From positions 1 to 64,000 of the IMG/VR virus record IMGVR_UViG_3300032246_000346: 64,000 nucleotides of DNA. One strand, 5' to 3'. The position numbers were made by a program, and so were the translations under genes. The stretch comes from a virus. The notes below the pieces were generated by a model, which saw only the letters and a program-made list of their open reading frames with translations, made no database searches and was not told the origin of the DNA. Below, piece by piece: positions 1 to 64,000 of this stretch; the first letter of the stretch is position 1, and the number at the start of each line of letters is the position of its first letter.

Positions 1-96
1 CAGAACAGAGCCGAGGATAATGCAAGGTTAATATTCAGAGCCGTTCATCAATCAATGGAGTTTGATAATTCTTTAAGAGGAGAAAACAATGTTTAG
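1..96 (+). CDS. 3' end of a gene cut by the window edge, unknown
   Basis: Frame 1 is open from base 1 to a TAG at 94-96 and encodes the last 31 residues of a protein (ends RGENNV). The Shine-Dalgarno of the next gene lies inside it and the two genes overlap by 8 bases, which is the packing style of the rest of the region. Too little is present to guess a function. Confidence 0.5.
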   Translation, partial: QNRAEDNARLIFRAVHQSMEFDNSLRGENNV

Positions 97-262
97 TATA
101 TTTGATATGTATTTGTTAGGTGGTTGTGCAGTTGCATTATTAGGTTGGTGCTTGTGCGTATGGTTTGACAAAGACAATCGGACAAAGCAACCAAGTGGTA
201 GGAATGTCTCAGAGTTTAACTTAAATTTAAAGAAAGGTAGAAAAAATGGAACAGAACATTAA
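89..262 (+). CDS. small membrane-anchored protein, unknown
   Basis: A 57-residue protein starts at ATG 89 behind an AAGAGGAG ribosome site at 74-81. Residues about 7-25 are hydrophobic (LLGGCAVALLGWCLCVW), giving one membrane segment near the N-terminus followed by a basic, polar tail. No family recognised. A degenerate copy of the repeated leader hairpin (181-209) lies inside the coding sequence. It overlaps the next gene by 17 bases. Confidence 0.6.
   Translation: MFSIFDMYLLGGCAVALLGWCLCVWFDKDNRTKQPSGRNVSEFNLNLKKGRKNGTEH
181..209 (+). repeat. leader hairpin element, degenerate copy 1
   Basis: GACA, AAGCA, ACC, AAGT, GGT, AGGAA, TGTC. Outer and inner pairs are kept but the stem is interrupted. 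It lies in the coding sequence of the 89-262 gene, 37 bases before ATG 246. The weakest member; it may be chance. Confidence 0.4.
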
Positions 263-500
263 CATGGTTCACAAAGTTAACGAAGCTAACCATACCTATC
301 AAGATATGCGTATAAAAGCTAAGCGCCGTATTAAACGCAAAGCATCACTCTTTGACATTGAACGCAGACGCAAAGAGTTTGAATTACAACGCACTCTTGG
401 TGTGGAAAGTTACAATGGCAAGAATGAAGTTATCTTTTGGGGTATGGTAACTGCTACCTTTTGGTGCGTGGTTGCATATCTTGTATGGGTATCTCTATGA
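246..500 (+). CDS. small protein with C-terminal membrane segment, unknown
   Basis: 84 residues. The first 60 are polar and very basic (KAKRRIKRKASLFDIERRRK), predicted helical; the last 22 are hydrophobic (IFWGMVTATFWCVVAYLVW), a C-terminal membrane anchor. No family recognised. The stop overlaps the next start in an ATGA arrangement (497-500). Bases 270-284 carry the repeated CACRAAGTTAACGAA motif. Confidence 0.6.
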   Translation: MEQNINMVHKVNEANHTYQDMRIKAKRRIKRKASLFDIERRRKEFELQRTLGVESYNGKNEVIFWGMVTATFWCVVAYLVWVSL

Positions 501-814
501 GAAAGAACCAATTTAGAGAGTATGTAGCCAATCAGCTAAAGAACTATCGCGTCAAGGACTTAGTAGATGTGATGGACGATGGCGAGATAGCCTCACTCTA
601 TCAGCAGATAACAAAGACTAAGTCTTGGGAAACTGAGCGCAGACTTATTGATTATGCAGTCATGGAGTTAGATAAGTTTAGATATAACTTGTATTGTGAA
701 AGACACTATGACGACTTGCTTATTGATAAGGCATGTATTGAGTGCCTAAGATGTGAGGACTTAGCTAGTATTGAGAGGAAGTATTATGTCAGACGCCCAA
801 CTAAAAATACTTAA
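497..814 (+). CDS. hypothetical protein
   Basis: 105 residues from ATG 497, which overlaps the preceding TGA (ATGA); an in-frame ATG at 437 lies deep inside the upstream gene and is unlikely. The protein is charged, predicted mostly helical, with a CIECLRC cluster near the C-terminus (two Cys pairs could bind metal, but there is no partner pair). Function unknown. Confidence 0.6.
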   Translation: MRKNQFREYVANQLKNYRVKDLVDVMDDGEIASLYQQITKTKSWETERRLIDYAVMELDKFRYNLYCERHYDDLLIDKACIECLRCEDLASIERKYYVRRPTKNT

Positions 815-1052
815 AGTCCACGAAGTTAACAAGACAGACATGGTGAAACGCTTTCTACTTGAGATGTTATTGACACATCAATGGGGGAACGAGTTTCATC
901 ATTTGCTGATAGAGTATGATGACGAGTCAACATCATTACATATATCTGATTACTTATACAAGATTGGTTTGTTAAGTTTGTGTGATGATGATACTGAATA
1001 TAAGTATGACATATCAGTTAAAGGGAGGAAGTATCTTGAGCAACGAAGTTAA
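786..1052 (+). CDS. hypothetical protein, possibly winged-helix-like
   Basis: 88 residues from ATG 786, preceded by GAGAGGA at 773-779; the in-frame extension to 771 lies in the preceding gene and is not needed. The ending, YKYDISVKGRKYLEQRS, resembles the last helix/wing of small winged-helix proteins, and the next gene product ends in a similar way (ELTNKGRNFLNKG), so the two may be distant paralogues. That is an inference from a short stretch. Bases 819-833 carry the GTTAAC-centred motif. Confidence 0.6.
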   Translation: MSDAQLKILKVHEVNKTDMVKRFLLEMLLTHQWGNEFHHLLIEYDDESTSLHISDYLYKIGLLSLCDDDTEYKYDISVKGRKYLEQRS

Positions 1053-1293
1053 CGAGATAGGTAGGTGGTATGAAAACCCTATGTATAAAGATGTTATGAC
1101 AAAGTATTTAACACAATGGTTGTTGCTAGGATACTATGAAGTGGACTATGTAAGTAGAGACGCCCATCTTTATATAAACTTTGCCCTAGACCAAGGCTAT
1201 GTAAAATTTATAGAGGGTAACAGTGCAGTCTTTAATTTAGAACTTACTAATAAAGGTAGAAATTTTTTAAACAAAGGAGAAACAAATGAGTAA
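1036..1293 (+). CDS. hypothetical protein, TTG start
   Basis: 85 residues if translation begins at TTG 1036, which sits 7 bases after a GGGAGG site (1023-1028) and gives a short overlap with the upstream stop. An alternative ATG at 982 has no ribosome site. The C-terminus (TNKGRNFLNKG) resembles that of the previous gene. Function unknown. Bases 1042-1056 carry the repeated GTTAAC motif. Confidence 0.55.
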   Translation: MSNEVNEIGRWYENPMYKDVMTKYLTQWLLLGYYEVDYVSRDAHLYINFALDQGYVKFIEGNSAVFNLELTNKGRNFLNKGETNE

Positions 1294-1534
1294 TAAAGTA
1301 ACAATATTAGTATCGTTACCCGATACACCATTATGTAACAGATTATTCTATGAAAACTTCTTAAAGGCTTGTGAAAATGCAGAAGTCCCTGTAAGATATG
1401 AATTGTATGAGTCGGACATATACCACGACCTCAATCTTGAGGCTCTAGATATAGAACGAAACAATACACTCACAGAACTTGAAGAAGAAATCTTAAACAA
1501 TGGTGCTTGTATCAATGGCACTTGCGAAGATTAA
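1286..1534 (+). CDS. hypothetical protein, acidic
   Basis: 82 residues from ATG 1286, preceded by AAAGGAGA. An acidic protein with a beta-strand start (VTILVSLPD) and a C-terminal pair of cysteines (ACINGTC). No family recognised. Confidence 0.65.
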   Translation: MSNKVTILVSLPDTPLCNRLFYENFLKACENAEVPVRYELYESDIYHDLNLEALDIERNNTLTELEEEILNNGACINGTCED

Positions 1535-1551
1535 TCACAAAGGAGAACCAA

Positions 1552-1590
1552 ATGAAACATTTCTATTTAGTAGGCTTTGCCACATTCTAA
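1552..1590 (+). CDS. 12-residue mini-ORF, possible leader peptide
   Basis: ATG 1552 sits 5 bases after AAAGGAGA and opens a 12-codon frame (MKHFYLVGFATF) ending at TAA 1588-1590. An inverted repeat ATAACC/GGTTAT (1589-1604) follows the stop at once, and the SleB-like gene begins 40 bases later. A strong ribosome site on so short a frame suggests either a leader peptide or the remnant of a gene. No function can be assigned. Confidence 0.35.
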   Translation: MKHFYLVGFATF

Positions 1591-1643
1591 TAACCTATTG
1601 GTTATAACTTAAACTCGTATAAACATATCTAAAGGAGGTCAGT

Positions 1644-2021
1644 ATGATTGACCAAGCATTAGCGTGTCTAGCTACAACCATATTTATGGAGAGTAGCGTA
1701 GAACCAATACAAGCACAGGTTGCAGTAGGTTATGTCTTGATGAGAAGGGCAGACTTCAAGCCACAGAATGTGTGTTATGAAATGAGGCGACCATATCAGT
1801 TTAGTTGGTATGGTGTAAGACAACCACCTCGTAATATAAACCCTTACTATTTAGTAATGGCAGAAATGATTATGAAGCAGTCCGTCAAAGACTATTCATA
1901 TGGTGCAACACACTTCCATGATGATAGCATTAAGAACCCATGGAAAATGAAACCCATTGTAAAATGGAGTCATATGATTTTTTATAAACAAGAGGAGAGT
2001 AGATATGCAAGTAACTATTAA
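1644..2021 (+). CDS. SleB-like cell wall hydrolase (Hydrolase_2 type)
   Basis: 125 residues behind a near-perfect AAGGAGGT site. The N-terminal part (ACLATTIFMESSVEPIQAQ) matches the start of the SleB/CwlJ hydrolase domain, in which the Glu (here E16) is the predicted catalytic acid; YQFSWY (51-56) and GATHFHDD (87-94) are two further family signatures. Such enzymes cut peptidoglycan glycan strands. No signal peptide is visible, so it would need a holin or act from the virion. It lies in the early block, far from the holin at 38110-38514. It overlaps the next gene by 17 bases. Confidence 0.8.
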   Translation: MIDQALACLATTIFMESSVEPIQAQVAVGYVLMRRADFKPQNVCYEMRRPYQFSWYGVRQPPRNINPYYLVMAEMIMKQSVKDYSYGATHFHDDSIKNPWKMKPIVKWSHMIFYKQEESRYASNY

Positions 2022-2247
2022 CTTAACAGACGACCAAGTAGATGAGGTATTACTTCATGGATTGAAAGATGGGTTTAGAATAAACCTTGAGTTCAAAGAT
2101 GAATCTAACTTCTATGAGATTAATCAAGCGTTCAGAACTTTGCTTGAGTATTACATGGGAGAAAAAGAATTTAATAAATTTATTAAACACTATCAAAAGA
2201 AAATTTACGATAGTAAGCGTTTAGTTGAGGCTAATAATGGACTTTGA
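2005..2247 (+). CDS. hypothetical protein
   Basis: 80 residues from ATG 2005, preceded by GAGGAGAG. Begins with a beta-strand-like segment (MQVTINLTDDQVDE), then helical and charged with several aromatic residues. Not recognised. Its last codons overlap the next small membrane ORF. Confidence 0.6.
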   Translation: MQVTINLTDDQVDEVLLHGLKDGFRINLEFKDESNFYEINQAFRTLLEYYMGEKEFNKFIKHYQKKIYDSKRLVEANNGL

Positions 2248-2356
2248 TAGAGCAATAGAATTAGTAGTTAACATCACGACCATTGTATGTATCATGTGGT
2301 TAGCTAAAGGTATGGTTATAGGTGCGATATGGCTACACCATTCACTCATGCAATAG
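2237..2356 (+). CDS. small membrane protein, 39 aa
   Basis: ATG 2237 opens a 39-residue frame overlapping the preceding stop by 11 bases. Residues about 9-32 (VVNITTIVCIMWLAKGMVIGAIW) form one membrane segment with a single lysine in the middle. Too short for family assignment; accepted because it fills a gap in a tightly packed run and its end overlaps the next start. Confidence 0.45.
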   Translation: MDFDRAIELVVNITTIVCIMWLAKGMVIGAIWLHHSLMQ

Positions 2357-2508
2357 TTGACGATATGGGCGACATCATACGCAAGTATAGGTGGAGTGCC
2401 AAAGAGGCTAAGTGGCATAAAGAACAAGGGAGTAATGTCATTAAGCTAGAGGTAGTTAAAGAAGTTAAAGAAGATGTATTTGAATTAGTTGGGGAGTGTT
2501 TGTTTTAA
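2329..2508 (+). CDS. hypothetical protein, 59 aa
   Basis: ATG 2329 opens a 59-residue frame that ends at TAA 2506-2508, the A of which begins the next ATG (TAATG). The product is polar with a helical, lysine/glutamate-rich second half (KLEVVKEVKEDVFEL). It overlaps the upstream membrane ORF by 28 bases. No family recognised. Confidence 0.45.
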   Translation: MATPFTHAIVDDMGDIIRKYRWSAKEAKWHKEQGSNVIKLEVVKEVKEDVFELVGECLF

Positions 2509-2696
2509 TGTATTCCAAGTTAGATGATAATAAGTTAGCCCACAAAGTTAACGAATTGCTACGGAGTAATCCGTCTATCACACAGAAAGATGTGTGTAGT
2601 AAATTGATTACTAATTGGCATAGACTTAAATACTTAGAACAACAAGGACTCATTAAACTTAACAGGAGGTTTGCAGATGTCGCAAAAAGTATTTAA
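2508..2696 (+). CDS. small predicted HTH protein
   Basis: 62 residues from ATG 2508, which is coupled to the upstream stop (TAATG); an in-frame ATG at 2496 is less likely. The order of helices, with the phrase NPSITQKDVCSKLITNWHRL followed by EQQGLIKL, fits a small winged helix-turn-helix domain. Direct DNA binding is inferred from the pattern only. Bases 2541-2555 carry the repeated GTTAAC motif. Confidence 0.5.
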   Translation: MYSKLDDNKLAHKVNELLRSNPSITQKDVCSKLITNWHRLKYLEQQGLIKLNRRFADVAKSI

Positions 2697-2913
2697 TGCG
2701 TTTGCAGATAGCGCAAATTTATTATGCGTTAAATGTGGTAGTGATGTAGATATAAAGAGATGGACTCTTGGCTATCATGTATGTCTTGAGTGTGGCGAGG
2801 CAGAGGCTCGGTCATACAAGCATACGATTGTGCCAATGCCGAAGTCAAATTATATTGTCGTGACGGATTTAGAATTGTTGAAAGGTCTAAATTCATCGCA
2901 CAAAAGTAAATAA
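2677..2913 (+). CDS. zinc-ribbon protein
   Basis: 78 residues from ATG 2677, 7 bases after AGGAGG (2664-2669). Two CxxC knuckles, C17/C20 and C36/C39, are separated by 15 residues, the pattern of a zinc ribbon. The tail has a conserved look (PMPKSNYIVVTD). Similar small zinc proteins are frequent among phage early genes; partner and role unknown. A promoter for the next unit starts 18 bases after its stop. Confidence 0.7.
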   Translation: MSQKVFNAFADSANLLCVKCGSDVDIKRWTLGYHVCLECGEAEARSYKHTIVPMPKSNYIVVTDLELLKGLNSSHKSK

Positions 2914-2930
2914 TTTTTTTGCACAATAAC

Positions 2931-2959
2931 TTGACATTGTCAATTCGTTATGCTATACT
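2931..2959 (+). promoter_or_regulatory. sigma70-type promoter with palindromic -35
   Basis: TTGACA (2931-2936), 17 bases, TATACT (2954-2959). The -35 is part of the 11-bp palindrome TGACATTGTCA, also found intact or nearly so at 16293 and 63156. The expected start near 2966 would give an 83-base leader carrying the hairpin element at 2999-3031. Confidence 0.8.
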
Positions 2960-2998
2960 ATTATTTCAGTAGTAGAAGTTATGTAGTTTTTATCAACC

Positions 2999-3031
2999 GA
3001 CAAACTTACCACTTGGTAAGAATGTCTTTTT
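2999..3031 (+). repeat. leader hairpin element, copy 2
   Basis: GACA, CTTACC, ACTT loop, GGTAAG, TGTC, then five T's. The stem is perfect apart from one internal AA/AA pair. It starts about 33 bases after the predicted transcription start and ends 17 bases before GTG 3049. Compared with the copies at 6931 and 10011, the second stem pair changes from C-G to T-A on both sides, a compensating change. Confidence 0.8.
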
Positions 3032-3048
3032 AACTGAGGAGAAACATC

Positions 3049-3477
3049 GTGAAAGAAATATTTGCAAACGAACAAGAAAAGGCAACATTACTGACGCAGT
3101 TAAATCTGCTAGGTGCAAAGAGAGTGGTAGTAGAGTTTCAAGGTGGTGGTGATGATGGACAAGTTGATGGTGTTTATCTATACGACCAAAATGATGATGA
3201 TATTGATGTGCCTAACGATATGATTGCATGGACAACCCAAACATATGGTGGACAAGAGGCAGAGTCAAAACAAACCAAGTTAGTAGATGCCCTAGAGGAC
3301 TTATGCAGTCGTGCATTAGATAACACAGGGCTTGATTGGTATAACAATGACGGAGGTCAAGGTAATCTAACGATTGACTTTAAAGAAAATCCACCAAGCA
3401 TTAAGTTAAATGTGGGTATCAATCATAGAACCACAGAAGACTATGAATATGATTTGAATGATGAGGAGGACGAATAA
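3049..3477 (+). CDS. DUF6878-like protein
   Basis: 142 residues from GTG 3049, preceded by GAGGAGA. The layout matches what I know of DUF6878: a strand-rich start containing GGGDDGQVDGV, a middle LEDLCSRALDNTGLDWYNNDG, and an acidic C-terminus (NDEEDE). Function of the family is unknown. It is the first gene after the 2931 promoter and is coupled by one base (TAATG) to a DUF6915-like gene. Confidence 0.7.
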   Translation: MKEIFANEQEKATLLTQLNLLGAKRVVVEFQGGGDDGQVDGVYLYDQNDDDIDVPNDMIAWTTQTYGGQEAESKQTKLVDALEDLCSRALDNTGLDWYNNDGGQGNLTIDFKENPPSIKLNVGINHRTTEDYEYDLNDEEDE

Positions 3478-3818
3478 TGAATACTCATTACCATTCTAAA
3501 ACATCTGTAAAGAAGTGGGGAGGTGTTGAAGCTGACTATCAACCTATCCACGATTGGTTTGATGCAACCAAAGAATGTTTTGCTGATGCAAGACACAGGG
3601 CAATTCGTCATCACTCACAAGGTATCTTTGAATGTGAAAGACAATTTGGATTATTTATTGTGAATAGTGATGGCAGAGAAGTTCCTGTAAGACTTATAGG
3701 TGAACAACATGTTAAAGAGGATTGTGGTGGGTGGATACCTAGCCTACAAGATTGGCTTGAAAACATGAAGTTTGTTAGTTGGATGAACAGAGGTTATGAC
3801 TTGAAAGAGGGAGAATAA
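3477..3818 (+). CDS. DUF6915-like protein
   Basis: 113 residues; ATG 3477 overlaps the previous stop. The opening (NTHYHSKTSVKKWGG, PIHDWFD) and the segments ADARHRAIRHHSQGIFECE and RLIGEQHVKEDCGG match my memory of DUF6915. Many His, Asp and Glu residues suggest a metal site (inferred). No known function; translational coupling to the DUF6878-like gene suggests they act together. Confidence 0.7.
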   Translation: MNTHYHSKTSVKKWGGVEADYQPIHDWFDATKECFADARHRAIRHHSQGIFECERQFGLFIVNSDGREVPVRLIGEQHVKEDCGGWIPSLQDWLENMKFVSWMNRGYDLKEGE

Positions 3819-3820
3819 AA

Positions 3821-4690
3821 ATGGGATTTCATATCAATGTTTATAATATGCGCCGTATAGGTAATTATACTGAGGCGCAAGAGTATTTTAAAAATACTAA
3901 AGCAGTTCGTGGAGAGAACCAATCAGTTCGTAGATTAGGTGATAGATACGAGAAAGAGAAATGGTTAAGACAAGAAATACAAGATGGTGTTGAAGTATAT
4001 GTTGCAGGATATTATGACACCGACTTGGTTAGATATTATCCAACACACAAAGAGATAACGCTAGGTGGTTACCCATCTATAAGCACAGAATACTTTGTTG
4101 GTTATATGGGTAATGTGACAATGTATTCATTTGAACATAAGAAGTATGTTCCTACACCATTCACAAGACACCCTATGGTTAAGAACAATCAGATTGAATG
4201 TTACATATGGTTAGAAGGACAACCAAGACATATGAATTCACGCGATTGGTATGCTATTGGTTATGATAACAAACCTTTATATCCCGAGCAGTTTGAAGAG
4301 CCTGTTAAGTATAAGTTTGATGCTAGTCAAATGCGTGAATTGCGTAAGCCTTACAAAACATTTTTAAAATACGCAGACACTATGTTAAAACTAACTAACA
4401 ATGAAGGTGTAGAAAATGATGATAAGTTAAATCAAGAGACACTACCATATACTCAATACAAAGAGTATGAAGGTGTGCTTAACTTACTATCTGATGAAAG
4501 TAAAACCTATCAAGCATACTACTATGCAATAAAACGAACACAGCATAGACATTGGGTCTCAGGTGGTGGACATAAGTATCATGTCAACATAGGTATGGTT
4601 AAGAGATGGCTAGACAAAATGATTAAGTTAGAAAATCCACAAGTTTTAGTAGAAGTAATTAAACCAACCGACAAACTTACCAATCAGTAG
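3821..4690 (+). CDS. hypothetical protein
   Basis: 289 residues from ATG 3821 behind GAGGGAGAA. Rich in Tyr, Lys and Arg; no motif I recognise. Its stop (4688-4690) lies inside the third copy of the leader hairpin, which begins within its last codons. Confidence 0.65.
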   Translation: MGFHINVYNMRRIGNYTEAQEYFKNTKAVRGENQSVRRLGDRYEKEKWLRQEIQDGVEVYVAGYYDTDLVRYYPTHKEITLGGYPSISTEYFVGYMGNVTMYSFEHKKYVPTPFTRHPMVKNNQIECYIWLEGQPRHMNSRDWYAIGYDNKPLYPEQFEEPVKYKFDASQMRELRKPYKTFLKYADTMLKLTNNEGVENDDKLNQETLPYTQYKEYEGVLNLLSDESKTYQAYYYAIKRTQHRHWVSGGGHKYHVNIGMVKRWLDKMIKLENPQVLVEVIKPTDKLTNQ

Positions 4691-4703
4691 GAATGTCTTT
4701 TTT
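4670..4703 (+). repeat. leader hairpin element, copy 3
   Basis: GACA, CTTACC, AATC, AGTAGG, TGTC, then six T's, with a weaker stem than the other intergenic copies. It spans the stop of the upstream gene and ends 14 bases before ATG 4718, with the AAGGAGA ribosome site right after the T-run. Confidence 0.7.
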
Positions 4704-4717
4704 AAGGAGAGAGTAAA

Positions 4718-5764
4718 ATGCAACAAGAAATTAGTTTGAAACAAGCAGAAGAGTTAATTGCAACAATAGGTCGTGATGTAACAGTTCATATGCGTGGACA
4801 ACCTGGAATTGGTAAGTCATCTATCCTCAAGTCTTTGAGTGCAAGATTTCCTACCCACATACCTGTGTATATTGACTGCGCAGACTTAGATTTAGGTGAC
4901 TTAGCTATGCCTGCCATGAACCATGAAACAAAGACCACAACATTCTATCCGAATGAAAGGTTTGCAATACATGATGATAAGCCTGTCATCATTATGCTTG
5001 ACGAGATTACGAAAGCTAGTGAGCCTGTCAAGAATATGTTATTGCCTGTCATGTTAGAGAGACGACTAGGTGCAGTTAAGTTTCACCCAGACTCTATCGT
5101 CTATTCAACAGGCAACCTAACAACAGATGGTGTCGGCGATACAATGAAAGCCCATGCCAAGAATAGATTGACTTCCGTTACCATACGCAATCCTAATGAT
5201 GACGAGTGGATTAATTGGGGTGTAGACAACGGCATAGCGCCAGAGGTATTGGCTTGGGTTAAACAATTCCCCCATGCACTAGCGTGTTATACAGATGACT
5301 CACAGAAAGAAAATATGTATATCTACAATCCTCGTAAGCAACAAGATGCGTTTGTATCACCTCGTTCGTTAGAGAAGGCATCACATATCGTTAAGAATAG
5401 ACACACACTTGGTGAGGATACTACTATGGTCGCACTCACAGGCACGATTGGTGAGTCAGCCTCGCGTGATATGTCTGCATACTTCAGTCTAGCTGATGGC
5501 TTACCAACTAAGGAGAGTATCTATAACAAACCTAATGAAGCCAATGTCCCTAGCGACCCGTCAGCAAGAGTTATCTTAGTAATGCGAGAACTCATGACAA
5601 TCACAGAGCAACATATGGACGCGTGGTTAACATACTTACAACGACTACCTATGGAAATCCAAGCGTTGTTTGCAGTTAACATCATGGCATCATCACGCAA
5701 ACAGGTAGCCGCGACCAATAAAACATTCATTGATTGGGCAGTTAAGAATAACCAATACTTCTAG
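4718..5764 (+). CDS. MoxR-type AAA+ ATPase
   Basis: 348 residues. Walker A GQPGIGKS (27-34) and Walker B IIMLDE (91-96) mark an AAA+ ATPase; the context PGIGKSSILKSL and the downstream partner fit the MoxR group, which remodels protein complexes together with VWA-domain proteins. ATG 4718 has AAGGAGA upstream. It is followed 8 bases later by the VWA protein, the usual pairing. Known for the family: ATP-driven chaperone-like activity; the substrate in this phage is unknown. Confidence 0.85.
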   Translation: MQQEISLKQAEELIATIGRDVTVHMRGQPGIGKSSILKSLSARFPTHIPVYIDCADLDLGDLAMPAMNHETKTTTFYPNERFAIHDDKPVIIMLDEITKASEPVKNMLLPVMLERRLGAVKFHPDSIVYSTGNLTTDGVGDTMKAHAKNRLTSVTIRNPNDDEWINWGVDNGIAPEVLAWVKQFPHALACYTDDSQKENMYIYNPRKQQDAFVSPRSLEKASHIVKNRHTLGEDTTMVALTGTIGESASRDMSAYFSLADGLPTKESIYNKPNEANVPSDPSARVILVMRELMTITEQHMDAWLTYLQRLPMEIQALFAVNIMASSRKQVAATNKTFIDWAVKNNQYF

Positions 5765-5772
5765 GAGGGTAT

Positions 5773-6924
5773 ATGGCACTAACAAGTGAACAAAGAGTCA
5801 CGAAGTCCCACATAGCGATAATGCGTAGCAAAGAATTCTGTATGTTTGCAGGCGTGTTATCGGTGGGCAAGGTAATGTTTTCAGATGAGATACCTACGGC
5901 ATGCACCAATGGTCGTGATGTTATCTACAATACTGACTTCATTAAAACATTAGACGATAGAGAATTAAACTTTGTCGTCTTACATGAAGCGTTGCATAAA
6001 GTCTATCAGCATATGCACCTATGGAAAAAGCTATGGAAAGAAAATCCTATGCTTGCGAACATGGCGGCTGACTATGTTGTTAACTATGCAATACATGAAG
6101 CTGATGAACATAATAATATTACCAAACGACCAGACTCAGCATTGTTTGACTTAGCATACAAAGGTATGACTACAAAACAAATCTTTGATATGCTCAAGAA
6201 GGATAGTGATTATGTCAAACAACAAGGTGGTCATGACTCACATGATTGGGAAGGCGCTGAACAATTATCTGATGAGGAAGTTAAAGAGACTGCCAAGCAG
6301 ATAGACCAAGCGTTGCGACAAGGTGAGATTATTCGTGGCAAGATGAATGGTAATAAGAATAGAAGTGTTACCGAGATACTTGAACCTAAGGTAGATTGGC
6401 GCGAGCAGTTGCGTGAGTTTGTTAATTCGACTTGTTGTAACAAAGATAAGACTACATGGAAACGACCACACAAGCGTTTCTTAGGTCAAGACATCTACAT
6501 GCCTAGCATGATAGGTGAGTCAATAGGCAAAGTTGTTGTCGGTATAGATACATCGGGGTCTATTGGAGATAGAGAGTTATCGGAGTTTTTAACCGAAGTT
6601 GTAGCTATATGTGATGAGGTATCCCCATCTAGTATAGAGTTGTTGTATTGGGATACTCATGTTGCAGGACATGAGACATACAATCAAGGTGATTACAAAG
6701 CCTTAGTTCAGTCAACCAAACCTGCAGGGGGTGGTGGCACTCATGTTGGGTGTGTTAATCAGTATATCAAAGATAAACGCATTGAACCCGAAGCTATCAT
6801 CATATTAACAGATGGTTATGTGGAAAATGATTTTGGTGGTAGTTGGGATTACCCTACACTATGGGCTATCACAACCAAACATATCACATCACCACATGGT
6901 AAGACTATACATATTGTAGATTAA
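5773..6924 (+). CDS. metallopeptidase-like plus VWA protein (DUF2201 type)
   Basis: 383 residues behind AGGAGGG. The N-terminal half holds HEALH (71-75), a zinc-metallopeptidase HExxH. The C-terminal half is a von Willebrand A domain with an intact MIDAS: DTSGS (259-263), the Thr in GGGGTH (323) and TDG (346-348). This architecture matches DUF2201 putative metallopeptidases, which pair with MoxR ATPases. It is likely the adaptor that delivers a target to the ATPase encoded just upstream. Whether the HExxH is active is unknown. Confidence 0.85.
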   Translation: MALTSEQRVTKSHIAIMRSKEFCMFAGVLSVGKVMFSDEIPTACTNGRDVIYNTDFIKTLDDRELNFVVLHEALHKVYQHMHLWKKLWKENPMLANMAADYVVNYAIHEADEHNNITKRPDSALFDLAYKGMTTKQIFDMLKKDSDYVKQQGGHDSHDWEGAEQLSDEEVKETAKQIDQALRQGEIIRGKMNGNKNRSVTEILEPKVDWREQLREFVNSTCCNKDKTTWKRPHKRFLGQDIYMPSMIGESIGKVVVGIDTSGSIGDRELSEFLTEVVAICDEVSPSSIELLYWDTHVAGHETYNQGDYKALVQSTKPAGGGGTHVGCVNQYIKDKRIEPEAIIILTDGYVENDFGGSWDYPTLWAITTKHITSPHGKTIHIVD

Positions 6925-6930
6925 TAACCC

Positions 6931-6960
6931 GACATTCCTACCATTCGGTAGGATTGTCTT
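6931..6960 (+). repeat. leader hairpin element, copy 4
   Basis: GACA, T, TCCTACC, ATTC loop, GGTAGGA, T, TGTC, then TT. A strong 7+4 bp stem. It begins 6 bases after the VWA stop and ends 19 bases before ATG 6980. The T-run is short, so termination is less convincing here than at 10011. Confidence 0.8.
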
Positions 6961-6979
6961 AACTTTGAGGATAAATAAA

Positions 6980-7510
6980 ATGGCAACATATATTAGAAAT
7001 GAAATAGCACAGTATTCAGATATAACAATGAAGATAAATTTTAATAAGTTTAGCGATAGACAGATTAAAAACATTCTTAAGCAAATGAGAAATGGGGCAA
7101 TATCTTATGGGCATTCGGCTACAACAACTGTAGCGAAATGGTTGCTTGGAAAATACCCTATGCCTCACTTTAGATACGATAGTTATTATATCAAATGGGT
7201 AAATTTGCCCAACGGTCATCCTTTCTTTTCTAAACTTAAAGAAGCAGCGGCGTTAACAAAATTAAAGTCTGATTTATCTAAATGGGAAGTAGATAATTTA
7301 GATTTAGCAATTAAATCAGCTGATGAAAGCAGAACAACAGATGAGGTAAGAATATATAACTTTGATAAACATAATATTAAGACGCTTAAAAAACACATAA
7401 AAATAGATGTTGTAATAGATGGTGAACTCAAAGACTTTTTAGATAAGCTGGAAAGACGAGAGATAGGCGCAATAGATGTAGACTTTAAAGATTTTGCAGA
7501 CAGGTATTAA
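6980..7510 (+). CDS. hypothetical protein
   Basis: 176 residues from ATG 6980 with GAGGAT just upstream; an in-frame TTG at 6965 lies in that site and is unlikely. Basic, helical and polar; contains SYGHSATTTVAKWLLGKYPM. No family recognised. Confidence 0.65.
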   Translation: MATYIRNEIAQYSDITMKINFNKFSDRQIKNILKQMRNGAISYGHSATTTVAKWLLGKYPMPHFRYDSYYIKWVNLPNGHPFFSKLKEAAALTKLKSDLSKWEVDNLDLAIKSADESRTTDEVRIYNFDKHNIKTLKKHIKIDVVIDGELKDFLDKLERREIGAIDVDFKDFADRY

Positions 7511-7527
7511 ACTAAAGGAGAAATAAC

Positions 7528-7782
7528 ATGGCTAAACCTAAAAGCGTAACAATATTATCTTGTAAATTTAGCACGGTTATATCAGTCCGTGACCACAATA
7601 ATGAAGAGTATCGCATGGATTATGGGGCTTTTCACGATGTATTGATGGAATTGGTAGATACCGATTGGTTTAAAGATAAGAAAGTGAAATGGAAATACAA
7701 GCGTTTGAATTATGAGGAGACATACAAGCACTTATTGTATCACCCTGCAATACATAAGCTTATTAACATAAAGGAGAACTAA
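7528..7782 (+). CDS. hypothetical protein
   Basis: 84 residues behind AAAGGAGAA. Strand-rich N-terminus (VTILSCKFSTVISVRDH) and a helical, aromatic and basic C-terminus. Not recognised. One base separates its stop from the next ATG. Confidence 0.65.
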   Translation: MAKPKSVTILSCKFSTVISVRDHNNEEYRMDYGAFHDVLMELVDTDWFKDKKVKWKYKRLNYEETYKHLLYHPAIHKLINIKEN

Positions 7783-7783
7783 A

Positions 7784-7966
7784 ATGAGTATGAAAACATA
7801 TGTAATTAGAGCATCAGTAACAACAGGTATAGAAGTAGAAGTAGAAGCTACAAACGAAGCAGAAGCTTTGAAGAAAGCTAACAGAATTAGCATCAACGAT
7901 TGGGTCTCAGTCGAAGATGAAGGTTTTGAAATACAATCAATCGAGGAGGTAACACAAGATGAGTAA
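7784..7966 (+). CDS. hypothetical small acidic protein
   Basis: 60 residues behind AAAGGAGAA. The pattern TGIEVEVEATNEAEALKKA followed by DEGFEIQSIEEV resembles small phage beta-alpha-beta proteins (DpnD/PcfM-like folds); that is a guess from the strand-helix-strand order. It overlaps the next gene by 8 bases. Confidence 0.6.
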   Translation: MSMKTYVIRASVTTGIEVEVEATNEAEALKKANRISINDWVSVEDEGFEIQSIEEVTQDE

Positions 7967-8804
7967 TATTAGTATAGCAAGCAGTGCAGTATTAATTGAT
8001 TTAAACATATCAGTATGGACGGCTAGGAAACTAGATAAGAATGTGTCCAAAGAAATTGATATAAACAAAAACACAACCATCAAGGCAGGTAACTATAACA
8101 AACATATCCTTGCAGGTTCAAATCAACTCGAGACAATCACCAAGTTAGCAGGTGAAATCCGTGATTGGCATGGGAGACAAACTCTGCCTTGGTCTGACAC
8201 AGGCACAAGATTGTTACCTATGACTAACTTTTTTGATTACAAACATCAGCTAGGTATTTATGAAGCCGAGTTTCAATCTCGTATAAATACATTTATACAA
8301 GAATATCCTAATATCATTTTAGGTATGGCATTTAAACTAGGTAAATTGTTTGATAGGTCTGAGTATCCCGAAGCAGATAAGATATCATCTAAGTTTAATT
8401 TAAGATATACTATTATGCCTGTGCCTGAAACAAATGATTTTCGTGTTAACATAGCTGATGATATTAGGGAAGAGATGCAACAAGAATATCAGAAAGCATA
8501 CGAGAGTCGTGTTGAAGTAGCAATGTCTGACGCATGGTCTAGATTGCATACAACACTAGAACATATGGTAGATAGACTTAGTGGTGAGGATAAAAAGATA
8601 TTTAGAAATAGTTTAGTTGATAACGCATTAGAGTTGACAAACTTATTAACTAAGCTTAATGTAACAAAAGACCCTAAGTTAGAACAAGCAAGACAAGCAT
8701 TAGAGAAATCTTTAGTAGGAGTATCAGCAGATGACTTACGAGAAAGCCAAGGCACAAGAAGTATGGTATTATCTAAGGTCAATGCAATTATGGAGACAAT
8801 ATGA
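7959..8804 (+). CDS. DUF3150-like protein
   Basis: 281 residues from ATG 7959, whose GAGGAGG site lies in the upstream gene. The opening (LIDLNISVWTARKLDK), the middle (TLPWSDTGTRLLPMTNFFDY, LFDRSEYP) and the ending (LTKLNVTKDPKLEQAR) match my memory of DUF3150, a phage family of unknown function often found near MoxR/DUF2201 pairs. A helical, probably elongated protein. A role as substrate or partner of the upstream ATPase system is plausible but inferred. Confidence 0.7.
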   Translation: MSNISIASSAVLIDLNISVWTARKLDKNVSKEIDINKNTTIKAGNYNKHILAGSNQLETITKLAGEIRDWHGRQTLPWSDTGTRLLPMTNFFDYKHQLGIYEAEFQSRINTFIQEYPNIILGMAFKLGKLFDRSEYPEADKISSKFNLRYTIMPVPETNDFRVNIADDIREEMQQEYQKAYESRVEVAMSDAWSRLHTTLEHMVDRLSGEDKKIFRNSLVDNALELTNLLTKLNVTKDPKLEQARQALEKSLVGVSADDLRESQGTRSMVLSKVNAIMETI

Positions 8805-9112
8805 AAATATACCACGCAATAGATGAGAACTCACCTGACATACCTGATAAGGACAAAGAAAAGATTGCCGTCCTTAAACTTGTAGATGTGGGTAAGTATA
8901 TCAAGAATGTAGGTATTAGAGATGGACAGTTTTATGTTTTAGCTGATGATGCAACAGATGAAGTTTATCTAGAGTATAAAGAGGCTATGAATAATATAAA
9001 CAATGCTATGTTGGAACGCATAGACTTTAGAGTGATAGCACAGAAAGGTTTGGAGTATAACACCAAGAAAGCTAACGCTATGAAAAGATATATGGAGATG
9101 CCAAGTGGCTGA
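8801..9112 (+). CDS. hypothetical protein
   Basis: 103 residues; ATG 8801 overlaps the previous stop by 4 bases. Mixed alpha/beta, with a helical, basic C-terminal third. Not recognised. Translationally coupled on both sides (DUF3150-like before, VRR-NUC after). Confidence 0.6.
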   Translation: MKIYHAIDENSPDIPDKDKEKIAVLKLVDVGKYIKNVGIRDGQFYVLADDATDEVYLEYKEAMNNINNAMLERIDFRVIAQKGLEYNTKKANAMKRYMEMPSG

Positions 9113-9401
9113 GAAAAAAGTTACAGAGAAATGGGTTAAGCAACAAGTAGTTAAACTTCTTAAAGAAAAAGGTGTATACTATTTCTTTCCTGTAGCAAGT
9201 GGTTATATGAGTATTGGTGTGCCCGATATTGTAGCGTGTATCAATGGGTTATTTGTAGCAATAGAATGTAAGACAGGTAAAAATCGCCCTACTGAATTGC
9301 AATATAGAAACCTAGAAAATATACGAGACCATGGCGGGCTTGCCATGCTTGTAAATGAAAATGATTTAGATGCATTAAAAAACAGATTGGAAACTTTATG
9401 A
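9105..9401 (+). CDS. VRR-NUC domain nuclease
   Basis: 98 residues from GTG 9105. The core GVPDIVACINGLFVAIECKT (about 43-62) matches the VRR-NUC PD-(D/E)XK signature: D of PDI, and E, C, K of the IECK strand. This family includes FAN1-like and stand-alone phage nucleases, often associated with Holliday-junction or flap processing. The protein has the minimal single-domain size. It lies between early unknown genes and DUF3310. Confidence 0.8.
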   Translation: MAEKKVTEKWVKQQVVKLLKEKGVYYFFPVASGYMSIGVPDIVACINGLFVAIECKTGKNRPTELQYRNLENIRDHGGLAMLVNENDLDALKNRLETL

Positions 9402-9673
9402 GAATGTTAAAAAAGATATTAAGTAAATATAAGAAGTTTGTAGATGTGGTCAATCACCCTCCTCACTATACACATGGTGGGATAGAGACTATAGACTACA
9501 TGGAGGCTAAGTCTACACCCGAAGAGTTTACAGGGCATCTACGACTGACGGCTCTAAAGTATTTATCTAGGTCTGGATATAAAGATAATGCCCTACAAGA
9601 TTTAAAGAAAGCACAATGGTATATTAATAAGTTAGTTAAATATAGTGAAAAAAAGATTGTGAATTCTAAATAA
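9398..9673 (+). CDS. DUF3310 protein (SaV-like)
   Basis: 91 residues; ATG 9398 overlaps the nuclease stop (ATGA). The motif NHPPHYTHGGIETIDYM followed by FTGHLRLTALKYLSR and DLKKAQWYINKL is characteristic of DUF3310, a phage family related in sequence to nucleotide-kinase-annotated proteins but without a demonstrated reaction that I know of. Residues 1-15 are a basic lead-in that may vary. Confidence 0.8.
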   Translation: MRMLKKILSKYKKFVDVVNHPPHYTHGGIETIDYMEAKSTPEEFTGHLRLTALKYLSRSGYKDNALQDLKKAQWYINKLVKYSEKKIVNSK

Positions 9674-9822
9674 TGTGGATAATTAAGCTTGCACTAATCT
9701 CTGGAGTTATGGTAGGATTAGAATTAAAGTTTCTAGAGGAAGAAGAATACTATGATTTTTCTCTAGTAATTGACCTATTTATAATTAGATTAGTGGTGCA
9801 AAAGCTGAAAAATGTCAGATGA
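9673..9822 (+). CDS. small membrane-associated protein, 49 aa
   Basis: ATG 9673 overlaps the DUF3310 stop (TAATG) and opens 49 codons to TGA 9820-9822. Two hydrophobic stretches (IIKLALISGVMVGLEL and LVIDLFIIRLVV) flank an acidic centre (EEEEYYD). It overlaps the next gene by 11 bases. No family recognised. Confidence 0.45.
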   Translation: MWIIKLALISGVMVGLELKFLEEEEYYDFSLVIDLFIIRLVVQKLKNVR

Positions 9823-10009
9823 TGCAGATAAAACGCAGGATAGAATAGAACTTGAAGATGCCATTCGCCGTAAGGAAATGGGTAATATAAAGTATCTTGA
9901 AGGGACAGGCAACTGCTTAAATTGTGGTGAGAAGTTAAATGACTCAAGACGTTGGTGTGATAAAGATTGCGCTGATGATTGGGATTACCACGTCAATAAA
10001 CGTAAGTAA
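9812..10009 (+). CDS. small zinc-finger protein
   Basis: 65 residues from ATG 9812. C35, C38, C49 and C53 (CLNCGE, RWCDKDC) form a treble-clef-like zinc site with the phrase SRRWCDKDCADDW, seen in small phage and bacterial zinc proteins. The N-terminal half is an acidic/basic helix. Role unknown; possibly nucleic-acid or RNA polymerase binding, by analogy with DksA-type proteins. Its stop is followed directly by leader hairpin copy 5. Confidence 0.65.
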   Translation: MSDDADKTQDRIELEDAIRRKEMGNIKYLEGTGNCLNCGEKLNDSRRWCDKDCADDWDYHVNKRK

Positions 10010-10010
10010 C

Positions 10011-10044
10011 GACATTCCTACCAATTGGTAGGATTGTCTTTTTT
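10011..10044 (+). repeat. leader hairpin element, copy 5
   Basis: GACA, T, TCCTACC, AATT loop, GGTAGGA, T, TGTC, then six T's: the best terminator-like copy. It begins one base after the upstream stop, and AAGGAGA plus ATG 10056 follow the T-run at once. It separates the early accessory block from the replication block. Confidence 0.85.
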
Positions 10045-10055
10045 AAGGAGAGAGC

Positions 10056-10250
10056 ATGGCAACAACATCAATTAAACCGACTATTCGGGAAACATCTGCT
10101 ACGACATTCGATCGTGGCGAAAGAAATTTAATCGTAACCATACATCATGGTGTAATTAAAATCAGACCTAAAGGATTAAAGTCAGAAGAAGTTATTGACA
10201 TCGCGGCTATCTATGAGCAAGCAGTCAAGGCTCGTGTTAGGGGCAAGTAA
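10056..10250 (+). CDS. hypothetical protein
   Basis: 64 residues behind AAGGAGAGAG. Strand-rich centre (LIVTIHHGVIKIRPKG), then a short helix. Its stop overlaps the polymerase start (TAATG), so it is probably co-translated with the polymerase. Function unknown. Confidence 0.65.
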   Translation: MATTSIKPTIRETSATTFDRGERNLIVTIHHGVIKIRPKGLKSEEVIDIAAIYEQAVKARVRGK

Positions 10251-12076
10251 TGCCTAAACTTATAACGCTAGACTTTGAAACATACTATGATAAAGAGTAT
10301 GGGTTAAAGAAGTATACAACGGAAGAATATATTCGTGACGATAAGTTTGAAGTTATTGGCGTAGCAGTCAATGATGGAACTACAACCTATTGGAACACAG
10401 GCACACATGATGAAATCAAAACGTTCCTACAAGGGTTTGACTTAGAAGGTAGTTTTGTATTGGGGCATAACATGCGTTTCGATGCGGCTATTCTGTCATG
10501 GATATTTGACATACACCCACTAGGTCTATTCGATACCATGAGTATGGGACAAATCTTACATGGTCTTACTGAGTCTGTATCATTAGCTAATCTATCCACC
10601 TTTTACGGTATTGGAGTCAAAGGCACAGAAGTAGGCGATGCATTAGGTAAGCATAGACTAGACTTTACATCTACTGAGATGGCATCTTATGCAAGGTATT
10701 GTATTAATGATGTGGAGTTAACTCGTCAGTTGTTTTATAAAATGAAAGATAAATTAACTGCACCAGAGATGCGCCTAATAGATTTAACTATCCGTATGTT
10801 TACAGAACCTAAGTTAGAACTTAATAAAGGTTTATTAATACGACACCTCCACGAAGTTAAAGAAGTTAAAGAAAAGCTACTCGCTTCAGTATCCGTAGAT
10901 AAAGAATTGTTAATGAGTAACCCTAAGTTTGCTGAGTTACTTGTTGAACAAGGTGTAGAACCACCAATGAAAATTAGTCAAACAACAGGAAAGGAAACAT
11001 ATGCTTTTGCAAAAACCGATGAAGGATTTAAGGACTTACTTGAACATGAAAATCAATACGTTCAAGCTTTGGCTACTGCTCGTATTGGCAACAAGTCGAC
11101 AATTGAAGAGACGCGCACAGAAAACTTTATTCAAATAGCCAACAGGGGAACATTACCTGTCCCTTTGAAGTATTCAGGTGCAGTGGTATCCCATCGATGG
11201 TCAGGCGTTGATGGGATTAATCTGCAAAACTTACCTCGGTCATCAGAGCTAAGACGAGCTATTTGTGCACCCAAAGGTTACAAGATTGTAGCGTCTGATT
11301 TAAGTAACATTGAGTTGCGTTTAGCCTATTGGTTTGCTCAGTCACATAGTAAAATAGAACAGATTAGGCAAGGTATTGATTTATATAAACAATCAGCCGC
11401 AGAAATTACAGGCATAGGTTATGACGAAGTTGATAAAGACTTACGATTTATTTTTAAAGTTGTTAACTTGTCTGGTATTTATGGTGTTGGTGCTAACAAG
11501 ATGCACTCTATCTTAAAACAAGGTGGTGTTAAGAAAGACTTAAACGAAGTTAAAAATATTGTTTATGCTTATAGAAAAGCTAATCCAGAATTAGTTAAAG
11601 CTTGGGCAGACGCAGGTAAAATGTTAGAGGCGGTCAAAGCAGGTCAACATTATACTATGGGTAATGGTCAGATTATATCAAGCATTCCTCATGAAGGCAT
11701 GATGAAACCTAACGGCATGTTGTTAGGACTACCTAATCTAAGAAAGTTAAAGACAGATATAGGTGAGTCATGGGTATATGATAAGTTAATGGGACGTAGT
11801 TTAATCCCTGAATATATACACCCATCTAAAACATTTCAGCGTTGCATACAATCATTGGCTCGTGATATAATAGGAGCACAATTAATTCAGGTAGCTAAAG
11901 TATATGATGTCGTTATGACTGTGCATGATGAGTTAGTCATGTTGTGTCATGAAGATGATGTAGACGAATGCGTAGAGTATGTAAAGAAATGTATGACTAC
12001 TGCGCCTGAATGGTGTAAAGACCTGCCGTTAGGTTGTGAGGTAGGTGTAGGTGATAACTATATGGATGCTAAGTAG
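10250..12076 (+). CDS. family A DNA polymerase
   Basis: 608 residues. N-terminal 3'-5' exonuclease: ITLDFETYY holds the Exo I Asp/Glu (D8, E10). Polymerase motif A is SDLSNIELR near residue 350, motif B (KVVNLSGIYGVG) is near 404-413 and motif C is VHDEL near 558-562. No 5'-3' exonuclease is present, as is usual for phage replicative polymerases of this size. It would copy phage DNA with the SNF2 helicase, Cas4-like nuclease and primase-helicase encoded downstream. Coupled to the preceding small gene. Confidence 0.95.
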   Translation: MPKLITLDFETYYDKEYGLKKYTTEEYIRDDKFEVIGVAVNDGTTTYWNTGTHDEIKTFLQGFDLEGSFVLGHNMRFDAAILSWIFDIHPLGLFDTMSMGQILHGLTESVSLANLSTFYGIGVKGTEVGDALGKHRLDFTSTEMASYARYCINDVELTRQLFYKMKDKLTAPEMRLIDLTIRMFTEPKLELNKGLLIRHLHEVKEVKEKLLASVSVDKELLMSNPKFAELLVEQGVEPPMKISQTTGKETYAFAKTDEGFKDLLEHENQYVQALATARIGNKSTIEETRTENFIQIANRGTLPVPLKYSGAVVSHRWSGVDGINLQNLPRSSELRRAICAPKGYKIVASDLSNIELRLAYWFAQSHSKIEQIRQGIDLYKQSAAEITGIGYDEVDKDLRFIFKVVNLSGIYGVGANKMHSILKQGGVKKDLNEVKNIVYAYRKANPELVKAWADAGKMLEAVKAGQHYTMGNGQIISSIPHEGMMKPNGMLLGLPNLRKLKTDIGESWVYDKLMGRSLIPEYIHPSKTFQRCIQSLARDIIGAQLIQVAKVYDVVMTVHDELVMLCHEDDVDECVEYVKKCMTTAPEWCKDLPLGCEVGVGDNYMDAK

Positions 12077-12780
12077 TGCCAAGGACATATAAAAAGATAG
12101 AGTGGGTAAGAAAGTATTTAGTAAATAAAGCCCTCACCGAGTGTAGAAAATATACTAGATGTATAGAAAGAGAACTATTACATGATGAACGAAAACTAAA
12201 AAGAAATGCAAGAGATGCTGTGTGGAGAGAAAAGAATAGACAAAAAATAAGAGATAGAACTAATAAATGGTTTAAAGATAATAAAGAACATGCGTCTCAA
12301 TGGAAAAGAAATTGGTATGCAAAAAACAAAGAGCATGTAAAACAAAAAGAAATTGAAAGATATCAACGCAGAAAAGATTACTTTAAAAACAAATATGCTA
12401 CATATAAAGAATTTATAAATACTAAAAGCAAAGAGTATAGAGAAAAAAATAGAGAAAAGATTAGAAAAAAAGCTATGGAAATGTATCATAGAATAAAACA
12501 TACTGAAAAATATATTGCTCAAATGAGAGCCAATGGTATGAAAAGATACACTTCTAAAAAGAAACGATGTCCTACTTGGTTATCTAATGATGATTTATGG
12601 TTAATAAAAGAAGCGTATGCGTTAGCTACTATTAGGAGTAAACTGTTTGGGTTTACATGGCATGTAGATCACATTATTCCATTACAAGGTAAAACAGTTT
12701 CAGGGTTACATGTACCAATAAATATACAAGTAATACCAGGCGTAATTAATCAAAGAAAAAGTAATTTATACACAATATAA
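12076..12780 (+). CDS. HNH endonuclease with long basic N-terminus
   Basis: 234 residues from GTG 12076, overlapping the polymerase stop by one base. Residues about 1-160 are extremely Lys/Arg/Asn-rich and helical (repeats like KNREKIRKKAMEMYHRIK). The HNH core WHVDHIIPLQGKTVSG begins near 195 and continues with the conserved Asn-rich NQRKSN. Probably a homing-type endonuclease acting on DNA. Its base use is more A-rich than the flanking genes, consistent with a selfish insertion (inferred). Confidence 0.8.
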   Translation: MPRTYKKIEWVRKYLVNKALTECRKYTRCIERELLHDERKLKRNARDAVWREKNRQKIRDRTNKWFKDNKEHASQWKRNWYAKNKEHVKQKEIERYQRRKDYFKNKYATYKEFINTKSKEYREKNREKIRKKAMEMYHRIKHTEKYIAQMRANGMKRYTSKKKRCPTWLSNDDLWLIKEAYALATIRSKLFGFTWHVDHIIPLQGKTVSGLHVPINIQVIPGVINQRKSNLYTI

Positions 12781-12788
12781 GGGGGCGT

Positions 12789-13025
12789 ATGAAAAAGACC
12801 GCACAAAACGATGTAACAGGTGCATGGATAGTAAGTAAGCCTAACACCGAACAGTTTGAAAAGAACTTTGACCTTATATTTGGTAAGAAAAAGAAAGAGT
12901 CTCGTATTGATGTTATTGGACAGAATGGTAACGAAGGTATACACTACGAGATAGAACTCAATAAGTCTACAGGTGAACCTGAGAAAAAAGAATGTTGCCC
13001 TTGTGGCGTGAAAGGATGTGAATAA
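12789..13025 (+). CDS. hypothetical protein with C-terminal Cys cluster
   Basis: 78 residues from ATG 12789 behind GGGGGC. The last 12 residues contain CCPCGVKGC, four Cys within nine residues, which could bind a metal. The rest is polar. Not recognised. Coupled by one base (TAATG) to the next gene. Confidence 0.6.
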   Translation: MKKTAQNDVTGAWIVSKPNTEQFEKNFDLIFGKKKKESRIDVIGQNGNEGIHYEIELNKSTGEPEKKECCPCGVKGCE

Positions 13026-13207
13026 TGGCTCAACCCGCAGTGCATAAAAGTAAAAGACATGCTAACCCATTCAAGACAAGAACAGGTAAGGATAAACTTA
13101 AAGCCTTACCTATGAAAAAGCTATATGAGTTACTAGATAAAGCTGAAGAAGGTAAAAAGAAATCAAAGATTGCTAAAGAGATTGCAAGGAGAACTCCAAT
13201 TGGCTGA
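13025..13207 (+). CDS. small basic protein
   Basis: 60 residues, about one-third Lys/Arg, predicted helical from residue 25 (MKKLYELLDKAEEGKKKSKI). May bind nucleic acid. The ribosome site of the nuclease gene lies inside its last codons. Confidence 0.6.
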   Translation: MAQPAVHKSKRHANPFKTRTGKDKLKALPMKKLYELLDKAEEGKKKSKIAKEIARRTPIG

Positions 13208-13874
13208 ACTTAAAACGTGGTCTTACTCAAGTGCTACAACATTCGAGAAATGTCCTAAGCAGTATTATCATCTATATGTAGCTAAGGATATAAAGCAAGA
13301 CCCAAATACAGAACATTTCTTATATGGCAACGAAGTTCACAAAGCTTGTGAGTTATACGTTAAGAACGCAACACCTCTGCCAGAGAAATTTAATATGTTT
13401 CAACCTACATTGGATAAGTTAATAGCAATCCCAGGTGATAAGTATTGTGAGTATAAGTTAGGATTAACTAAAGACTTACAGCCCTGTGATTTCTTTGCTA
13501 AAGATGTATGGTGGCGTGGGGTTATTGACTTACTTGTTGTAAACCCTGAGACTAAGTTAGCTACCTTAATTGATTATAAGACAGGTAAGTCTAGTCAATA
13601 TGCAGATACTAGACAGTTATCTTTGTTTAGCGTAGCCATATTTAAACACTTCCCTGATATGCAAAAAGTTAAGTCAGGCTTGGTATTCTTGGTAAGTAAA
13701 GAGATACTAAAAGAAGATTATACAAGTGATAAAGTAGATGACATGTTTGCAGAATGGGGTAAAATAACGCATAGGATAGATACTGCCCATCAGACAGGCG
13801 TTTTCAACGCAAGCCCTAATTTTGCCTGCCGCAAGTTTTGTCCTGTTCAATCATGTTCACATTACGGGAAATAA
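13200..13874 (+). CDS. Cas4/RecB-like PD-(D/E)XK nuclease
   Basis: 224 residues from TTG 13200, chosen because AAGGAG (13186-13191) sits 8 bases upstream and the family N-terminus (TWSYSSATTFEKCPKQYY) starts at once; an in-frame ATG at 13170 is possible but has no ribosome site. Motifs: GNEVHKA, RGVIDLLV (about 107) and LIDYKTGK (124-130, the D-x-K of the nuclease), then Q-rich helix. The C-terminus CRKFCPVQSC, with the early Cys, could hold an iron-sulfur cluster as in Cas4. Likely an exonuclease for replication or recombination. Confidence 0.85.
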   Translation: MAELKTWSYSSATTFEKCPKQYYHLYVAKDIKQDPNTEHFLYGNEVHKACELYVKNATPLPEKFNMFQPTLDKLIAIPGDKYCEYKLGLTKDLQPCDFFAKDVWWRGVIDLLVVNPETKLATLIDYKTGKSSQYADTRQLSLFSVAIFKHFPDMQKVKSGLVFLVSKEILKEDYTSDKVDDMFAEWGKITHRIDTAHQTGVFNASPNFACRKFCPVQSCSHYGK

Positions 13875-13875
13875 T

Positions 13876-14196
13876 ATGCCAAGCAAAAAAAGAGATTATC
13901 AAAAAGAAAATTTATACAAAGCTAAGCCAGAGCAAATTAAAATGCGTGTTGAGCGAAATAAAGCTAGACGAATTATGATGAAAGCTGGTAAAGTTCATAA
14001 GGGTGATGGACTAGCAGTAGATCACATTGTCCCTTTAAGTAAGGGAGGTAAGACTGTATTAAGCAACTTGAGAGTGGTTGATGCTAATCTTAATGATTCT
14101 TACTCACGCAATAAAGATAGTTCATTAAAAGAAAACAAACCTAGTAAAAAGATTGTAGCTAAAGAAGCTAAAGAAGGAAAACGTAACAAAACGTAA
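13876..14196 (+). CDS. HNH endonuclease, small
   Basis: 106 residues from ATG 13876 just after the nuclease stop. The HNH core is VDHIVPLSKGGKTVLSNLRV from about residue 48, followed by a lysine-rich tail. Either a free-standing homing-type nuclease or a nicking enzyme tied to packaging or recombination. No ribosome site is obvious (GGGAAATA). Confidence 0.75.
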   Translation: MPSKKRDYQKENLYKAKPEQIKMRVERNKARRIMMKAGKVHKGDGLAVDHIVPLSKGGKTVLSNLRVVDANLNDSYSRNKDSSLKENKPSKKIVAKEAKEGKRNKT

Positions 14197-14297
14197 TTTT
14201 GGTCCGCAAGGCGTGAGTGCGGTAAAACCACGTCAGTTAACAGTAAAGGATACCTCAATAAATATAAAACCTTTAAGTGTTAACATGTTGTAAATAG

Positions 14298-14335
14298 ACG
14301 CGTCGCTACCTCTCTCGGTGACGCGTTTATCTTTT
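14298..14335 (+). terminator. hairpin with T-rich tail upstream of the helicase gene
   Basis: Arms ACGCGTC (14298-14304) and GACGCGT (14320-14326), with an inner ACC/GGT pairing, then TTATCTTTT. The ribosome site AGGAGA for ATG 14351 follows at 14341. It could end transcripts from the polymerase block or attenuate the helicase. The gap 14197-14350 also holds CCGCA/TGCGG (14204-14222). Confidence 0.5.
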
Positions 14336-14350
14336 AAAATAGGAGATTGC

Positions 14351-15907
14351 ATGGAAGTATATAAAGATAAAGCGTTGATTGTAAATACAAAACGCCCACA
14401 AATAATTTTAGATAAGATACCTAAAAGTAAGGTAGTTAAGACTTATGATAATGGTGTAACACAAGTTGCCGTTAATTGGGGTATAGATGAAGTCATAACT
14501 TTATCTGACATGAAAGTTAAAAACCCACCTTCACCAATCACAAGAGATTACAATTGGCCTGGCATTCATAAACCCTTTGACCATCAAAGAACGACTGCTC
14601 AATTCTTATCAGCACATAGACGTGCATACTGTTTAAGTGAAGCAGGCACAGGTAAAACATCTGCCGTTATATGGGCAGCAGATTATCTAATGAACATAGG
14701 TAAGATTAAGCGTATGCTTGTAGTATGTCCCTTATCTATTATGCAGGCAGCATGGCAATCAGACTTCTTTAAAACTGCTATGCACAGATCAGTAGGTATT
14801 GCTCATGGCTCTGCTGAAAAAAGAAAGAAAGTATTTGCCGAGAATACAGATGTAGTTATTATTAATTACGATGGTATAGAAATTGTAGAGAAAGAAATCA
14901 AATCTGGCGGTTTTGATTTAATAGTTGTCGATGAGGCAAACTATGTCAAGACTGTCACGACACGTCGCTGGAAGTCATTAAATCGTGTGGTAACACCTAA
15001 TACATGGTTATGGCTTATGACAGGAACACCCGCTGCTCAATCACCAGCTGACGCATATGGACTGGCTAGACTTGTGAACCCCGCATCTGTCCCTAAATAC
15101 GCAGGAACATTTAAGGATATGGTTATGCAGAAAGTTAGCCAGTTCACCTGGGTGCCTAGATTTAATGCTCAAGATATTGTATTTAAAACATTACAACCCG
15201 CCGTTCGTTATACTAAAGATGAATGTCTGGACCTACCTGATGTTTTATATACAACACGAGAAGTCCCTCTTACACCACAACAAGATAAGTATTACAAAAA
15301 GTTAAAGAAAGATATGTATCTTGAAACGGCAGGTGAGGAAATTACAGTAGTCAATGCAGGTGTCATGCTCACTAAACTTTTACAAGTAAGTGCAGGCGCT
15401 ATCTATTCAGATACTCAAGAAGTTATTGAGTTTGATATATCCAATCGCATGACTGCTCTAAAAGAAATCATAGAAGAAGCAAGCCACAAAGTTTTAATCT
15501 TTTGTCCGTTTAGACATAGCATAGAAAAGATTATGGCTGAGTTACATAAAGACCATATAACTTGTGAGGCTATACATGGCGATGTATCTATGAATAAACG
15601 TTCAGAAATTTTCAAGAATTTTCAAGAAAGAAAAGACCCTCAAGTATTAGTTATTCAACCACAAGCTGCATCACATGGTGTAACACTCCACGCAGCTAAC
15701 GTAGTTGTCTTTTGGTCACCTGTTATGTCTGTAGAAACATACATACAATGTTGCGCTCGTGTTGATCGTGCAGGACAAAAGAATAAGATGACTGTAGTTC
15801 ATCTACAAGGTAGCCCTGTAGAACAAAAGATTTATAAAATGCTACAAGGTAAGATAGAGAACCATGTAAAACTAGTTGACCTATATAAAGAGGAGTTTGA
15901 AGAATGA
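14351..15907 (+). CDS. SNF2-type DEAD/DEAH helicase
   Basis: 518 residues from ATG 14351, preceded by AGGAGA; an upstream in-frame GTG at 14318 lies in the hairpin and is unlikely. Walker A SEAGTGKT (near 96), motif II VVDEAN (near 192), motif III TGTP and motif VI ARVDRAGQ (near 470) define an SF2 helicase of the SNF2 type, the phage form annotated as DNA helicase. It probably remodels or unwinds DNA during replication or recombination. ATGA overlap with the next gene. Confidence 0.9.
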   Translation: MEVYKDKALIVNTKRPQIILDKIPKSKVVKTYDNGVTQVAVNWGIDEVITLSDMKVKNPPSPITRDYNWPGIHKPFDHQRTTAQFLSAHRRAYCLSEAGTGKTSAVIWAADYLMNIGKIKRMLVVCPLSIMQAAWQSDFFKTAMHRSVGIAHGSAEKRKKVFAENTDVVIINYDGIEIVEKEIKSGGFDLIVVDEANYVKTVTTRRWKSLNRVVTPNTWLWLMTGTPAAQSPADAYGLARLVNPASVPKYAGTFKDMVMQKVSQFTWVPRFNAQDIVFKTLQPAVRYTKDECLDLPDVLYTTREVPLTPQQDKYYKKLKKDMYLETAGEEITVVNAGVMLTKLLQVSAGAIYSDTQEVIEFDISNRMTALKEIIEEASHKVLIFCPFRHSIEKIMAELHKDHITCEAIHGDVSMNKRSEIFKNFQERKDPQVLVIQPQAASHGVTLHAANVVVFWSPVMSVETYIQCCARVDRAGQKNKMTVVHLQGSPVEQKIYKMLQGKIENHVKLVDLYKEEFEE

Positions 15908-16296
15908 GTAATTGGTCACCTAAATATCAAAAAAAGCAGAATGAATATAGGGCTAACCATCCTGAATGGTATATGCATCTTAAAGCTAGAAGAAGAGCAA
16001 GAGACAACGGTATTGATTTTAATATAGATGTGTCTGATGTTATTATGCCTAAAAATTGTCCTGTATTTAAACAATATGAATTAAAAAAAATACCTGATAT
16101 TAAATCAGGGCCTAAGCCTTGGTCTCCATCATTAGATAGAATAGATAATACTAAAGGATATGTTAAAGGTAATGTGCAAGTTATAAGCCACAAAGCTAAC
16201 ACCATGAAAGGTAATGCCACACCTGATGAATTATTACAGTTTGCGTTTTGGATAATATTTACTTATGGACATATGATTGATAAAGAAATTAGTTGA
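15904..16296 (+). CDS. HNH-type endonuclease
   Basis: 130 residues; ATG 15904 overlaps the helicase stop (ATGA). The second half, SLDRIDNTKGYVKGNVQVIS (76-95) plus HKANTMKGNAT, is the signature of a phage HNH-like endonuclease group in which the DRID...NxKGY...N segment replaces the classic motif. It is the third such gene in 4 kb. A promoter begins just before its stop and continues into the gap. Confidence 0.75.
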   Translation: MSNWSPKYQKKQNEYRANHPEWYMHLKARRRARDNGIDFNIDVSDVIMPKNCPVFKQYELKKIPDIKSGPKPWSPSLDRIDNTKGYVKGNVQVISHKANTMKGNATPDELLQFAFWIIFTYGHMIDKEIS

Positions 16297-16320
16297 CATT
16301 GTAAATAGTTGTGATATACT
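16293..16320 (+). promoter_or_regulatory. sigma70-type promoter sharing the palindromic -35
   Basis: TTGACA (16293-16298), 16 bases, TATACT (16315-16320). TTGACATTGTAAAT repeats the 2931 promoter except for one arm base. The predicted start near 16327 gives a 23-base leader to GTG 16350 and no hairpin element. Confidence 0.75.
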
Positions 16321-16349
16321 GTTATTCTTAATAGATGAAAGGAGAGAAT

Positions 16350-16757
16350 GTGGAATTAGATGATAATAAGATAGAAAAACTTATGCAAGCATCTGTCAAT
16401 ATGCGTGACAAGATAGATGAACTTGAAAAGCAAATATCTGATATTAAAGTTCAACGTGATAAAGTTGATATGGCTTTGAATGAAGCATGTAGAACATTAA
16501 ATGTAACTAGTTTGAAAACTAAAATTGGAACACTATCTAGAACATTGAAGACACGCTATTGGTCAAGTGATTGGCCACAGATGTATGACTTTATTCTAGA
16601 AAATAGATTGCCTGAATTCTTTGAGAAACGTTTGGTGCAATCAGCAATTAAAGAATACTTAGAGCAGAACCCTGACAAAGCACCACCAGGACTACAAGCA
16701 ACAAGTGAATATACAGTAAGAATAACTAAAAGCAAAGACAATAAGGAGGAAGTATGA
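16350..16757 (+). CDS. hypothetical coiled-coil protein
   Basis: 135 residues from GTG 16350; AAGGAGAG sits at 16338-16345, whereas ATG 16335 has no upstream site. Residues about 10-55 form a heptad-rich coiled coil (DKIDELEKQISDIKVQRDKV), then an aromatic globular segment (RYWSSDWPQMYDFIL). Overlaps the next gene by 4 bases. No family recognised; its place suggests replication or recombination. Confidence 0.65.
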   Translation: MELDDNKIEKLMQASVNMRDKIDELEKQISDIKVQRDKVDMALNEACRTLNVTSLKTKIGTLSRTLKTRYWSSDWPQMYDFILENRLPEFFEKRLVQSAIKEYLEQNPDKAPPGLQATSEYTVRITKSKDNKEEV

Positions 16758-17677
16758 GTAATGAATTAGACGTATTTGGTAGCACCGCAGTAGCAACACA
16801 TACCCGTAGAGATGATGGCTTTACTGCAAACATCACAGGTAGTTCATCTACTGCTAAACGTATATCTATACGAGGTGGTAAGTTTAGATTAATGGTTAAT
16901 GGTAAAGAAGTTGAGAAGTCAAACCAAGACGCTCTTGATGTAGTTATTGTTAACGCATCACCACACGTTCATAGAATGTATTTCTCTAAAGCATACACGC
17001 CAGGTGAGAAAATGCCACCACCTACATGTTGGACATCTGATAGCCAAACACCTGACCCAGCAGTTGTAGAAAAACAAGCAGAGTCATGTTTAGCATGTCC
17101 ACAAAACATTAAAGGTTCAGGCGCTAATGGAACTAAGGCATGTCGTTTTAGTAGACGTATTGCAGTCGTTCGTGCTGATGATTTAAATGGTGATGTATAT
17201 CAAATGACATTACCTGCACAATCAATCTTTGGTAACGGAACTAAAGACTGTAAACCTTTACATGAATACACAGATTATGTTAGAGCCAATGGTCAGAACT
17301 TAATGTCTGTTGTATCACGCGTATCTTTTGATGAAGACTCATCAAGCACTAAGATTGGATTTAAACCAATCAGAATTCTTAATGATGAAGAGTATGCAGT
17401 ATGCACAACTAAGTCAACATCAGATGAAGCTAAACGCGCTATTACATTATCTGTAAACATAAATAGAGAAGACGATGGTGAAGAATTTGAAACTAAGAAA
17501 CAACAACCAATTCAACGCCCTCAAGTATCTGCGCCTAAAGTAGAAGATGATATTCCTGAACCTACTGTAAGAGCAACAGAGAAACCTACTCCACCACCAG
17601 CGCCTAAACCTGCAGCACCAAAAGCAGATCAAGGTGATGTTAGTTTAGATGATTTGGTATCTGATTGGACTTCATAA
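16754..17677 (+). CDS. putative ssDNA-binding-type protein
   Basis: 307 residues behind AAGGAGGAAG. N-terminal 220 residues are strand-rich with four Cys around CLACPQN and ACRFSRR (possible zinc site). Residues 235-290 are a Pro/Ala/Lys-rich linker (PTPPPAPKPAAPK) and the tail is acidic and aromatic (DVSLDDLVSDWTS). A folded core, flexible linker and acidic tip is the arrangement of phage and bacterial SSBs; with the replication context I infer ssDNA binding, without a recognisable OB signature. Confidence 0.55.
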   Translation: MSNELDVFGSTAVATHTRRDDGFTANITGSSSTAKRISIRGGKFRLMVNGKEVEKSNQDALDVVIVNASPHVHRMYFSKAYTPGEKMPPPTCWTSDSQTPDPAVVEKQAESCLACPQNIKGSGANGTKACRFSRRIAVVRADDLNGDVYQMTLPAQSIFGNGTKDCKPLHEYTDYVRANGQNLMSVVSRVSFDEDSSSTKIGFKPIRILNDEEYAVCTTKSTSDEAKRAITLSVNINREDDGEEFETKKQQPIQRPQVSAPKVEDDIPEPTVRATEKPTPPPAPKPAAPKADQGDVSLDDLVSDWTS

Positions 17678-17907
17678 TGCGTGGATATTCACAAGGATTT
17701 ATTGAGTTAAATCAAAAAGCAAAAGAAAGTTCAGGGACGCTATTAGGTGCTATGTGCATAGCACTTAAATACCCTGTATGTCAAGTATCGAAAGAGCTTC
17801 GCGTTTCGAGACAAACAGTGTATGATTGGTTTTCTGGCAGAGCAAGACCATCTAGAAGAATGGATATAAGAATCAAAGAGTTAGCTACAAGGCTACAAAG
17901 ACAATAA
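17677..17907 (+). CDS. HTH DNA-binding protein
   Basis: 76 residues; ATG 17677 overlaps the previous stop (TAATG). The segment CQVSKELRVSRQTVYDWFSGRARPSRRM is a clear helix-turn-helix with a recognition helix like those in Cro/CI-type or transposase HTHs. It may be a transcription regulator for the palindromic promoters (inferred). A structured intergenic stretch follows it. Confidence 0.75.
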   Translation: MRGYSQGFIELNQKAKESSGTLLGAMCIALKYPVCQVSKELRVSRQTVYDWFSGRARPSRRMDIRIKELATRLQRQ

Positions 17908-18037
17908 GAATTGCCTCAATGCAAGAGGTTGACTAAGCCTATAAGTCTCCAAACGAAATACTTAGTCAGTCAGTAATACGGCACCGCTATCTGTCGTTTG
18001 CATACGATAGCCCTAATAACTTTATTTCGAGAGAATA
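17908..18037 (+). other. structured intergenic region before the primase gene
   Basis: Two inverted repeats: TGACTAAG (17930-17937) with CTTAGTCA (17961-17968), perfect over 8 bp, and GCTATC (17986-17991) with GATAGC (18006-18011), containing an inner TCGT/ACGA. A short CCTC/GAGG precedes them. CGAGAGA then ATG 18038 follow. Candidate leader structure or origin-proximal element; no T-run, so not a terminator. Confidence 0.5.
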
Positions 18038-20887
18038 ATGCAAACAATTGAATTTTTACAGAGCATATGGTCTGAGACAGGATACTACTGTATCTGTGGT
18101 AAAGATCAGAAAAATATAGTCACTCCCAAATTTGTAAATTCTATAGAAGAAGCCATAAAAACATCCAAAACATTTTTAGATGATAAACAAGATGTATACT
18201 TTGCTTGCTCAACATGGAATGAACCTACTGAACGTAAAGCAATTAATGCTAAAGAACAACGTGTTTTTTGGTTAGACATTGATTGTGGTTTTGATGCTAA
18301 GAAACGTAAGTGGAAAGATTACGAAACTAAAGATGCTGCACTCGTAGCACTTAGAGAATTTACAGATACCACGAAGTTGCCTGCGCCTACTATTGTTGAC
18401 TCAGGTAATGGCATACATTGTTATTGGACTTTGACAGAACCTGTAGCTTCGGCTATATGGAAACCTGTAGCAGAAGGCTTAAAGTTTTTATGTGTTAAAC
18501 ATAGTTTTAAAGCTGACCCTGCCTGCACTGCTGATATGTCTCGTATCTTACGAGTTCCAGGCACAAAGAACTTTAAAGATGTTGCTAACCCTGTTGACGT
18601 TGTGGTATTGAATATAGGAACTCCAACTCCGTTTGATGAGATAGCAAGCCTCATCCCTATACATCTTACAGATAAACCTAAAGCTAAACGTCCATTAGAT
18701 GAAGCTACTAAAGCTATCTTAGGTAATAACTCATCTAAGTTCATGAAGATTATTGAACGTTGCCGTAAAGATGATGGATGCTCACAACTTACACACATCA
18801 TAACAAAACAAGCTACGATTGAAGAACCATTATGGAGATCAGGATTATCTATCGCTGCATATTGTGAAGACTCATCAGTAGCTATACACAGTATATCTAA
18901 ACACCACCCTGATTATGATTACGCTAGGACAGAGGCTAAAGCTGATGCAATCCCAGGACCTCATACTTGCAGACAGTTTGAAAATCTAAGACCTACAGGA
19001 TGTGAAGGATGTAAACATAAAGGTAAGATTACATCACCTATTGAATTAGGACGTGTTATCCTACGCGCTAAAGGTGCAGATAATGTTATCCAAGCTAAGT
19101 CTGAAGCATTAGGTGAGACAGTTACATACCATGTGCCTGACTTTCCCTTTCCCTACTTTAGAGGAAAGAATGGTGGTGTCTATAAAACCGTAGCGGAAGA
19201 AGAGGAAGAAGCTGTCTTAATATATGACTATGACTTTTACCTTGTTGAAATTCTAAACGATAAAGATGCAGCAGGGTTCTGTGCATGGTTTAAGATACAC
19301 CTTCCACAAGATGGCGTTCAAGAATTTATTGCTCCACTTACACAACTATTATCTCGTGATGAAGCACGTAAGATTTTAGCAGCCAAAGGTATTGTTAGAA
19401 ATGGTAAACGACTTGATGCTGTTATTGATTACATCATGGCAGTTATTGAAGCACAACAAAAACAAAAACCTTCTACACCTATGTATAAACAATATGGTTG
19501 GACAGAAGATTACAAAAAGATACTTATAGGTAATAGAGAAATTAGCGCCTTTGGTATTAAGTTTGTTCCTGTATCTGATGATTTAAAAGATATTAATCCT
19601 GCATTAAGTAAGAAGGGTTCATATGAACTATGGAAGAAAGCTATATCTGTATATGAACGGCCAGGTATGGAATTACGAGCCTTTGGTTTCTTTTGTGCCT
19701 TTGGTTCTTTCCTCATGCCCTTCTTTAAATCTAAAGAAAAGTCAGCAGTTATAAATCTATATAACCCTGAGTCAGGTCAAGGTAAATCAACTATTCTACA
19801 AGCTATGACTAGTGTTGTAGGTAACCCTGCTATGAATGCAAATTTAATTCAAGTATGGGGTGATACAGGTAATGCCGTTATTAATCGTATGGGTTATATG
19901 AATAACGTAGCTGCAGCCGTAGATGAATTTACAAAAGTTACTGCAGACCAACTACATGACTATCTAAAGTTTATGACTACAGGTCGTGGTAAAAATCGTA
20001 TGGATAGTAGTGGTAAAAACAAAGAACGACATAACGATACAATCTTTAACTTAATATCTGTAGTATCAAGTAACAAAGATTTCAGGACGGTCATATTCTC
20101 AGAAAACGCTAAAGCTTCAGGGGAGATGGCACGCTTTTTACAAATCAGAATTGATGAAGATAAAACTTTAACTAAAGAAGAAGCTGATGAATACTTTGAA
20201 TTGTTACCTGATAACTATGGACATGCTATTGAAATATATGCTCAATGGTTGATAGCTAACTTAGACTCAGTTAAGGTTGCACTCAAAGAAACACAACTAG
20301 CTATAGACAAAGCATGGAATATTACAGGACGTGAACGTAAATATTCAGCTACCTTAGCTGCAGTATTTTTAGGTGCTAAGATTTCAAGACAACTAGGCAT
20401 ACATAATATAGACCCTGTGCCTGTGCAAGAAGCAGTTAGAAAAGCTTTAGTATCATCACGTGAAGAGTTAACTACACGAGACTTTGATGCTATGGAAACC
20501 CTAACATCATTTTTACATGAGAATTTAAAGAATACTTTAGTTATTAATAGTAAGACAGATTCTCGTTCAGGATTATTAGAAGCACCATTATTGAAACCAA
20601 TCAATGAGTTACGTGTCAGAATTGAGCCAGATACTAACACAATATTCATAGGACTTGATACAATACGCGCATATCTAAAAGACCTTGGTAACGTAGAGTA
20701 TGAAGATTTTGTTAGGAAGTTAAGGGAAGCTAATGTTCTTAGACCTAAATCAGGAGAATCTAAATTGTTACATAAAGGTTTAGATATTACAGGTGCAGGC
20801 AAACGATGCTTGTGGATTGATAGTTCATCATTTGATGACATCAATATTGATAAATTACCATTGGATATACCAAAAAGTGTTAACTAA
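18038..20887 (+). CDS. primase-helicase fusion (AEP primase plus SF3/D5-like helicase)
   Basis: 949 residues. N-terminal part has FWLDIDCGF (near 77-85) with the D-x-D of archaeo-eukaryotic primases and DSGNGIHCYW (near 122) with the catalytic-site His. The C-terminal part has Walker A GQGKST (near 580) and Walker B AVDEF (near 626), with an arginine-rich stretch after it. Between them lie Cys residues (CRQF, GCEGCKHKG) that may bind zinc. It would prime and unwind DNA at phage forks. Confidence 0.85.
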   Translation: MQTIEFLQSIWSETGYYCICGKDQKNIVTPKFVNSIEEAIKTSKTFLDDKQDVYFACSTWNEPTERKAINAKEQRVFWLDIDCGFDAKKRKWKDYETKDAALVALREFTDTTKLPAPTIVDSGNGIHCYWTLTEPVASAIWKPVAEGLKFLCVKHSFKADPACTADMSRILRVPGTKNFKDVANPVDVVVLNIGTPTPFDEIASLIPIHLTDKPKAKRPLDEATKAILGNNSSKFMKIIERCRKDDGCSQLTHIITKQATIEEPLWRSGLSIAAYCEDSSVAIHSISKHHPDYDYARTEAKADAIPGPHTCRQFENLRPTGCEGCKHKGKITSPIELGRVILRAKGADNVIQAKSEALGETVTYHVPDFPFPYFRGKNGGVYKTVAEEEEEAVLIYDYDFYLVEILNDKDAAGFCAWFKIHLPQDGVQEFIAPLTQLLSRDEARKILAAKGIVRNGKRLDAVIDYIMAVIEAQQKQKPSTPMYKQYGWTEDYKKILIGNREISAFGIKFVPVSDDLKDINPALSKKGSYELWKKAISVYERPGMELRAFGFFCAFGSFLMPFFKSKEKSAVINLYNPESGQGKSTILQAMTSVVGNPAMNANLIQVWGDTGNAVINRMGYMNNVAAAVDEFTKVTADQLHDYLKFMTTGRGKNRMDSSGKNKERHNDTIFNLISVVSSNKDFRTVIFSENAKASGEMARFLQIRIDEDKTLTKEEADEYFELLPDNYGHAIEIYAQWLIANLDSVKVALKETQLAIDKAWNITGRERKYSATLAAVFLGAKISRQLGIHNIDPVPVQEAVRKALVSSREELTTRDFDAMETLTSFLHENLKNTLVINSKTDSRSGLLEAPLLKPINELRVRIEPDTNTIFIGLDTIRAYLKDLGNVEYEDFVRKLREANVLRPKSGESKLLHKGLDITGAGKRCLWIDSSSFDDINIDKLPLDIPKSVN

Positions 20888-21071
20888 CGGCGTAGATTAC
20901 CAAATATTATGGCCTGAATTTAAACCAGGCTCGAGTATCTTTATACCCTCTATTGATACAGATGCAGCTAGTGCAGCTATAGAACGCGAAAGCAAACGCT
21001 TAGAGTTTGAATATGTGCTTAAAGTTGTAGTAGAAGATGGAGTTAAAGGTATTCGAGTCTGGCGATTATAA
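20877..21071 (+). CDS. hypothetical small protein
   Basis: 64 residues from GTG 20877, overlapping the primase end by 11 bases. A strand-helix-strand outline (SSIFIPSIDTDAASAAIERE, VLKVVVEDGVKGIRVWRL) resembles small phage proteins carrying basic helix-strand units. Last plus-strand gene before the convergent late block; its end overlaps the end of the polyvalent gene by 6 bases. An in-frame ATG at 20793 is possible but lies deep inside the primase. Confidence 0.55.
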   Translation: MLTNGVDYQILWPEFKPGSSIFIPSIDTDAASAAIERESKRLEFEYVLKVVVEDGVKGIRVWRL

Positions 21072-24000
21072 GCCACCACGATAACGTAGTTGTTGTATAT
21101 ATCGATCAGTTCGGTCTTTAAGTTGTAGTTGATGACCTAACATAGTCTGACGCATTTCTTCAATACGATCAAGTTCAGCTTTCTTAGAAGCAGGAGTCCA
21201 TCTAACAGTATCTTTAGAAGCATAGATTTGATTTTCATATGTTCGTAAGGTTTGTAATTCTTTACTAATTGAAGCCATTTCACGCTGCATATTAACAATT
21301 TCTGCATTGTGATCTTCTTTAAGATACTCTTGATATTTCTTATAGTCTAATTGTTTATAACGGTTAGCTGATGAAACAATTTTTTGCACAACATCATTTA
21401 ATTCATAGTAATCGTTTATATTACGTGCGCCATGTTCTTTAGCTACAAAAGCATTCATACTAGGAAGTTGTAATAAATAATCTCTTATTGATTGCTCAGG
21501 AAGTATTTCACCTCTCATAGAAGCTATTAAGTGATTGGATATTAAGCCTAATAATACAGATGTAGTTCCAAAGTATCTATCAAAGAAATGCTGTATTGTT
21601 GCTGGTGACGTTCCTGTAGTATCACCCATTAATCTAGATAACTGCATAGTATATTTATTACTATATTGTAAATCTTCTTCTAGATTTTCTTGCCCTCTAC
21701 CTACAATAGGACGACCTGTATTTAAATCGATATTATAAGCACTCTCAACCATAGGTGAGATTAAAGTAGGAATAGCTGAAGGTAATGCAATAGCTCTAGT
21801 TAGACCAACCTTTAATGAATGAAGCATCTTTTCAGAATCTTCACTTTCTAAAATAAACTTATTAACAAGATGCTCAGGTAGTGTCTTAAATAGTAATGTA
21901 ATTATATCGTTACGTAATGGAAGTTTAAAACCATTGGTGCCAGGAATAAATAGGTATCTATCTTTTTCTGATGTATCTGCTTTTTTATACTTATCATCAT
22001 CAGCATTTAATACTGCATAGATCATAGCTAGCGCAAACATTTGAGCGCCTGTAGTAATTAGACGTTTGAAAGCTTTACCATGAGCATCAGGACCTATACC
22101 TGAATCAAGCAATGTGCTAAAGGCTACATGTAATGATTGTAAGTTAGCATTAACGAATGGAGCATTTTGTCTTAATGTATTAACAATACCTGATGAACCT
22201 GTTCTACGGAAGTTAATAATTTCTTCTGCCATATGAACTGCACGAGCTCTATCGTTTGTTTCGAGCATGACTTGAGAGTATACTGCTTGACGAATGACGT
22301 TATCAGATGCCATAGCTAACATACCTAACGGATGGGCTACCATTTTAATAAGTTTAGTTAATGAACCTGCTTGTTTAGCTTCTTTCATAGCATCAATATC
22401 AATGCGTTCATATTCAGAACTGAAATCATGTTTACCTACAGTGCCTGTAGTTTTTAAATAGTTACGTGCAGCACTTTTACCAAACGGAGTTAACATAATT
22501 TCTTTAAGAACTTGAACAGGGATTGCTAATGGAAATCTAACTTGAGATGTAAACATCGCATTATAAGCGTCCATAGGAATCTGTGCTATAGAGAATATAG
22601 GTTGAAGCACAATGTTCATACGTAAGAAGTTAGCATAAGGACGTAAAGCACCTCGTAAGAATGGAGTCATTACTGGTTCTAATCCAGTAAAGCCATCAAC
22701 CATACTAGCACCATCAGTGCCTTGGAACTCATACTTAACAAGCTTACCATTTTGCCAAACGTTTACAACGTTACCTGCTTTAGAACGTTCTTTGACACCA
22801 AGAATTTTAATATCGTCAGGAACCCATTTAGAGTATAGTTTAATCTTTTCTTGCGCTGCACGATTATTAATAGCTTTTCTAGTCATATAACGTGTCCAAC
22901 GTTCCATGTTATCAAACACATTATTAACAGGTTGGTAACTACCTTTTAATCGTTTATCTGCTGCAGCATCAAGTAAACCTCTTGCATATTCTTTAGGTCC
23001 TTTACCTGCTTCGATTTGTTCGTCTCTATAAAAAGGCACATAGTCCATAACATTTAATAATTCTTCTACATCTTCCTTGCTATAAAGACCTTGTTTTTCA
23101 GCAAAGTTTAATACACGTTGACGATTTTTATTCCATGAACTAAATAGTTTTTCTAGTTCTGAATTACCATGTGTATCTTTAAAATCAGTAAAGAATTTTT
23201 CACCAGCTTTAATTTCTGCAGGAGTTAAATGAACAAGTTTATATTGACGTTTCATTAATGTTTGTGCTTGTGCTTTTTTACCATCTTGCAATAATTTTAA
23301 TACACGTTTTTTAAGTGTTTTATTTGCAGCAATTAAACCTTGTGATCTACGTGCTATAAATGCAGCGCTTGCAGCTTGATACATTTTATGTTCAGGAATA
23401 TTATGTTTTTTAGCTAACATTGCTAACTTATCTCTAATAGATGTCATGCTATCTTTAACATCTTTAACTACAAATTTAAATGAATCACTGTCGTATTCTA
23501 AATCGCCATGAAGCATAAACAAGTCAGCCATTTGATCTGACTTAACAGCTTGAGATATTTGCATTTGATAGAATGACTTAGCTAATTCTTCTACGGATAA
23601 CCCTGCTTTACGCATAGCTGCCATAATCTTTTGATTAATTGCATGGTCAAATGAGAACCCTGCTTTTCTAAAGTTGCGAACCATTTCACCAATTGTTTGT
23701 ATTGGATGAGCCATTAAGTTGTCTTTAAAGGAAGGTGGAGTTACTTTAGGACGTGATTTATTTCCTGATGCAGCTAATTGACGATCAAGTTCTTCTTCAC
23801 TCATACGAGCAAATAAAGGTTGGCCTTGTAAAGCTTTATTAGCCATTTCTTGAGTAACAGTGAAACCCATTTGGTCACCAATACGTTGTTCTGGTGGAGC
23901 ATCAATATTAGGGGGTTCAAAGCTAATTGTTTCTAATTTACCGCCACCTAATTTTTTAAGTAGTTTAGATAAATATCTAGGAATATAATTATCATAAAAT

Positions 24001-27000
24001 TCAGTCATACCTTTACTAGGGAATCTAATGAGATCAGCTCTCCAATTATCTGCTTCTCCTGGTTTTAACTCTCTAACTTTATCAGCTATACTACCTAAGT
24101 ATTCTTCTAATTGTTCATCAGGAACATTAGGTATAGTTCGTGTATCTTCACCATTATCTAATATACCATTTATATCAAAAGTCCCATCAGTATTATGCAT
24201 TACATGTACTGAATGAAATTGTTCTAATCTACCACCTTTCCAAGCCGCTTGCGTTCCATTAACAAAAGCAACTTTATCAACACCTTGATCTACTGCAAAA
24301 CGAATGATATTTTTAAGTATTAAATTACTCCATGCTTCTGTATCTTGAACCCATGGACCACGTTCAAGTTTACCGCTTTGTTTTATACCCTCTAGTTGTA
24401 ATTTAACTTCATCATGTTTAATTTGAGTTTCTTCTATTTTTAAACTATACTCTCTAACACGCTTAGAAGCTTCTAAATAATCTTCACGCCAGTTATTAAT
24501 ATGTTCATTATTTATATACTTTTCAACAACAGGTTTAATAGACTCATAATTAGCCATAGAAGTAGGACGTGTTAATTCTTCTTTAAAAAATTCAGGCTCT
24601 AATAAATATTGAGTTATATCATGAAGAAACGAAGTTGTATAATTTTGTTTAATAGCTTCAAATATAGCAGCATATGCAGTTTGTTTATCATTTGATGCTT
24701 CACGATATTTAACTCTTATATCATGAACAGCATTATCTAACATGTGTTCTTTTTTCTGTAAAGCCTCTATAGCTGCTTTTTCGTCGTTAGAAAGATTTTT
24801 TTTAAAACCCCAATTTCCAGGAACAAAATCAGTTAAATGTTCTTGTTTAATGTTATATTGTTTAGCTAGTTTTCTTAAATGACGTTTACGTATTGTTTTA
24901 GCTCCTTGAGCCCAATCTGATTGAATTTCTTCAACAAATAAAACTCGATTGCCTTTATTATCCATACGAATGTTAACGCGATAATGAGCAATAGGATTAG
25001 TAACATCAGGCCAATGAAATGTGTCAAATAAAGATTCACCCCCGTATCCTGCAGGCACTTTAATAGAAGTTCCAATATATTCTTGTGCTGCTTCATAAGC
25101 AGAGGCTTCTGAATTATATATAGTATTATTAAGTACAATACCTGTATCTACATCAGAAATATGCCAACCATCACCCATATCAAAAACATCTACTTTTCTT
25201 ACAGTAAATTCTTTTGCAGGGCCTTTAAGACGTAAAATAATTTCAGCATAGTCATTAGTTCCGCCTGGTAATATATATGAACCATGTCCATATTTTGTAC
25301 CTTTAGGACCTCTAGTTTCATTCCAGTCATCTATAAGTTGTTCTCTAGCATTATCTACTTCAATGTCAAAATCATGACGTAAAGATCTATAAATTTCATC
25401 CGCTATATCATCTAAACCACTAGTATTATAATCATTAGCTACATCTAAAGCGTCATTTTCATTAAAGTAATAAGTATCATCTACAGGTCCAGTTTTCCAC
25501 TCTTCACTGTAAACTCTATATCCTTTATTACCATCAGCATCAGTTACATTTTCTTCTTTAACATAATAAGGGAAAGGATATTCATCTGCAGCTTGTTCAT
25601 TAGCATCTTGCGACATTTGACCTGCAGGATCATCACCATAATTAGAAGTAATCCAATCTTCTAAATGTGCTTCAACAAAAGCGTTTCTAGCATCTTCATC
25701 ATCTTCTGCGGCTTCATCAACACCATATTTAATTTCTTCAACTTGTGGGCCATTATCTGCAAGATAGTTAACAAGTTCTTGTTTTTCAATCTTATCTTTA
25801 CCACGCATTTTCAAGTAGTCCATAATGCCTGAAAATTCTATTTCATCATCTTTAATTCCTTCTGATTTTCTACCCTTAATCCAATCAATCCATTGGTCAG
25901 CATTTTGAGATGTAGCACCTTTATGGAAGGTTGCATTAGTTATAATACGAGATAGCTGTGAATAGTATGTAGGTTTAGCAACACCTTCTTCTTCACCCTT
26001 CATAGTAATACCGGGCGTAGCTTCTTTAACTTTACCTGCAAGTGATACACGAACAGAGTGTTGCACCATATCACGAATGTCATCAGCAGTAATATTATCT
26101 ACATTCCAACCATAACCTAATTTAGATAAGAACTGTTTAATATAACCTACGATTTGACGGAATATAGAATTGTTAGGAGCAGTTTCACCAATACGTGCAA
26201 TAACTTCTTGCATGAAGTAATCACTACCTTCAGGATATTCAGGATATGTTTTAACTGTATTTTCCCAAGCAGCTTTAATATCTTTATCTGTTATTTTGTT
26301 TTGTTTAATAGAACGCACAACACGTTTGTAATTATTAGTTCCTAACATACCTTCTAGGCCATAGTGTGCACCGATCTCATGTAATAGCATGCGAGGAGCA
26401 TCTTCTTTAGTAATACGGTTAGCAATAAAGTAACCTTTGCCTTTATGAAATACAGCTTTAGTGCCAGGAGTTACAGGACCTATTTCAGGAGGTAGTTCAG
26501 ATACATCGTTAAGGAAGTTAAGTAAACCACGTTTTTTAGCTAAGTTTACATTCTTGCCATATTGTTGTTGGAACGCACTTTCAATAGACGCAGGTGTTTC
26601 ACCTGTATTTTGAATCTCACCACGAGCTTCTTGTGGTAGTCCTTTTTCTTCTTCAGATACTTTTGTTAAGTCAACCTTCTTAGATTTACGTGCAGCTTTT
26701 AAAGACTCAATAGTATCGTGTGCTTCTACAATATCATCGTTAGATGCTATGCCGTTATCTAAAGCTTCAATAAGACTATTAGTAGGATCTAATGTGCGTA
26801 ACAGACTAGCCATCTTCTTCATGGCTTTTGTTTCTTTTGTTTCTGTTAACTCTTCTTCGCTTTTTAAAACTTCTGTAGTTTTAGGAGCTTTTGCTTCTTT
26901 TGTTTCAGTTTCAACAGGAACATTCTCATCTCTTACCCAACCTGATGTTATTGTGCCATCTGCATTAGTTGTTTCTGCCCAAACAAATCCTGGGATAGGT

Positions 27001-29060
27001 GACTTCTTAGTTGTATCAATTACTGTCTTAGGTTCAATAGGTTTCTTTGTTTCTGCTTCTTCTGCTTTATTAATTGATTTAATTTGGAAAGGGCCCAAAT
27101 AATATTCAATCATTTTTTGAACTGAACCCAATATTTTAGCATGTTCAGCATTTACTTTAATAATACCTTTATCATGAATAAGTGCATAAGAACCATCTTG
27201 ATTCTCCATGACATCAACATTAATAGGTCCAACATCTTCAGTATCAACACTATAAGTGCCCTCACGTTTAGATGTAGCACTGGCATCTCTTTCAGCTCTA
27301 GTACGTTTTAATGGAGCGTTGACTGCGCCTTTTCCCTTTTTAGTGAGTTCAGCAGCACTTCCGCTGATATTAGTTGCAGCTCGGTTAGGTCCTTCAGTTC
27401 CTCCGGTAGTTCCATCTTCGGATTGTCCAAGAACTTCATCGTTAACTCCAGTTGCTCCAGTGTTAGTTCTGGTTCCATCGGTTGCCTCGGCTTTCTGTTG
27501 ATCTAATAATGATTTATAGGTTTCTACTGCTTGCTCATTAATCTTGCCAGTATGAGAATTTAAAGTGTCGTCTAATAATACACGACCTTCAGGTGTTCCT
27601 ACATCCTGCCCAAGAAGAGTTTTAAATGCTTTAGAATTCTTACTTAATCCCCACGAAGTTAACGTAGTTTCAGTAAGTGCTGTTGGGTTGACTGGTTCCA
27701 TGGATTCGAGATCAGTGGCCTCAGATACAACTTGTTTTTGTTGAGCGGCTTTAAGTCTAGCTGCTTCAGCGGCTTTAGCTTGGTTAACTTGGTTAGCTTT
27801 GTCCTCTAAATCTTTTAGTGTAGATTTAATAATAGCTTCACGACTACCACGCTTTTCTTCTGCAGGTGGTTCATTATCTATTTCTTTTTCAGCTTCTTTT
27901 TGACCTCTAGCTTGTATAGAACCTCTGATACCACCATATGTTCCAGGAACTATAGACATACCAAATGATGCTGCTGCAGTATTAATATAATCATTAATAG
28001 CTTCTTTATCACCTATAGGCATATCAGCACCGAAACGTTCTAGCGCTGTTTGAAGTAATTCAGGTGGAACTTCTTTAGCACCTGTAATAGCCCAGTTTTT
28101 AACTACACTCATTACAAAGTTTTTAGTAGGAGTAGCTAAATTATCTAGAGCATCTAAGCCAATCTTTGTAGCAAAGAAATCACCTAGTGCATGACCAGCA
28201 GCTGCAGTAGTTAATCTACCAGTGCTTAAATCGTCAACTGCTTTTATTCTTTCTTCAGGATCTTCTATATTTTGTGTAGCATGGTCAATAGCTTGGCTCA
28301 TAACTTCACCTTCACCATGAATACCAGCCATAGCACCAATACCTATACGGCTACCTATTTCTTTCTGAACAGCTTTCTTACCAGCTTCAGAAGACATAAA
28401 CTTAGTAGCTTCTTTTTCAATATAAGCTTTAGCAGCATCATCACCTTTTTCTTTGGCAATTTTTTCTACTGCTTCTTTTAAACCTTTTCTAACTAAACTC
28501 TTACTTACTAAACCTGTAATAGCACCTGCTGCTGTACCGCCACCAGGTTCAACTAAAGTACCGCCTAATCCACCTACAGCTGAAAAGGCAAGACCTTCTC
28601 CAACCATACCAATACTTTTACCCATCCAATATGGTATAAAATCTGTAACTACTGAACCAATACCTTTATTAATAGCACCTTGAATAGTATCTGTTTCTTT
28701 TGCTAAAGGAGCTAATTCTTTAGAAGCTTCTTCATAGCCTTTAACACCAGCACGCATTAATTTTTCAGAACCGATTTGCTTACCTAATAAAGCTTCAGCT
28801 CCAGATAAAGTAGCTTTTGTTTCAGGTAGATATGTGCGTAAACCTCTAATAAAATCACTAGAGTTATCAGCAGGCTTAGCAGTGGGGGCTTGAGTTAAAT
28901 CTTTTTGAGGTTGTTGAGCAGCAACTACTGGCTCTTCAGGCGTAGCTTCTTCTTCAGCAGGTAGAGATTGAATGTATTTAGTTAATGCTTTTGCTGATTC
29001 AACATCACCCGCCGCATCTGCCTTTTCCAAAGCAGAGTATAAGGCGTTTAAATCTTCCAT
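21066..29060 (-). CDS. giant polyvalent / internal virion protein (LPD38-type C-terminus)
   Basis: 2664 residues from ATG 29060, coupled to the upstream stop (TAATG); an in-frame ATG 36 bases upstream lies in the preceding gene. N-terminal Pro/Glu-rich and Gly-rich amphipathic segments; a metallopeptidase-like LLHEIGAHYGLEGML (HExxH, near 890); the polyvalent DQWIDWIKG segment (near 1055); strand-rich repeats with YGHGSYILPGG (near 1260) and GNRVLFVEEIQSDWAQG (near 1370); and a long helical C-terminus (FLRMNIVLQPIFSIAQIP, near 2150) like LPD38. Likely packaged and ejected with DNA. Last gene of the late transcript. Confidence 0.75.
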   Translation of the reverse strand: MEDLNALYSALEKADAAGDVESAKALTKYIQSLPAEEEATPEEPVVAAQQPQKDLTQAPTAKPADNSSDFIRGLRTYLPETKATLSGAEALLGKQIGSEKLMRAGVKGYEEASKELAPLAKETDTIQGAINKGIGSVVTDFIPYWMGKSIGMVGEGLAFSAVGGLGGTLVEPGGGTAAGAITGLVSKSLVRKGLKEAVEKIAKEKGDDAAKAYIEKEATKFMSSEAGKKAVQKEIGSRIGIGAMAGIHGEGEVMSQAIDHATQNIEDPEERIKAVDDLSTGRLTTAAAGHALGDFFATKIGLDALDNLATPTKNFVMSVVKNWAITGAKEVPPELLQTALERFGADMPIGDKEAINDYINTAAASFGMSIVPGTYGGIRGSIQARGQKEAEKEIDNEPPAEEKRGSREAIIKSTLKDLEDKANQVNQAKAAEAARLKAAQQKQVVSEATDLESMEPVNPTALTETTLTSWGLSKNSKAFKTLLGQDVGTPEGRVLLDDTLNSHTGKINEQAVETYKSLLDQQKAEATDGTRTNTGATGVNDEVLGQSEDGTTGGTEGPNRAATNISGSAAELTKKGKGAVNAPLKRTRAERDASATSKREGTYSVDTEDVGPINVDVMENQDGSYALIHDKGIIKVNAEHAKILGSVQKMIEYYLGPFQIKSINKAEEAETKKPIEPKTVIDTTKKSPIPGFVWAETTNADGTITSGWVRDENVPVETETKEAKAPKTTEVLKSEEELTETKETKAMKKMASLLRTLDPTNSLIEALDNGIASNDDIVEAHDTIESLKAARKSKKVDLTKVSEEEKGLPQEARGEIQNTGETPASIESAFQQQYGKNVNLAKKRGLLNFLNDVSELPPEIGPVTPGTKAVFHKGKGYFIANRITKEDAPRMLLHEIGAHYGLEGMLGTNNYKRVVRSIKQNKITDKDIKAAWENTVKTYPEYPEGSDYFMQEVIARIGETAPNNSIFRQIVGYIKQFLSKLGYGWNVDNITADDIRDMVQHSVRVSLAGKVKEATPGITMKGEEEGVAKPTYYSQLSRIITNATFHKGATSQNADQWIDWIKGRKSEGIKDDEIEFSGIMDYLKMRGKDKIEKQELVNYLADNGPQVEEIKYGVDEAAEDDEDARNAFVEAHLEDWITSNYGDDPAGQMSQDANEQAADEYPFPYYVKEENVTDADGNKGYRVYSEEWKTGPVDDTYYFNENDALDVANDYNTSGLDDIADEIYRSLRHDFDIEVDNAREQLIDDWNETRGPKGTKYGHGSYILPGGTNDYAEIILRLKGPAKEFTVRKVDVFDMGDGWHISDVDTGIVLNNTIYNSEASAYEAAQEYIGTSIKVPAGYGGESLFDTFHWPDVTNPIAHYRVNIRMDNKGNRVLFVEEIQSDWAQGAKTIRKRHLRKLAKQYNIKQEHLTDFVPGNWGFKKNLSNDEKAAIEALQKKEHMLDNAVHDIRVKYREASNDKQTAYAAIFEAIKQNYTTSFLHDITQYLLEPEFFKEELTRPTSMANYESIKPVVEKYINNEHINNWREDYLEASKRVREYSLKIEETQIKHDEVKLQLEGIKQSGKLERGPWVQDTEAWSNLILKNIIRFAVDQGVDKVAFVNGTQAAWKGGRLEQFHSVHVMHNTDGTFDINGILDNGEDTRTIPNVPDEQLEEYLGSIADKVRELKPGEADNWRADLIRFPSKGMTEFYDNYIPRYLSKLLKKLGGGKLETISFEPPNIDAPPEQRIGDQMGFTVTQEMANKALQGQPLFARMSEEELDRQLAASGNKSRPKVTPPSFKDNLMAHPIQTIGEMVRNFRKAGFSFDHAINQKIMAAMRKAGLSVEELAKSFYQMQISQAVKSDQMADLFMLHGDLEYDSDSFKFVVKDVKDSMTSIRDKLAMLAKKHNIPEHKMYQAASAAFIARRSQGLIAANKTLKKRVLKLLQDGKKAQAQTLMKRQYKLVHLTPAEIKAGEKFFTDFKDTHGNSELEKLFSSWNKNRQRVLNFAEKQGLYSKEDVEELLNVMDYVPFYRDEQIEAGKGPKEYARGLLDAAADKRLKGSYQPVNNVFDNMERWTRYMTRKAINNRAAQEKIKLYSKWVPDDIKILGVKERSKAGNVVNVWQNGKLVKYEFQGTDGASMVDGFTGLEPVMTPFLRGALRPYANFLRMNIVLQPIFSIAQIPMDAYNAMFTSQVRFPLAIPVQVLKEIMLTPFGKSAARNYLKTTGTVGKHDFSSEYERIDIDAMKEAKQAGSLTKLIKMVAHPLGMLAMASDNVIRQAVYSQVMLETNDRARAVHMAEEIINFRRTGSSGIVNTLRQNAPFVNANLQSLHVAFSTLLDSGIGPDAHGKAFKRLITTGAQMFALAMIYAVLNADDDKYKKADTSEKDRYLFIPGTNGFKLPLRNDIITLLFKTLPEHLVNKFILESEDSEKMLHSLKVGLTRAIALPSAIPTLISPMVESAYNIDLNTGRPIVGRGQENLEEDLQYSNKYTMQLSRLMGDTTGTSPATIQHFFDRYFGTTSVLLGLISNHLIASMRGEILPEQSIRDYLLQLPSMNAFVAKEHGARNINDYYELNDVVQKIVSSANRYKQLDYKKYQEYLKEDHNAEIVNMQREMASISKELQTLRTYENQIYASKDTVRWTPASKKAELDRIEEMRQTMLGHQLQLKDRTDRYIQQLRYRGGL

Positions 29061-30412
29061 TATTCTTCGTCTAGTCCAGTACCAGCAGAATCCCAATTAG
29101 TATCTAATTCATCTTGGGTATTTGTATTTCTAATTTTTTTATTTGTATTATCACTATACTTATTCATTATAGCATCAATATGTGCTGGACGATTAGCATT
29201 AAGTTTATTGGTTGTAGTATTAGCCGCAGGTTTAGCACCAGCTCCTTTTCTATAGTCATCATACATAGTTCTTAATTGAGATGCTGTAGGAATAGATGGC
29301 ATTTGATCGTTCATAATAAACTCTTTAGCATTTTTAATGTAGTTATTTTTAACATATTGGAAGAAACCAGGATCTCCACCAAATACGGTTTCTTGTGCTC
29401 CATTAGGGAATGCATTTGCAAAATCTTTTAATGCATTACCATAAACACTACTTTGTACTTTAGCTCTAGCGCCACCTGTTGTAGCTGCATTTTTAGCTTT
29501 AGCAATGTTAGAAGCATTAACAAGTTCAGCATTTTTAAGCTCAACATTAGTGATAATATTCTTTCTTTCATCCATAGCTTTAATAGCCGTAGCAGCATCA
29601 CCACGAGCTTGAGCATTTTTTGCTTCTTTAAGTTTCATATCAGCTTGTTTGAGTAACTTATCTTCTTTTTGAATATCTTTAAGGTCAACACCAAGTTCTT
29701 TAGCCGCATTCAATGCACTACCACCCCAAGTACTTAATGTATTTTGAGCTTTACCATACTCTGGTTTAGCTGAAGCAGCACCAAAACCTAAGTTAGCTAA
29801 AGCCATCCAACCAGCTTGAGCTTTATCATCTTTTAATTCGTCTCTTTGTTTTTGTAATTCAGCAGCTTGTTTTTTATAAAACTCAGGATCAACACCAAAT
29901 TGATTTTGAGCTTGTTGCATTTGTAAAGCTTCATCATCTAAAGTTAATTCTTTAGGGACACGTGCTAATACAGCCTCAGGACTATTATAATACCAAGGAT
30001 CATATGCTGATGTATCAGTAGCTTTTCCACCCTTAGCAAATGCTACAATACCACCACCAGCGTAATTATGTTCATTAAACATATCACCTGTATCTAATTC
30101 AGCTAAACCACCTTGTGCCATCATTTGTGGTGTAGGTTCTTGTTCTGGTTGTGCTTGTTGCATCATAGCTTGTTGTTGCTGAGCCATCATAGGATTAATA
30201 CTACCAATACCTTGATGTGGAACAGATTGAGATATAACTTGTTGAGCTACAGTAGGAACTTGTTGAGGAGCTTCTTGTTTAGGTTGATTCATCTCTTGTA
30301 GTTGAACCATAGCTTTATATGAAGGAATACCTACTGAAGCAGCATACACAGGATCTTGCATAACTCTAATAAGTTGTTCTTTAGTAGCTAATACTGGTGT
30401 TGAAATGCTCAT
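29060..30412 (-). CDS. hypothetical internal/structural protein, Gln-rich
   Basis: 450 residues. Q/M/P-rich stretch (residues 40-100), a Gly/aromatic patch (NYAGGGIVAFAKGGK near 118) also met in other phage virion proteins, then long Ala/Lys/Gln-rich helices. Sits directly before the giant polyvalent gene, so an ejection or scaffold role with it is likely (inferred from position). Confidence 0.6.
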   Translation of the reverse strand: MSISTPVLATKEQLIRVMQDPVYAASVGIPSYKAMVQLQEMNQPKQEAPQQVPTVAQQVISQSVPHQGIGSINPMMAQQQQAMMQQAQPEQEPTPQMMAQGGLAELDTGDMFNEHNYAGGGIVAFAKGGKATDTSAYDPWYYNSPEAVLARVPKELTLDDEALQMQQAQNQFGVDPEFYKKQAAELQKQRDELKDDKAQAGWMALANLGFGAASAKPEYGKAQNTLSTWGGSALNAAKELGVDLKDIQKEDKLLKQADMKLKEAKNAQARGDAATAIKAMDERKNIITNVELKNAELVNASNIAKAKNAATTGGARAKVQSSVYGNALKDFANAFPNGAQETVFGGDPGFFQYVKNNYIKNAKEFIMNDQMPSIPTASQLRTMYDDYRKGAGAKPAANTTTNKLNANRPAHIDAIMNKYSDNTNKKIRNTNTQDELDTNWDSAGTGLDEE

Positions 30413-30415
30413 TAA

Positions 30416-31525
30416 TTATCCTCCAAAAGCTTTTGCTAGACCAAGTCCACCTAAACCCAAACCAGCTATTTGGGAAATACCTGATGGTGAAGGCGCATAT
30501 TGAACTTGAGAACCTGCAATACCTTGAGTACCGTGAATAATAGAGTTGATCCATTCCAATTGTTTCTTTTCCCAATCTCTTTTTTCCATAGCAGTTTGGT
30601 AGTTAACATCATCAATTTTTTGTTGTATATCTTGTTTTTCTCTAGCTGATGATGCTTGAGCTTTAAGTCTTTCAAGTTTAGCTGTTTGTTGTGCTGTTGC
30701 TAAATCTGCAAGGCCTTTAGATGATGAAATTTGAGATGATAATCCAGTTGTACCAATATCCCGACCTAAATTAGCACCAAATTGTTTACTAGCTTCACGA
30801 GCTTTATAAGCATTAAGTCGTTGATCTTGATATGCTTTATACATATTTTGTGCATTTTCATATGCAGATTGTGAACCTTTAGCTTGAATATCAGAAGCAT
30901 TTGCCATTTGATCGCGCAATAAACTACCTTGCATAACATCACTTCTACCACCGCCACGAGTACCACGTCCAATAGAAGATAACATAGCATTTTTTTTAGC
31001 TAACGCTGCTTGTCTATTATTCTCACGTAAGGCCATATCAGTTACACGTTGTTGATATGGTGACATATATTTATCAGCCATAGCACCAGTAAAATCTTCA
31101 GCTTGATAATCTTCTGGTTTATAAGCAAAAGCTTGGTCAAAACCACGTTTAGCTAAATCACCACTCATAGTAGCGGCTTGATTCATCATTTCATTAGCTT
31201 TATCGTATTGACCTGAATCTTGTAATGCCTTAATTTGATTTTGAATAGCTATTTGAGCATCATTAAATCCTGCTACACGTTCACCACTATATTCAGGCAT
31301 ACCTTTAACACCAGTTACATTACCGCTAGAATCAGTAGTAAATATATTTTTACCAGCACTTTTAGCTACTTGCTCAAAATAAGGCTGCATATATTCAGGT
31401 ACATTGGTTGTGTAAGTAGTTCCTGTAGATGTTTGTGAACCACCACCTCCACCCCATAGGGTAAAGAATTTATCCATAATCCATACTGGATTTAAAAACC
31501 AACTAAACCCATTTAATAATTTCAT
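30416..31525 (-). CDS. putative structural or ejection protein
   Basis: 369 residues; its ATG at 31525 overlaps the upstream stop by 4 bases. A Gly/Ser/Thr-rich start, then a long helical, Gln/Ala/Lys-rich body, and a Gly-rich end (IAGLGLGGLGLAKAFGG). Comparable proteins lie next to giant internal proteins in other podovirus-like genomes; I infer a virion role. No enzyme motif seen. Confidence 0.55.
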   Translation of the reverse strand: MKLLNGFSWFLNPVWIMDKFFTLWGGGGGSQTSTGTTYTTNVPEYMQPYFEQVAKSAGKNIFTTDSSGNVTGVKGMPEYSGERVAGFNDAQIAIQNQIKALQDSGQYDKANEMMNQAATMSGDLAKRGFDQAFAYKPEDYQAEDFTGAMADKYMSPYQQRVTDMALRENNRQAALAKKNAMLSSIGRGTRGGGRSDVMQGSLLRDQMANASDIQAKGSQSAYENAQNMYKAYQDQRLNAYKAREASKQFGANLGRDIGTTGLSSQISSSKGLADLATAQQTAKLERLKAQASSAREKQDIQQKIDDVNYQTAMEKRDWEKKQLEWINSIIHGTQGIAGSQVQYAPSPSGISQIAGLGLGGLGLAKAFGG

Positions 31526-31935
31526 AGCTTCTTCTCCACAATAATATATCGCTGTTCAAACTGAAAGGCTCTACGCCATAATCTAGCAATTGATTCTCTA
31601 GCAGCACCTCTAACCATAGTGCCACCGTTTTGTTTAATCCAATTTTCAAACTGTTTATAAATCTCTTTATTTGCTAACATTTTACCACCAATTGCTGTAA
31701 TAAAAGCAATTCTTTCATTAGGATAATTACCCCATTCTACAGTAGCTGCGCCGTGAATAGATTTATTTTCATCAACAGCAATTAACAATGTTTGATTACC
31801 CTGTACTAAATATTGTTTTAAATGTTCAACATCGTATTCACCACCAGAATAAATCAATGCATCGGATAAAAACTTCTCTACTTTATCCCATATCTGCTGA
31901 ATATAAATAGTTGGTACTACTTGTACTTCGCTCAA
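31522..31935 (-). CDS. GNAT-like protein
   Basis: 137 residues, coupled on both sides. Strand pattern LLIAVDENKSIHGAATVEW, FITAIGGKMLANKEIYKQFENWIKQNGG and a terminal RLWRRAFQFEQRYIIVEKKL fit a compact N-acetyltransferase-like fold that phages carry among tail genes. The typical acetyl-CoA loop (Q/RxxGxG/A) is not clear, so catalysis is doubtful. Confidence 0.5.
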   Translation of the reverse strand: MSEVQVVPTIYIQQIWDKVEKFLSDALIYSGGEYDVEHLKQYLVQGNQTLLIAVDENKSIHGAATVEWGNYPNERIAFITAIGGKMLANKEIYKQFENWIKQNGGTMVRGAARESIARLWRRAFQFEQRYIIVEKKL

Positions 31936-32852
31936 TTTCTTAATAATCCCATAAGACCACCTGCACTAAACTTAGCAGGGGTTTGAAAATTAGTTGTTGG
32001 ATTGGTTGTTACTGCAGCTGGATTAGTTGTTGTGTTTGTAGCAGTTGTTGCAGCTTTAGGCGCAAACGGTACAAAGAACGGATTCTTATTTTGAGCCGCG
32101 TAATCAGCAAATTGATTTGCAGTTTTATCCAAACCAAAATTAACATATTGAATTGGTGAATAAGTATATGGCGTTGTTGGTCTAACTGCATTTGGCCCAG
32201 TAGGATTATAATATGCTCTAGCAGCATTTGCTTGATTATTAACTGTAAATCTTAAATCATTTCTTACATCACCTGGTAAACGTAAACCATGAAAAGCACT
32301 ATTATCAATATTATTATTGTGTGCGCCTAAACTAGGTAAACCAAAAGCATTCATAGATCCATTACCATTTCCCATACTATGATCAGGTAAACCATAAGCA
32401 TTGTATTGAACTGGCGGAGGTGTATATGTATAAGATTGTGGAGCATAAGCCTTAGCAAAAGCTGCTTGAGCCGCAGCATCACCTGCCATTTTGTCATAAA
32501 TAGTTTGGTAAGTATTATAACTACCTGTAGTCATATCTTTTTTATTAGGATCATTATAGGCATCACCTAGCATAGGTAGTAAGTTATAGACCCCTTTATC
32601 ACCTGTGATAAAATATTTTGAAGCATCGTAAGGATTACCACCATAGGTATAAGTCTTAGCACCATAGTTATATTCAGGTAATGCATATTGTGGTGTTGTA
32701 CCACCACCTGCTGAAGGTGAACTTCCACCACCACCTGCAAATGCATTTTGTAATGCAGATCCAGCTATAGTTGATCCTACAGCTAAAAGCGGATTAGTAC
32801 CCATAGCTATACTTCCTACTGTGCCTAATGCTTTTCCTACTATTCCACCCAT
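31932..32852 (-). CDS. putative structural protein, Gly/Asn/Tyr-rich
   Basis: 306 residues. An amphipathic Gly/Ala-rich N-terminus (GKALGTVGSIAMGTNPLLAV) is followed by a low-complexity Tyr/Asn/Pro/Thr-rich body and a short C-terminal helix (SAGGLMGLL). Composition and position suggest a virion component that may enter membranes during ejection (inferred). Confidence 0.5.
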   Translation of the reverse strand: MGGIVGKALGTVGSIAMGTNPLLAVGSTIAGSALQNAFAGGGGSSPSAGGGTTPQYALPEYNYGAKTYTYGGNPYDASKYFITGDKGVYNLLPMLGDAYNDPNKKDMTTGSYNTYQTIYDKMAGDAAAQAAFAKAYAPQSYTYTPPPVQYNAYGLPDHSMGNGNGSMNAFGLPSLGAHNNNIDNSAFHGLRLPGDVRNDLRFTVNNQANAARAYYNPTGPNAVRPTTPYTYSPIQYVNFGLDKTANQFADYAAQNKNPFFVPFAPKAATTATNTTTNPAAVTTNPTTNFQTPAKFSAGGLMGLLRN

Positions 32853-32861
32853 AATTAGTCC

Positions 32862-34190
32862 TTACGTTGGTAAATATTTATTTGGATTAATTTGTTTGCC
32901 CTGTTTAGGTGTACCTGTTCGGGCTTGTCTTACTTTATGCAACATACTGTATAAACGTTGTGCACCTGCTTTAGATGAGCCATTACCAATATGACTTACT
33001 ACATCTGCAGGAACTACAAACTCACCATCCGCTAATCTAGCAGGTTGTTTACCATCAATAGAAGCATGAATAGAATCACTCATACCATCACCTTCTCCAT
33101 CTAAGTATCCACCATGAGCATAGATTGAACCTAGACCACCTTCTGAATATTCAACAGGACCGCCAACAGCATAGAATTCATTGGCAGCTTTAGCATTAGC
33201 ACCTTGATTCATTAAATTATCTAATCTACCAAGTCCATATGATTCTGAAGGTGTATTTTGAGCTGTTGTACCATCAGGTTTACTGAAAGCATTAGTACTA
33301 TCTTGATTGTATGCTTGAGTACCAAATACAGTACCTGAACCTGGAACTGCTCCACCAGACGCTAAACGTAATCCTGAATCAGGACTTAAATTTAATATAT
33401 AGTCAGGATCTTTACTTCTATATTTATTAGCTAAAGCTTTACGTTTTTCTTCTTCAGCTTGGTCTGCTTCAGGATATAAATCTTCTTGTGCACCAGATAG
33501 CGCCGCCATACCTACAGGAGCAGCTAATTGAAATGCTGAGCCACCAGCACCACCTTGTGCTATAGGAGTTGTAAATTTATCAAAGCCTCCAGGTTTTAGT
33601 GTTTCCATTAAACCACGACCTGTTTGACTTAAACCTTGTGAAAAAGTTGTAGCTGGTGCTGCTTGTTTAGCTAACGTAGCAGCCATACCTTGACCTGATC
33701 CAGCTGATGAAAGCCCACCTTCAGCTGTAAGTTGAGGACCAACTATATTTTTTGAAGCTTCATAACCACCTTGAGCTCCCATGTTTCCAAAACTACCTGC
33801 TAAATTACCACCACCATAACCACCAAGACCGCCCATTAAACCACCGGTTAATACATCGTCACCTTTAGCGCCAGCTACTGCAGCACCTGTAGCCATACCA
33901 GCAGCAATAGGAGCAATTGTAGCAGCTGTAGTTCCAGCTTCAAGTCCTAGACCAGCACCCATTGGACCACCAACCATAAAACCAGCAACAGTTGGTAATA
34001 AAGAAGTAATAAAACTACCAAAGTCAAAAGCTTCTGGCATACCTGTATGTGGGTTAGTATGTAGTTTATGGCCTGTCATTTGGCCAATAGCCTGTAACCC
34101 AGCTACTTCTCTAGGGCTTACGTGCATAAGCATAGTATCGCCATTGCGACCTAACGAAGCTAAACCGTGGGAAAGGGCATGAGTAATCAT
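32862..34190 (-). CDS. putative tail/structural protein
   Basis: 442 residues. The N-terminal LMHVSPREVAGLQAIGQMTG with TNPHTGMPEAFDF is a phrase found in other phage tail-region proteins; a long Gly/Ala hydrophobic region follows (residues 60-130), and the C-terminus has ARLADGEFVVPADVVSHIGNG, a phrase I know from tape-measure-like and virion proteins. Function uncertain; probably part of the tail or ejection apparatus. Confidence 0.6.
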   Translation of the reverse strand: MITHALSHGLASLGRNGDTMLMHVSPREVAGLQAIGQMTGHKLHTNPHTGMPEAFDFGSFITSLLPTVAGFMVGGPMGAGLGLEAGTTAATIAPIAAGMATGAAVAGAKGDDVLTGGLMGGLGGYGGGNLAGSFGNMGAQGGYEASKNIVGPQLTAEGGLSSAGSGQGMAATLAKQAAPATTFSQGLSQTGRGLMETLKPGGFDKFTTPIAQGGAGGSAFQLAAPVGMAALSGAQEDLYPEADQAEEEKRKALANKYRSKDPDYILNLSPDSGLRLASGGAVPGSGTVFGTQAYNQDSTNAFSKPDGTTAQNTPSESYGLGRLDNLMNQGANAKAANEFYAVGGPVEYSEGGLGSIYAHGGYLDGEGDGMSDSIHASIDGKQPARLADGEFVVPADVVSHIGNGSSKAGAQRLYSMLHKVRQARTGTPKQGKQINPNKYLPT

Positions 34191-34226
34191 AAAAAGTCCT
34201 TATTGAGATAATCAAATTGTATCATA

Positions 34227-35003
34227 TTATGCTGCTGTATTGGATATTAAAACACCTTGCAAAATCAATCCTACAATATGCGTTCCGCTTGCTGTGGAAA
34301 ACTGCCATTGAATATCTACTTTTTGAGTATAGGGAAAAGGATTATTTCTTATTACTTGATATCTTTGATCCCAAGCTGTTTGTAATACAGTTAATGTTAC
34401 TGGATTGGTTTGAGCATTATTTGTAATTTTTACTTGATAGTTAATAGCATTACCTGCCGCAGCGTCACCGTTAAAAGCATTAATTGAAGTAAGATACATG
34501 GTATAGCCATTAGGTACTGAATATACCCCAGCTTGAGACCTACCTATCCCTATATTAATTTGAGAGTATGTAATACCACCATTTTTTGCTGTAATTGTAC
34601 CTACGTTGGTAGTTTGACCTGTTCCTGTGCTAGTCATAATCATGCTATTAATACGAAGAAATTGATTGGTTGTAGTTACACCTGTTACACCATTTAAAGT
34701 TACAGTTTCAGTTATTAAGTTCCAACTTGAATCAAGACCACTAACAAGAATTGTTGCTCTTGTATTATCAGAGGCAGAAGTGCTGGCAAGGGTCATTGTT
34801 ACCGCAGATGCAGGAAATGCGTATTGTGTAGTGCCAGTTAGCTCCCACAAAGTATAAAAAGTGGTTTTAACAGTATCCGAATAAGCAAAAATATTAAGTT
34901 GATTAACACCAGAAACTAGACCACGAGCCACTTGCATTTCCCAAGGCGCTGCAGAACTAAGTGATGTAGTAGCTGCAACAGGCGGAAAATATTGAATACT
35001 CAT
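34227..35003 (-). CDS. putative virion structural protein
   Basis: 258 residues, strand-rich with many Thr, Asn and Gly; ATG 35003 overlaps the upstream stop (ATGA). No motif allows a named family; the pattern (TITAKNGGITYSQINIG) is typical of tail-tube or fibre proteins. Coupled to the 111-residue gene upstream. Confidence 0.55.
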   Translation of the reverse strand: MSIQYFPPVAATTSLSSAAPWEMQVARGLVSGVNQLNIFAYSDTVKTTFYTLWELTGTTQYAFPASAVTMTLASTSASDNTRATILVSGLDSSWNLITETVTLNGVTGVTTTNQFLRINSMIMTSTGTGQTTNVGTITAKNGGITYSQINIGIGRSQAGVYSVPNGYTMYLTSINAFNGDAAAGNAINYQVKITNNAQTNPVTLTVLQTAWDQRYQVIRNNPFPYTQKVDIQWQFSTASGTHIVGLILQGVLISNTAA

Positions 35004-35335
35004 AGTGCTTCACCTCCAGTAACAGTTGCAGTACATCCAGTAGCTGATGCTTTAACTTGTATAGTATCACTTACATTTAAAATTTGGCTTCCAGTCCATT
35101 GAACTGTTGTATATGCAGGTAATGGTGTATTATAAAAAATAGCATTATCTGTACCTACTGTAGCTCCTGCAGGAACTAAACTAACATATATATTAATAGA
35201 AGATGCTGTAGTGTTACATATAGTAATATCTTTAACATAAGTTCTTGTATTAACAGGTACATTATAGATAGATAAATACGATGTTGTCATCGCTGCTTGA
35301 CCAATTTTGACACCAGTTATATTTTGATATGCCAT
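35000..35335 (-). CDS. putative virion structural protein
   Basis: 111 residues, strand-rich. The segment TYVKDITICNTTASSINIYVS resembles small tail accessory proteins with a jelly-roll-like fold. Coupled to its neighbour downstream; probably part of the same structure. Confidence 0.5.
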   Translation of the reverse strand: MAYQNITGVKIGQAAMTTSYLSIYNVPVNTRTYVKDITICNTTASSINIYVSLVPAGATVGTDNAIFYNTPLPAYTTVQWTGSQILNVSDTIQVKASATGCTATVTGGEAL

Positions 35336-35542
35336 TTAAAAACTTCCTGTTCCTAACCAATTAAGAGTATTTAAGCTATTGATTTGATTAATAGTATCTA
35401 CGTTAGCTTTATCAAGTTGATTATGATAGTTACGTAATGTATTATTAGAAACTTCTTGCGTTTGTTGACTATACTCAACAGATGGGGCTGGAATAGCTGG
35501 TGCTTTAGTTTGTGTAATATTATTATGTACTGAACTAGCCAT
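35336..35542 (-). CDS. hypothetical small protein
   Basis: 68 residues, polar and Asn/Gln-rich, predicted helical at the C-terminal half (NTLRNYHNQLDKANVDTINQ). Lies between two structural genes with one-base spacing. No family recognised. Confidence 0.5.
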   Translation of the reverse strand: MASSVHNNITQTKAPAIPAPSVEYSQQTQEVSNNTLRNYHNQLDKANVDTINQINSLNTLNWLGTGSF

Positions 35543-35543
35543 A

Positions 35544-37733
35544 TTATCCTCTTAATCCATCAGCACGTGCATCAACACGAGTTAAACCTAATTGCCATTG
35601 CGTATTTAATGTATCAGAACCAATTCTAAAATTCATCTGACGACCACGGCATCTTACATATACTTGGTTAGTATATGGCGTAAATACAGCAGAAGAGGTA
35701 TAAGTACCTTGTACTGTATTAGCTGTAGACTGTCCTTCTTCATTAGTTGTAGATTCAGCAGCACCAGGGAAATTACGTACACCTACAGTCAATGTTACTT
35801 CTGGTGTAGTACTATTAACAGAGCCATCAAAATTAACATCAGGTATTAAACGGCGTACTAACATAAATTTCTCACCATCACCAATATCAATATCAGCTGA
35901 TTGGATATATGATTCTATAGGTAATGCAGCTGCATTTCCTGGTTGACCATCATTTACACCATCTTCATGTTGATAAACATAACCATTATTAGTAGCTAAT
36001 GGATTTTTAAATACGCCTGTATCAAGCCATGTAGTTCTTGATAAATCACCATAATACCAAATTTGTTCTAAGTAGTTATAGATAACATATCGATTTAGTG
36101 TATTTGAATCAGCCGTTGCATAAAACCATATAATCTCATTAAATTTATTATTAACCCCTGCTACAATAACAGAGTCTTGTTCTTGGTTAATATTATTAAA
36201 TATATATTGACGTAAAGTACATGGTAGAGTATCTACTCGACCTGAGTAGCTATAAAATCTATCAGTACCCATCCAGTAAACAATATTATTAGTACTTGTT
36301 ACTGCATTTGGACCCATAATAGAAATGTTACTTGATAACTGTTGTATACCAAATACATCTCCAGTACCTAAAAATTGTAAGGAATGTAATGTATTATTAG
36401 TAAAAATTACTGTTTCTTGTTTTGTATTTACTGCGGTGACAATCTTAGAACCCGCTTGAATACGTAAGTATCCTGAACTATTTTGTTCTGTTGGGTTCCA
36501 CACTTGTGGTTGAGCGCCATAAACAGGATCTACATTTGACCATCTAATTAATAATGGATCATAATATAAACTTAAACTAGGTGGTGTATAATTATTATAT
36601 GTATATGTACCTACTGTTGTAGCAGAGGAACCTGGATTATATGTTAATTGATAGGTAAATGTATTTGCTCCTGTAACTGTAATTTGAACTTGATCTGGAT
36701 AAGATGCATAATCAGCAGGAGCTTGACCTATTAAAGTAATCCAATCACCTGTAGCCCTACCATGCGATCCTGAGGTTGTAACTGTTGCAACTAAAGTAGT
36801 TACGTTATAAGTAATACTTGTTATTGCTGCACCAGCTGTTGATTGATCGTAATATTCAGTACATCCTAGTGCTAATAAATATCCACTTGGTGTAAATAAA
36901 ATCTTATTAATTTGTTGAGGAACTGCAACTGCGCCTGTTATAGAAGATAATAATACTGCACGAGTAGTAAATGAACTATCATAAGCCCAATAATAAATAG
37001 CAGATTTATTAATATTAAAGTATAAGTCATCAACATAGTTATCAGCAAATATAAGTCTAGCAGGTGTATAAATAGGTGTAGTAGCAGCAGCACCCCAAGC
37101 TGATGTACCCCACGTACCAGCACCCCAACCATAACCAGCAGTTGTATAATCGTAACCAATATTAATTTGAAAAGCCGCTGTGATATTTGTTCCTCCCACA
37201 TTAGATGCGGCTGTAATAGTACTAGCTGTAGTAGATACTGTAATATAAAAACTACCACCAATAAGCTTTAATTCAAATTCTTTATTTAAATCTGCGTTGG
37301 GAATACTTCCTGGATTGCCTGTAACGCCACTAAATGTAACATAATCTCCATCAGTAGCACCTGAAGTAATTGTAGAACTAACTAATACATTTTGAGATCC
37401 AGCAAACGTAGTGAAGCAATTATTTGTAGTAGGAGATGTATAAGTAACACGAAGAGGAGTGATGTCTTTTAATGTAGAACCTACTAAGATATACATCTTT
37501 TTATTAGTACCAATAAGCGCTAATTGGTTACCATCAGTAACATTCCAAGTAAATAAAGTTCTAGCAGTACCTACATATGGTGAAAAGGGATTAGCAACAG
37601 TCCAACCACCCATCTTTTCAGGAAAGCCTGAACGGAAACGAGCCAACTGAATATCATACCATCCACCTTCGGAAGCATAATTAGTTTGGTCTTTATTTAA
37701 ACCTGATTTAAAGGTTAGTTTACTTAGTGACAT
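35544..37733 (-). CDS. tail stabilisation protein, P22 gp10-like (inferred)
   Basis: 729 residues. The opening (LSKLTFKSGLNKDQT, GGWYDIQLARFRSGFPEKMGGW) is a hallmark of large podovirus tail proteins that I associate with P22 gp10-type packaged-DNA stabilisation or tail-hub proteins; the rest is beta-propeller-like with repeated Trp/Asn/Thr segments. It would close the neck after packaging. The assignment is from resemblance of the N-terminus and the size. Overlaps the DUF5675 gene by 10 bases. Confidence 0.6.
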   Translation of the reverse strand: MSLSKLTFKSGLNKDQTNYASEGGWYDIQLARFRSGFPEKMGGWTVANPFSPYVGTARTLFTWNVTDGNQLALIGTNKKMYILVGSTLKDITPLRVTYTSPTTNNCFTTFAGSQNVLVSSTITSGATDGDYVTFSGVTGNPGSIPNADLNKEFELKLIGGSFYITVSTTASTITAASNVGGTNITAAFQINIGYDYTTAGYGWGAGTWGTSAWGAAATTPIYTPARLIFADNYVDDLYFNINKSAIYYWAYDSSFTTRAVLLSSITGAVAVPQQINKILFTPSGYLLALGCTEYYDQSTAGAAITSITYNVTTLVATVTTSGSHGRATGDWITLIGQAPADYASYPDQVQITVTGANTFTYQLTYNPGSSATTVGTYTYNNYTPPSLSLYYDPLLIRWSNVDPVYGAQPQVWNPTEQNSSGYLRIQAGSKIVTAVNTKQETVIFTNNTLHSLQFLGTGDVFGIQQLSSNISIMGPNAVTSTNNIVYWMGTDRFYSYSGRVDTLPCTLRQYIFNNINQEQDSVIVAGVNNKFNEIIWFYATADSNTLNRYVIYNYLEQIWYYGDLSRTTWLDTGVFKNPLATNNGYVYQHEDGVNDGQPGNAAALPIESYIQSADIDIGDGEKFMLVRRLIPDVNFDGSVNSTTPEVTLTVGVRNFPGAAESTTNEEGQSTANTVQGTYTSSAVFTPYTNQVYVRCRGRQMNFRIGSDTLNTQWQLGLTRVDARADGLRG

Positions 37734-38113
37734 ATAGTTATAGTTGCTTGTTTAGCTTCTTTTAGTTTAGGTAAAAATGCATTAAATGCTTCTTTAGATC
37801 GTGATATAAAATTGCCTTTAACCCAATCTAGTCCTACTAAAACGCATCCTTCTGTATCAGAATCTGTATTACCTGAATGAATACGTACACCTTCAAAACC
37901 TGGTACATTTAAAATATGTGGCATGTCTTTGCCAAACCTAATTGACTTATCGATAATGACATTATATGTACCTTCAGGGATAGCTGTATTACCATCCACT
38001 TTTTTGTCTCTAACTTTATCTTCTAATGTATAACAAAAGAATATTCCATCTATTGACATTTTGCCTATGGTATATTTATCACCGAATTCAAAACGTTTAA
38101 CATCTATCTTCAC
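37724..38113 (-). CDS. DUF5675 protein, candidate lysis enzyme
   Basis: 129 residues. The sequence EDKVRDKKVDGNTAIPEGTYNV, and VRIHSGNTDSDTEGCVLVG with H79 and C90, match DUF5675. The His...Cys arrangement recalls L,D-transpeptidase-like active sites, and such genes often neighbour holins. It is coupled to the holin gene (ATG inside the holin stop). Peptidoglycan activity is an inference. Confidence 0.75.
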   Translation of the reverse strand: MKIDVKRFEFGDKYTIGKMSIDGIFFCYTLEDKVRDKKVDGNTAIPEGTYNVIIDKSIRFGKDMPHILNVPGFEGVRIHSGNTDSDTEGCVLVGLDWVKGNFISRSKEAFNAFLPKLKEAKQATITICH

Positions 38114-38514
38114 TTACTTGTTCCGTTCTTTTTGTCCCATGATCGTAACCCAGCTAAACCTAGTAAACCAAGTAAAACTTGAAGTGTTAAATCAGTATCA
38201 ATGATAGGAAAAGCACCGTTATAATGAAATATAACTACTGCAACAAAACGAATAAATGGTTCTAATATAGCTGCATATAGTAATGCAAAGCCACAACCCC
38301 AACCAATAAATGGTCTCCATCGGCTAGTAAATTTATCATTGTTTGCAGCTTCAATAGCGTTAACTTTAATCTGTTCTATAGCTAGTTGAAATTCATTAGA
38401 TGCAAGCGCTAGTTCTAATGCTTCTTGAGCTTCTGCTCGTTTATTTTTGTCAGGTATAACTCGGTCTAAAACATTACCAATCGTACCTAATATAGTTCCA
38501 ATAATGTCACCCAT
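38110..38514 (-). CDS. holin, 3-TM family
   Basis: 134 residues. An N-terminal amphipathic region, KRAEAQEALELALASNEFQLA helix, then FTSRWRPFIGWGCGFALLYAA (about residues 63-83) and two further hydrophobic segments, ending in a basic tail. This matches the 3-TM holin family (GTA-holin type). It would form holes in the cytoplasmic membrane at lysis. Directly upstream of, and coupled to, the DUF5675 gene. Confidence 0.8.
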   Translation of the reverse strand: MGDIIGTILGTIGNVLDRVIPDKNKRAEAQEALELALASNEFQLAIEQIKVNAIEAANNDKFTSRWRPFIGWGCGFALLYAAILEPFIRFVAVVIFHYNGAFPIIDTDLTLQVLLGLLGLAGLRSWDKKNGTSK

Positions 38515-38523
38515 AGTTTTTCC

Positions 38524-39261
38524 TTACATGTATTGAATAGTTACAGTGCCTGACATTGTTCCAGCACTAGGTGTAAGAGTAATACCTGATATTGCTGCAG
38601 ATAAAGGTTGTGAGCCATTCCACATAGTTGATCTTAAAGATGTTCCTCCTGCATCATTACCTGAAAATCCTGAAACTGCCCATAGATTAGTAGAAGAATT
38701 TATTAACGAGAATATAAACTGCCCAGAAGCAAGAGTTCCAGTATTATCATCCCATATTCTATATGTAGTAGATAAAGAGGAACCGGCTGTAGTAACAGTA
38801 TTACCACCAGTAAATTTATAACTAGCACCAAGAGTACTACCACCGCCAGAAGCATTAACAAGTCCTAAAGTAATATTTCCACTTGATGTTGAAGTAATAG
38901 AACTATAGTTAACAACAACATATTTAGCTGTTGCCGAAATGCCTGTAATTGTTTGTGCCGTTGTACCTGTAATTGTTGTAGGTCCAATTGTAGTAAAGCC
39001 TGTTGTAGCAGGCGCAGTACTAGACCAAGTTGTACCATTTGATGTTAATACATTACCTGCCGTACCTGGAGCTACAACTTGAACTGCACTTGTACCATTA
39101 CCAAGCAAAACGTTATTAGCAGTAAGTGTTGCTGCGCCTGTACCACCTTGAGCTACGCCCAACTGTGTTGTTAATGTAGTAGTACCTGCAACACTCAAAT
39201 TACCTGAATCGGTTAAACCTGGTGTTGATATTCCGCTTGTTCCGTCAATTGTTATTGCCAT
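38524..39261 (-). CDS. tail fibre-like protein
   Basis: 245 residues. It starts with the common fibre phrase ITIDGTSGISTPGLTDSGN and carries the shaft repeats LGVAQGGTGAATLTANNVLL and GTAGNVLTSNGTTW seen in phage tail fibres, then a strand-rich tip. Likely trimeric. One of five fibre-type genes in a row (38524-42941). Confidence 0.65.
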   Translation of the reverse strand: MAITIDGTSGISTPGLTDSGNLSVAGTTTLTTQLGVAQGGTGAATLTANNVLLGNGTSAVQVVAPGTAGNVLTSNGTTWSSTAPATTGFTTIGPTTITGTTAQTITGISATAKYVVVNYSSITSTSSGNITLGLVNASGGGSTLGASYKFTGGNTVTTAGSSLSTTYRIWDDNTGTLASGQFIFSLINSSTNLWAVSGFSGNDAGGTSLRSTMWNGSQPLSAAISGITLTPSAGTMSGTVTIQYM

Positions 39262-39276
39262 AATTAATCCTTTTAT

Positions 39277-40221
39277 TTAGAATACTAAAAACATGTTGCT
39301 AGTACTTGCATTATATGTAAGTACAATAATACCTTGTCCGCCAGCAAGATTAGAACCGCCATTTGTGCCTCCAGCGCCACCACCATAAAGTCCAGCAGCG
39401 CCTGCGGTTGATAAACTTGCAGAACCACCGCCACCACCACCAGAACCTGCCGTTGCACTATTAGAAGTTTGTGTCCAGTAATTTCCATTAGAACCAGCAC
39501 CGCCATCATTATTACTTCCAGTACCAGTACCACCACCGCCACCACCGCCATTTGTTGGAGCGGTATTATTTGCAATTAATATTGAAGTAGCACCTGAACC
39601 ACCTGTTTGTCCTGTAGATGCACCACCTGCACCACCTGCAGGGGCTTGACCTGCTTGTCCGGCAGTCCCTGCCGCAGTTAATGTCGCACCGCTACCGCCG
39701 CCACCAGATCCATTTCCTACTGTTCCGTTACCATTTCCGCCAGCTCCACCTACTCCACCTGGTCCTGCAGCTCCGCCACCGCCACCTTCAAGTTTACCTG
39801 TAGACGATCCGTTATCGCCACCTTTACCGCCTGAATATACAGTAGTACCCACACATGAAGCACTAGCACCACCAGCTCCACCAGCTCCACCACCGGTAGC
39901 TCCTACTACACCAGCTTTAGCTAAAACACCTTGAGTTGCTAATGTGGGTGCTGCATTAGAAGCATTATTAAACCAAGTATCACTACCTGTAGCACCAGCT
40001 GAACCAGCGCCTACACTAACATAAACATTTGTACCTGCAGTTAAAGAAACAGTTGTAGATTTAGCATAAGCTCCACCGCCACCGCCAGATGATTGTTGAG
40101 CTCCTACAGATCCACCACCAGCACCAATAGCTTCAACAGAAACAAGAGATAAAAAATCACCTGGTATAGGGTATAAATTACCTGATGGTGTTGAAGTTAT
40201 AAATACGGTTTTAACTGGCAT
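39277..40221 (-). CDS. glycine-rich tail tip adhesin
   Basis: 314 residues from ATG 40221, coupled to the upstream stop (TAATG). About 60 residues of ordinary sequence (ITSTPSGNLYPIPGDFLSLV, VEAIGAGGG) precede a long Gly-rich region with many GGGGG runs alternating with short hydrophobic clusters, then a capping strand (GQGIIVLTYNAS). This fits adhesins with polyglycine helices, which bind receptors with exchangeable loops. A host-range determinant is likely (inferred). Confidence 0.7.
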   Translation of the reverse strand: MPVKTVFITSTPSGNLYPIPGDFLSLVSVEAIGAGGGSVGAQQSSGGGGGAYAKSTTVSLTAGTNVYVSVGAGSAGATGSDTWFNNASNAAPTLATQGVLAKAGVVGATGGGAGGAGGASASCVGTTVYSGGKGGDNGSSTGKLEGGGGGAAGPGGVGGAGGNGNGTVGNGSGGGGSGATLTAAGTAGQAGQAPAGGAGGASTGQTGGSGATSILIANNTAPTNGGGGGGGTGTGSNNDGGAGSNGNYWTQTSNSATAGSGGGGGGSASLSTAGAAGLYGGGAGGTNGGSNLAGGQGIIVLTYNASTSNMFLVF

Positions 40222-40652
40222 TATACTTGTGTAGTTACCGCTACAACATCCCAACGAGTATTATTTGCATTATAAACACATCCTACATACACTGTTTTAG
40301 ATACTGTAGTTGATGTTGGAAGAGTTACACCAATTGCAGTATAAGTAGCATTCCATGTTAATGTTCTTGAAGTACTATTATCTAGTAATCTAAATGTTAA
40401 TTTTTGACCATCATATGGTGTGCCAGTAGGTGCATTGATAGTAAGGTTAGCCGCTAATGCAGTTAAGTTATATTGGCTATATGTATTAATATCAGGTGTT
40501 ATACTTGATGCAGAAGCTTGTGTATTTGAACTAGGATTTAAATTTACAGTTCCTGATATGGTAGGCAGAGTTAATGTAGTAGACCCTGAAACTGCCTGAG
40601 CTTGTAGGGTTACGGTACCTGAGGTATCGCCTGAGATGACTATTGATGACAT
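40221..40652 (-). CDS. tail fibre-like protein, small
   Basis: 143 residues, strand-rich. SIVISGDTSGTVTLQAQAVSGSTTLTLPTISGTV is a fibre N-terminal phrase, and DGQKLTFRLLDNSTSRTLTWN is a fibre-tip-like segment. Coupled to the adhesin gene, so the two may form one fibre. Confidence 0.6.
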   Translation of the reverse strand: MSSIVISGDTSGTVTLQAQAVSGSTTLTLPTISGTVNLNPSSNTQASASSITPDINTYSQYNLTALAANLTINAPTGTPYDGQKLTFRLLDNSTSRTLTWNATYTAIGVTLPTSTTVSKTVYVGCVYNANNTRWDVVAVTTQV

Positions 40653-40667
40653 ATTATTTTCCTTTAA

Positions 40668-41576
40668 TTAAGCCCATGAACCTATATTAATATTAGCACC
40701 GGAAGCACCTAATGGAGTAAGTTTTGCATAACTACCAATTTGAGTTGTATATGCGCCGCCTGGAGCTGCTGAAAGTGTGTATTGTGGGATAAATGTACCA
40801 CCAGCGTTTACTGATACCGTTCCTTTTAAGATCGCAGTAAAATTATTACTTGCATTTGTAAATGCTCCTGTTAATACTGTTGCACTTGCTGTATTTACAT
40901 AGTAATTATATGCATTTTGATTACCATTAACGCTAGGTGCAGACGAAGAATATCCAATATTATTTAATGTAGCTGTTCCACCAAATCCAATAGCAATTGT
41001 ATAAGATGTTGTTCCTGCAGATTTAGATAATGTAAATACTATTTCAAATTCATATATAGTAGAACCAGCTAAAGTAACACCTACGCCAAAAATAGATTGA
41101 GCAGTTGTAACGTTTGCACCTGCTACTGCAGAGTTTAAAGCATAATATAAACTAGCACCTAAAGAAGTAGACCAAGTAGGAACTCCGTTACCTGATGATG
41201 TTAATACTTGACCTGATGTACCATAGTTTGCTGTGCCTGTACCTAATACTAAAGCACCTGTAGTTGTTACTGATAAGCGTTGTGTATTATTAGTATATAT
41301 GCCTAATGGAAGATAAGTTCCTGAACCATTTATACCTGATATAATTTCTGTGTCAGTAGAGCCATTTACAAGCATTTGTATTACAGATGAATTTGTAGGA
41401 TCTGAGTTATTAGCTGCTCCTAATCCTGCAATAGTACCAGAACCATTAGGAAGTGCATATACGCCTGTATTTCCATTCAAGGTACTTGTTTGTAATGCAG
41501 TTCTGTTATTTACTGTTGCGGTACTAAAATCACCTTGCAGTCTATTGGTACCAGAATCTAATATAATTGACGCCAT
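40668..41576 (-). CDS. tail fibre-like protein
   Basis: 302 residues. Begins IILDSGTNRLQGDFSTA, then the shaft phrase LVLGTGTANYGTSGQVLTSSGNGVPTWST and a strand-rich C-terminal domain. Typical of distal fibre proteins with a bead-like shaft. Confidence 0.6.
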   Translation of the reverse strand: MASIILDSGTNRLQGDFSTATVNNRTALQTSTLNGNTGVYALPNGSGTIAGLGAANNSDPTNSSVIQMLVNGSTDTEIISGINGSGTYLPLGIYTNNTQRLSVTTTGALVLGTGTANYGTSGQVLTSSGNGVPTWSTSLGASLYYALNSAVAGANVTTAQSIFGVGVTLAGSTIYEFEIVFTLSKSAGTTSYTIAIGFGGTATLNNIGYSSSAPSVNGNQNAYNYYVNTASATVLTGAFTNASNNFTAILKGTVSVNAGGTFIPQYTLSAAPGGAYTTQIGSYAKLTPLGASGANINIGSWA

Positions 41577-41585
41577 TTAATGCTC

Positions 41586-42941
41586 CTATAAAACAACCCA
41601 ACGTTGACCAGATGGAACTGTAACTACTGCACCACCGCTAATTGTAATTGGTCCTGTTGACATTGCATTTTTATTTGTAGATAACGTATAACTTGTTGTA
41701 ACTGTTTTTGAGTTTTCGTAAAATACTTGGTCACCACCTGCACCTGTAGCACCACCACCAATTGTACCCCATGAACCTGCTATACCTGTAATTGTAGTAC
41801 CTGCTGGGATTAATTGAGTTGTATCTACTGTATATGTACCTGTACTACCTGTACCTGTACCAAGTGCTGTAATTTTAGTACCAGCAGTAATAAAGAAATA
41901 CCCCATCATTGACTCACTTGCTATGGTTTGTGAGTTGTTAACAGTGTATGTACCTACACCACCTGTACCTGTACCAAGTGCTGTAATTGTTGTACCTGAT
42001 GTAACACCTATACCTGAAATAACTGTACCTACTTTTAAATTACTTGTTGATGCAACTGTAACTGTTAGTGTAGTACCTGAAATGGAAGCTGTTAAAGTAG
42101 ATGATATATAACCTGACACAGTCATACCTACTGCAATAGTACCTGATGTAACTGCGCTTACATCTAATGTAGTTCCTGCAATACCTGAACCGTTATCAAT
42201 TTTACCTGTAAATACAGCAGTAGAAGTAGCTAAGAAGCCTTCATATTGATTAATAGTTGAGTTATAACGCATCATACCTGAATATACATCAGCTGGTCTT
42301 TGTGCTGTTGTACCTGCTGGTACTGCTACAGAACCTGTACCAACAAACTGTAAGTTATTAGGAACGTTAACAACCGTACCATTAATAGTCATGCTATCTA
42401 GTTTATAGTCACCTAAAGTAGTATTATTGTAAGTATTTAAAGATGTAGCATTAATAGCCGCAGTTACTGTACCAGCTGTAATAGTAGCATTTGAAGAAAT
42501 AATAGTTCCATTAAAATAGTTTGATGGTGTAGATACATTTGTACCATCGCTATAAACAAAACCTGAAGTGCCTGCTGGAATAGTTACAGTAGTGCCTGGT
42601 GTTCCAACAACTGATACAATAACATCATTAGCTAAATTATTATTAACAATGTAAAACTTAGTAAAAGTATATGCGCCTGAAGTAGCTGGAATAAATAATG
42701 TTCGTGTAGATCCACCTGCAGTACCTGTTAAATTAAGTCTAAGATTTCTTGCAGCTTGAGTAGTATATGTATCAGATAAAGTTAAAGTAACATTAGCACT
42801 AGAAAATCCAACATCAGTAGTACCAATAATAGACTCTTGGATACAAGTACCTAAAGAAGCATTAGTAATATCACCCCATGTGGTAGCTTCGGTACCTGTG
42901 GTAATTTGAGGTATTTTTAGTGCTGAATATGCAACGGTCAT
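41586..42941 (-). CDS. tail fibre-like protein with internal repeats
   Basis: 451 residues. N-terminal [25 protein letters not shown] and NYFNG sequences are familiar from fibre proteins; residues about 280-400 contain two close copies of a [10 protein letters not shown][GS][VT]GTYTV unit. The repeats probably make shaft beads. See the DNA repeat at 41826-41990. Confidence 0.65.
41826..41990 (-). repeat. direct repeat inside the tail-fibre gene
   Basis: Two near-identical stretches of about 50 bases (about 41826-41880 and 41940-41990), each coding [13 protein letters not shown], lie 114 bases apart. They show duplication of a shaft unit and could mediate length change by recombination. Confidence 0.6.
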
Positions 42942-42953
42942 AATTTATCTCTT

Positions 42954-43154
42954 TTAAGTTGATTCGCCAATAGCAGGAACGCTTGTTGCATGTACTGCTA
43001 CATGTTTAATTTCATCCCAAACTTCTCCGCAATCATTACATGTTTTTTGGTTGTATTCTACATCATCTACGACCATACCGCAATTAGAACATTGTAGTTC
43101 AACCTCTTGTTTACATATAATAATTCCATCTATTTCTTGTGCTTCTATAATCAT
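42954..43154 (-). CDS. small zinc-ribbon protein
   Basis: 66 residues from ATG 43154, coupled to the upstream stop (ATGA); a longer frame from 43205 lies inside the upstream gene. C22, C25, C39 and C42 form two CxxC knuckles 13 residues apart, a rubredoxin-like zinc ribbon. Its role among fibre genes is unknown; it might stabilise a tail part or act in assembly. Confidence 0.6.
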   Translation of the reverse strand: MIIEAQEIDGIIICKQEVELQCSNCGMVVDDVEYNQKTCNDCGEVWDEIKHVAVHATSVPAIGEST

Positions 43155-43561
43155 GGTAATATTCCTGTCCAATTTGCTGTTTGGGTAGTACTTACTACTG
43201 TCCATCCTGCTGTATTTGAGTCATCAATATCAGCCCAATTAGCTGTTTGATTATCATCAATTTGACTCCATAAATACACTGTTCCAATAGATCCTGTAGC
43301 GTATAAACCTGATACTGTAACAGAATTATTGTATATTATTTGCCCTAACTGAGATGTTCCACTAACACCAGTTATAGATATACGTTGTACAACTAAACTA
43401 ACATTACCTACAGATCCAGTAGCGGAAACACCTGTTACTGGAATAGACAAACTACCAACTGCTGTACCTAACCCAGTAGTAGCTTGTATACCTGTTAAAG
43501 TTGCATAAGCCTGTGGTAAAGCCGATATTGGAACTTGGCTTAATGCATCAAATGCTAACAT
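43151..43561 (-). CDS. putative virion structural protein with repeats
   Basis: 136 residues. Several GVSATGSVG-type units (residues 30-95) alternate with strands, then a Trp/Asp-rich end (DNQTANWADIDDSNTAGW). Such repeats occur in tail and decoration proteins of aquatic phages. Coupled on both sides. Confidence 0.5.
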   Translation of the reverse strand: MLAFDALSQVPISALPQAYATLTGIQATTGLGTAVGSLSIPVTGVSATGSVGNVSLVVQRISITGVSGTSQLGQIIYNNSVTVSGLYATGSIGTVYLWSQIDDNQTANWADIDDSNTAGWTVVSTTQTANWTGILP

Positions 43562-44679
43562 TATGCAACTACTGCTTTAAGCACCAAATATTTTAAAACA
43601 GGTGCTTCTGTTAATGAGCCTCCAGATATATTTCTAAGCGTTATAGTTGCAGAACCAGAAGCTGGAGTTACAGTAATATTATAAGCACCTAATGTACCTG
43701 CACTAATATGGTTAACAATTACAAGATCAGTTGAAGCAATTGATGTATTAGTAAACGTAAATGCTACGTTAGTTTGGTTAGCCCTAGCGCCTGAAAATAG
43801 CGTTATTGTACCTGTCATTTTGTTACCTGAAGTAACACCTGTTGTAGTAGATGTTAATTGAGTTAAAGCTTCACCTGCACCTGTTGCATAACCTATACCT
43901 GCACTAGCACTTGATGATGAAATAGCGCCTGTAAGAACTACTGAAGTACCTGTTGCAGCACCAATATTAGGAGTAGTTAAAGTGGGTGTATTAGAACCAA
44001 CTAAACTATATGTAGATGTATTGCCAGTAATACCAGCAAAAGCATAGCCTGTAATATTATTTAATGATGTAACAGATGCTGTAGATGCATTAGTACCACC
44101 GTTAGCAATAGGTAATATGCCTGAAACATCAGCTGTTAAAGATACGGCTCCAAATGTAGGAGCCCCCGCTGCATTACCATGTAATACTGTTGTAGATGTA
44201 CCAGCTGCTGTAGTTGCCATAGCAGTAGTAGTTGAGCCATACACAACACCATATTGAGTAAGCGCACTAGATTGGCCTGTACCACCATAAGCAGTACCAA
44301 TTAAAGTACCTTGCCAAACACCTGAAGCTACTGTGCCTAAAGCTGATACATTACCTGAAGCATCTAAATAAACACCTTTTGTAGCTGCATATGTACAAAA
44401 TACATTTTTAGTACCCGCTGAAAAAGAAACTGCAGAACCAGCATTAGAAGATGCTAAAACTGTAGTACGTGTTAAATTAGCTGATGTACCATCAAGTGTA
44501 CCAAGACCTACTTCCCATTCAGAAGTACTTTGACCTGCTATAGTATAGTAAGTAGTATTACTGTTACCAATACCGGAACCAAAGGTTCTATAGCCTGTAG
44601 GAGCTCCACCAAGAGCAACTGCGCCTGTACCTGTGGTTGTGGTAGTTTCAAGTACTCTATCCGCTATTACAAGAGCCAT
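43561..44679 (-). CDS. tail fibre-like protein
   Basis: 372 residues. The opening (LVIADRVLETTTTTGTGAV, GYRTFGSGI) and a domain with EWEVGLGTLDG are well-known fibre N-terminal phrases; the shaft has GTAYGGTGQSS and LPIANGGTNAS. A strand-rich tip follows (GTITLFSGARANQTNVAFTF). Probably attaches to the tail by its N-terminus. Confidence 0.7.
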   Translation of the reverse strand: MALVIADRVLETTTTTGTGAVALGGAPTGYRTFGSGIGNSNTTYYTIAGQSTSEWEVGLGTLDGTSANLTRTTVLASSNAGSAVSFSAGTKNVFCTYAATKGVYLDASGNVSALGTVASGVWQGTLIGTAYGGTGQSSALTQYGVVYGSTTTAMATTAAGTSTTVLHGNAAGAPTFGAVSLTADVSGILPIANGGTNASTASVTSLNNITGYAFAGITGNTSTYSLVGSNTPTLTTPNIGAATGTSVVLTGAISSSSASAGIGYATGAGEALTQLTSTTTGVTSGNKMTGTITLFSGARANQTNVAFTFTNTSIASTDLVIVNHISAGTLGAYNITVTPASGSATITLRNISGGSLTEAPVLKYLVLKAVVA

Positions 44680-44691
44680 TATAGACTCCTA

Positions 44692-45150
44692 TTAAGCGAT
44701 ACGAATAATTGCTGAAGTATTATTTGCAGTGGGCATTACAACAGTAAAGTTACCTGCTGTAGAAGTAATTGTGCCACCAAATGATAATACTGCTACTGAA
44801 TTTTTACCTGCTAATGAGTTATTATAAATCATAGCCCCTGCAGCAGATAACGTAGCTGAAGTCCAAGTAATATTAGAAAAACTTAACCATGCTGTTGTTC
44901 CTGTAGCACTATTAGGTACATTTGATATTGTTAACGCTTGACCCCCAGCAGTATAACCAGAACCTGAAGATTCATTAGATGCCGTATAAGCACCTGTAGT
45001 TGAGTCTAAAGTAGCTGCTGATGTATATAATGCCATGTAAAACGTATCTTGTGTATTAACCGTTTTAGCAGGATTAGTTGTATTAAAATTATGATACGCG
45101 CTAAGTATTTCTACTTTAAAGCTCGTAGTCATTGCTTGGGTAATTGCCAT
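44692..45150 (-). CDS. putative virion structural protein
   Basis: 152 residues, strand-rich. The outline SFKVEILSAYHNFNTT, FYMALYTSAATLDSTTGAYT, MIYNNS, AVLSFGGTITSTAGNF recurs in phage tail proteins near fibres. Fold unknown; probably a tail-accessory subunit. Confidence 0.6.
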   Translation of the reverse strand: MAITQAMTTSFKVEILSAYHNFNTTNPAKTVNTQDTFYMALYTSAATLDSTTGAYTASNESSGSGYTAGGQALTISNVPNSATGTTAWLSFSNITWTSATLSAAGAMIYNNSLAGKNSVAVLSFGGTITSTAGNFTVVMPTANNTSAIIRIA

Positions 45151-45151
45151 T

Positions 45152-45427
45152 CTAGTTCTCCAATAATTTAGTTAGTTCTGGGTGTCCTGCATCGGAAAAC
45201 CGATGTTTCAATGTTAATCTATCTGATTCTACTGCTTGTTTTAATGATTTAATAAGTTCAGCATGGATATGTTCTTTAAATGCTAAAGCTTGATCTCTAA
45301 TTGCAGGATGTGACTCTTTACCTACATAAATAATTCTATCAATCGTTTGTTCTGCGATTTCTTCAGGGGTAAAACCTCTATAGTTTGTACCATATGCTTT
45401 AACATTATCACCTAAAATAAGATCCAT
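45152..45427 (-). CDS. hypothetical protein, helical
   Basis: 91 residues, predicted helical with acidic and His residues (TPEEIAEQTIDRIIYVGKES, IRDQALAFKEHIHAELIKSL). Located between adaptor and fibre genes; could be a chaperone for tail assembly (inferred from position only). Confidence 0.5.
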   Translation of the reverse strand: MDLILGDNVKAYGTNYRGFTPEEIAEQTIDRIIYVGKESHPAIRDQALAFKEHIHAELIKSLKQAVESDRLTLKHRFSDAGHPELTKLLEN

Positions 45428-45437
45428 TTATTTTCCT

Positions 45438-46073
45438 TTATTGAACTGGGTTTCTAACTTGCCCATTTCTGTAAGCATCTTGACGATCTTTACCATCACC
45501 AAGTTGTTTCAATAGAGCTAATGCTTCATCATAACGTTTTTGATATTGATTTAATACGTCTTGTTCACCCTTCATATACGTATATGCTTCTAATAAAGAA
45601 CCATAAAGAAGAGTAGAATCAAAATTATTTCCAAGCCAAGTAGTACCAGCAGTAACAATAGACTCAGGATAATAGAAATAATGCAATTCAATATTATAGT
45701 TAGCATCAGGTGTAGGACCTAATATAAATGTATTATTGTCAAAAACAGCATAATATTGAGGCTGACCATAAAAAGTTGAATCAGTATCAGGAAATGACTC
45801 TCTAATAAAGTTAACGTCTTTATTTAAAAGATACGAATACTCATTAGCATTATTAATTATTGCCATACTAAATGTAGATAACCAATCAGAAGGCATAGAT
45901 AAATATTTATTAGTTGAAGTAGTATGCCCAGTCACGTTTTTACGCAACGCAGGCAATTGCACAACGTTATAAATACGTTGTTCAGCTTCTTTAATAAAGG
46001 TATTAACTACATCAGTTGTAAAGTCATTCTCTGTGTAATTCTTTATCTGTGCTACTAATTGGGTATAAGTCAT
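45438..46073 (-). CDS. head-tail adaptor-like protein
   Basis: 211 residues. TYTQLVAQIKNYTENDFTTDVVNTFIKEAEQRI is the first helical unit of phage adaptor proteins (SU10/P22 gp4-like); a strand-rich middle with FILGPTPDANYNIELHYFYYP follows, then a helical end. Adaptors sit under the portal ring. A second adaptor-like gene lies at 46889-47617. Confidence 0.65.
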   Translation of the reverse strand: MTYTQLVAQIKNYTENDFTTDVVNTFIKEAEQRIYNVVQLPALRKNVTGHTTSTNKYLSMPSDWLSTFSMAIINNANEYSYLLNKDVNFIRESFPDTDSTFYGQPQYYAVFDNNTFILGPTPDANYNIELHYFYYPESIVTAGTTWLGNNFDSTLLYGSLLEAYTYMKGEQDVLNQYQKRYDEALALLKQLGDGKDRQDAYRNGQVRNPVQ

Positions 46074-46076
46074 TTA

Positions 46077-46298
46077 TTACGCCATTGGACCACTTGAAGT
46101 AAATCCTTTTGTTGCTGCACCTTTACCACGTTGTACTGTATCACCATTCTTGTTAACTTCATTAGCACCTGGATCACCTGCGCTCACGCGTGGTGTACCT
46201 GTTTTTCTACCCATATCACTTGCTTTTAAAGTGTTAGGATCAGTTTGATAACTAATATCAGGTGTTGGTACAATTTGAGGCTGTTTATATTCTGCCAT
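46077..46298 (-). CDS. hypothetical small protein
   Basis: 73 residues, polar, Pro/Asp/Gly/Lys-rich and probably disordered (DMGRKTGTPRVSAGDPGANE). No family recognised. Confidence 0.5.
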   Translation of the reverse strand: MAEYKQPQIVPTPDISYQTDPNTLKASDMGRKTGTPRVSAGDPGANEVNKNGDTVQRGKGAATKGFTSSGPMA

Positions 46299-46303
46299 AA
46301 TTA

Positions 46304-46492
46304 TTATCCTTTTTGATTTTTAACTTTAGCTAAGTTACGGCCCATAGTCTTCATATCAGCATTCTTTTTACCGCCACCAGATTTAGTAGCTGGTCCTTTT
46401 TCAACGCCAATTGATGGTCCTGTATTACCTAAGTTTTTACCCTTAGTTTTACCTTTTTGATTAACGCCTTGAGCGCCTGCTTTAAAACCCAT
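46304..46492 (-). CDS. small basic Gly/Lys-rich protein
   Basis: 62 residues rich in Lys, Gly and Asn (GVNQKGKTKGKNLGNTG), probably disordered. The GKTKGK phrase recalls the C-terminal RGKTKG tag of the 48363-49572 genes. May bind DNA or the capsid interior (inferred). Confidence 0.5.
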   Translation of the reverse strand: MGFKAGAQGVNQKGKTKGKNLGNTGPSIGVEKGPATKSGGGKKNADMKTMGRNLAKVKNQKG

Positions 46493-46503
46493 TTTATTAC
46501 TCC

Positions 46504-46884
46504 TTATGTTATTGTTACAGTTACCGTGCCTACTTCACCTGTTGGAGCAAGATCATTAGGTATATCTGGTAAATTTAATACGTTGTTAAGACCAACTGGA
46601 TCCCAACCCCATTGTATAACTCTACTACCACCATCACCGCCAGGTCCAGATTGATAATAGCTTGGACTATCAGGTCTTGGATTTCTTACTGCTTGCGGAT
46701 CATTTACTGGGTATAAGCCTAGTGATAACTGCGGTTGATCCGGTTCCCAACATGATGGGCATACGAGTATATTAACATTTTTTGTCTTTATAACCAACCG
46801 TTTTAATTGCTTTAGCTTGTATCTAAAGTTACAACGATCGCATTGGGCAATTGCATGTTTACCGCTAGAGAATTTACTTGGCAT
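46504..46884 (-). CDS. zinc-binding structural-region protein
   Basis: 126 residues. C15/C18 (QCDRCNFRY) and C42/C45 (VCPSCWEP) form two CxxC knuckles; a Pro/Asn-rich tail follows (NPRPDSPSYYQSGPGG). Similar proteins with KHAIAQCDRC occur beside adaptor genes in other phages. A virion or neck role is plausible; no enzyme motif. Confidence 0.65.
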   Translation of the reverse strand: MPSKFSSGKHAIAQCDRCNFRYKLKQLKRLVIKTKNVNILVCPSCWEPDQPQLSLGLYPVNDPQAVRNPRPDSPSYYQSGPGGDGGSRVIQWGWDPVGLNNVLNLPDIPNDLAPTGEVGTVTVTIT

Positions 46885-46888
46885 TTAA

Positions 46889-47617
46889 TTACCCGTGATA
46901 AAACATTTCTCTAGGTACAAATCGTACTGATGCTTTTTCTCTATCTTCTTCAGCAGCAAACTGATATTGTTGTTCGTAATCAGCTTTTAATTCTGCACGT
47001 CTATTAGGATCAACATTAGGTATTTTCATAGCTAAATAATAAGCTAATCCTGCTACCATAGCATTTAAAAAACGGAATGGAATATCTTGTGTGAACGTAC
47101 CACTTGTGCCAGCATCTTGAATACGGCGTAATCTGTAGTAAACAAATGTATAAAAATTAGATTGGTCAGGTGCAGGCCATACATTAATTTGTGGGTTTTG
47201 AACAGTTAAATTAGGTTGTGTAGCACCACTTTGTCTATTAATCCATACTTGAATAGGACGACCTTGTGCATTTTTATTAGGGATTGTGATATATGTTGAT
47301 TCACTAATACGGCTAATATTAATATCTGTTTGATTTTGTGCGGTACCAGTACGTACTACTTGATCTAATAAATCAATAGTATCAATAGGCAAATCATAAG
47401 CAATAGTGCCTTGAACTAATGGAATTGAACCTTGTTCAATAGTCCATAAGTTAATACCACGATTAGCCCACTCAACAGTAAGTAGATTTAAACTGCGTCT
47501 AGCTGTTCTTAAATCATAACCTGTACGTAGTTCAGCACCACATCTTTCAAATGCTTCTTCTACAATAGTATTAAGATCTAGGTTAAAACTAGAGGTGCCT
47601 GATGTTGTTGCTACCAT
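46889..47617 (-). CDS. P22 gp4-like head-tail adaptor
   Basis: 242 residues. DLNTIVEEAFERCG...LRTARRSLNLLTVEWANRGINLWT matches the adaptor N-terminus (helical bundle), and the C-terminal part RFLNAMVAGLAYYLAMKIPN...RRAELKADYEQQYQFA is typical as well. It would bind below the portal and provide the tail attachment site. Confidence 0.75.
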   Translation of the reverse strand: MVATTSGTSSFNLDLNTIVEEAFERCGAELRTGYDLRTARRSLNLLTVEWANRGINLWTIEQGSIPLVQGTIAYDLPIDTIDLLDQVVRTGTAQNQTDINISRISESTYITIPNKNAQGRPIQVWINRQSGATQPNLTVQNPQINVWPAPDQSNFYTFVYYRLRRIQDAGTSGTFTQDIPFRFLNAMVAGLAYYLAMKIPNVDPNRRAELKADYEQQYQFAAEEDREKASVRFVPREMFYHG

Positions 47618-47626
47618 TTATTTCCC

Positions 47627-47863
47627 TTATTTTGGAAAACCAGCTTTCATATTTGCATATGATTTTGCTGATATTGTGGATTTTGATTTAGGTCTTGAAA
47701 TACCTTTTTTCTTCCTAGCATTAATGTTGGCATATAATCCAACAGGTCCACCTTTTTTATAGACATCTACTTTATTAGGATCGTCTTTACGAGTAATAAC
47801 CTTAGGTTTTCTACCTGGCATCTTAGACTCGTTAATATCACCCATTCCGCGACTTGGTCTCAT
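47627..47863 (-). CDS. small basic protein
   Basis: 78 residues, very basic (MPGRKPKVITRKDD, NINARKKKGISRPKSK). Coupled to the gene upstream. May bind nucleic acid; no family recognised. Confidence 0.5.
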   Translation of the reverse strand: MRPSRGMGDINESKMPGRKPKVITRKDDPNKVDVYKKGGPVGLYANINARKKKGISRPKSKSTISAKSYANMKAGFPK

Positions 47864-48363
47864 TATCTTCTTAATCCACCTAAACCTTGTTGTAATGTAC
47901 CAGGTTGCATATCTCTTGGTGCTGGACCGCGTTGAGGACCTTTAGTAAGTAATGGACCTAAACCTGGAATTTGTGGATAAACTCCTTTAAGTGGTCCAAG
48001 ATCTTGTTTTTGTTGTGGGTTTAGCGTACTACCTTGTTGTAGTTGGTTATACATAGGATTTAAGTTTGATACCGTTTGGCCAAAACCCAAAGGTTGTTGG
48101 TTTTGCATACCTTGTTGCAGTGATCTCATATTATTAAACATATTTGATCCGTTTTGAAACATATTTAACATACCTTGCGATTGTTCAGGCGTTACTTGTC
48201 CTGGCTGTGGAACTGTGCCATTAAATAACGTACTGCCTGGTTGTGCTTGTATATAAGGGTTTTGAGGTTGTTGTTGCATTAATTGAGCAAACCCAGAATA
48301 CATTTGCAATTCTTTTAGTTGTTCTGGGGTTAATTGTCCACCTTGTCCTGCTGCGCCTGCCAT
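47863..48363 (-). CDS. Gln/Pro/Asn-rich protein
   Basis: 166 residues of low complexity: Q, P, G, N and M dominate, with repeats of short LQQGMQNQQPLG-like phrases. Probably disordered. Adjacent to the tagged gene family at 48363-49572. Function unknown; possibly a virion-internal linker. Confidence 0.5.
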   Translation of the reverse strand: MAGAAGQGGQLTPEQLKELQMYSGFAQLMQQQPQNPYIQAQPGSTLFNGTVPQPGQVTPEQSQGMLNMFQNGSNMFNNMRSLQQGMQNQQPLGFGQTVSNLNPMYNQLQQGSTLNPQQKQDLGPLKGVYPQIPGLGPLLTKGPQRGPAPRDMQPGTLQQGLGGLRR

Positions 48364-48683
48364 TATACTATCCTTCCTTTTGTTTTACCGCGAATTGCAC
48401 ATCCATTAGCTTTGGCTACGAAGCCTCCACCTTCCATTTTTTTACAGCCACAGCCAACAGAACCACCTTTTTTCATAACTTTAGGATTTAAATCTGTCGG
48501 TTTATCTTTATTAGTAGGGCCTAATTTTAATTGAACACCTTTAGCCATGTTTTCATTATCCATACCAAGTTTTTCTCTTACAAGTTTTCTAATCTCAGTA
48601 CCTGGACTCCACTCTGCTTTATCAGCTTCAATAGCTGAATCATATTTTTCTTTAGGTGACATATCTTTATATGATTTAGCCAT
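48363..48683 (-). CDS. RGKTKG-tag protein 1
   Basis: 106 residues. N-terminal half charged and helical (KSYKDMSPKEKYDSAIEAD), then Gly/Cys-rich KKGGSVGCGCKKMEGGGF and the C-terminal ANGCAIRGKTKGRIV. The same terminus occurs in the next two genes. A short-spaced Cys cluster could bind metal. Unknown role; late position suggests the virion. Confidence 0.6.
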   Translation of the reverse strand: MAKSYKDMSPKEKYDSAIEADKAEWSPGTEIRKLVREKLGMDNENMAKGVQLKLGPTNKDKPTDLNPKVMKKGGSVGCGCKKMEGGGFVAKANGCAIRGKTKGRIV

Positions 48684-49186
48684 TATACAATCCTTCCTCT
48701 TGTTTTTCCTCTGATTGCACAGCCATTAGCTTTAGTAACAAAACCACCACCAGCCATCTTTTTAGCTTTAACTTTACCGCCTTTTTTAAAACCCATTGAA
48801 CGTCTAGCTTGTTCTAAAGGATCCATCCATTTTTCTTCAGCAACAGCTTTGTTTACTTTAGACATATCAGGTGCAGATTCCATAACATCTTTTGTTCTAT
48901 CAACACTACCAATATCACCTGGAGCTGTTTCTACAGAAGTTTCTTTTTTAGTTACTTTAATAGGTTTTTTAACATTATTAAAGTTAGGACCCATTTTATC
49001 GTTACTAAAATCAACACGTGATCCAATATTACCAGTAGGAGTATTACGACCCATAGCAGTATCTATTTTATCTTTTCTAGCAGCTCTATCTGCAGCACGT
49101 TCTGCAATACCGCGTTGTTGTCTTAACTCGTTTTCATCAAGCATATCCTTGATGTCACTAAATAAATTACCTGTGTATTTAGCCAT
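48683..49186 (-). CDS. RGKTKG-tag protein 2
   Basis: 167 residues, charged and largely disordered, with repeated short basic patches (DRAARKDKIDTAMGRN) and the C-terminal KMAGGGFVTKANGCAIRGKT then RGRIV. Over the last 25 residues it is nearly identical to tag protein 1. Confidence 0.6.
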   Translation of the reverse strand: MAKYTGNLFSDIKDMLDENELRQQRGIAERAADRAARKDKIDTAMGRNTPTGNIGSRVDFSNDKMGPNFNNVKKPIKVTKKETSVETAPGDIGSVDRTKDVMESAPDMSKVNKAVAEEKWMDPLEQARRSMGFKKGGKVKAKKMAGGGFVTKANGCAIRGKTRGRIV

Positions 49187-49188
49187 GA

Positions 49189-49572
49189 TTAAACAATCTT
49201 TCCTTTAGTTTTACCGCGAATAGCAACACCATTAATAGAACCACCAACAGCATATTTTTTGCCTTTAGTCATTCCACCACCACACATACCACCTTTTTTA
49301 AGTTCTAATTGAGTACCTTTACCACCTTTATGTTCTTGTGCATCGTGTTGTTTAAATGCTTTTTTAATCATAGCTTTATCTTGAGCCATGTCCATCTTTG
49401 TATCTTCTTTCATATCTGATTTAGCCATACCGCCTCCTTTAAAAGTTTTACCTTTATCAGCGGCAGCAAAATCTTTACCTACTGATTGTTTAATTCCTAC
49501 CTTCTTAGCAAAAGCTGGGCTATGAGCTACAGCTTCCATTAAGTTATGTTGTTTTTTAGATACACTAGGCAT
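49189..49572 (-). CDS. RGKTKG-tag protein 3
   Basis: 127 residues from ATG 49572, overlapping the upstream gene by 8 bases; an in-frame ATG at 49599 is less likely because MPSVSKKQHNLMEAVAHSPA is the start I know for relatives in other phages. A Lys/Ala-rich middle, a Met/Gly/Cys patch (KKGGMCGGGMTKG), and the C-terminal NGVAIRGKTKGKIV. Confidence 0.65.
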   Translation of the reverse strand: MPSVSKKQHNLMEAVAHSPAFAKKVGIKQSVGKDFAAADKGKTFKGGGMAKSDMKEDTKMDMAQDKAMIKKAFKQHDAQEHKGGKGTQLELKKGGMCGGGMTKGKKYAVGGSINGVAIRGKTKGKIV

Positions 49573-49810
49573 TTTTTTCAGCCTCTCTCCAGCGTTCACA
49601 TTTAAAACATGTGCAATCAGGATGATGTAAAGGTCTTGTCCATGGATTAGGTACTTTAACCTTTTCTACTACAGGTTCTAATTTATATGGAGCTTCTTCT
49701 TTAATTGATTCTACCATAGCTTCAGTAGCCACTTCTACAACAGGTTCTTCAATATTAACTTCTTTTTTAACAGCCTTTTTAGGCTTTAGTATTTTGTGTA
49801 ATATATCCAT
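49565..49810 (-). CDS. hypothetical protein, HPDCTCFKC end
   Basis: 81 residues. Acidic/basic middle (NIEEPVVEVATEAMVESI), then LHHPDCTCFKCERWREAEKN with three Cys and two His that may bind zinc. Such C-terminal Cys/His clusters are frequent in phage small structural genes. Not recognised. Confidence 0.5.
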   Translation of the reverse strand: MDILHKILKPKKAVKKEVNIEEPVVEVATEAMVESIKEEAPYKLEPVVEKVKVPNPWTRPLHHPDCTCFKCERWREAEKNA

Positions 49811-49811
49811 A

Positions 49812-50033
49812 TTATTTTCCTAACCAATGAGTTACCATCCAACTAATAATACCTGAAATAACTGTAGCGATTGCAATAAATACTTTCCAACCACCTTTAA
49901 TTTCTTCAAGTGTTTTTTCAATACCATCTAAGCGAGCTTTTAGTTGGTCCATGTCTTCCATAATTCTATCTACATCCGTTTGAATATGTTTAATTTCTAC
50001 ACCATGTTCAATAACTTCACGTTCTGCACTCAT
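49812..50033 (-). CDS. XhlA-like coiled-coil membrane protein
   Basis: 73 residues from ATG 50033, coupled to the upstream stop (ATGA). A coiled coil (HIQTDVDRIMEDMDQLKARL, IEKTLEEIKG) leads into one membrane segment (VFIAIATVISGIISWMVTHW). This layout resembles XhlA/haemolysin-type proteins involved in lysis control. A role as second holin or spanin-like factor is inferred. Confidence 0.55.
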   Translation of the reverse strand: MSAEREVIEHGVEIKHIQTDVDRIMEDMDQLKARLDGIEKTLEEIKGGWKVFIAIATVISGIISWMVTHWLGK

Positions 50034-50287
50034 TTGCAATTCCACCTTTTTAAACTTGCAGCTTTTCTTGTAGGACGCCCTTTTTCGTCTTTCATTGGAC
50101 CTGGCATTCCTGACATTCTAGCACAAAAAGACTTTTTACGAGGTCCACCTTGTGGTTGAGGGGCTTTTAAATGACTACCTGTAGCTGCGTTATATTTGGC
50201 ACGACCCTTAGCAGTAAGTCCTGCTCCCTTAGATACTGGGAGCTTTTCACCACGTCCGACAGCTAAGGATACGCCTTTCTTAGCCAT
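50030..50287 (-). CDS. DUF6321-like basic protein
   Basis: 85 residues, strongly basic. VSKGAGLTAKGRAKYNAATG followed by RRK/RKKSFCARMSGMPGPM matches what I know of DUF6321, found in many phages and of unknown role. Its charge suggests DNA binding or packaging with DNA. Coupled on both sides. Confidence 0.65.
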   Translation of the reverse strand: MAKKGVSLAVGRGEKLPVSKGAGLTAKGRAKYNAATGSHLKAPQPQGGPRKKSFCARMSGMPGPMKDEKGRPTRKAASLKRWNCK

Positions 50288-52896
50288 TATGCTTGAGCTT
50301 CTTTCCAGCTTAGACGTGCTAAGATAGTTGAAGAAGTACTTGTTAATGGGGTTGCTACTACGTATAGAATATCTGGACCATCAGGATAGAACCCAGCTTG
50401 CGATATTGGAACTGTATTAGATGTACCACCACCTAAGATTGAGTTACCTAAGTCACGTACTTGAGATAAATCTAGTGTTGTTTGACCAGAAGTATTTGTA
50501 TACGCTGCAGCTACTGATTCACCACCTGTAACTGTTACTGCATTTGTGTTTGTAGCAACTTGAGCTAATGATGATGTAATACCGTTAGCTTGTTGAACTG
50601 GAGCTACGAAAGAACCTGTTGTAGCACCACTTGCATAACCATTAAGAATCAAGTTAATTAAATAACCTGTACCTGTAGTATATAAACCTAACTCAGTTAA
50701 TTGTAATTGCATACGATTGATAATCTCTTTAGAACCTAATAAACCGGTTGTACCATTATCAACTGCAGGAGCAACACGAATCGCTAATAACACAATTGGA
50801 TTTGTATTAGTAGTTGTTACAACTGATGTTGTACCATAGTTAAAAATAAGTGATTTATCATCATTGAACTGACCATCCATAATTACAGATGAACCCCAGT
50901 GTGATAACGAAGCTACTGTATCAGGTACAGCTAACTCAACACTAATTGGAGCAGATGCAGAGTATGTAAATAATTGAGAACTACCAGCACCGCCTGTTTG
51001 AGCACGTCCCTGTACAGTCAATGTTGTTGATGTTTTAGCTGAGTAACTAATATACTCTACAACACCTGAAGTACCTGCTGCTGTAACTTTAACAGTACCA
51101 GATGAAGGAAACTTAGATGTATCTGCTACGTTAATTGTACCGCCAACGGTTGTTCCCATTGTTAGAGTAGATGTTAATGTTGTTGCTGGAGATAAGCCAC
51201 TTGATTCATAATGCGCTGACATATTACCTGAACGCATGTATGCTTCAAATCTTTGGTTATTGTTAGTTTGTTGATATACATAAGTAATTTGACCTTTAGA
51301 TGTTCTTAAACCCCATCTAATAAAGCCAGCACCGTACCATGAATAATCGATATACCACATTTGCATACGAGTTAAATCAAGGTTATAACCTGAAGGACCT
51401 GTACCATCTAATGGATCAGACCATGATGATTGTGGAACTTTAGTATCAACTGTTTTAGATACAATTGCATTAGAAATAGTAGTACCACGATATTCAGGAC
51501 TAATAAATAGTGATGTATCACTAGCAATAGTTAGAACTCTGTATGATTGACCTCGGATAACAATAAAGTCACCTGGTATCAATTGACTACTAAATAATGT
51601 TCCTGTACCTGTAACTGTGCCAGAACCTTGTGTTACTGCAACGGATCCGTTAATTTGTTGTACGCTATTACGCCATACTGCATATAATGTTTGGCCATCA
51701 TATTCGAAAAACATACCATTTTGTTGGTCGTAAAAACCAACTCTGTTTTGTGAACCATACCAACTTGTAGGACATACTTTAACAAATCCAGTAGCTGTAG
51801 CTGCTGAAGGAGTACTATTTGCTGTATACGTTAACGTTGTTGCTGTTGGAGCTGTTGCAATAGTGAAGTTACCATTATATGCGGTTTGGTCTGCACCTGA
51901 TACTTGAATTATAGTACCTGCTACTAGATTATGTGCATACTTAGTTGTTACTGTTACAGTGGTTCCAGCTGAGGTTACTGATGTTACAAATAATGCTGGT
52001 TTTAATGACGTACCTGTAGAAAACTGAATACCTTTACCTGATTGATAACGGAAGTATCTACGTGTTTGTCTAATTAATTGTTGATTAGGTATTGCTGCGC
52101 CAGCTGAGAATGCTACACCACCATCAAATGATCTTGGTTCTACATATCCTGCAGGACGTGCATATAAAAATGTATTACCAGCAGCGTTGGTTGGAGAACC
52201 TGAAGCGCCAGCTGTTGTATATGTAAATGTACTAGCTGTAGGCACTGTAGCAACAATAAATGCCCCCATAACTGCAACTGGGGAACCACCTAAACCTTTA
52301 ACATATATTAAACTACCTTTAGATAGACCATGAGGTCCTGTAGTTGTTACTGTAATTGTAGTACCGCTTGTTACTGTAAAAGCATTTGAACCTACTGCAA
52401 TACCACAACCTGAATAGAAGTATCCTTGATATACATATGTCAAAGCAGCACTATATTTTTCACCAGCAGCTGCAGCTGTAGTAGGAATTACTGTAAATGT
52501 TGTACCAGCAGAAACGCCAGTATCTGTATACCACCAACCGTTTGCATTAGAATCAGTTGAATTTTGAATATAAATTGGTGTACTAGCAGCGATAGTAATT
52601 GCAGATGCCACTGTGATTGTAAGTGTTGTAGTACCTGTAATACTTGTTACGTTTAATGGTTGTTGAGCAATATAATATACACTTTGTCTACTATTTTGAA
52701 GTGCAATAGTTTCCCATTTAGTAGGTTGTGTACCATACTCAAAGTCTGTATCAATTAAAGCTTGTGGTTGGGAAACACGGAACTTTCCCACTGGGTCTTG
52801 TGCTTGTGGTCCGGGAGTAATATAAGCAGTGTTATTTGTTCCCGTCCATGGCATAGACTTATTATTATTTCCGTCAACTAAGGTCCATCCTGACAT
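50287..52896 (-). CDS. large virion structural protein
   Basis: 869 residues. N-terminal DPVGKFRVSQPQALIDTDFE and GTQPTKWETIALQN form a motif I associate with large structural proteins of aquatic phages; the body is Thr/Gly/Val-rich and strand-rich, with Ig-like segments (TTVTVTTKYAHNLVAGTIIQ). It may be part of the tail or a capsid spike. The terminator-like hairpin 52912-52935 lies just upstream. Confidence 0.6.
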   Translation of the reverse strand: MSGWTLVDGNNNKSMPWTGTNNTAYITPGPQAQDPVGKFRVSQPQALIDTDFEYGTQPTKWETIALQNSRQSVYYIAQQPLNVTSITGTTTLTITVASAITIAASTPIYIQNSTDSNANGWWYTDTGVSAGTTFTVIPTTAAAAGEKYSAALTYVYQGYFYSGCGIAVGSNAFTVTSGTTITVTTTGPHGLSKGSLIYVKGLGGSPVAVMGAFIVATVPTASTFTYTTAGASGSPTNAAGNTFLYARPAGYVEPRSFDGGVAFSAGAAIPNQQLIRQTRRYFRYQSGKGIQFSTGTSLKPALFVTSVTSAGTTVTVTTKYAHNLVAGTIIQVSGADQTAYNGNFTIATAPTATTLTYTANSTPSAATATGFVKVCPTSWYGSQNRVGFYDQQNGMFFEYDGQTLYAVWRNSVQQINGSVAVTQGSGTVTGTGTLFSSQLIPGDFIVIRGQSYRVLTIASDTSLFISPEYRGTTISNAIVSKTVDTKVPQSSWSDPLDGTGPSGYNLDLTRMQMWYIDYSWYGAGFIRWGLRTSKGQITYVYQQTNNNQRFEAYMRSGNMSAHYESSGLSPATTLTSTLTMGTTVGGTINVADTSKFPSSGTVKVTAAGTSGVVEYISYSAKTSTTLTVQGRAQTGGAGSSQLFTYSASAPISVELAVPDTVASLSHWGSSVIMDGQFNDDKSLIFNYGTTSVVTTTNTNPIVLLAIRVAPAVDNGTTGLLGSKEIINRMQLQLTELGLYTTGTGYLINLILNGYASGATTGSFVAPVQQANGITSSLAQVATNTNAVTVTGGESVAAAYTNTSGQTTLDLSQVRDLGNSILGGGTSNTVPISQAGFYPDGPDILYVVATPLTSTSSTILARLSWKEAQA

Positions 52897-52911
52897 ATAA
52901 AATCCCTTTAC

Positions 52912-52935
52912 AAAGAGGGGGCTAGGCGCCCCCTA
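52912..52935 (-). terminator. GC-rich hairpin between structural genes
   Basis: On the minus strand GGGGGC (52933-52928) and GCCCCC (52922-52917) flank a 5-base loop, followed by only a short pyrimidine run (TCTTTG). It would be a weak or partial terminator between the 161-residue and 869-residue structural genes. Confidence 0.5.
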
Positions 52936-52941
52936 AGTTAA

Positions 52942-53427
52942 TTATTGTGTACCGAATGATGAGCGATCATCAGGTTGGATGTATAAGACAGTAACAAAAC
53001 CTGTACCTGCTGTAGGTTGACCTACTGAAGTAACTGTAGCAACAATTGTAGAAACAGAACTTTGAGTTGTCGTTTGAGCAGATACATCTACTGGAGTAGC
53101 TTGCATGTTTGTTAATTGTGTTGTTGTAAATGTAGGTGTTGTACGACCTGATGTCTTAGCATTTACACCTGATGCATATTCTGTACCACCAGAAGTTTTA
53201 CCAACTGTTAATGTAGCTGAAGTAGCTGAATCATATGCAGTGATAATATCAATAACAATGTTAAGAATTTTACAGCCTGATGGGATATAAAATGTAGCAT
53301 TTTGAGTTAATGTAGCATTAAATGTAATAGGCACTTGTTGTGTTAAAACAGTTGTACCTACGTTAAAATATGGAGCATAGCGGTTAGTACCAGATTTAAT
53401 TGGGCCGCTAAAGGTGGATCTTGACAT
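52942..53427 (-). CDS. putative capsid decoration or structural protein
   Basis: 161 residues, strand-rich, with FSGPIKSGTNRYAPYFNVGTT at the start and ATFYIPSGCKILNIVIDIIT in the middle. Typical size and composition for head decoration or head-fibre proteins. It is separated from the major capsid gene by the 370-base region holding the pqqA-like gene. Confidence 0.55.
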   Translation of the reverse strand: MSRSTFSGPIKSGTNRYAPYFNVGTTVLTQQVPITFNATLTQNATFYIPSGCKILNIVIDIITAYDSATSATLTVGKTSGGTEYASGVNAKTSGRTTPTFTTTQLTNMQATPVDVSAQTTTQSSVSTIVATVTSVGQPTAGTGFVTVLYIQPDDRSSFGTQ

Positions 53428-53515
53428 AATGATGTTCCTTCATAAAAAGTTAGGCTTATTAGTCGTTTATGCGTCTTCCGGAAAGTCTAATAAACCGGAT
53501 TAACCGGATAAGTGA

Positions 53516-53543
53516 ATAATACTACAAAAATATATAAAAGCAA
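53516..53543 (-). promoter_or_regulatory. weak sigma70-like promoter for downstream structural genes
   Basis: Minus strand: TTGCTT (53543-53538), 16 bases, TATTAT (53521-53516). Since a strong terminator ends the unit just upstream (53555-53577), a promoter is needed here for the genes starting at 53427. The leader holds a direct repeat ATCCGGTTA and an inverted TCCGG/CCGGA. Confidence 0.45.
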
Positions 53544-53554
53544 GTAATTATTAT

Positions 53555-53577
53555 TAAAAAAGGGGCCGAAGCCCCTT
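53555..53577 (-). terminator. strong intrinsic terminator after the pqqA-like gene
   Basis: Minus strand: GGGGC (53575-53571), TTCG tetraloop (53570-53567), GCCCC (53566-53562), followed by six U's (53561-53556). An ideal rho-independent terminator, 9 bases after the peptide gene's stop. Confidence 0.9.
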
Positions 53578-53583
53578 AGTTTA

Positions 53584-53661
53584 TTACTTATTCATAACGT
53601 ACATAGTTACTTCAAAGCCAAATCTCATTTCAGTTGCTGCTGGTTTAGACCATGATTTCAT
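53584..53661 (-). CDS. pqqA: PqqA-like PQQ precursor peptide
   Basis: 25 residues, ATG 53661 to TAA, with a second TAA directly after. AGGAGA (53672-53667) sits 5 bases upstream. The second half, RFGFEVTMYVMNK, matches the PqqA core: Glu17 and Tyr21 have the ExxxY spacing of the two residues that PqqE cross-links and that become the PQQ skeleton. The start (MKSWSKPAA) fits the W-x-KP segment of PqqA. Known PqqA peptides are about 22-29 residues. No pqqB, C, D or E is in the window, so it would depend on host enzymes. It has its own promoter and terminator. Confidence 0.85.
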   Translation of the reverse strand: MKSWSKPAATEMRFGFEVTMYVMNK

Positions 53662-53676
53662 ATTATTCTCCTAAAA

Positions 53677-53705
53677 TTTATACACACCATGTGTATAGTT
53701 GTCAA
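53677..53705 (-). promoter_or_regulatory. near-consensus sigma70 promoter for the pqqA-like gene
   Basis: Minus strand: TTGACA (53705-53700), 17 bases, TATAAA (53682-53677). The predicted start near 53670 would fall at or next to the AGGAGA site, giving a very short leader. This is the best promoter in the late block. Confidence 0.8.
53679..53697 (-). promoter_or_regulatory. operator-like inverted repeat over the pqqA promoter
   Basis: TATACACA (53679-53686), CCA, TGTGTATA (53690-53697): a perfect 8+8 bp inverted repeat with a 3-base centre, lying in the promoter spacer and overlapping the -10. It is placed where a repressor dimer would block RNA polymerase. Confidence 0.7.
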
Positions 53706-53745
53706 TATATTACTTTTTTGACTTTAATTCTTACGTAAAACCATG

Positions 53746-53776
53746 AAAAAAGGGCCTGCGTTTTAAGCAAGCCCCT
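53746..53776 (-). terminator. intrinsic terminator after the major capsid gene
   Basis: Minus strand: GGGCTTGC (53774-53767) pairs with GCAGGCCC (53759-53752) over 8 bp (one G-U) around a 7-base loop, then six U's. It ends the terminase-to-capsid transcript about 25 bases after the capsid stop. Confidence 0.85.
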
Positions 53777-53799
53777 TAGTAGTACGTAGCAAGGAACGA

Positions 53800-54714
53800 T
53801 TAAGCGCCTTGTGAACCCCACATACCGAGAGGATCTGACCAACCGAATGAATAACGTTCACGAGCTTTGTAACGTACATTGCCTGTGTCGAAGTCACCAT
53901 CCATAGAAGTAGTTAATGGTGCACGAACAAAGTGTTTAAGTCCGTTAGGTACATCAGTAACTAAGAAGTATGCATTTGTATCAGTCAAGAAGTGATTGAT
54001 TGCATAACCTTCTGGGATAGAACCATTGTTCTTCAATGCATTGATATCGTTGTCAGTAGTACCAACACGAAGTTCAGTTTCGAGCAAACGAGTTGCAACG
54101 AATTGTAATGCAGGTGGAACAATAAGTTTCTTAGGTTTAGCAGCAATTAAAAGACCACGCTCATCAGTCCAAGCTGCGATTTGAATAACTGCATTTTCCA
54201 ATGAAGTTTCATTCAAGTCAGCTGCTGTTGATTGAGTGTTGCTGTTTGTACCGCCAGTAACAAGAGGATGGTTAGTAGCAAACAATGGCACACCGTCACC
54301 GCCGTAATAAGCAGCAGAGTTAGTGAAACCGTTGTTAAGTACGTTTGCAGCCTTAACTTGTTTTGTGTAAGCCATACCGCGAGCAAGTGCTTTAGTGTAG
54401 CGTGATGATAAAGTGTCATACAAGTTATCTTCAATTGCTTCTTCAGTTAAGCTGAAGCCTAAAGCGATTGTTTCGTGGTTGTATCGAGCTGTCCAAGCTT
54501 CTTGAGCATTGTCGTAAGCGATGGCATTGCCTTCGTTTTTAACAGGTGCTGCAGAGAAACCAGAAAGCTTTGTTTCTTCTTCGAAGCTACGTTCTGAAGT
54601 TTCAGTTTCGTAGATTTCTTTGTGCTCTTCGCCGTAACGTTTGTATTCGAGACCGAATAGCGCATTAAGACCAGGTAAGAGCTCTTTTAGTAGCTGAGCG
54701 CGTGAAATAGCCAT
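53800..54714 (-). CDS. major capsid protein
   Basis: 304 residues. The sequence YKRYGEEHKEIYETETSERS, EAWTARYNHETIALGFSLTEEAIEDN, LPFLATNHPL-like VPLFATNHPLVTGG and the C-terminal GDFDTGNVRYKARERYSFGWSDP resemble Mu gpT-like major heads. Its place after scaffold and before a terminator, and the good ribosome site (AAGGAGAAT), fit a highly made protein. Probably HK97-fold. Confidence 0.85.
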   Translation of the reverse strand: MAISRAQLLKELLPGLNALFGLEYKRYGEEHKEIYETETSERSFEEETKLSGFSAAPVKNEGNAIAYDNAQEAWTARYNHETIALGFSLTEEAIEDNLYDTLSSRYTKALARGMAYTKQVKAANVLNNGFTNSAAYYGGDGVPLFATNHPLVTGGTNSNTQSTAADLNETSLENAVIQIAAWTDERGLLIAAKPKKLIVPPALQFVATRLLETELRVGTTDNDINALKNNGSIPEGYAINHFLTDTNAYFLVTDVPNGLKHFVRAPLTTSMDGDFDTGNVRYKARERYSFGWSDPLGMWGSQGA

Positions 54715-54726
54715 GTGTTATTCTCC

Positions 54727-55329
54727 TTATACACCGGTAGCATTGTAATACGCATGCTGTCCGAAATTAAATTTAACGATACAATCTGTATAAGCATCAT
54801 TTACTGTCGAGAATGGACCATTTACAAAGTCAACTAAACGTAAACCAATAGTTGAAGTAGTAGCGCCACCTGAAGCATTTAATGCAACTTTTGAATCGCC
54901 TGTTGTTGTTGATCCAGCAGTTTGAACCACTGGGAAGTTCGCACCCAATGCTGTTTGTGGAACTTGACCATTTGCTTGGATTTGGAACAATGTATCAGGA
55001 TCATCACACACATAAGCATATGCATCAGAAGCCACTGTTGAAGCTGGCCAGTATTGATTGTTTAGCTTATATTTCATGTTTGGATCTGTGTAAGTACAAC
55101 CTAAAAACACACCAACTACACCGCCTGTTGGGAATGGATCAGCGTTTGAACCTACGTTTGTTACTTTTACAATGGTACCGTTTGTCGCATCAATAGCTAC
55201 AATATCACCAAAAAAGATGTTTGTAGCATATCCTGAAGTAATCGCGATTTGACGAGTAGAACCCGCAAATACTTGACCACCGATCAAGTTGATAGGACGA
55301 AGACCATATGGGGCAGCTGTTGTTGCCAT
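54727..55329 (-). CDS. putative head decoration protein
   Basis: 200 residues. PYGLRPINLIGGQVFAGSTRQIAI and a compact strand-rich domain with FFGDIVAIDATNGTIVKV fit phage capsid decoration-type proteins that lie next to the major capsid gene. Ribosome site AAAGGAG. Confidence 0.65.
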   Translation of the reverse strand: MATTAAPYGLRPINLIGGQVFAGSTRQIAITSGYATNIFFGDIVAIDATNGTIVKVTNVGSNADPFPTGGVVGVFLGCTYTDPNMKYKLNNQYWPASTVASDAYAYVCDDPDTLFQIQANGQVPQTALGANFPVVQTAGSTTTGDSKVALNASGGATTSTIGLRLVDFVNGPFSTVNDAYTDCIVKFNFGQHAYYNATGV

Positions 55330-55347
55330 ATTATTTCTCCTTTGTTA

Positions 55348-55797
55348 TTATTTACCCTTGCCGAACGAGGTTGTAGATTTTTTATCTGCAAACTTGCCCA
55401 TGCGAGGATCATTGTCTTTCATAAAGCTATTGTCAACGGCATCGGTTTGAGCCTGTGTTTGCTTATTCATATAAGCAGTACGTTGAGCAATAAACTCTTC
55501 TGGTATTTTGCATAGTAAAAGACCGCCAATTTCAATGCCATCTTTATATTTAGCATTTGGGTCTGATACCATACGAATTTCAGGATGGTCCGCTAACTTA
55601 ACGGGTTCCCAACCTTCACGCATTTTGGAGGAAACATTAAGGTTATCAGCTTGATTGGTTAGACTAACTCGAACCCAACGATATGCCCAACCAGGGACTT
55701 TTTTAAACTCAGGAAGTAATGATGCTGGGCTCCATGAATCTGCTCGTTGAAATGTATCTTGCGTAGTTAAATCTCTATCTATTCTGTTTTGTTCCAT
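55348..55797 (-). CDS. hypothetical head-assembly protein
   Basis: 149 residues, coupled to the scaffold gene (TAATG). WVRVSLTNQADNLNVSSKMREGWEPVK and a basic Lys-rich end (DKKSTTSFGKGK) are familiar from proteins between scaffold and capsid genes in other phages. Probably a head-assembly factor; no enzyme motif. Confidence 0.6.
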   Translation of the reverse strand: MEQNRIDRDLTTQDTFQRADSWSPASLLPEFKKVPGWAYRWVRVSLTNQADNLNVSSKMREGWEPVKLADHPEIRMVSDPNAKYKDGIEIGGLLLCKIPEEFIAQRTAYMNKQTQAQTDAVDNSFMKDNDPRMGKFADKKSTTSFGKGK

Positions 55798-56792
55798 TAT
55801 CTTTTCTCCAATTTTAAAGTTTCAAGTGCATATTGTTCGGGTGATATACCAAGTTTTTTGGCAAGTGCTGCCGCAGTACTTGTTATCTTGACTTTTTTAG
55901 GCGCGGTCGAACGCGAAGCCGAAGCAACAACAGTTGAAGGTTTAGTAGTGCGCTGAGCGGGTGTTACCTCGTCTAGCGTATCATCCCCAAAGTATTCAGG
56001 GAATCGTTTTCGCATCGTATCATCAATACGACGATAGTAATTATCAGATGTAGGGTCAATTCCTGACCTAACTAGTTTTTCATGCAGCCCCAAAGCTAAA
56101 CTAGTCATTTCCTCATCTGAACCGAACCATTTATTACTTTTTTGCCAATTTAAGGCTTTATTGTCCGGTTTTGGTACCTGAGGCTGTGTTTGTTGTATAT
56201 ATACCTCATTCTCTTGCTCTTGTAAAGCATTATTGTATTGAGGTGTATAATTATTAGCTTGTGATAATCTTAATTGAGCATCGTTCATTTTTTGTTGAGC
56301 TTCAATTATTCTATCAGTATCGCCAGAATCATAAGCTTCACGATATTCTCGTTTAGCCATATGTAATTGTTGTTCTACTGCTGATTTAATAGCTTGAATA
56401 TATTCAACTTCACCAGTACTTAATGTAGTTTTGAGTTTTTTATTCTCAATGGCAATTTGTTGAGCATATCTAATAGCTTCTTGTCTTTCACGATCAGCAG
56501 CTTCTTTAGCACGTCTTTCGTCATGCCAAACTTTTTTCATCTGAGCTAAACGTTGTTTTACTCGTTCTGAATAATCTTCAAGATTATCATTTTCAAGTTC
56601 GTCTACTATTTCTTTAGGTAAAGGATCACGTCCTTTATCTTGCTCAGGAGTATCATCTTCAATCTCAATATCAACTTCTGTTTCCGGAGCTTTTACTTTT
56701 ACTTCTTTTTCTTCAGTAGTAATTTCTACTTTGTTATCAATATCCTCTAATTCTTTAGGGATCTCAAAAACAATTTCTTCTTGTTCAGCCAT
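55797..56792 (-). CDS. scaffolding protein
   Basis: 331 residues, acidic N-terminus (EIPKELEDIDNKVEITTEEK), a long coiled coil (residues 75-200: VKQRLAQMKKVWHDERRAKE...), then a Gln/Asn-rich linker and a basic helical end (KKVKITSTAAALAKKLGIS). The composition, coiled coil and place between portal and capsid fit a scaffold that shapes the procapsid and leaves. Confidence 0.8.
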   Translation of the reverse strand: MAEQEEIVFEIPKELEDIDNKVEITTEEKEVKVKAPETEVDIEIEDDTPEQDKGRDPLPKEIVDELENDNLEDYSERVKQRLAQMKKVWHDERRAKEAADRERQEAIRYAQQIAIENKKLKTTLSTGEVEYIQAIKSAVEQQLHMAKREYREAYDSGDTDRIIEAQQKMNDAQLRLSQANNYTPQYNNALQEQENEVYIQQTQPQVPKPDNKALNWQKSNKWFGSDEEMTSLALGLHEKLVRSGIDPTSDNYYRRIDDTMRKRFPEYFGDDTLDEVTPAQRTTKPSTVVASASRSTAPKKVKITSTAAALAKKLGISPEQYALETLKLEKR

Positions 56793-56802
56793 TTAGTTCT
56801 CC

Positions 56803-57240
56803 TTATGCGCGTGAATAACCGCGAGGATCCATTACGATTCCTTCGACAGTATCATCGTTAATAATGCGGAATTCTCTTCCGTGGATTTTAAATCGAGTAC
56901 CTGCATACGCACGTGTCAAAATAAAATCACCCTCTTTACACCATGGACCTGTAGGAAATCTTGTTTCATCCCTATAAGCCATATCTCCTACTTTTAACAC
57001 AAATAAGATTACTGTTGAATGTTGCTCAATATTCTTAGTTGCATCAGCCTTTAAAAGGCCGCTTTCATACTTATCACCCATGTCAGGAATTGCACATAGG
57101 ATTCTGTATCCTTTTGGGTCTGGTAGTTGCAACCCACGTTCTTCAATAGGAATATCTTCTACATCTACATCATTTACTTTAGGAATGTTTAATGGCATTC
57201 CATTTGCCGAAACAAGTCCTTCATTTAATGTTTCAATCAT
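56803..57240 (-). CDS. GroES-like co-chaperonin-type protein
   Basis: 145 residues from ATG 57240 with GGAGAC upstream; a longer frame to 57318 lies in the upstream gene. DPKGYRILCAIPD..ESGLLKADATKN, then FVLKVGDMAYRDETRFPTGP and KEGDFILTRAYAGTRFKIHG follow the order of the GroES beta-barrel and mobile-loop region. Phages use such proteins to direct capsid folding through GroEL; the place beside scaffold and capsid fits. Confidence 0.65.
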   Translation of the reverse strand: MIETLNEGLVSANGMPLNIPKVNDVDVEDIPIEERGLQLPDPKGYRILCAIPDMGDKYESGLLKADATKNIEQHSTVILFVLKVGDMAYRDETRFPTGPWCKEGDFILTRAYAGTRFKIHGREFRIINDDTVEGIVMDPRGYSRA

Positions 57241-57427
57241 CTGCTGTCTCCATACGTTTTGCGAGATCTGCAAGCATACTTTGCACAGTGAGTAGACCTC
57301 GAATATACCCAGCTGCATTTTGGTACGAAGCGTAATCTTTCGCTGCTCCGTCTCCCAATCCTTCTAAAACTTGTTTGCGCCTGTCTTCTATCTGAGACAT
57401 TAATAGTTCAAGCGTTTGGTCAATCAT
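57233..57427 (-). CDS. hypothetical small protein
   Basis: 64 residues, helical (DQTLELLMSQIEDRRKQVLE, YIRGLLTVQSMLADLAKRM). Overlaps the GroES-like gene by 8 bases. Similar helical proteins occur just after portal genes. Function unknown. Confidence 0.6.
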   Translation of the reverse strand: MIDQTLELLMSQIEDRRKQVLEGLGDGAAKDYASYQNAAGYIRGLLTVQSMLADLAKRMETADD

Positions 57428-57430
57428 GTA

Positions 57431-60037
57431 TTACTCCTTTTTACGTGGTTTAACTTCCTTTTTATTAGCTTGTTGTTCTGACATTGATGCTTGTTGAGCA
57501 TGAGATAAACCGGCCATACCTGCTGCATGTACACGATCTAAATGTTGCTGTGTATGTCCTGCAAGTTTATCTATTGCATCAATACCTTGTTGATTCTCTT
57601 TATGTCCATGCTCTTTACGTCTAAACTCAGCTTCCATACCAATTTGAATACCTTTTTCAACTTGGCTTGCTTGTAGTTTTTGTTTATCCATAGTTACTTT
57701 AGAACCAATTTCAGCGCCTTTAATCTTCTCATTAGATTCCATCTTAGCTTTTTCTAACTCAAGTCTTTGTTGTTCAAGTTGAATCTTAGCTTGTGATTCT
57801 TGTGCTTTAATCTGAACTTCTTGTTGTTTAATTTGAATTTCAGCTTGTTGCATTTGAATCAATGGATCTTGAGCTTGTTGTTGAGCTTGTTGTTGTTGAG
57901 CTTCTGCTTGGTTCTTTTGTAATAGTTGTTGTGCTGCTTGAGCAATAAGTTTAGATAATTCAACTTCTAACTCAGGAGCTAACTCATCTTTCTCACTAGG
58001 TAATGATGTACCTAATTGATCTTGGATTTGTTTTCTATATTCAAAAGCTAAGTGCTCATTAATATGTGCCATAGCTGCAGCTTGAATCATCTGAGCTTGT
58101 GGATTTTGACTCATCATTTGCATTAACTTAGGGTCTTGCATAGCTGCCATATGAACACCAATATGTGCTTGATGATCTTGATGAATAAACGCTTTAACAG
58201 GTTTACCATTAATAATAGCCATATTTTCTGTTACAGGATCTTTTGGTTTTTGATCTTCTGCAGCTGGTATTAACTTACCAATATTCTTAACACCTAATAC
58301 TTCTAGCATTTGTTTGTTAAGTTCTACTTGATCGTAGATTTGTGGTGATTGTGCTGCCATTTGCATAACAGCTTGATACTGAACAACTTTTTGTGACATT
58401 GTTGCAGCATTAGGATCAGATACAGGAATAACTTCACAACAATCATAATCAGATTTTTTAGCTTTTCTATCACCTACTTCTGGATCATAGTTATAATCTT
58501 CAGGTGTATAGTCTCTAATAATTCCGGCTAATAATTTAAATTCTTGTTTCATTGCATAGTGTATGCGAGCCTGAACTGCTGACATAACCTTCAATGTTCT
58601 TTCAAGAATAGCTAGTGTTGTACCTACTGGAGAGTTAGCAGACATATCAGATACTTTCATATCTGCAGCATTAGCAAATGCACGTCCTTCTTCAATAATC
58701 TTATCCATTAGCGCTGCTAATGTTTGACTAGGTTCTTTATATGGTAATGGTAAAATGTTATCTCGGATAGCACCTGATGGTACATCTACGTCTCTCCATT
58801 CACCTGGAGCAATAGGAGTGTCATCACCTTTAATACGTAAGCCACGTGACTTCATACCACCTGGTAAATTAGATAATGTACCTGCATCTACTAACTGACG
58901 TAGGATCATTGTACCTGATTTAGCAAACGCACCTATTAAGTGAATTAAACCAAAGCAATAGAAACCAAAACCAGGAATGTAGCCATAGTGAACAAAGTGT
59001 TGACGTTTAGTCATACGTTCATCTTCTGGGTCCCAGTTACGGCGAATAGATAATATAATGTTTGTGCCTCTTTCTAATGTAACTACATAAGGTAAGGCTA
59101 TACCTGTTGGGTGTCCTTTTTCATCTACATCTTCAAACCCTTCTAAATCTAGGTTGACATGCATCTCAAGGATTTTATATCTATCATCAGATGTAGCATT
59201 AAAGCCCATCTTTTCTGCAATCTTTTGTTCTACTTCATCTACATCATTAAGTGGTTCACCTAAATCTATATCTCTATAGAAGCCCCCTACTTGAAGTTTA
59301 CGCATCTCATTTTTAGTCTTACGCATCACATGAGTTACACGATCAGCTACTTCTAAACTTGATGCACCATATGGAACTACAATATCTTCAGCAGGTACAA
59401 ATAGAGCTACTTGACGATCAAGTGCTGGATCAAAATATACTTTCTTGAACGCGTTACCAGCTAAACCTAGACCCCATAACATACGTTCATGTTCTGGACG
59501 ATACTCAGGCATTTCTTCTGTTAACTGATAGTTCATATCATCTTTAACACGAAGTGCTGATTCTTCTTTTTCAGGAGTTTGCTTACCTATGATCTGAGTT
59601 TTAACAGGACCCATAGCTGGGAACGTCTCCATCATAGTTTCTGCTTGGAATTTAACTAACGCTTCAGATAGTATCGGATGATATACGTTACATGCGCCTG
59701 GCCATGGTTCAGTTCTATCTTCTGTCTTTAGACCTAATAATTCTAGACCATCTACATAAGTATCTAGCCAATCTTTACGTGATGAAATATCCGCATCAAA
59801 GTCACCCATTAGTTCACCAGCTAGTTCAGCTAGTGCACCTTCATCCATGTGCTCAGCTAAGTTATCATTAAAGTCTTCTGATGTTTCTTTTTGATGGCCA
59901 ATCTCAATCTCCATGCCGTCCATACCAATATGCACTGATTCTGGATCTTCAATTTGAATCTCCATAGCCGGTGTTGTTTGTGCGGTCTGTTCCATGCCTA
60001 GTGGAGCTTGGTATAACCCTTTATCTATATCTGCCAT
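57431..60037 (-). CDS. portal protein
   Basis: 868 residues. WLDTYVDGLELLGLKTEDRTEPWPGACNVYHPILSEALVKF and the central FVPAEDIVVPYGAS, GTLSNLPGGMKSRGLRIKGDD are standard signatures of large portals. The last 250 residues are Gln-rich coiled coil (QAQDPLIQMQQAEIQIKQQE), which could form the portal barrel inside the head. It would be the dodecameric DNA channel; preceded by terminase. Confidence 0.9.
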   Translation of the reverse strand: MADIDKGLYQAPLGMEQTAQTTPAMEIQIEDPESVHIGMDGMEIEIGHQKETSEDFNDNLAEHMDEGALAELAGELMGDFDADISSRKDWLDTYVDGLELLGLKTEDRTEPWPGACNVYHPILSEALVKFQAETMMETFPAMGPVKTQIIGKQTPEKEESALRVKDDMNYQLTEEMPEYRPEHERMLWGLGLAGNAFKKVYFDPALDRQVALFVPAEDIVVPYGASSLEVADRVTHVMRKTKNEMRKLQVGGFYRDIDLGEPLNDVDEVEQKIAEKMGFNATSDDRYKILEMHVNLDLEGFEDVDEKGHPTGIALPYVVTLERGTNIILSIRRNWDPEDERMTKRQHFVHYGYIPGFGFYCFGLIHLIGAFAKSGTMILRQLVDAGTLSNLPGGMKSRGLRIKGDDTPIAPGEWRDVDVPSGAIRDNILPLPYKEPSQTLAALMDKIIEEGRAFANAADMKVSDMSANSPVGTTLAILERTLKVMSAVQARIHYAMKQEFKLLAGIIRDYTPEDYNYDPEVGDRKAKKSDYDCCEVIPVSDPNAATMSQKVVQYQAVMQMAAQSPQIYDQVELNKQMLEVLGVKNIGKLIPAAEDQKPKDPVTENMAIINGKPVKAFIHQDHQAHIGVHMAAMQDPKLMQMMSQNPQAQMIQAAAMAHINEHLAFEYRKQIQDQLGTSLPSEKDELAPELEVELSKLIAQAAQQLLQKNQAEAQQQQAQQQAQDPLIQMQQAEIQIKQQEVQIKAQESQAKIQLEQQRLELEKAKMESNEKIKGAEIGSKVTMDKQKLQASQVEKGIQIGMEAEFRRKEHGHKENQQGIDAIDKLAGHTQQHLDRVHAAGMAGLSHAQQASMSEQQANKKEVKPRKKE

Positions 60038-60046
60038 ATGTATCCT

Positions 60047-60193
60047 TTATTTTAACCAGTACCTTGAGTTGCGTTTTATTAGTTTGTTAAGTCTTTCGTA
60101 TCTTCTTTTGTCTTTATCAGAGCTTCTTCTTTTACTCATTGGAGCATCCCACATTAACTTCCCATTAAGCGTTTTGACTCTGTAAGTTATCAT
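60047..60193 (-). CDS. small basic protein, 48 aa
   Basis: ATG 60193 overlaps the terminase stop (ATGA). A strongly basic protein (SKRRSSDKDKRRYERLNKLI) that could bind DNA during packaging. It fills the gap between terminase and portal genes; no family recognised. Confidence 0.6.
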   Translation of the reverse strand: MITYRVKTLNGKLMWDAPMSKRRSSDKDKRRYERLNKLIKRNSRYWLK

Positions 60194-61734
60194 ACCATGT
60201 ATAGTTTTTTTCTACTGCTCTTAAACCCATATACTTCATCAGGCTCATCATTAGGTAATCTAATGAACCCTCCTTGCCTAAAGCGCATGAGTGCCATAGT
60301 TGTTGAGTCCACTTGGTCATCATTAGCGCCTGATGGAAAGTCATTACATTCTTCAATCAGTTCATGAGCCCAACGTTTATCTGGTGCCCATACAATTCCT
60401 GATCTAAACAAGTCTGCCACGGAGTTAACGCGGCTAATCTTGTCTTGTCCTTTTCCAGGAGTAAACTCTCCCACCGGAACGCCCATCCTTCTTAGCTCTT
60501 GGTATAAAGCCGCTCCGTTAGATTTCTTTTCTACTATGAAAGCGTCGGGTTCCCACTCTTTGTACTCACGTAATACTAACTCTTTGAGCTCTGGAAACTC
60601 TAGCCGTTCCTTAATAGCATTTAGTAGTATTATATTATAATTATTGACTTCTTCGTTAAAAAAGACACCCCACGTAGTTAACGAATTGTAGTCAGCTCTA
60701 TTATTAGCTTCTTGTGCAGCATCGAGAGACATAATGGTAAACTCACAACTTGGTGGGACTTCGTGATCCCATATCTTCCACCACTCTCTTTTTATCAGAG
60801 CTCCCTCTTCCGAAACTGGGTTTTGGAGGTATTGAGCATTCCAATAACGTACATCTAGTGCAGCCTTCTTAGCTCTTAATTCTTCGAGCGGCCAAAACTC
60901 TGGCCATAAACTTTTCTCTTCTCCGGTCTTTTTATCTTCGATAATTGCTGGAAATTCAACAACTTCCCAATCATCTACCCCGTCTTGCTTAACCATTTGG
61001 TTAACTATTTGTCCGGTCAAATCTAACTTTGACCATCTAGTCATTACTACAATGATCGCTCCACCAGGCATAAGACGCTGAATAGGACCAGACTGAAACC
61101 ACTCCCAAGCAGGTAGAAAAACATCCGCTCGTCCAAGCTTGGCGTCTTGCTCTGAATGAGGATCGTCAATAATAAAAAGATCAGCGCCCCGACCAGCAAG
61201 AGCACCCCCCACACCGATAGCAAAGTACTCGCCATTGTGATTAGTACCCCATCGTGATGCACTTTTACTATCCGCCTGTAATGTTACTTCTGGAAATACG
61301 TCTTTATACGCGTCACTACCCACAAGATTACGGACGCGACGGCCAAAATTAACTGCAAGATCAGCTGTGTGAGATGCCATAATGATTTTTTTGTGTGGGT
61401 ACTTACCCAGAAACCACGCTGGCGCCAAGTAAGAGATAAGCTCAGATTTTCCATGTCTTGGTGCAATATTGACGATAACGCGTTTCTTTTTTCCATTAGC
61501 AATGTCTTCAAAAATTTGAGCCAAGTGTTTATGATGGGCACCAACTTTATATCCGGGATATACATGATCTATAAACTCCAAAAATGTTTCTTGTCTTTTC
61601 TCAACTGTCTGAGTTTTTTCTAACTCTTCTAGTTCTAATAGTAATTGCTTCTGCTCATTGGCAGGTAATAACGATATATTAGCTAAAGCTTTATCTATAT
61701 CAGCATCGCTGAATCCTGCTATATCAATTGCCAT
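60190..61734 (-). CDS. terL: large terminase subunit
   Basis: 514 residues. ATPase: APRHGKSE (Walker A, 91-98) and LFIIDD (Walker B, 186-191). Nuclease: D338 in IMSLDAAQ and the C-terminal NDDQVD (471-476) with acidic residues. It cuts concatemers and pumps DNA into the head through the portal. Paired with the small subunit immediately upstream. Confidence 0.95.
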   Translation of the reverse strand: MAIDIAGFSDADIDKALANISLLPANEQKQLLLELEELEKTQTVEKRQETFLEFIDHVYPGYKVGAHHKHLAQIFEDIANGKKKRVIVNIAPRHGKSELISYLAPAWFLGKYPHKKIIMASHTADLAVNFGRRVRNLVGSDAYKDVFPEVTLQADSKSASRWGTNHNGEYFAIGVGGALAGRGADLFIIDDPHSEQDAKLGRADVFLPAWEWFQSGPIQRLMPGGAIIVVMTRWSKLDLTGQIVNQMVKQDGVDDWEVVEFPAIIEDKKTGEEKSLWPEFWPLEELRAKKAALDVRYWNAQYLQNPVSEEGALIKREWWKIWDHEVPPSCEFTIMSLDAAQEANNRADYNSLTTWGVFFNEEVNNYNIILLNAIKERLEFPELKELVLREYKEWEPDAFIVEKKSNGAALYQELRRMGVPVGEFTPGKGQDKISRVNSVADLFRSGIVWAPDKRWAHELIEECNDFPSGANDDQVDSTTMALMRFRQGGFIRLPNDEPDEVYGFKSSRKKLYMV

Positions 61735-61735
61735 A

Positions 61736-62317
61736 CTATATATCTGGTGTTACATCTTTAGCTTCAACAACTTCAAAGGTAGTATCTATAACTGCAGTCT
61801 TTCCTAAGATTTTGTAAAGCTTTGATTTAATTTGTGTTTCTAAATCCTCAGGACTTAAATGTTTAACTGTAATTTCTGTCTTCTCTGAGAATAAACCTAC
61901 GTCACTTATCTTACCTAATAGCTCTAATGCTTTTAATCTATGTCTAGCATCGGTATGACCTGCATCTTCTATTAGTTTATTAGTAACAAACCTTCTTAAC
62001 TGCACAGCTTCATCAACAACTTGATGGTCGTAGTCAGATAACATCGCTAATAGATGCTGAACTGTAGCTGGAGTATTCAATGCTTTGTTAGTTGCTGCAT
62101 TTAATGGTGCAGTAATGTCAGGATTAGTAACTGTTTCAAATATTTCTGCGGCTTTTATCTTTTCTGCAGTAGAAACTGGGATTTCTGCCCCTGCATCAAG
62201 CAAAACTTTAGCAGTAGCGGCTGAAACTTTGACTTTGGAATCTAAAGTTGTGGGTTCTTCCGACTCAAAATCGTCAGGAAGGGGCTTATTAGTATCAGGT
62301 ATGATCTTTATGGCCAT
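61736..62317 (-). CDS. terS: small terminase subunit
   Basis: 193 residues. An acidic N-terminus, then the helical core NTPATVQHLLAMLSDYDHQV, EAVQLRRFVTNKLIEDAGHTDARHRLKALELLGKISDVGLF. This segment is well known from small-terminase-annotated phage proteins. It would recognise the packaging site. First gene of the late transcript. Confidence 0.8.
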   Translation of the reverse strand: MAIKIIPDTNKPLPDDFESEEPTTLDSKVKVSAATAKVLLDAGAEIPVSTAEKIKAAEIFETVTNPDITAPLNAATNKALNTPATVQHLLAMLSDYDHQVVDEAVQLRRFVTNKLIEDAGHTDARHRLKALELLGKISDVGLFSEKTEITVKHLSPEDLETQIKSKLYKILGKTAVIDTTFEVVEAKDVTPDI

Positions 62318-62367
62318 AAAATGTCGCTGTTTACATCCTAGAAATTATTTTTGCAGCTATTGGGCGC

Positions 62368-62396
62368 AATATATACCAAAATATTATATAAATCAA
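62368..62396 (-). promoter_or_regulatory. candidate late promoter before terminase
   Basis: Minus strand: TTGATT (62396-62391), 17 bases, TATATT (62373-62368). Predicted start near 62361, giving a leader of about 45 bases to the small terminase ATG at 62317. It lacks the TTGACATTGT palindrome of the plus-strand promoters. Confidence 0.65.
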
Positions 62397-62408
62397 GTGT
62401 TTTTTGAG

Positions 62409-62414
62409 TATAAT
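62409..62414 (+). promoter_or_regulatory. TATAAT -10 box for a possibly leaderless transcript
   Basis: A perfect TATAAT. The start expected 7 bases downstream coincides with the A of ATG 62421, and no ribosome site precedes that ATG. No good -35 is visible; the AT-rich stretch 62380-62405 may help. Confidence 0.45.
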
Positions 62415-62420
62415 GAACAC

Positions 62421-62513
62421 ATGAAAGATCTAGTCGCCATTACAATTTCTGGAATACTACTCTACTGGGTCATGATATGGCCTGATCCCTCATATGCCTA
62501 CTACCTTATCTAA
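62421..62513 (+). CDS. small membrane peptide, 30 aa
   Basis: 30 residues: MKDLVAITISGILLYWVMIW then a short polar/aromatic end. One membrane segment. No Shine-Dalgarno; could be read from a leaderless mRNA. It overlaps the SprT-like gene by 20 bases. Confidence 0.4.
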   Translation: MKDLVAITISGILLYWVMIWPDPSYAYYLI

Positions 62514-62838
62514 GAAAAACCTAGAGATTCTTTATAATATGGCATGTCAAATGGCACCATTTAATAAACTTCCTATGCCTAAATCATCTAAAGTTAAGTT
62601 CAAAGTAATAAAGAACCCTAATATCTATGGTTGTTTTGATGAAATAGAAATGGAAATACAAATAAGTTCTAATGCCTGTGGTCATTTCACCACTATATTC
62701 CAAACCTTGCTTCATGAAATGGTACATCTTGCCTTATATGTCAGAGGTGATAAAGACTTCCATGAGCACGGAGCTAAGTTCCTTCGCATTAAAAACGTCT
62801 ACTCGGAGTTATATAACTTCGATCCCAAAGCAATCTAG
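62494..62838 (+). CDS. SprT-like zinc metalloprotease
   Basis: 114 residues from ATG 62494. TLLHEMVHLALYVRG holds HEMVH (74-78), and FHEHGAKF follows with the third ligand His at 92, which matches SprT/Spartan-type zinc proteases. Bacterial relatives are poorly known; in eukaryotes Spartan removes DNA-protein crosslinks. In a phage it may clear proteins from DNA (inferred). Weak ribosome site. Confidence 0.75.
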   Translation: MPTTLSKKNLEILYNMACQMAPFNKLPMPKSSKVKFKVIKNPNIYGCFDEIEMEIQISSNACGHFTTIFQTLLHEMVHLALYVRGDKDFHEHGAKFLRIKNVYSELYNFDPKAI

Positions 62839-63155
62839 GCGGTTAAGCCACCATCAGAGGATGTAGTAAGTTAGGAGTTTTGTGGCTTTCTGCCTAACAT
62901 GCAATAACTACCAAATCTGCGCCTACCCTATATATCACTTTTTTCGTTTTAATTTCCTGTAAGTCCCTGATTTTTTTAAATTTTTTATAAAAATTTTTTT
63001 GAAATGCCTTTTATTTAAGTGACGGGGGGTGTTTCCTATATCGATTTTATAAATATATCCTATTATTTGTGCAAGTCTCACTGTAGCCGCGTGTGTGAGA
63101 GGCTCATTTTAAAAATGGGGGATACTATATATGGGGGGGTTATGGTGCTAAAAAG

Positions 63156-63183
63156 TTGACATTGTCAGCTATTCATGTATAAT
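63156..63183 (+). promoter_or_regulatory. sigma70-type promoter sharing the palindromic -35
   Basis: TTGACA (63156-63161), 16 bases, TATAAT (63178-63183). TTGACATTGTCA is identical to the 2931 promoter. Predicted start near 63190; a 93-base leader contains hairpin copy 6. Confidence 0.8.
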
Positions 63184-63219
63184 AAGCGTATGGATTGAAA
63201 CTAATCAATTCATAACAGA

Positions 63220-63251
63220 GGGACAAAGTTACAAAATAGTAAGATTGTCCC
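63220..63251 (+). repeat. leader hairpin element, copy 6
   Basis: GGGACA, AAG, TTAC, AAAATA loop, GTAA, GAT, TGTCCC. The inner stem is shorter than in other copies but the outer stem is longer by two G-C pairs. It starts about 30 bases after the predicted start, as copy 2 does. No T-run follows. Confidence 0.7.
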
Positions 63252-63282
63252 ATAATTAAAAACTTAAACGAGGATACAAAAA

Positions 63283-63903
63283 ATGTCACAAGAAAATAAA
63301 AATGTTAACGAGTTAGAATTATCAGCTGGACAAGTAGAACAATTAGACAATATCACAAGCGCGATTGAAAGCGTTATTGATATGGATAATATCTACACTA
63401 AAGACCGAGCAAGTTTAGTTGACCATGTATTAAAATTGGTTGCTGAATTATTAGGAATTAAACCTAGTTATGCTTTGTGGTTAAAAGTCCATGCTTACTT
63501 AAGAACGGCTATTTGCAAAGCGCGTGGTATGTCTGATGATAGCTTTGAAACTCATATTTGGAATATGATTACAACGCGCCTTGAAAAAGATTTTGCGCTA
63601 GTTAAGCCTTCAAGCGAAAATCCTGAGAGCATTAAAAAGCAAGAACAGCGCAAAGCAAAACAAGCCGAGTTAGACGCGCTAACCGATGCCGAACTTGAGG
63701 CAAAGGGTTTTCACAAAGAGTTAGGCGCAAGAAAAGAAAAGCGCGATAAAAACGAAAAAGAATTAATCAAAAAAGCGCATGATAAATTCGTCAAAGATTT
63801 TAGCGATAACATGAAAGAGTTAGCAAAAACCGAGTATGATTTTGCTATGTATCTTTCTAAAAACCTTGACGCTATTAAAAAGCAATTCAATAGCAAAAAA
63901 TAA
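63283..63903 (+). CDS. hypothetical helical protein
   Basis: 206 residues behind AACGAGGATAC. Helical throughout; N-terminal acidic part (ELSAGQVEQLDNITSAIESV), a middle with KPSYALWLKVHAYLRTAICK, and a Lys/Glu-rich C-terminal half (KKQEQRKAKQAELDALTDAE). Base use is less AT-rich than its surroundings. Own promoter, leader hairpin and terminator make it a single-gene unit; function unknown. Confidence 0.7.
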   Translation: MSQENKNVNELELSAGQVEQLDNITSAIESVIDMDNIYTKDRASLVDHVLKLVAELLGIKPSYALWLKVHAYLRTAICKARGMSDDSFETHIWNMITTRLEKDFALVKPSSENPESIKKQEQRKAKQAELDALTDAELEAKGFHKELGARKEKRDKNEKELIKKAHDKFVKDFSDNMKELAKTEYDFAMYLSKNLDAIKKQFNSKK

Positions 63904-63920
63904 CTAAGTTAACTTAGTTA
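63901..63920. repeat. perfect 20-bp palindrome
   Basis: TAACTAAGTTAACTTAGTTA reads the same on both strands and contains the stop codon of the preceding gene. A second TTAGTTAACTAAG overlaps its right half. It directly precedes the terminator. Confidence 0.8.
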
Positions 63921-63924
63921 ACTA

Positions 63925-63953
63925 AGCCCTGTATTTATACAGGGCTTTTTTTT
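63925..63953 (+). terminator. strong intrinsic terminator
   Basis: AGCCCTGTA (63925-63933), TTTA loop, TACAGGGCT (63938-63946), then seven more T's. Ends the single-gene unit 63283-63903. Confidence 0.95.
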
Positions 63954-63966
63954 GTCCAGACATTTC

Positions 63967-63987
63967 GTCACAAAGTCACTTTGTGAC
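63967..63987. repeat. inverted repeat, 9+9 bp
   Basis: GTCACAAAG, TCA, CTTTGTGAC: perfect arms with a 3-base centre and no T-run. Looks like a protein-binding operator, perhaps for the gene that begins beyond the window. Confidence 0.6.
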
Positions 63988-64000
63988 CGTCCCTAAATAG

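Follow-up and report, generated by a model that had tools for sequence, protein, structure and literature searches.

Phages of methylotrophs, and phages of several other hosts that use pyrroloquinoline quinone (PQQ), probably share a general strategy of supplying their hosts with the peptide precursor PqqA and with no enzyme of the pathway, by means of a 150-200 bp cassette that unrelated lineages would have gained repeatedly and that annotation has largely missed, the gene being shorter than those usually reported. The case that led to this proposal lies in the window, i.e., the whole stretch of 64,000 nucleotides analysed here (positions 1 to 64,000 of IMG/VR record IMGVR_UViG_3300032246_000346). 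There, a genuine and functional pqqA was probably acquired by the phage as a stand-alone cassette that would feed the PQQ enzymes of the host and thereby keep methanol dehydrogenase charged.

A stand-alone pqqA cassette next to the capsid gene

The source record represents one tailed phage of 65.8 kb that encodes a large terminase (phrog_38, 1e-103), a portal, a major head protein (phrog_371) and a virion structural protein, together with a DNA polymerase A and a SNF2-type helicase. The 25-codon minus-strand gene that a preliminary description had placed in the capsid region is found at exactly that position (Table 1), and the peptide features pointed out there, namely W-x-KP at the N-terminus (W4, K6-P7) and a glutamate and a tyrosine in ExxxY spacing, are all present. 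A ribosome-binding site and a sigma-70-like promoter are predicted 5' of the gene (promoter scores of at least 11 occur at 0.3% of random positions), and a strong intrinsic terminator is predicted 3' of it, which makes the window pqqA an apparently self-contained cassette. The hairpin that marks the upstream end of this cassette also follows the capsid gene in relatives without pqqA, and the leader of the 161-aa late gene on the other side (about 53428-53545) is similar to the leader in such relatives; the gene beyond the latter encodes the virion structural protein (PHROG match). The arrangement is that of a moron-type cassette, with its own promoter and terminator and inserted between genes that are adjacent in relatives. 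The promoter is not a general property of phage pqqA: scores 5' of the other phage copies are barely above random, and most of these copies may therefore be transcribed from the transcripts of neighbouring genes.

Table 1. Features of the pqqA cassette and its flanking genes, in window coordinates
Feature	Position	Strand	Details
Late gene, 161 aa, downstream neighbour	52942..53427	-	no PHROG match
Intrinsic terminator (predicted)	53556..53577	-	AAGGGGCTTCGGCCCCTT-TTTT, GC-rich; directly 3' of the pqqA stop
pqqA ORF	53584..53661	-	25 codons + TAA; peptide MKSWSKPAATEMRFGFEVTMYVMNK; cross-link residues E17, Y21; TIGR02107, PF08042
Ribosome-binding site (predicted)	53668..53672	-	AGGAG, 6 bases 5' of ATG; read from sequence
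Sigma-70-like promoter (predicted)	53677..53705	-	TTGACA-N17-TATAAA, 11/12 consensus
Terminator-like hairpin	53750..53777	-	follows the capsid gene and marks where the cassette starts upstream; by eye
Major head protein gene, upstream neighbour	53800..54714	-	phrog_371, E 3e-23

Elsewhere in the window (48363-49599), three adjacent small genes share a near-identical C-terminus (NGCAIRGKTKGRIV / NGCAIRGKTRGRIV / NGVAIRGKTKGKIV); such repetition of a tail motif is unusual.

Identity of the peptide and selection on it

The preliminary description had called the peptide PqqA-like and had held that the idea would fall if PqqA models failed to recognize it or if relatives lost E17 and Y21. Both curated models match it significantly and well above their thresholds, the equivalog model TIGR02107 with 39.2 bits (cut-off 20, E 4e-10) and Pfam PF08042 with 39.3 bits (gathering score 21.1), and the whole virus record contains this one PqqA model match only. 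The glutamate and the tyrosine, from which the ring system of PQQ is formed, are kept in 185/185 viral sequences, which were collected with a pattern that left both codons free. With two curated models above cut-off and the cross-link residues conserved, the identity of the window ORF as a bona fide PqqA can be regarded as established on sequence grounds. No match to the peptide was found among the PHROGs, and no relative among solved structures.

The phage peptide resembles bacterial PqqA of the Methylophilaceae type in its length, in the W..P motif, in the cross-linked Glu and Tyr and in the ATEMRFGFEVTMYVMNK core, and many phage copies are identical to host copies across the last 22 residues. 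Unlike bacterial PqqA, the phage gene stands alone in the capsid region with its own predicted promoter and terminator and with no pqqBCDE nearby in the window record. Such adjacency is not required of a pqqA gene, since the extra copies of the hosts are likewise solitary (PMC4109929).

The gene is evidently maintained as a peptide, modification residues included. In all 185 viral sequences the stop codon directly follows the last lysine, silent sites are highly varied, and pN/pS at codons outside the search pattern is 0.30 overall and 0.20 for the Methylophilaceae type. With 25 aa and a ribosome-binding site, the window gene has the properties of a short translated ORF (about 22-30 aa) under peptide selection.

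A probable methylotrophic host with many pqqA copies

A search of 84,980 bacterial and archaeal genomes for the ATEMRFGFEVTMY peptide type gave at least 120 matches, and the 80 genome titles listed among these name Methylophilaceae/Methylophilales or carry loose labels ('Betaproteobacteria', 'uncultured proteobacterium'). Since the window peptide is of a type that occurs in Methylophilaceae, we infer that the host of the window phage belongs to this family of methanol users. All 120 sampled genomes of the host family carry pqqA, mostly in 2-12 copies; with these homologues in the host and a head module around the phage copy, the latter is a metabolic gene with host homologues that resides in the genome of a phage, i.e., a putative auxiliary metabolic gene. 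In agreement with these counts, Methylophilaceae isolates were reported to carry 3-12 pqqA copies and typically one set of pqqBCDE (PMC4109929), and Hyphomicrobium carries five copies (PMC9851590). In the genomes of Methylotenera mobilis 13 and LSUCC0135, as many as twelve nearly identical pqqA copies lie dispersed in one genome.

Because each PQQ uses up one PqqA, the copy number of pqqA alone is the dose that these hosts raise, and the phages would do likewise. The solitary extra copies of methylotrophs are indeed similar to the phage gene in being lone genes, usually with their own terminator (101/127), that would provide more precursor per single enzyme set; those copies, however, are chromosomal and not phage-borne.

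Occurrence in named and environmental phages

A tblastn search of 50,697 phage records with the window peptide matched nine records of Methylophilales/Methylophilaceae phage isolates (P19250A, Venkman, MEP301, MEP401, MEP402 and four Melnitz) and one uncultured phage (MW202481), so that every Methylophilales phage record found in this collection carries pqqA; NCBI names a few further Methylophilales phages that did not turn up in it, and MEP431-434 and Venkman EXVC038S were not found there. A match to an Escherichia phage was insignificant (E about 10). Two matches named 'Acinetobacter phage MD-2021a' were rejected, the examined contig having a bacterial pqqABCDE operon; CAKLQF020000010.1, which bears this name, holds pqqABCDE among other metabolic genes and appears to be a misfiled chromosome. 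Queries with three further PqqA types returned the same records or no match, and the alphaproteobacterial type gave no match in the 50,697 records; in viruses this type was seen in three contigs only, which were set aside because their viral origin is doubtful.

The preliminary description expected gene finders to overlook so small a gene easily, and pqqA is annotated in none of the examined Methylophilales phage records. In the examined isolates it is either unannotated or overlapped by a 'hypothetical protein', which in MW202481 and Melnitz EXVC044M lies on the opposite strand. Gene finders commonly discard ORFs shorter than 90 bases, and an ORF length below this limit is a likely reason why pqqA was overlooked.

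In IMG/VR, a degenerate PqqA pattern matched at least 120 contigs, and the 120 listed all translate to a short PqqA ORF that ends where expected, whereas a mis-spaced pattern (24 N in place of 22), a rough chance control, gave three loci and a second pattern with incorrect spacing none. A pattern for other PqqA types likewise matched at least 120 contigs. A narrower codon pattern, which fits 10/119 of the listed contigs, also gave at least 120, the first ten listed being the same ten that fit in the broader listing. This suggests that several hundred or more IMG/VR contigs carry pqqA and that the total lies above about 1,400, a rough lower estimate in view of the wide error on the 10/119 fraction and of contigs that are perhaps duplicates or host DNA.

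Fifty whole phage records were compared: the window record, six named phages and 43 IMG/VR contigs. Each of the 50 has exactly one pqqA, and none, the window record included, has a PqqE or a PqqB above cut-off; weak matches to the PqqE model in four records, all far below cut-off, were dismissed as general radical-SAM-like. Methanol dehydrogenase is encoded in one of the 50. In the phage contig IMGVR_UViG_3300025120_009955 (72 kb), a PQQ-dependent methanol dehydrogenase at record positions 34049-35731 (608 bits, family model) accompanies pqqA at 41890-41952, a pairing like that of the Lake Baikal case (see below).

Apparent repeated gain of the cassette

Among 80 phages whose capsid proteins are at least 85% identical ("capsid relatives"), 69 have at least 400 bases past the capsid gene, and pqqA is present there in one of these 69; in 18 longer records of such relatives, any pqqA occurs in that one only. 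In relatives without the gene, a hairpin follows the capsid stop, and after it comes either another insert or the next gene's leader. More distant members, found through pqqA itself, have other PqqA types, and their gene lies about 150 bases past that for the capsid or at another place; named capsid relatives that infect SAR11 or cyanobacteria gave no pqqA match by tblastn in the phage collection. Given this absence from the site in most capsid relatives, the other sites and types in distant members and the lack of matches in SAR11 and cyanobacterial relatives, the cassette appears to have been gained repeatedly, in step with the host. The 338 pqqA loci fall into 55 neighbourhood groups (flanking genes at 50% identity).

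In four phages that share the window phage's capsid family, PqqA is of a different type (W.KPTYE.[IV]RLGFE[VI]TMYFK) and its gene lies at a different site, 1.4-1.9 kb past the capsid gene, which is suggestive of another PQQ-using host group. In three relatives, the same post-capsid intergenic site holds other inserts, including GIY-YIG endonuclease-like proteins (MTRGIYKIINVVNNKFYVGSA), and the site thus looks like a hot spot for insertions.

Probable precursor supply and alternative explanations

The phage gene would act as follows. A phage of methylotrophic Methylophilaceae acquires pqqA as a stand-alone expression cassette and, during infection, would produce PqqA, one molecule of which is spent per PQQ. 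Host PqqD/PqqE, next a protease, PqqB and PqqC would convert it to PQQ, and the extra supply would keep the PQQ-dependent methanol dehydrogenase (XoxF/MxaF) charged, so that the supply of energy and carbon could be maintained through phage production. We infer that the gene is expressed in infected cells, that host enzymes process the peptide, that PQQ rises and that fitness benefits. That the phage provides extra precursor for host enzymes had already been put forward in the preliminary description, and the methanol-using host type, the conserved Glu and Tyr, the low pN/pS and the missing PqqB and PqqE of the phage genomes all fit it. Against this reading, extra PqqA would be useless if the bottleneck were PqqE or PqqB of the host; several pqqA copies are already present in the hosts, and methanol dehydrogenase accompanies the phage gene in a single one of the 50 records.

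A small peptide could also serve the opposite end, occupying PqqD/PqqE as a decoy that lowers PQQ and stops methanol oxidation by the host. Shutdown of host pathways is frequent among phages, and with a strong promoter such a peptide could titrate PqqD; yet a decoy should lose or change the cross-linked residues, and their conservation throughout the viral set, along with the many phage peptides that are letter-identical to those of hosts over the last 22 residues, makes this improbable. Marginally less probable is another role for the peptide or its cross-linked product, e.g., in counter-defence or as a signal. A study of ribosomal peptides describes a PqqA-annotated family whose expression in ocean data accompanies that of phage-defence systems (PMC11118758), but pqqA follows methylotroph hosts across the phage collection, and within one phage family the PqqA type varies in a pattern suggestive of different hosts.

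Twenty-seven phage copies match a host copy at 64/66 bases or more, as might be expected of a DNA-level relic, either an attachment site or a piece copied from host pqqA and retained by accident, not as a gene. This is very unlikely: silent sites are free to vary while the peptide is kept, similarity to host pqqA ends at the ORF boundary, and the window copy has what appear to be its own promoter, ribosome-binding site and terminator. An integration site was rejected on the same ground, the similarity being confined to the ORF. It is less credible still that host DNA has been misfiled as virus. The two 'Acinetobacter phage' records are, or look like, chromosome with pqqABCDE, and some IMG/VR contigs have no terminase match; a recognisable terminase is nonetheless present in about 24 of the 43 sampled, and misfiling is refuted for the window copy, which lies within a phage head module, and for the isolates, which are lysing phages that have pqqA.

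Significance and comparison with known systems

In lakes and coastal seas, Methylophilaceae are major users of one-carbon compounds, methanol among them. Should an added supply of PQQ precursor be common among their phages, infection would act directly on the oxidation of methanol, and a frequent auxiliary metabolic gene of this group would have largely escaped notice. Since Venkman, Melnitz, MEP301 and P19250A, which have cultured hosts, carry pqqA, the power of a phage to raise or limit cofactor supply through substrate dose alone could be measured now.

Cyanophage psbA is a phage-supplied, consumable component of host energy metabolism. There, a protein subunit is turned over, whereas here a ribosomal peptide would be spent as a biosynthetic substrate. 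Phage PqqA itself is not entirely new: in 2020 it was proposed as an auxiliary metabolic gene, together with methanol dehydrogenase, in the Lake Baikal population VP_266, a T4-like Methylophilaceae phage (PMC7678222), and a reservoir survey of 2026 includes viral pqqA in its listing (PMC13188868). The former study states that P19250A has neither PqqA nor methanol dehydrogenase genes, contrary to the tblastn match showing that it does carry pqqA, and a text search of methylophage isolate papers found pqqA nowhere mentioned as a phage gene. What appears new is that every isolate found has pqqA, that the gene comes as a stand-alone cassette and independently of the other PQQ genes, and that it is so widespread. 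The window phage and VP_266 are alike as PqqA-encoding phages of Methylophilaceae, the host of the former being tentatively assigned from its peptide type; unlike the T4-like VP_266 with its methanol dehydrogenase, the window phage belongs to a different family and brings pqqA without that enzyme.
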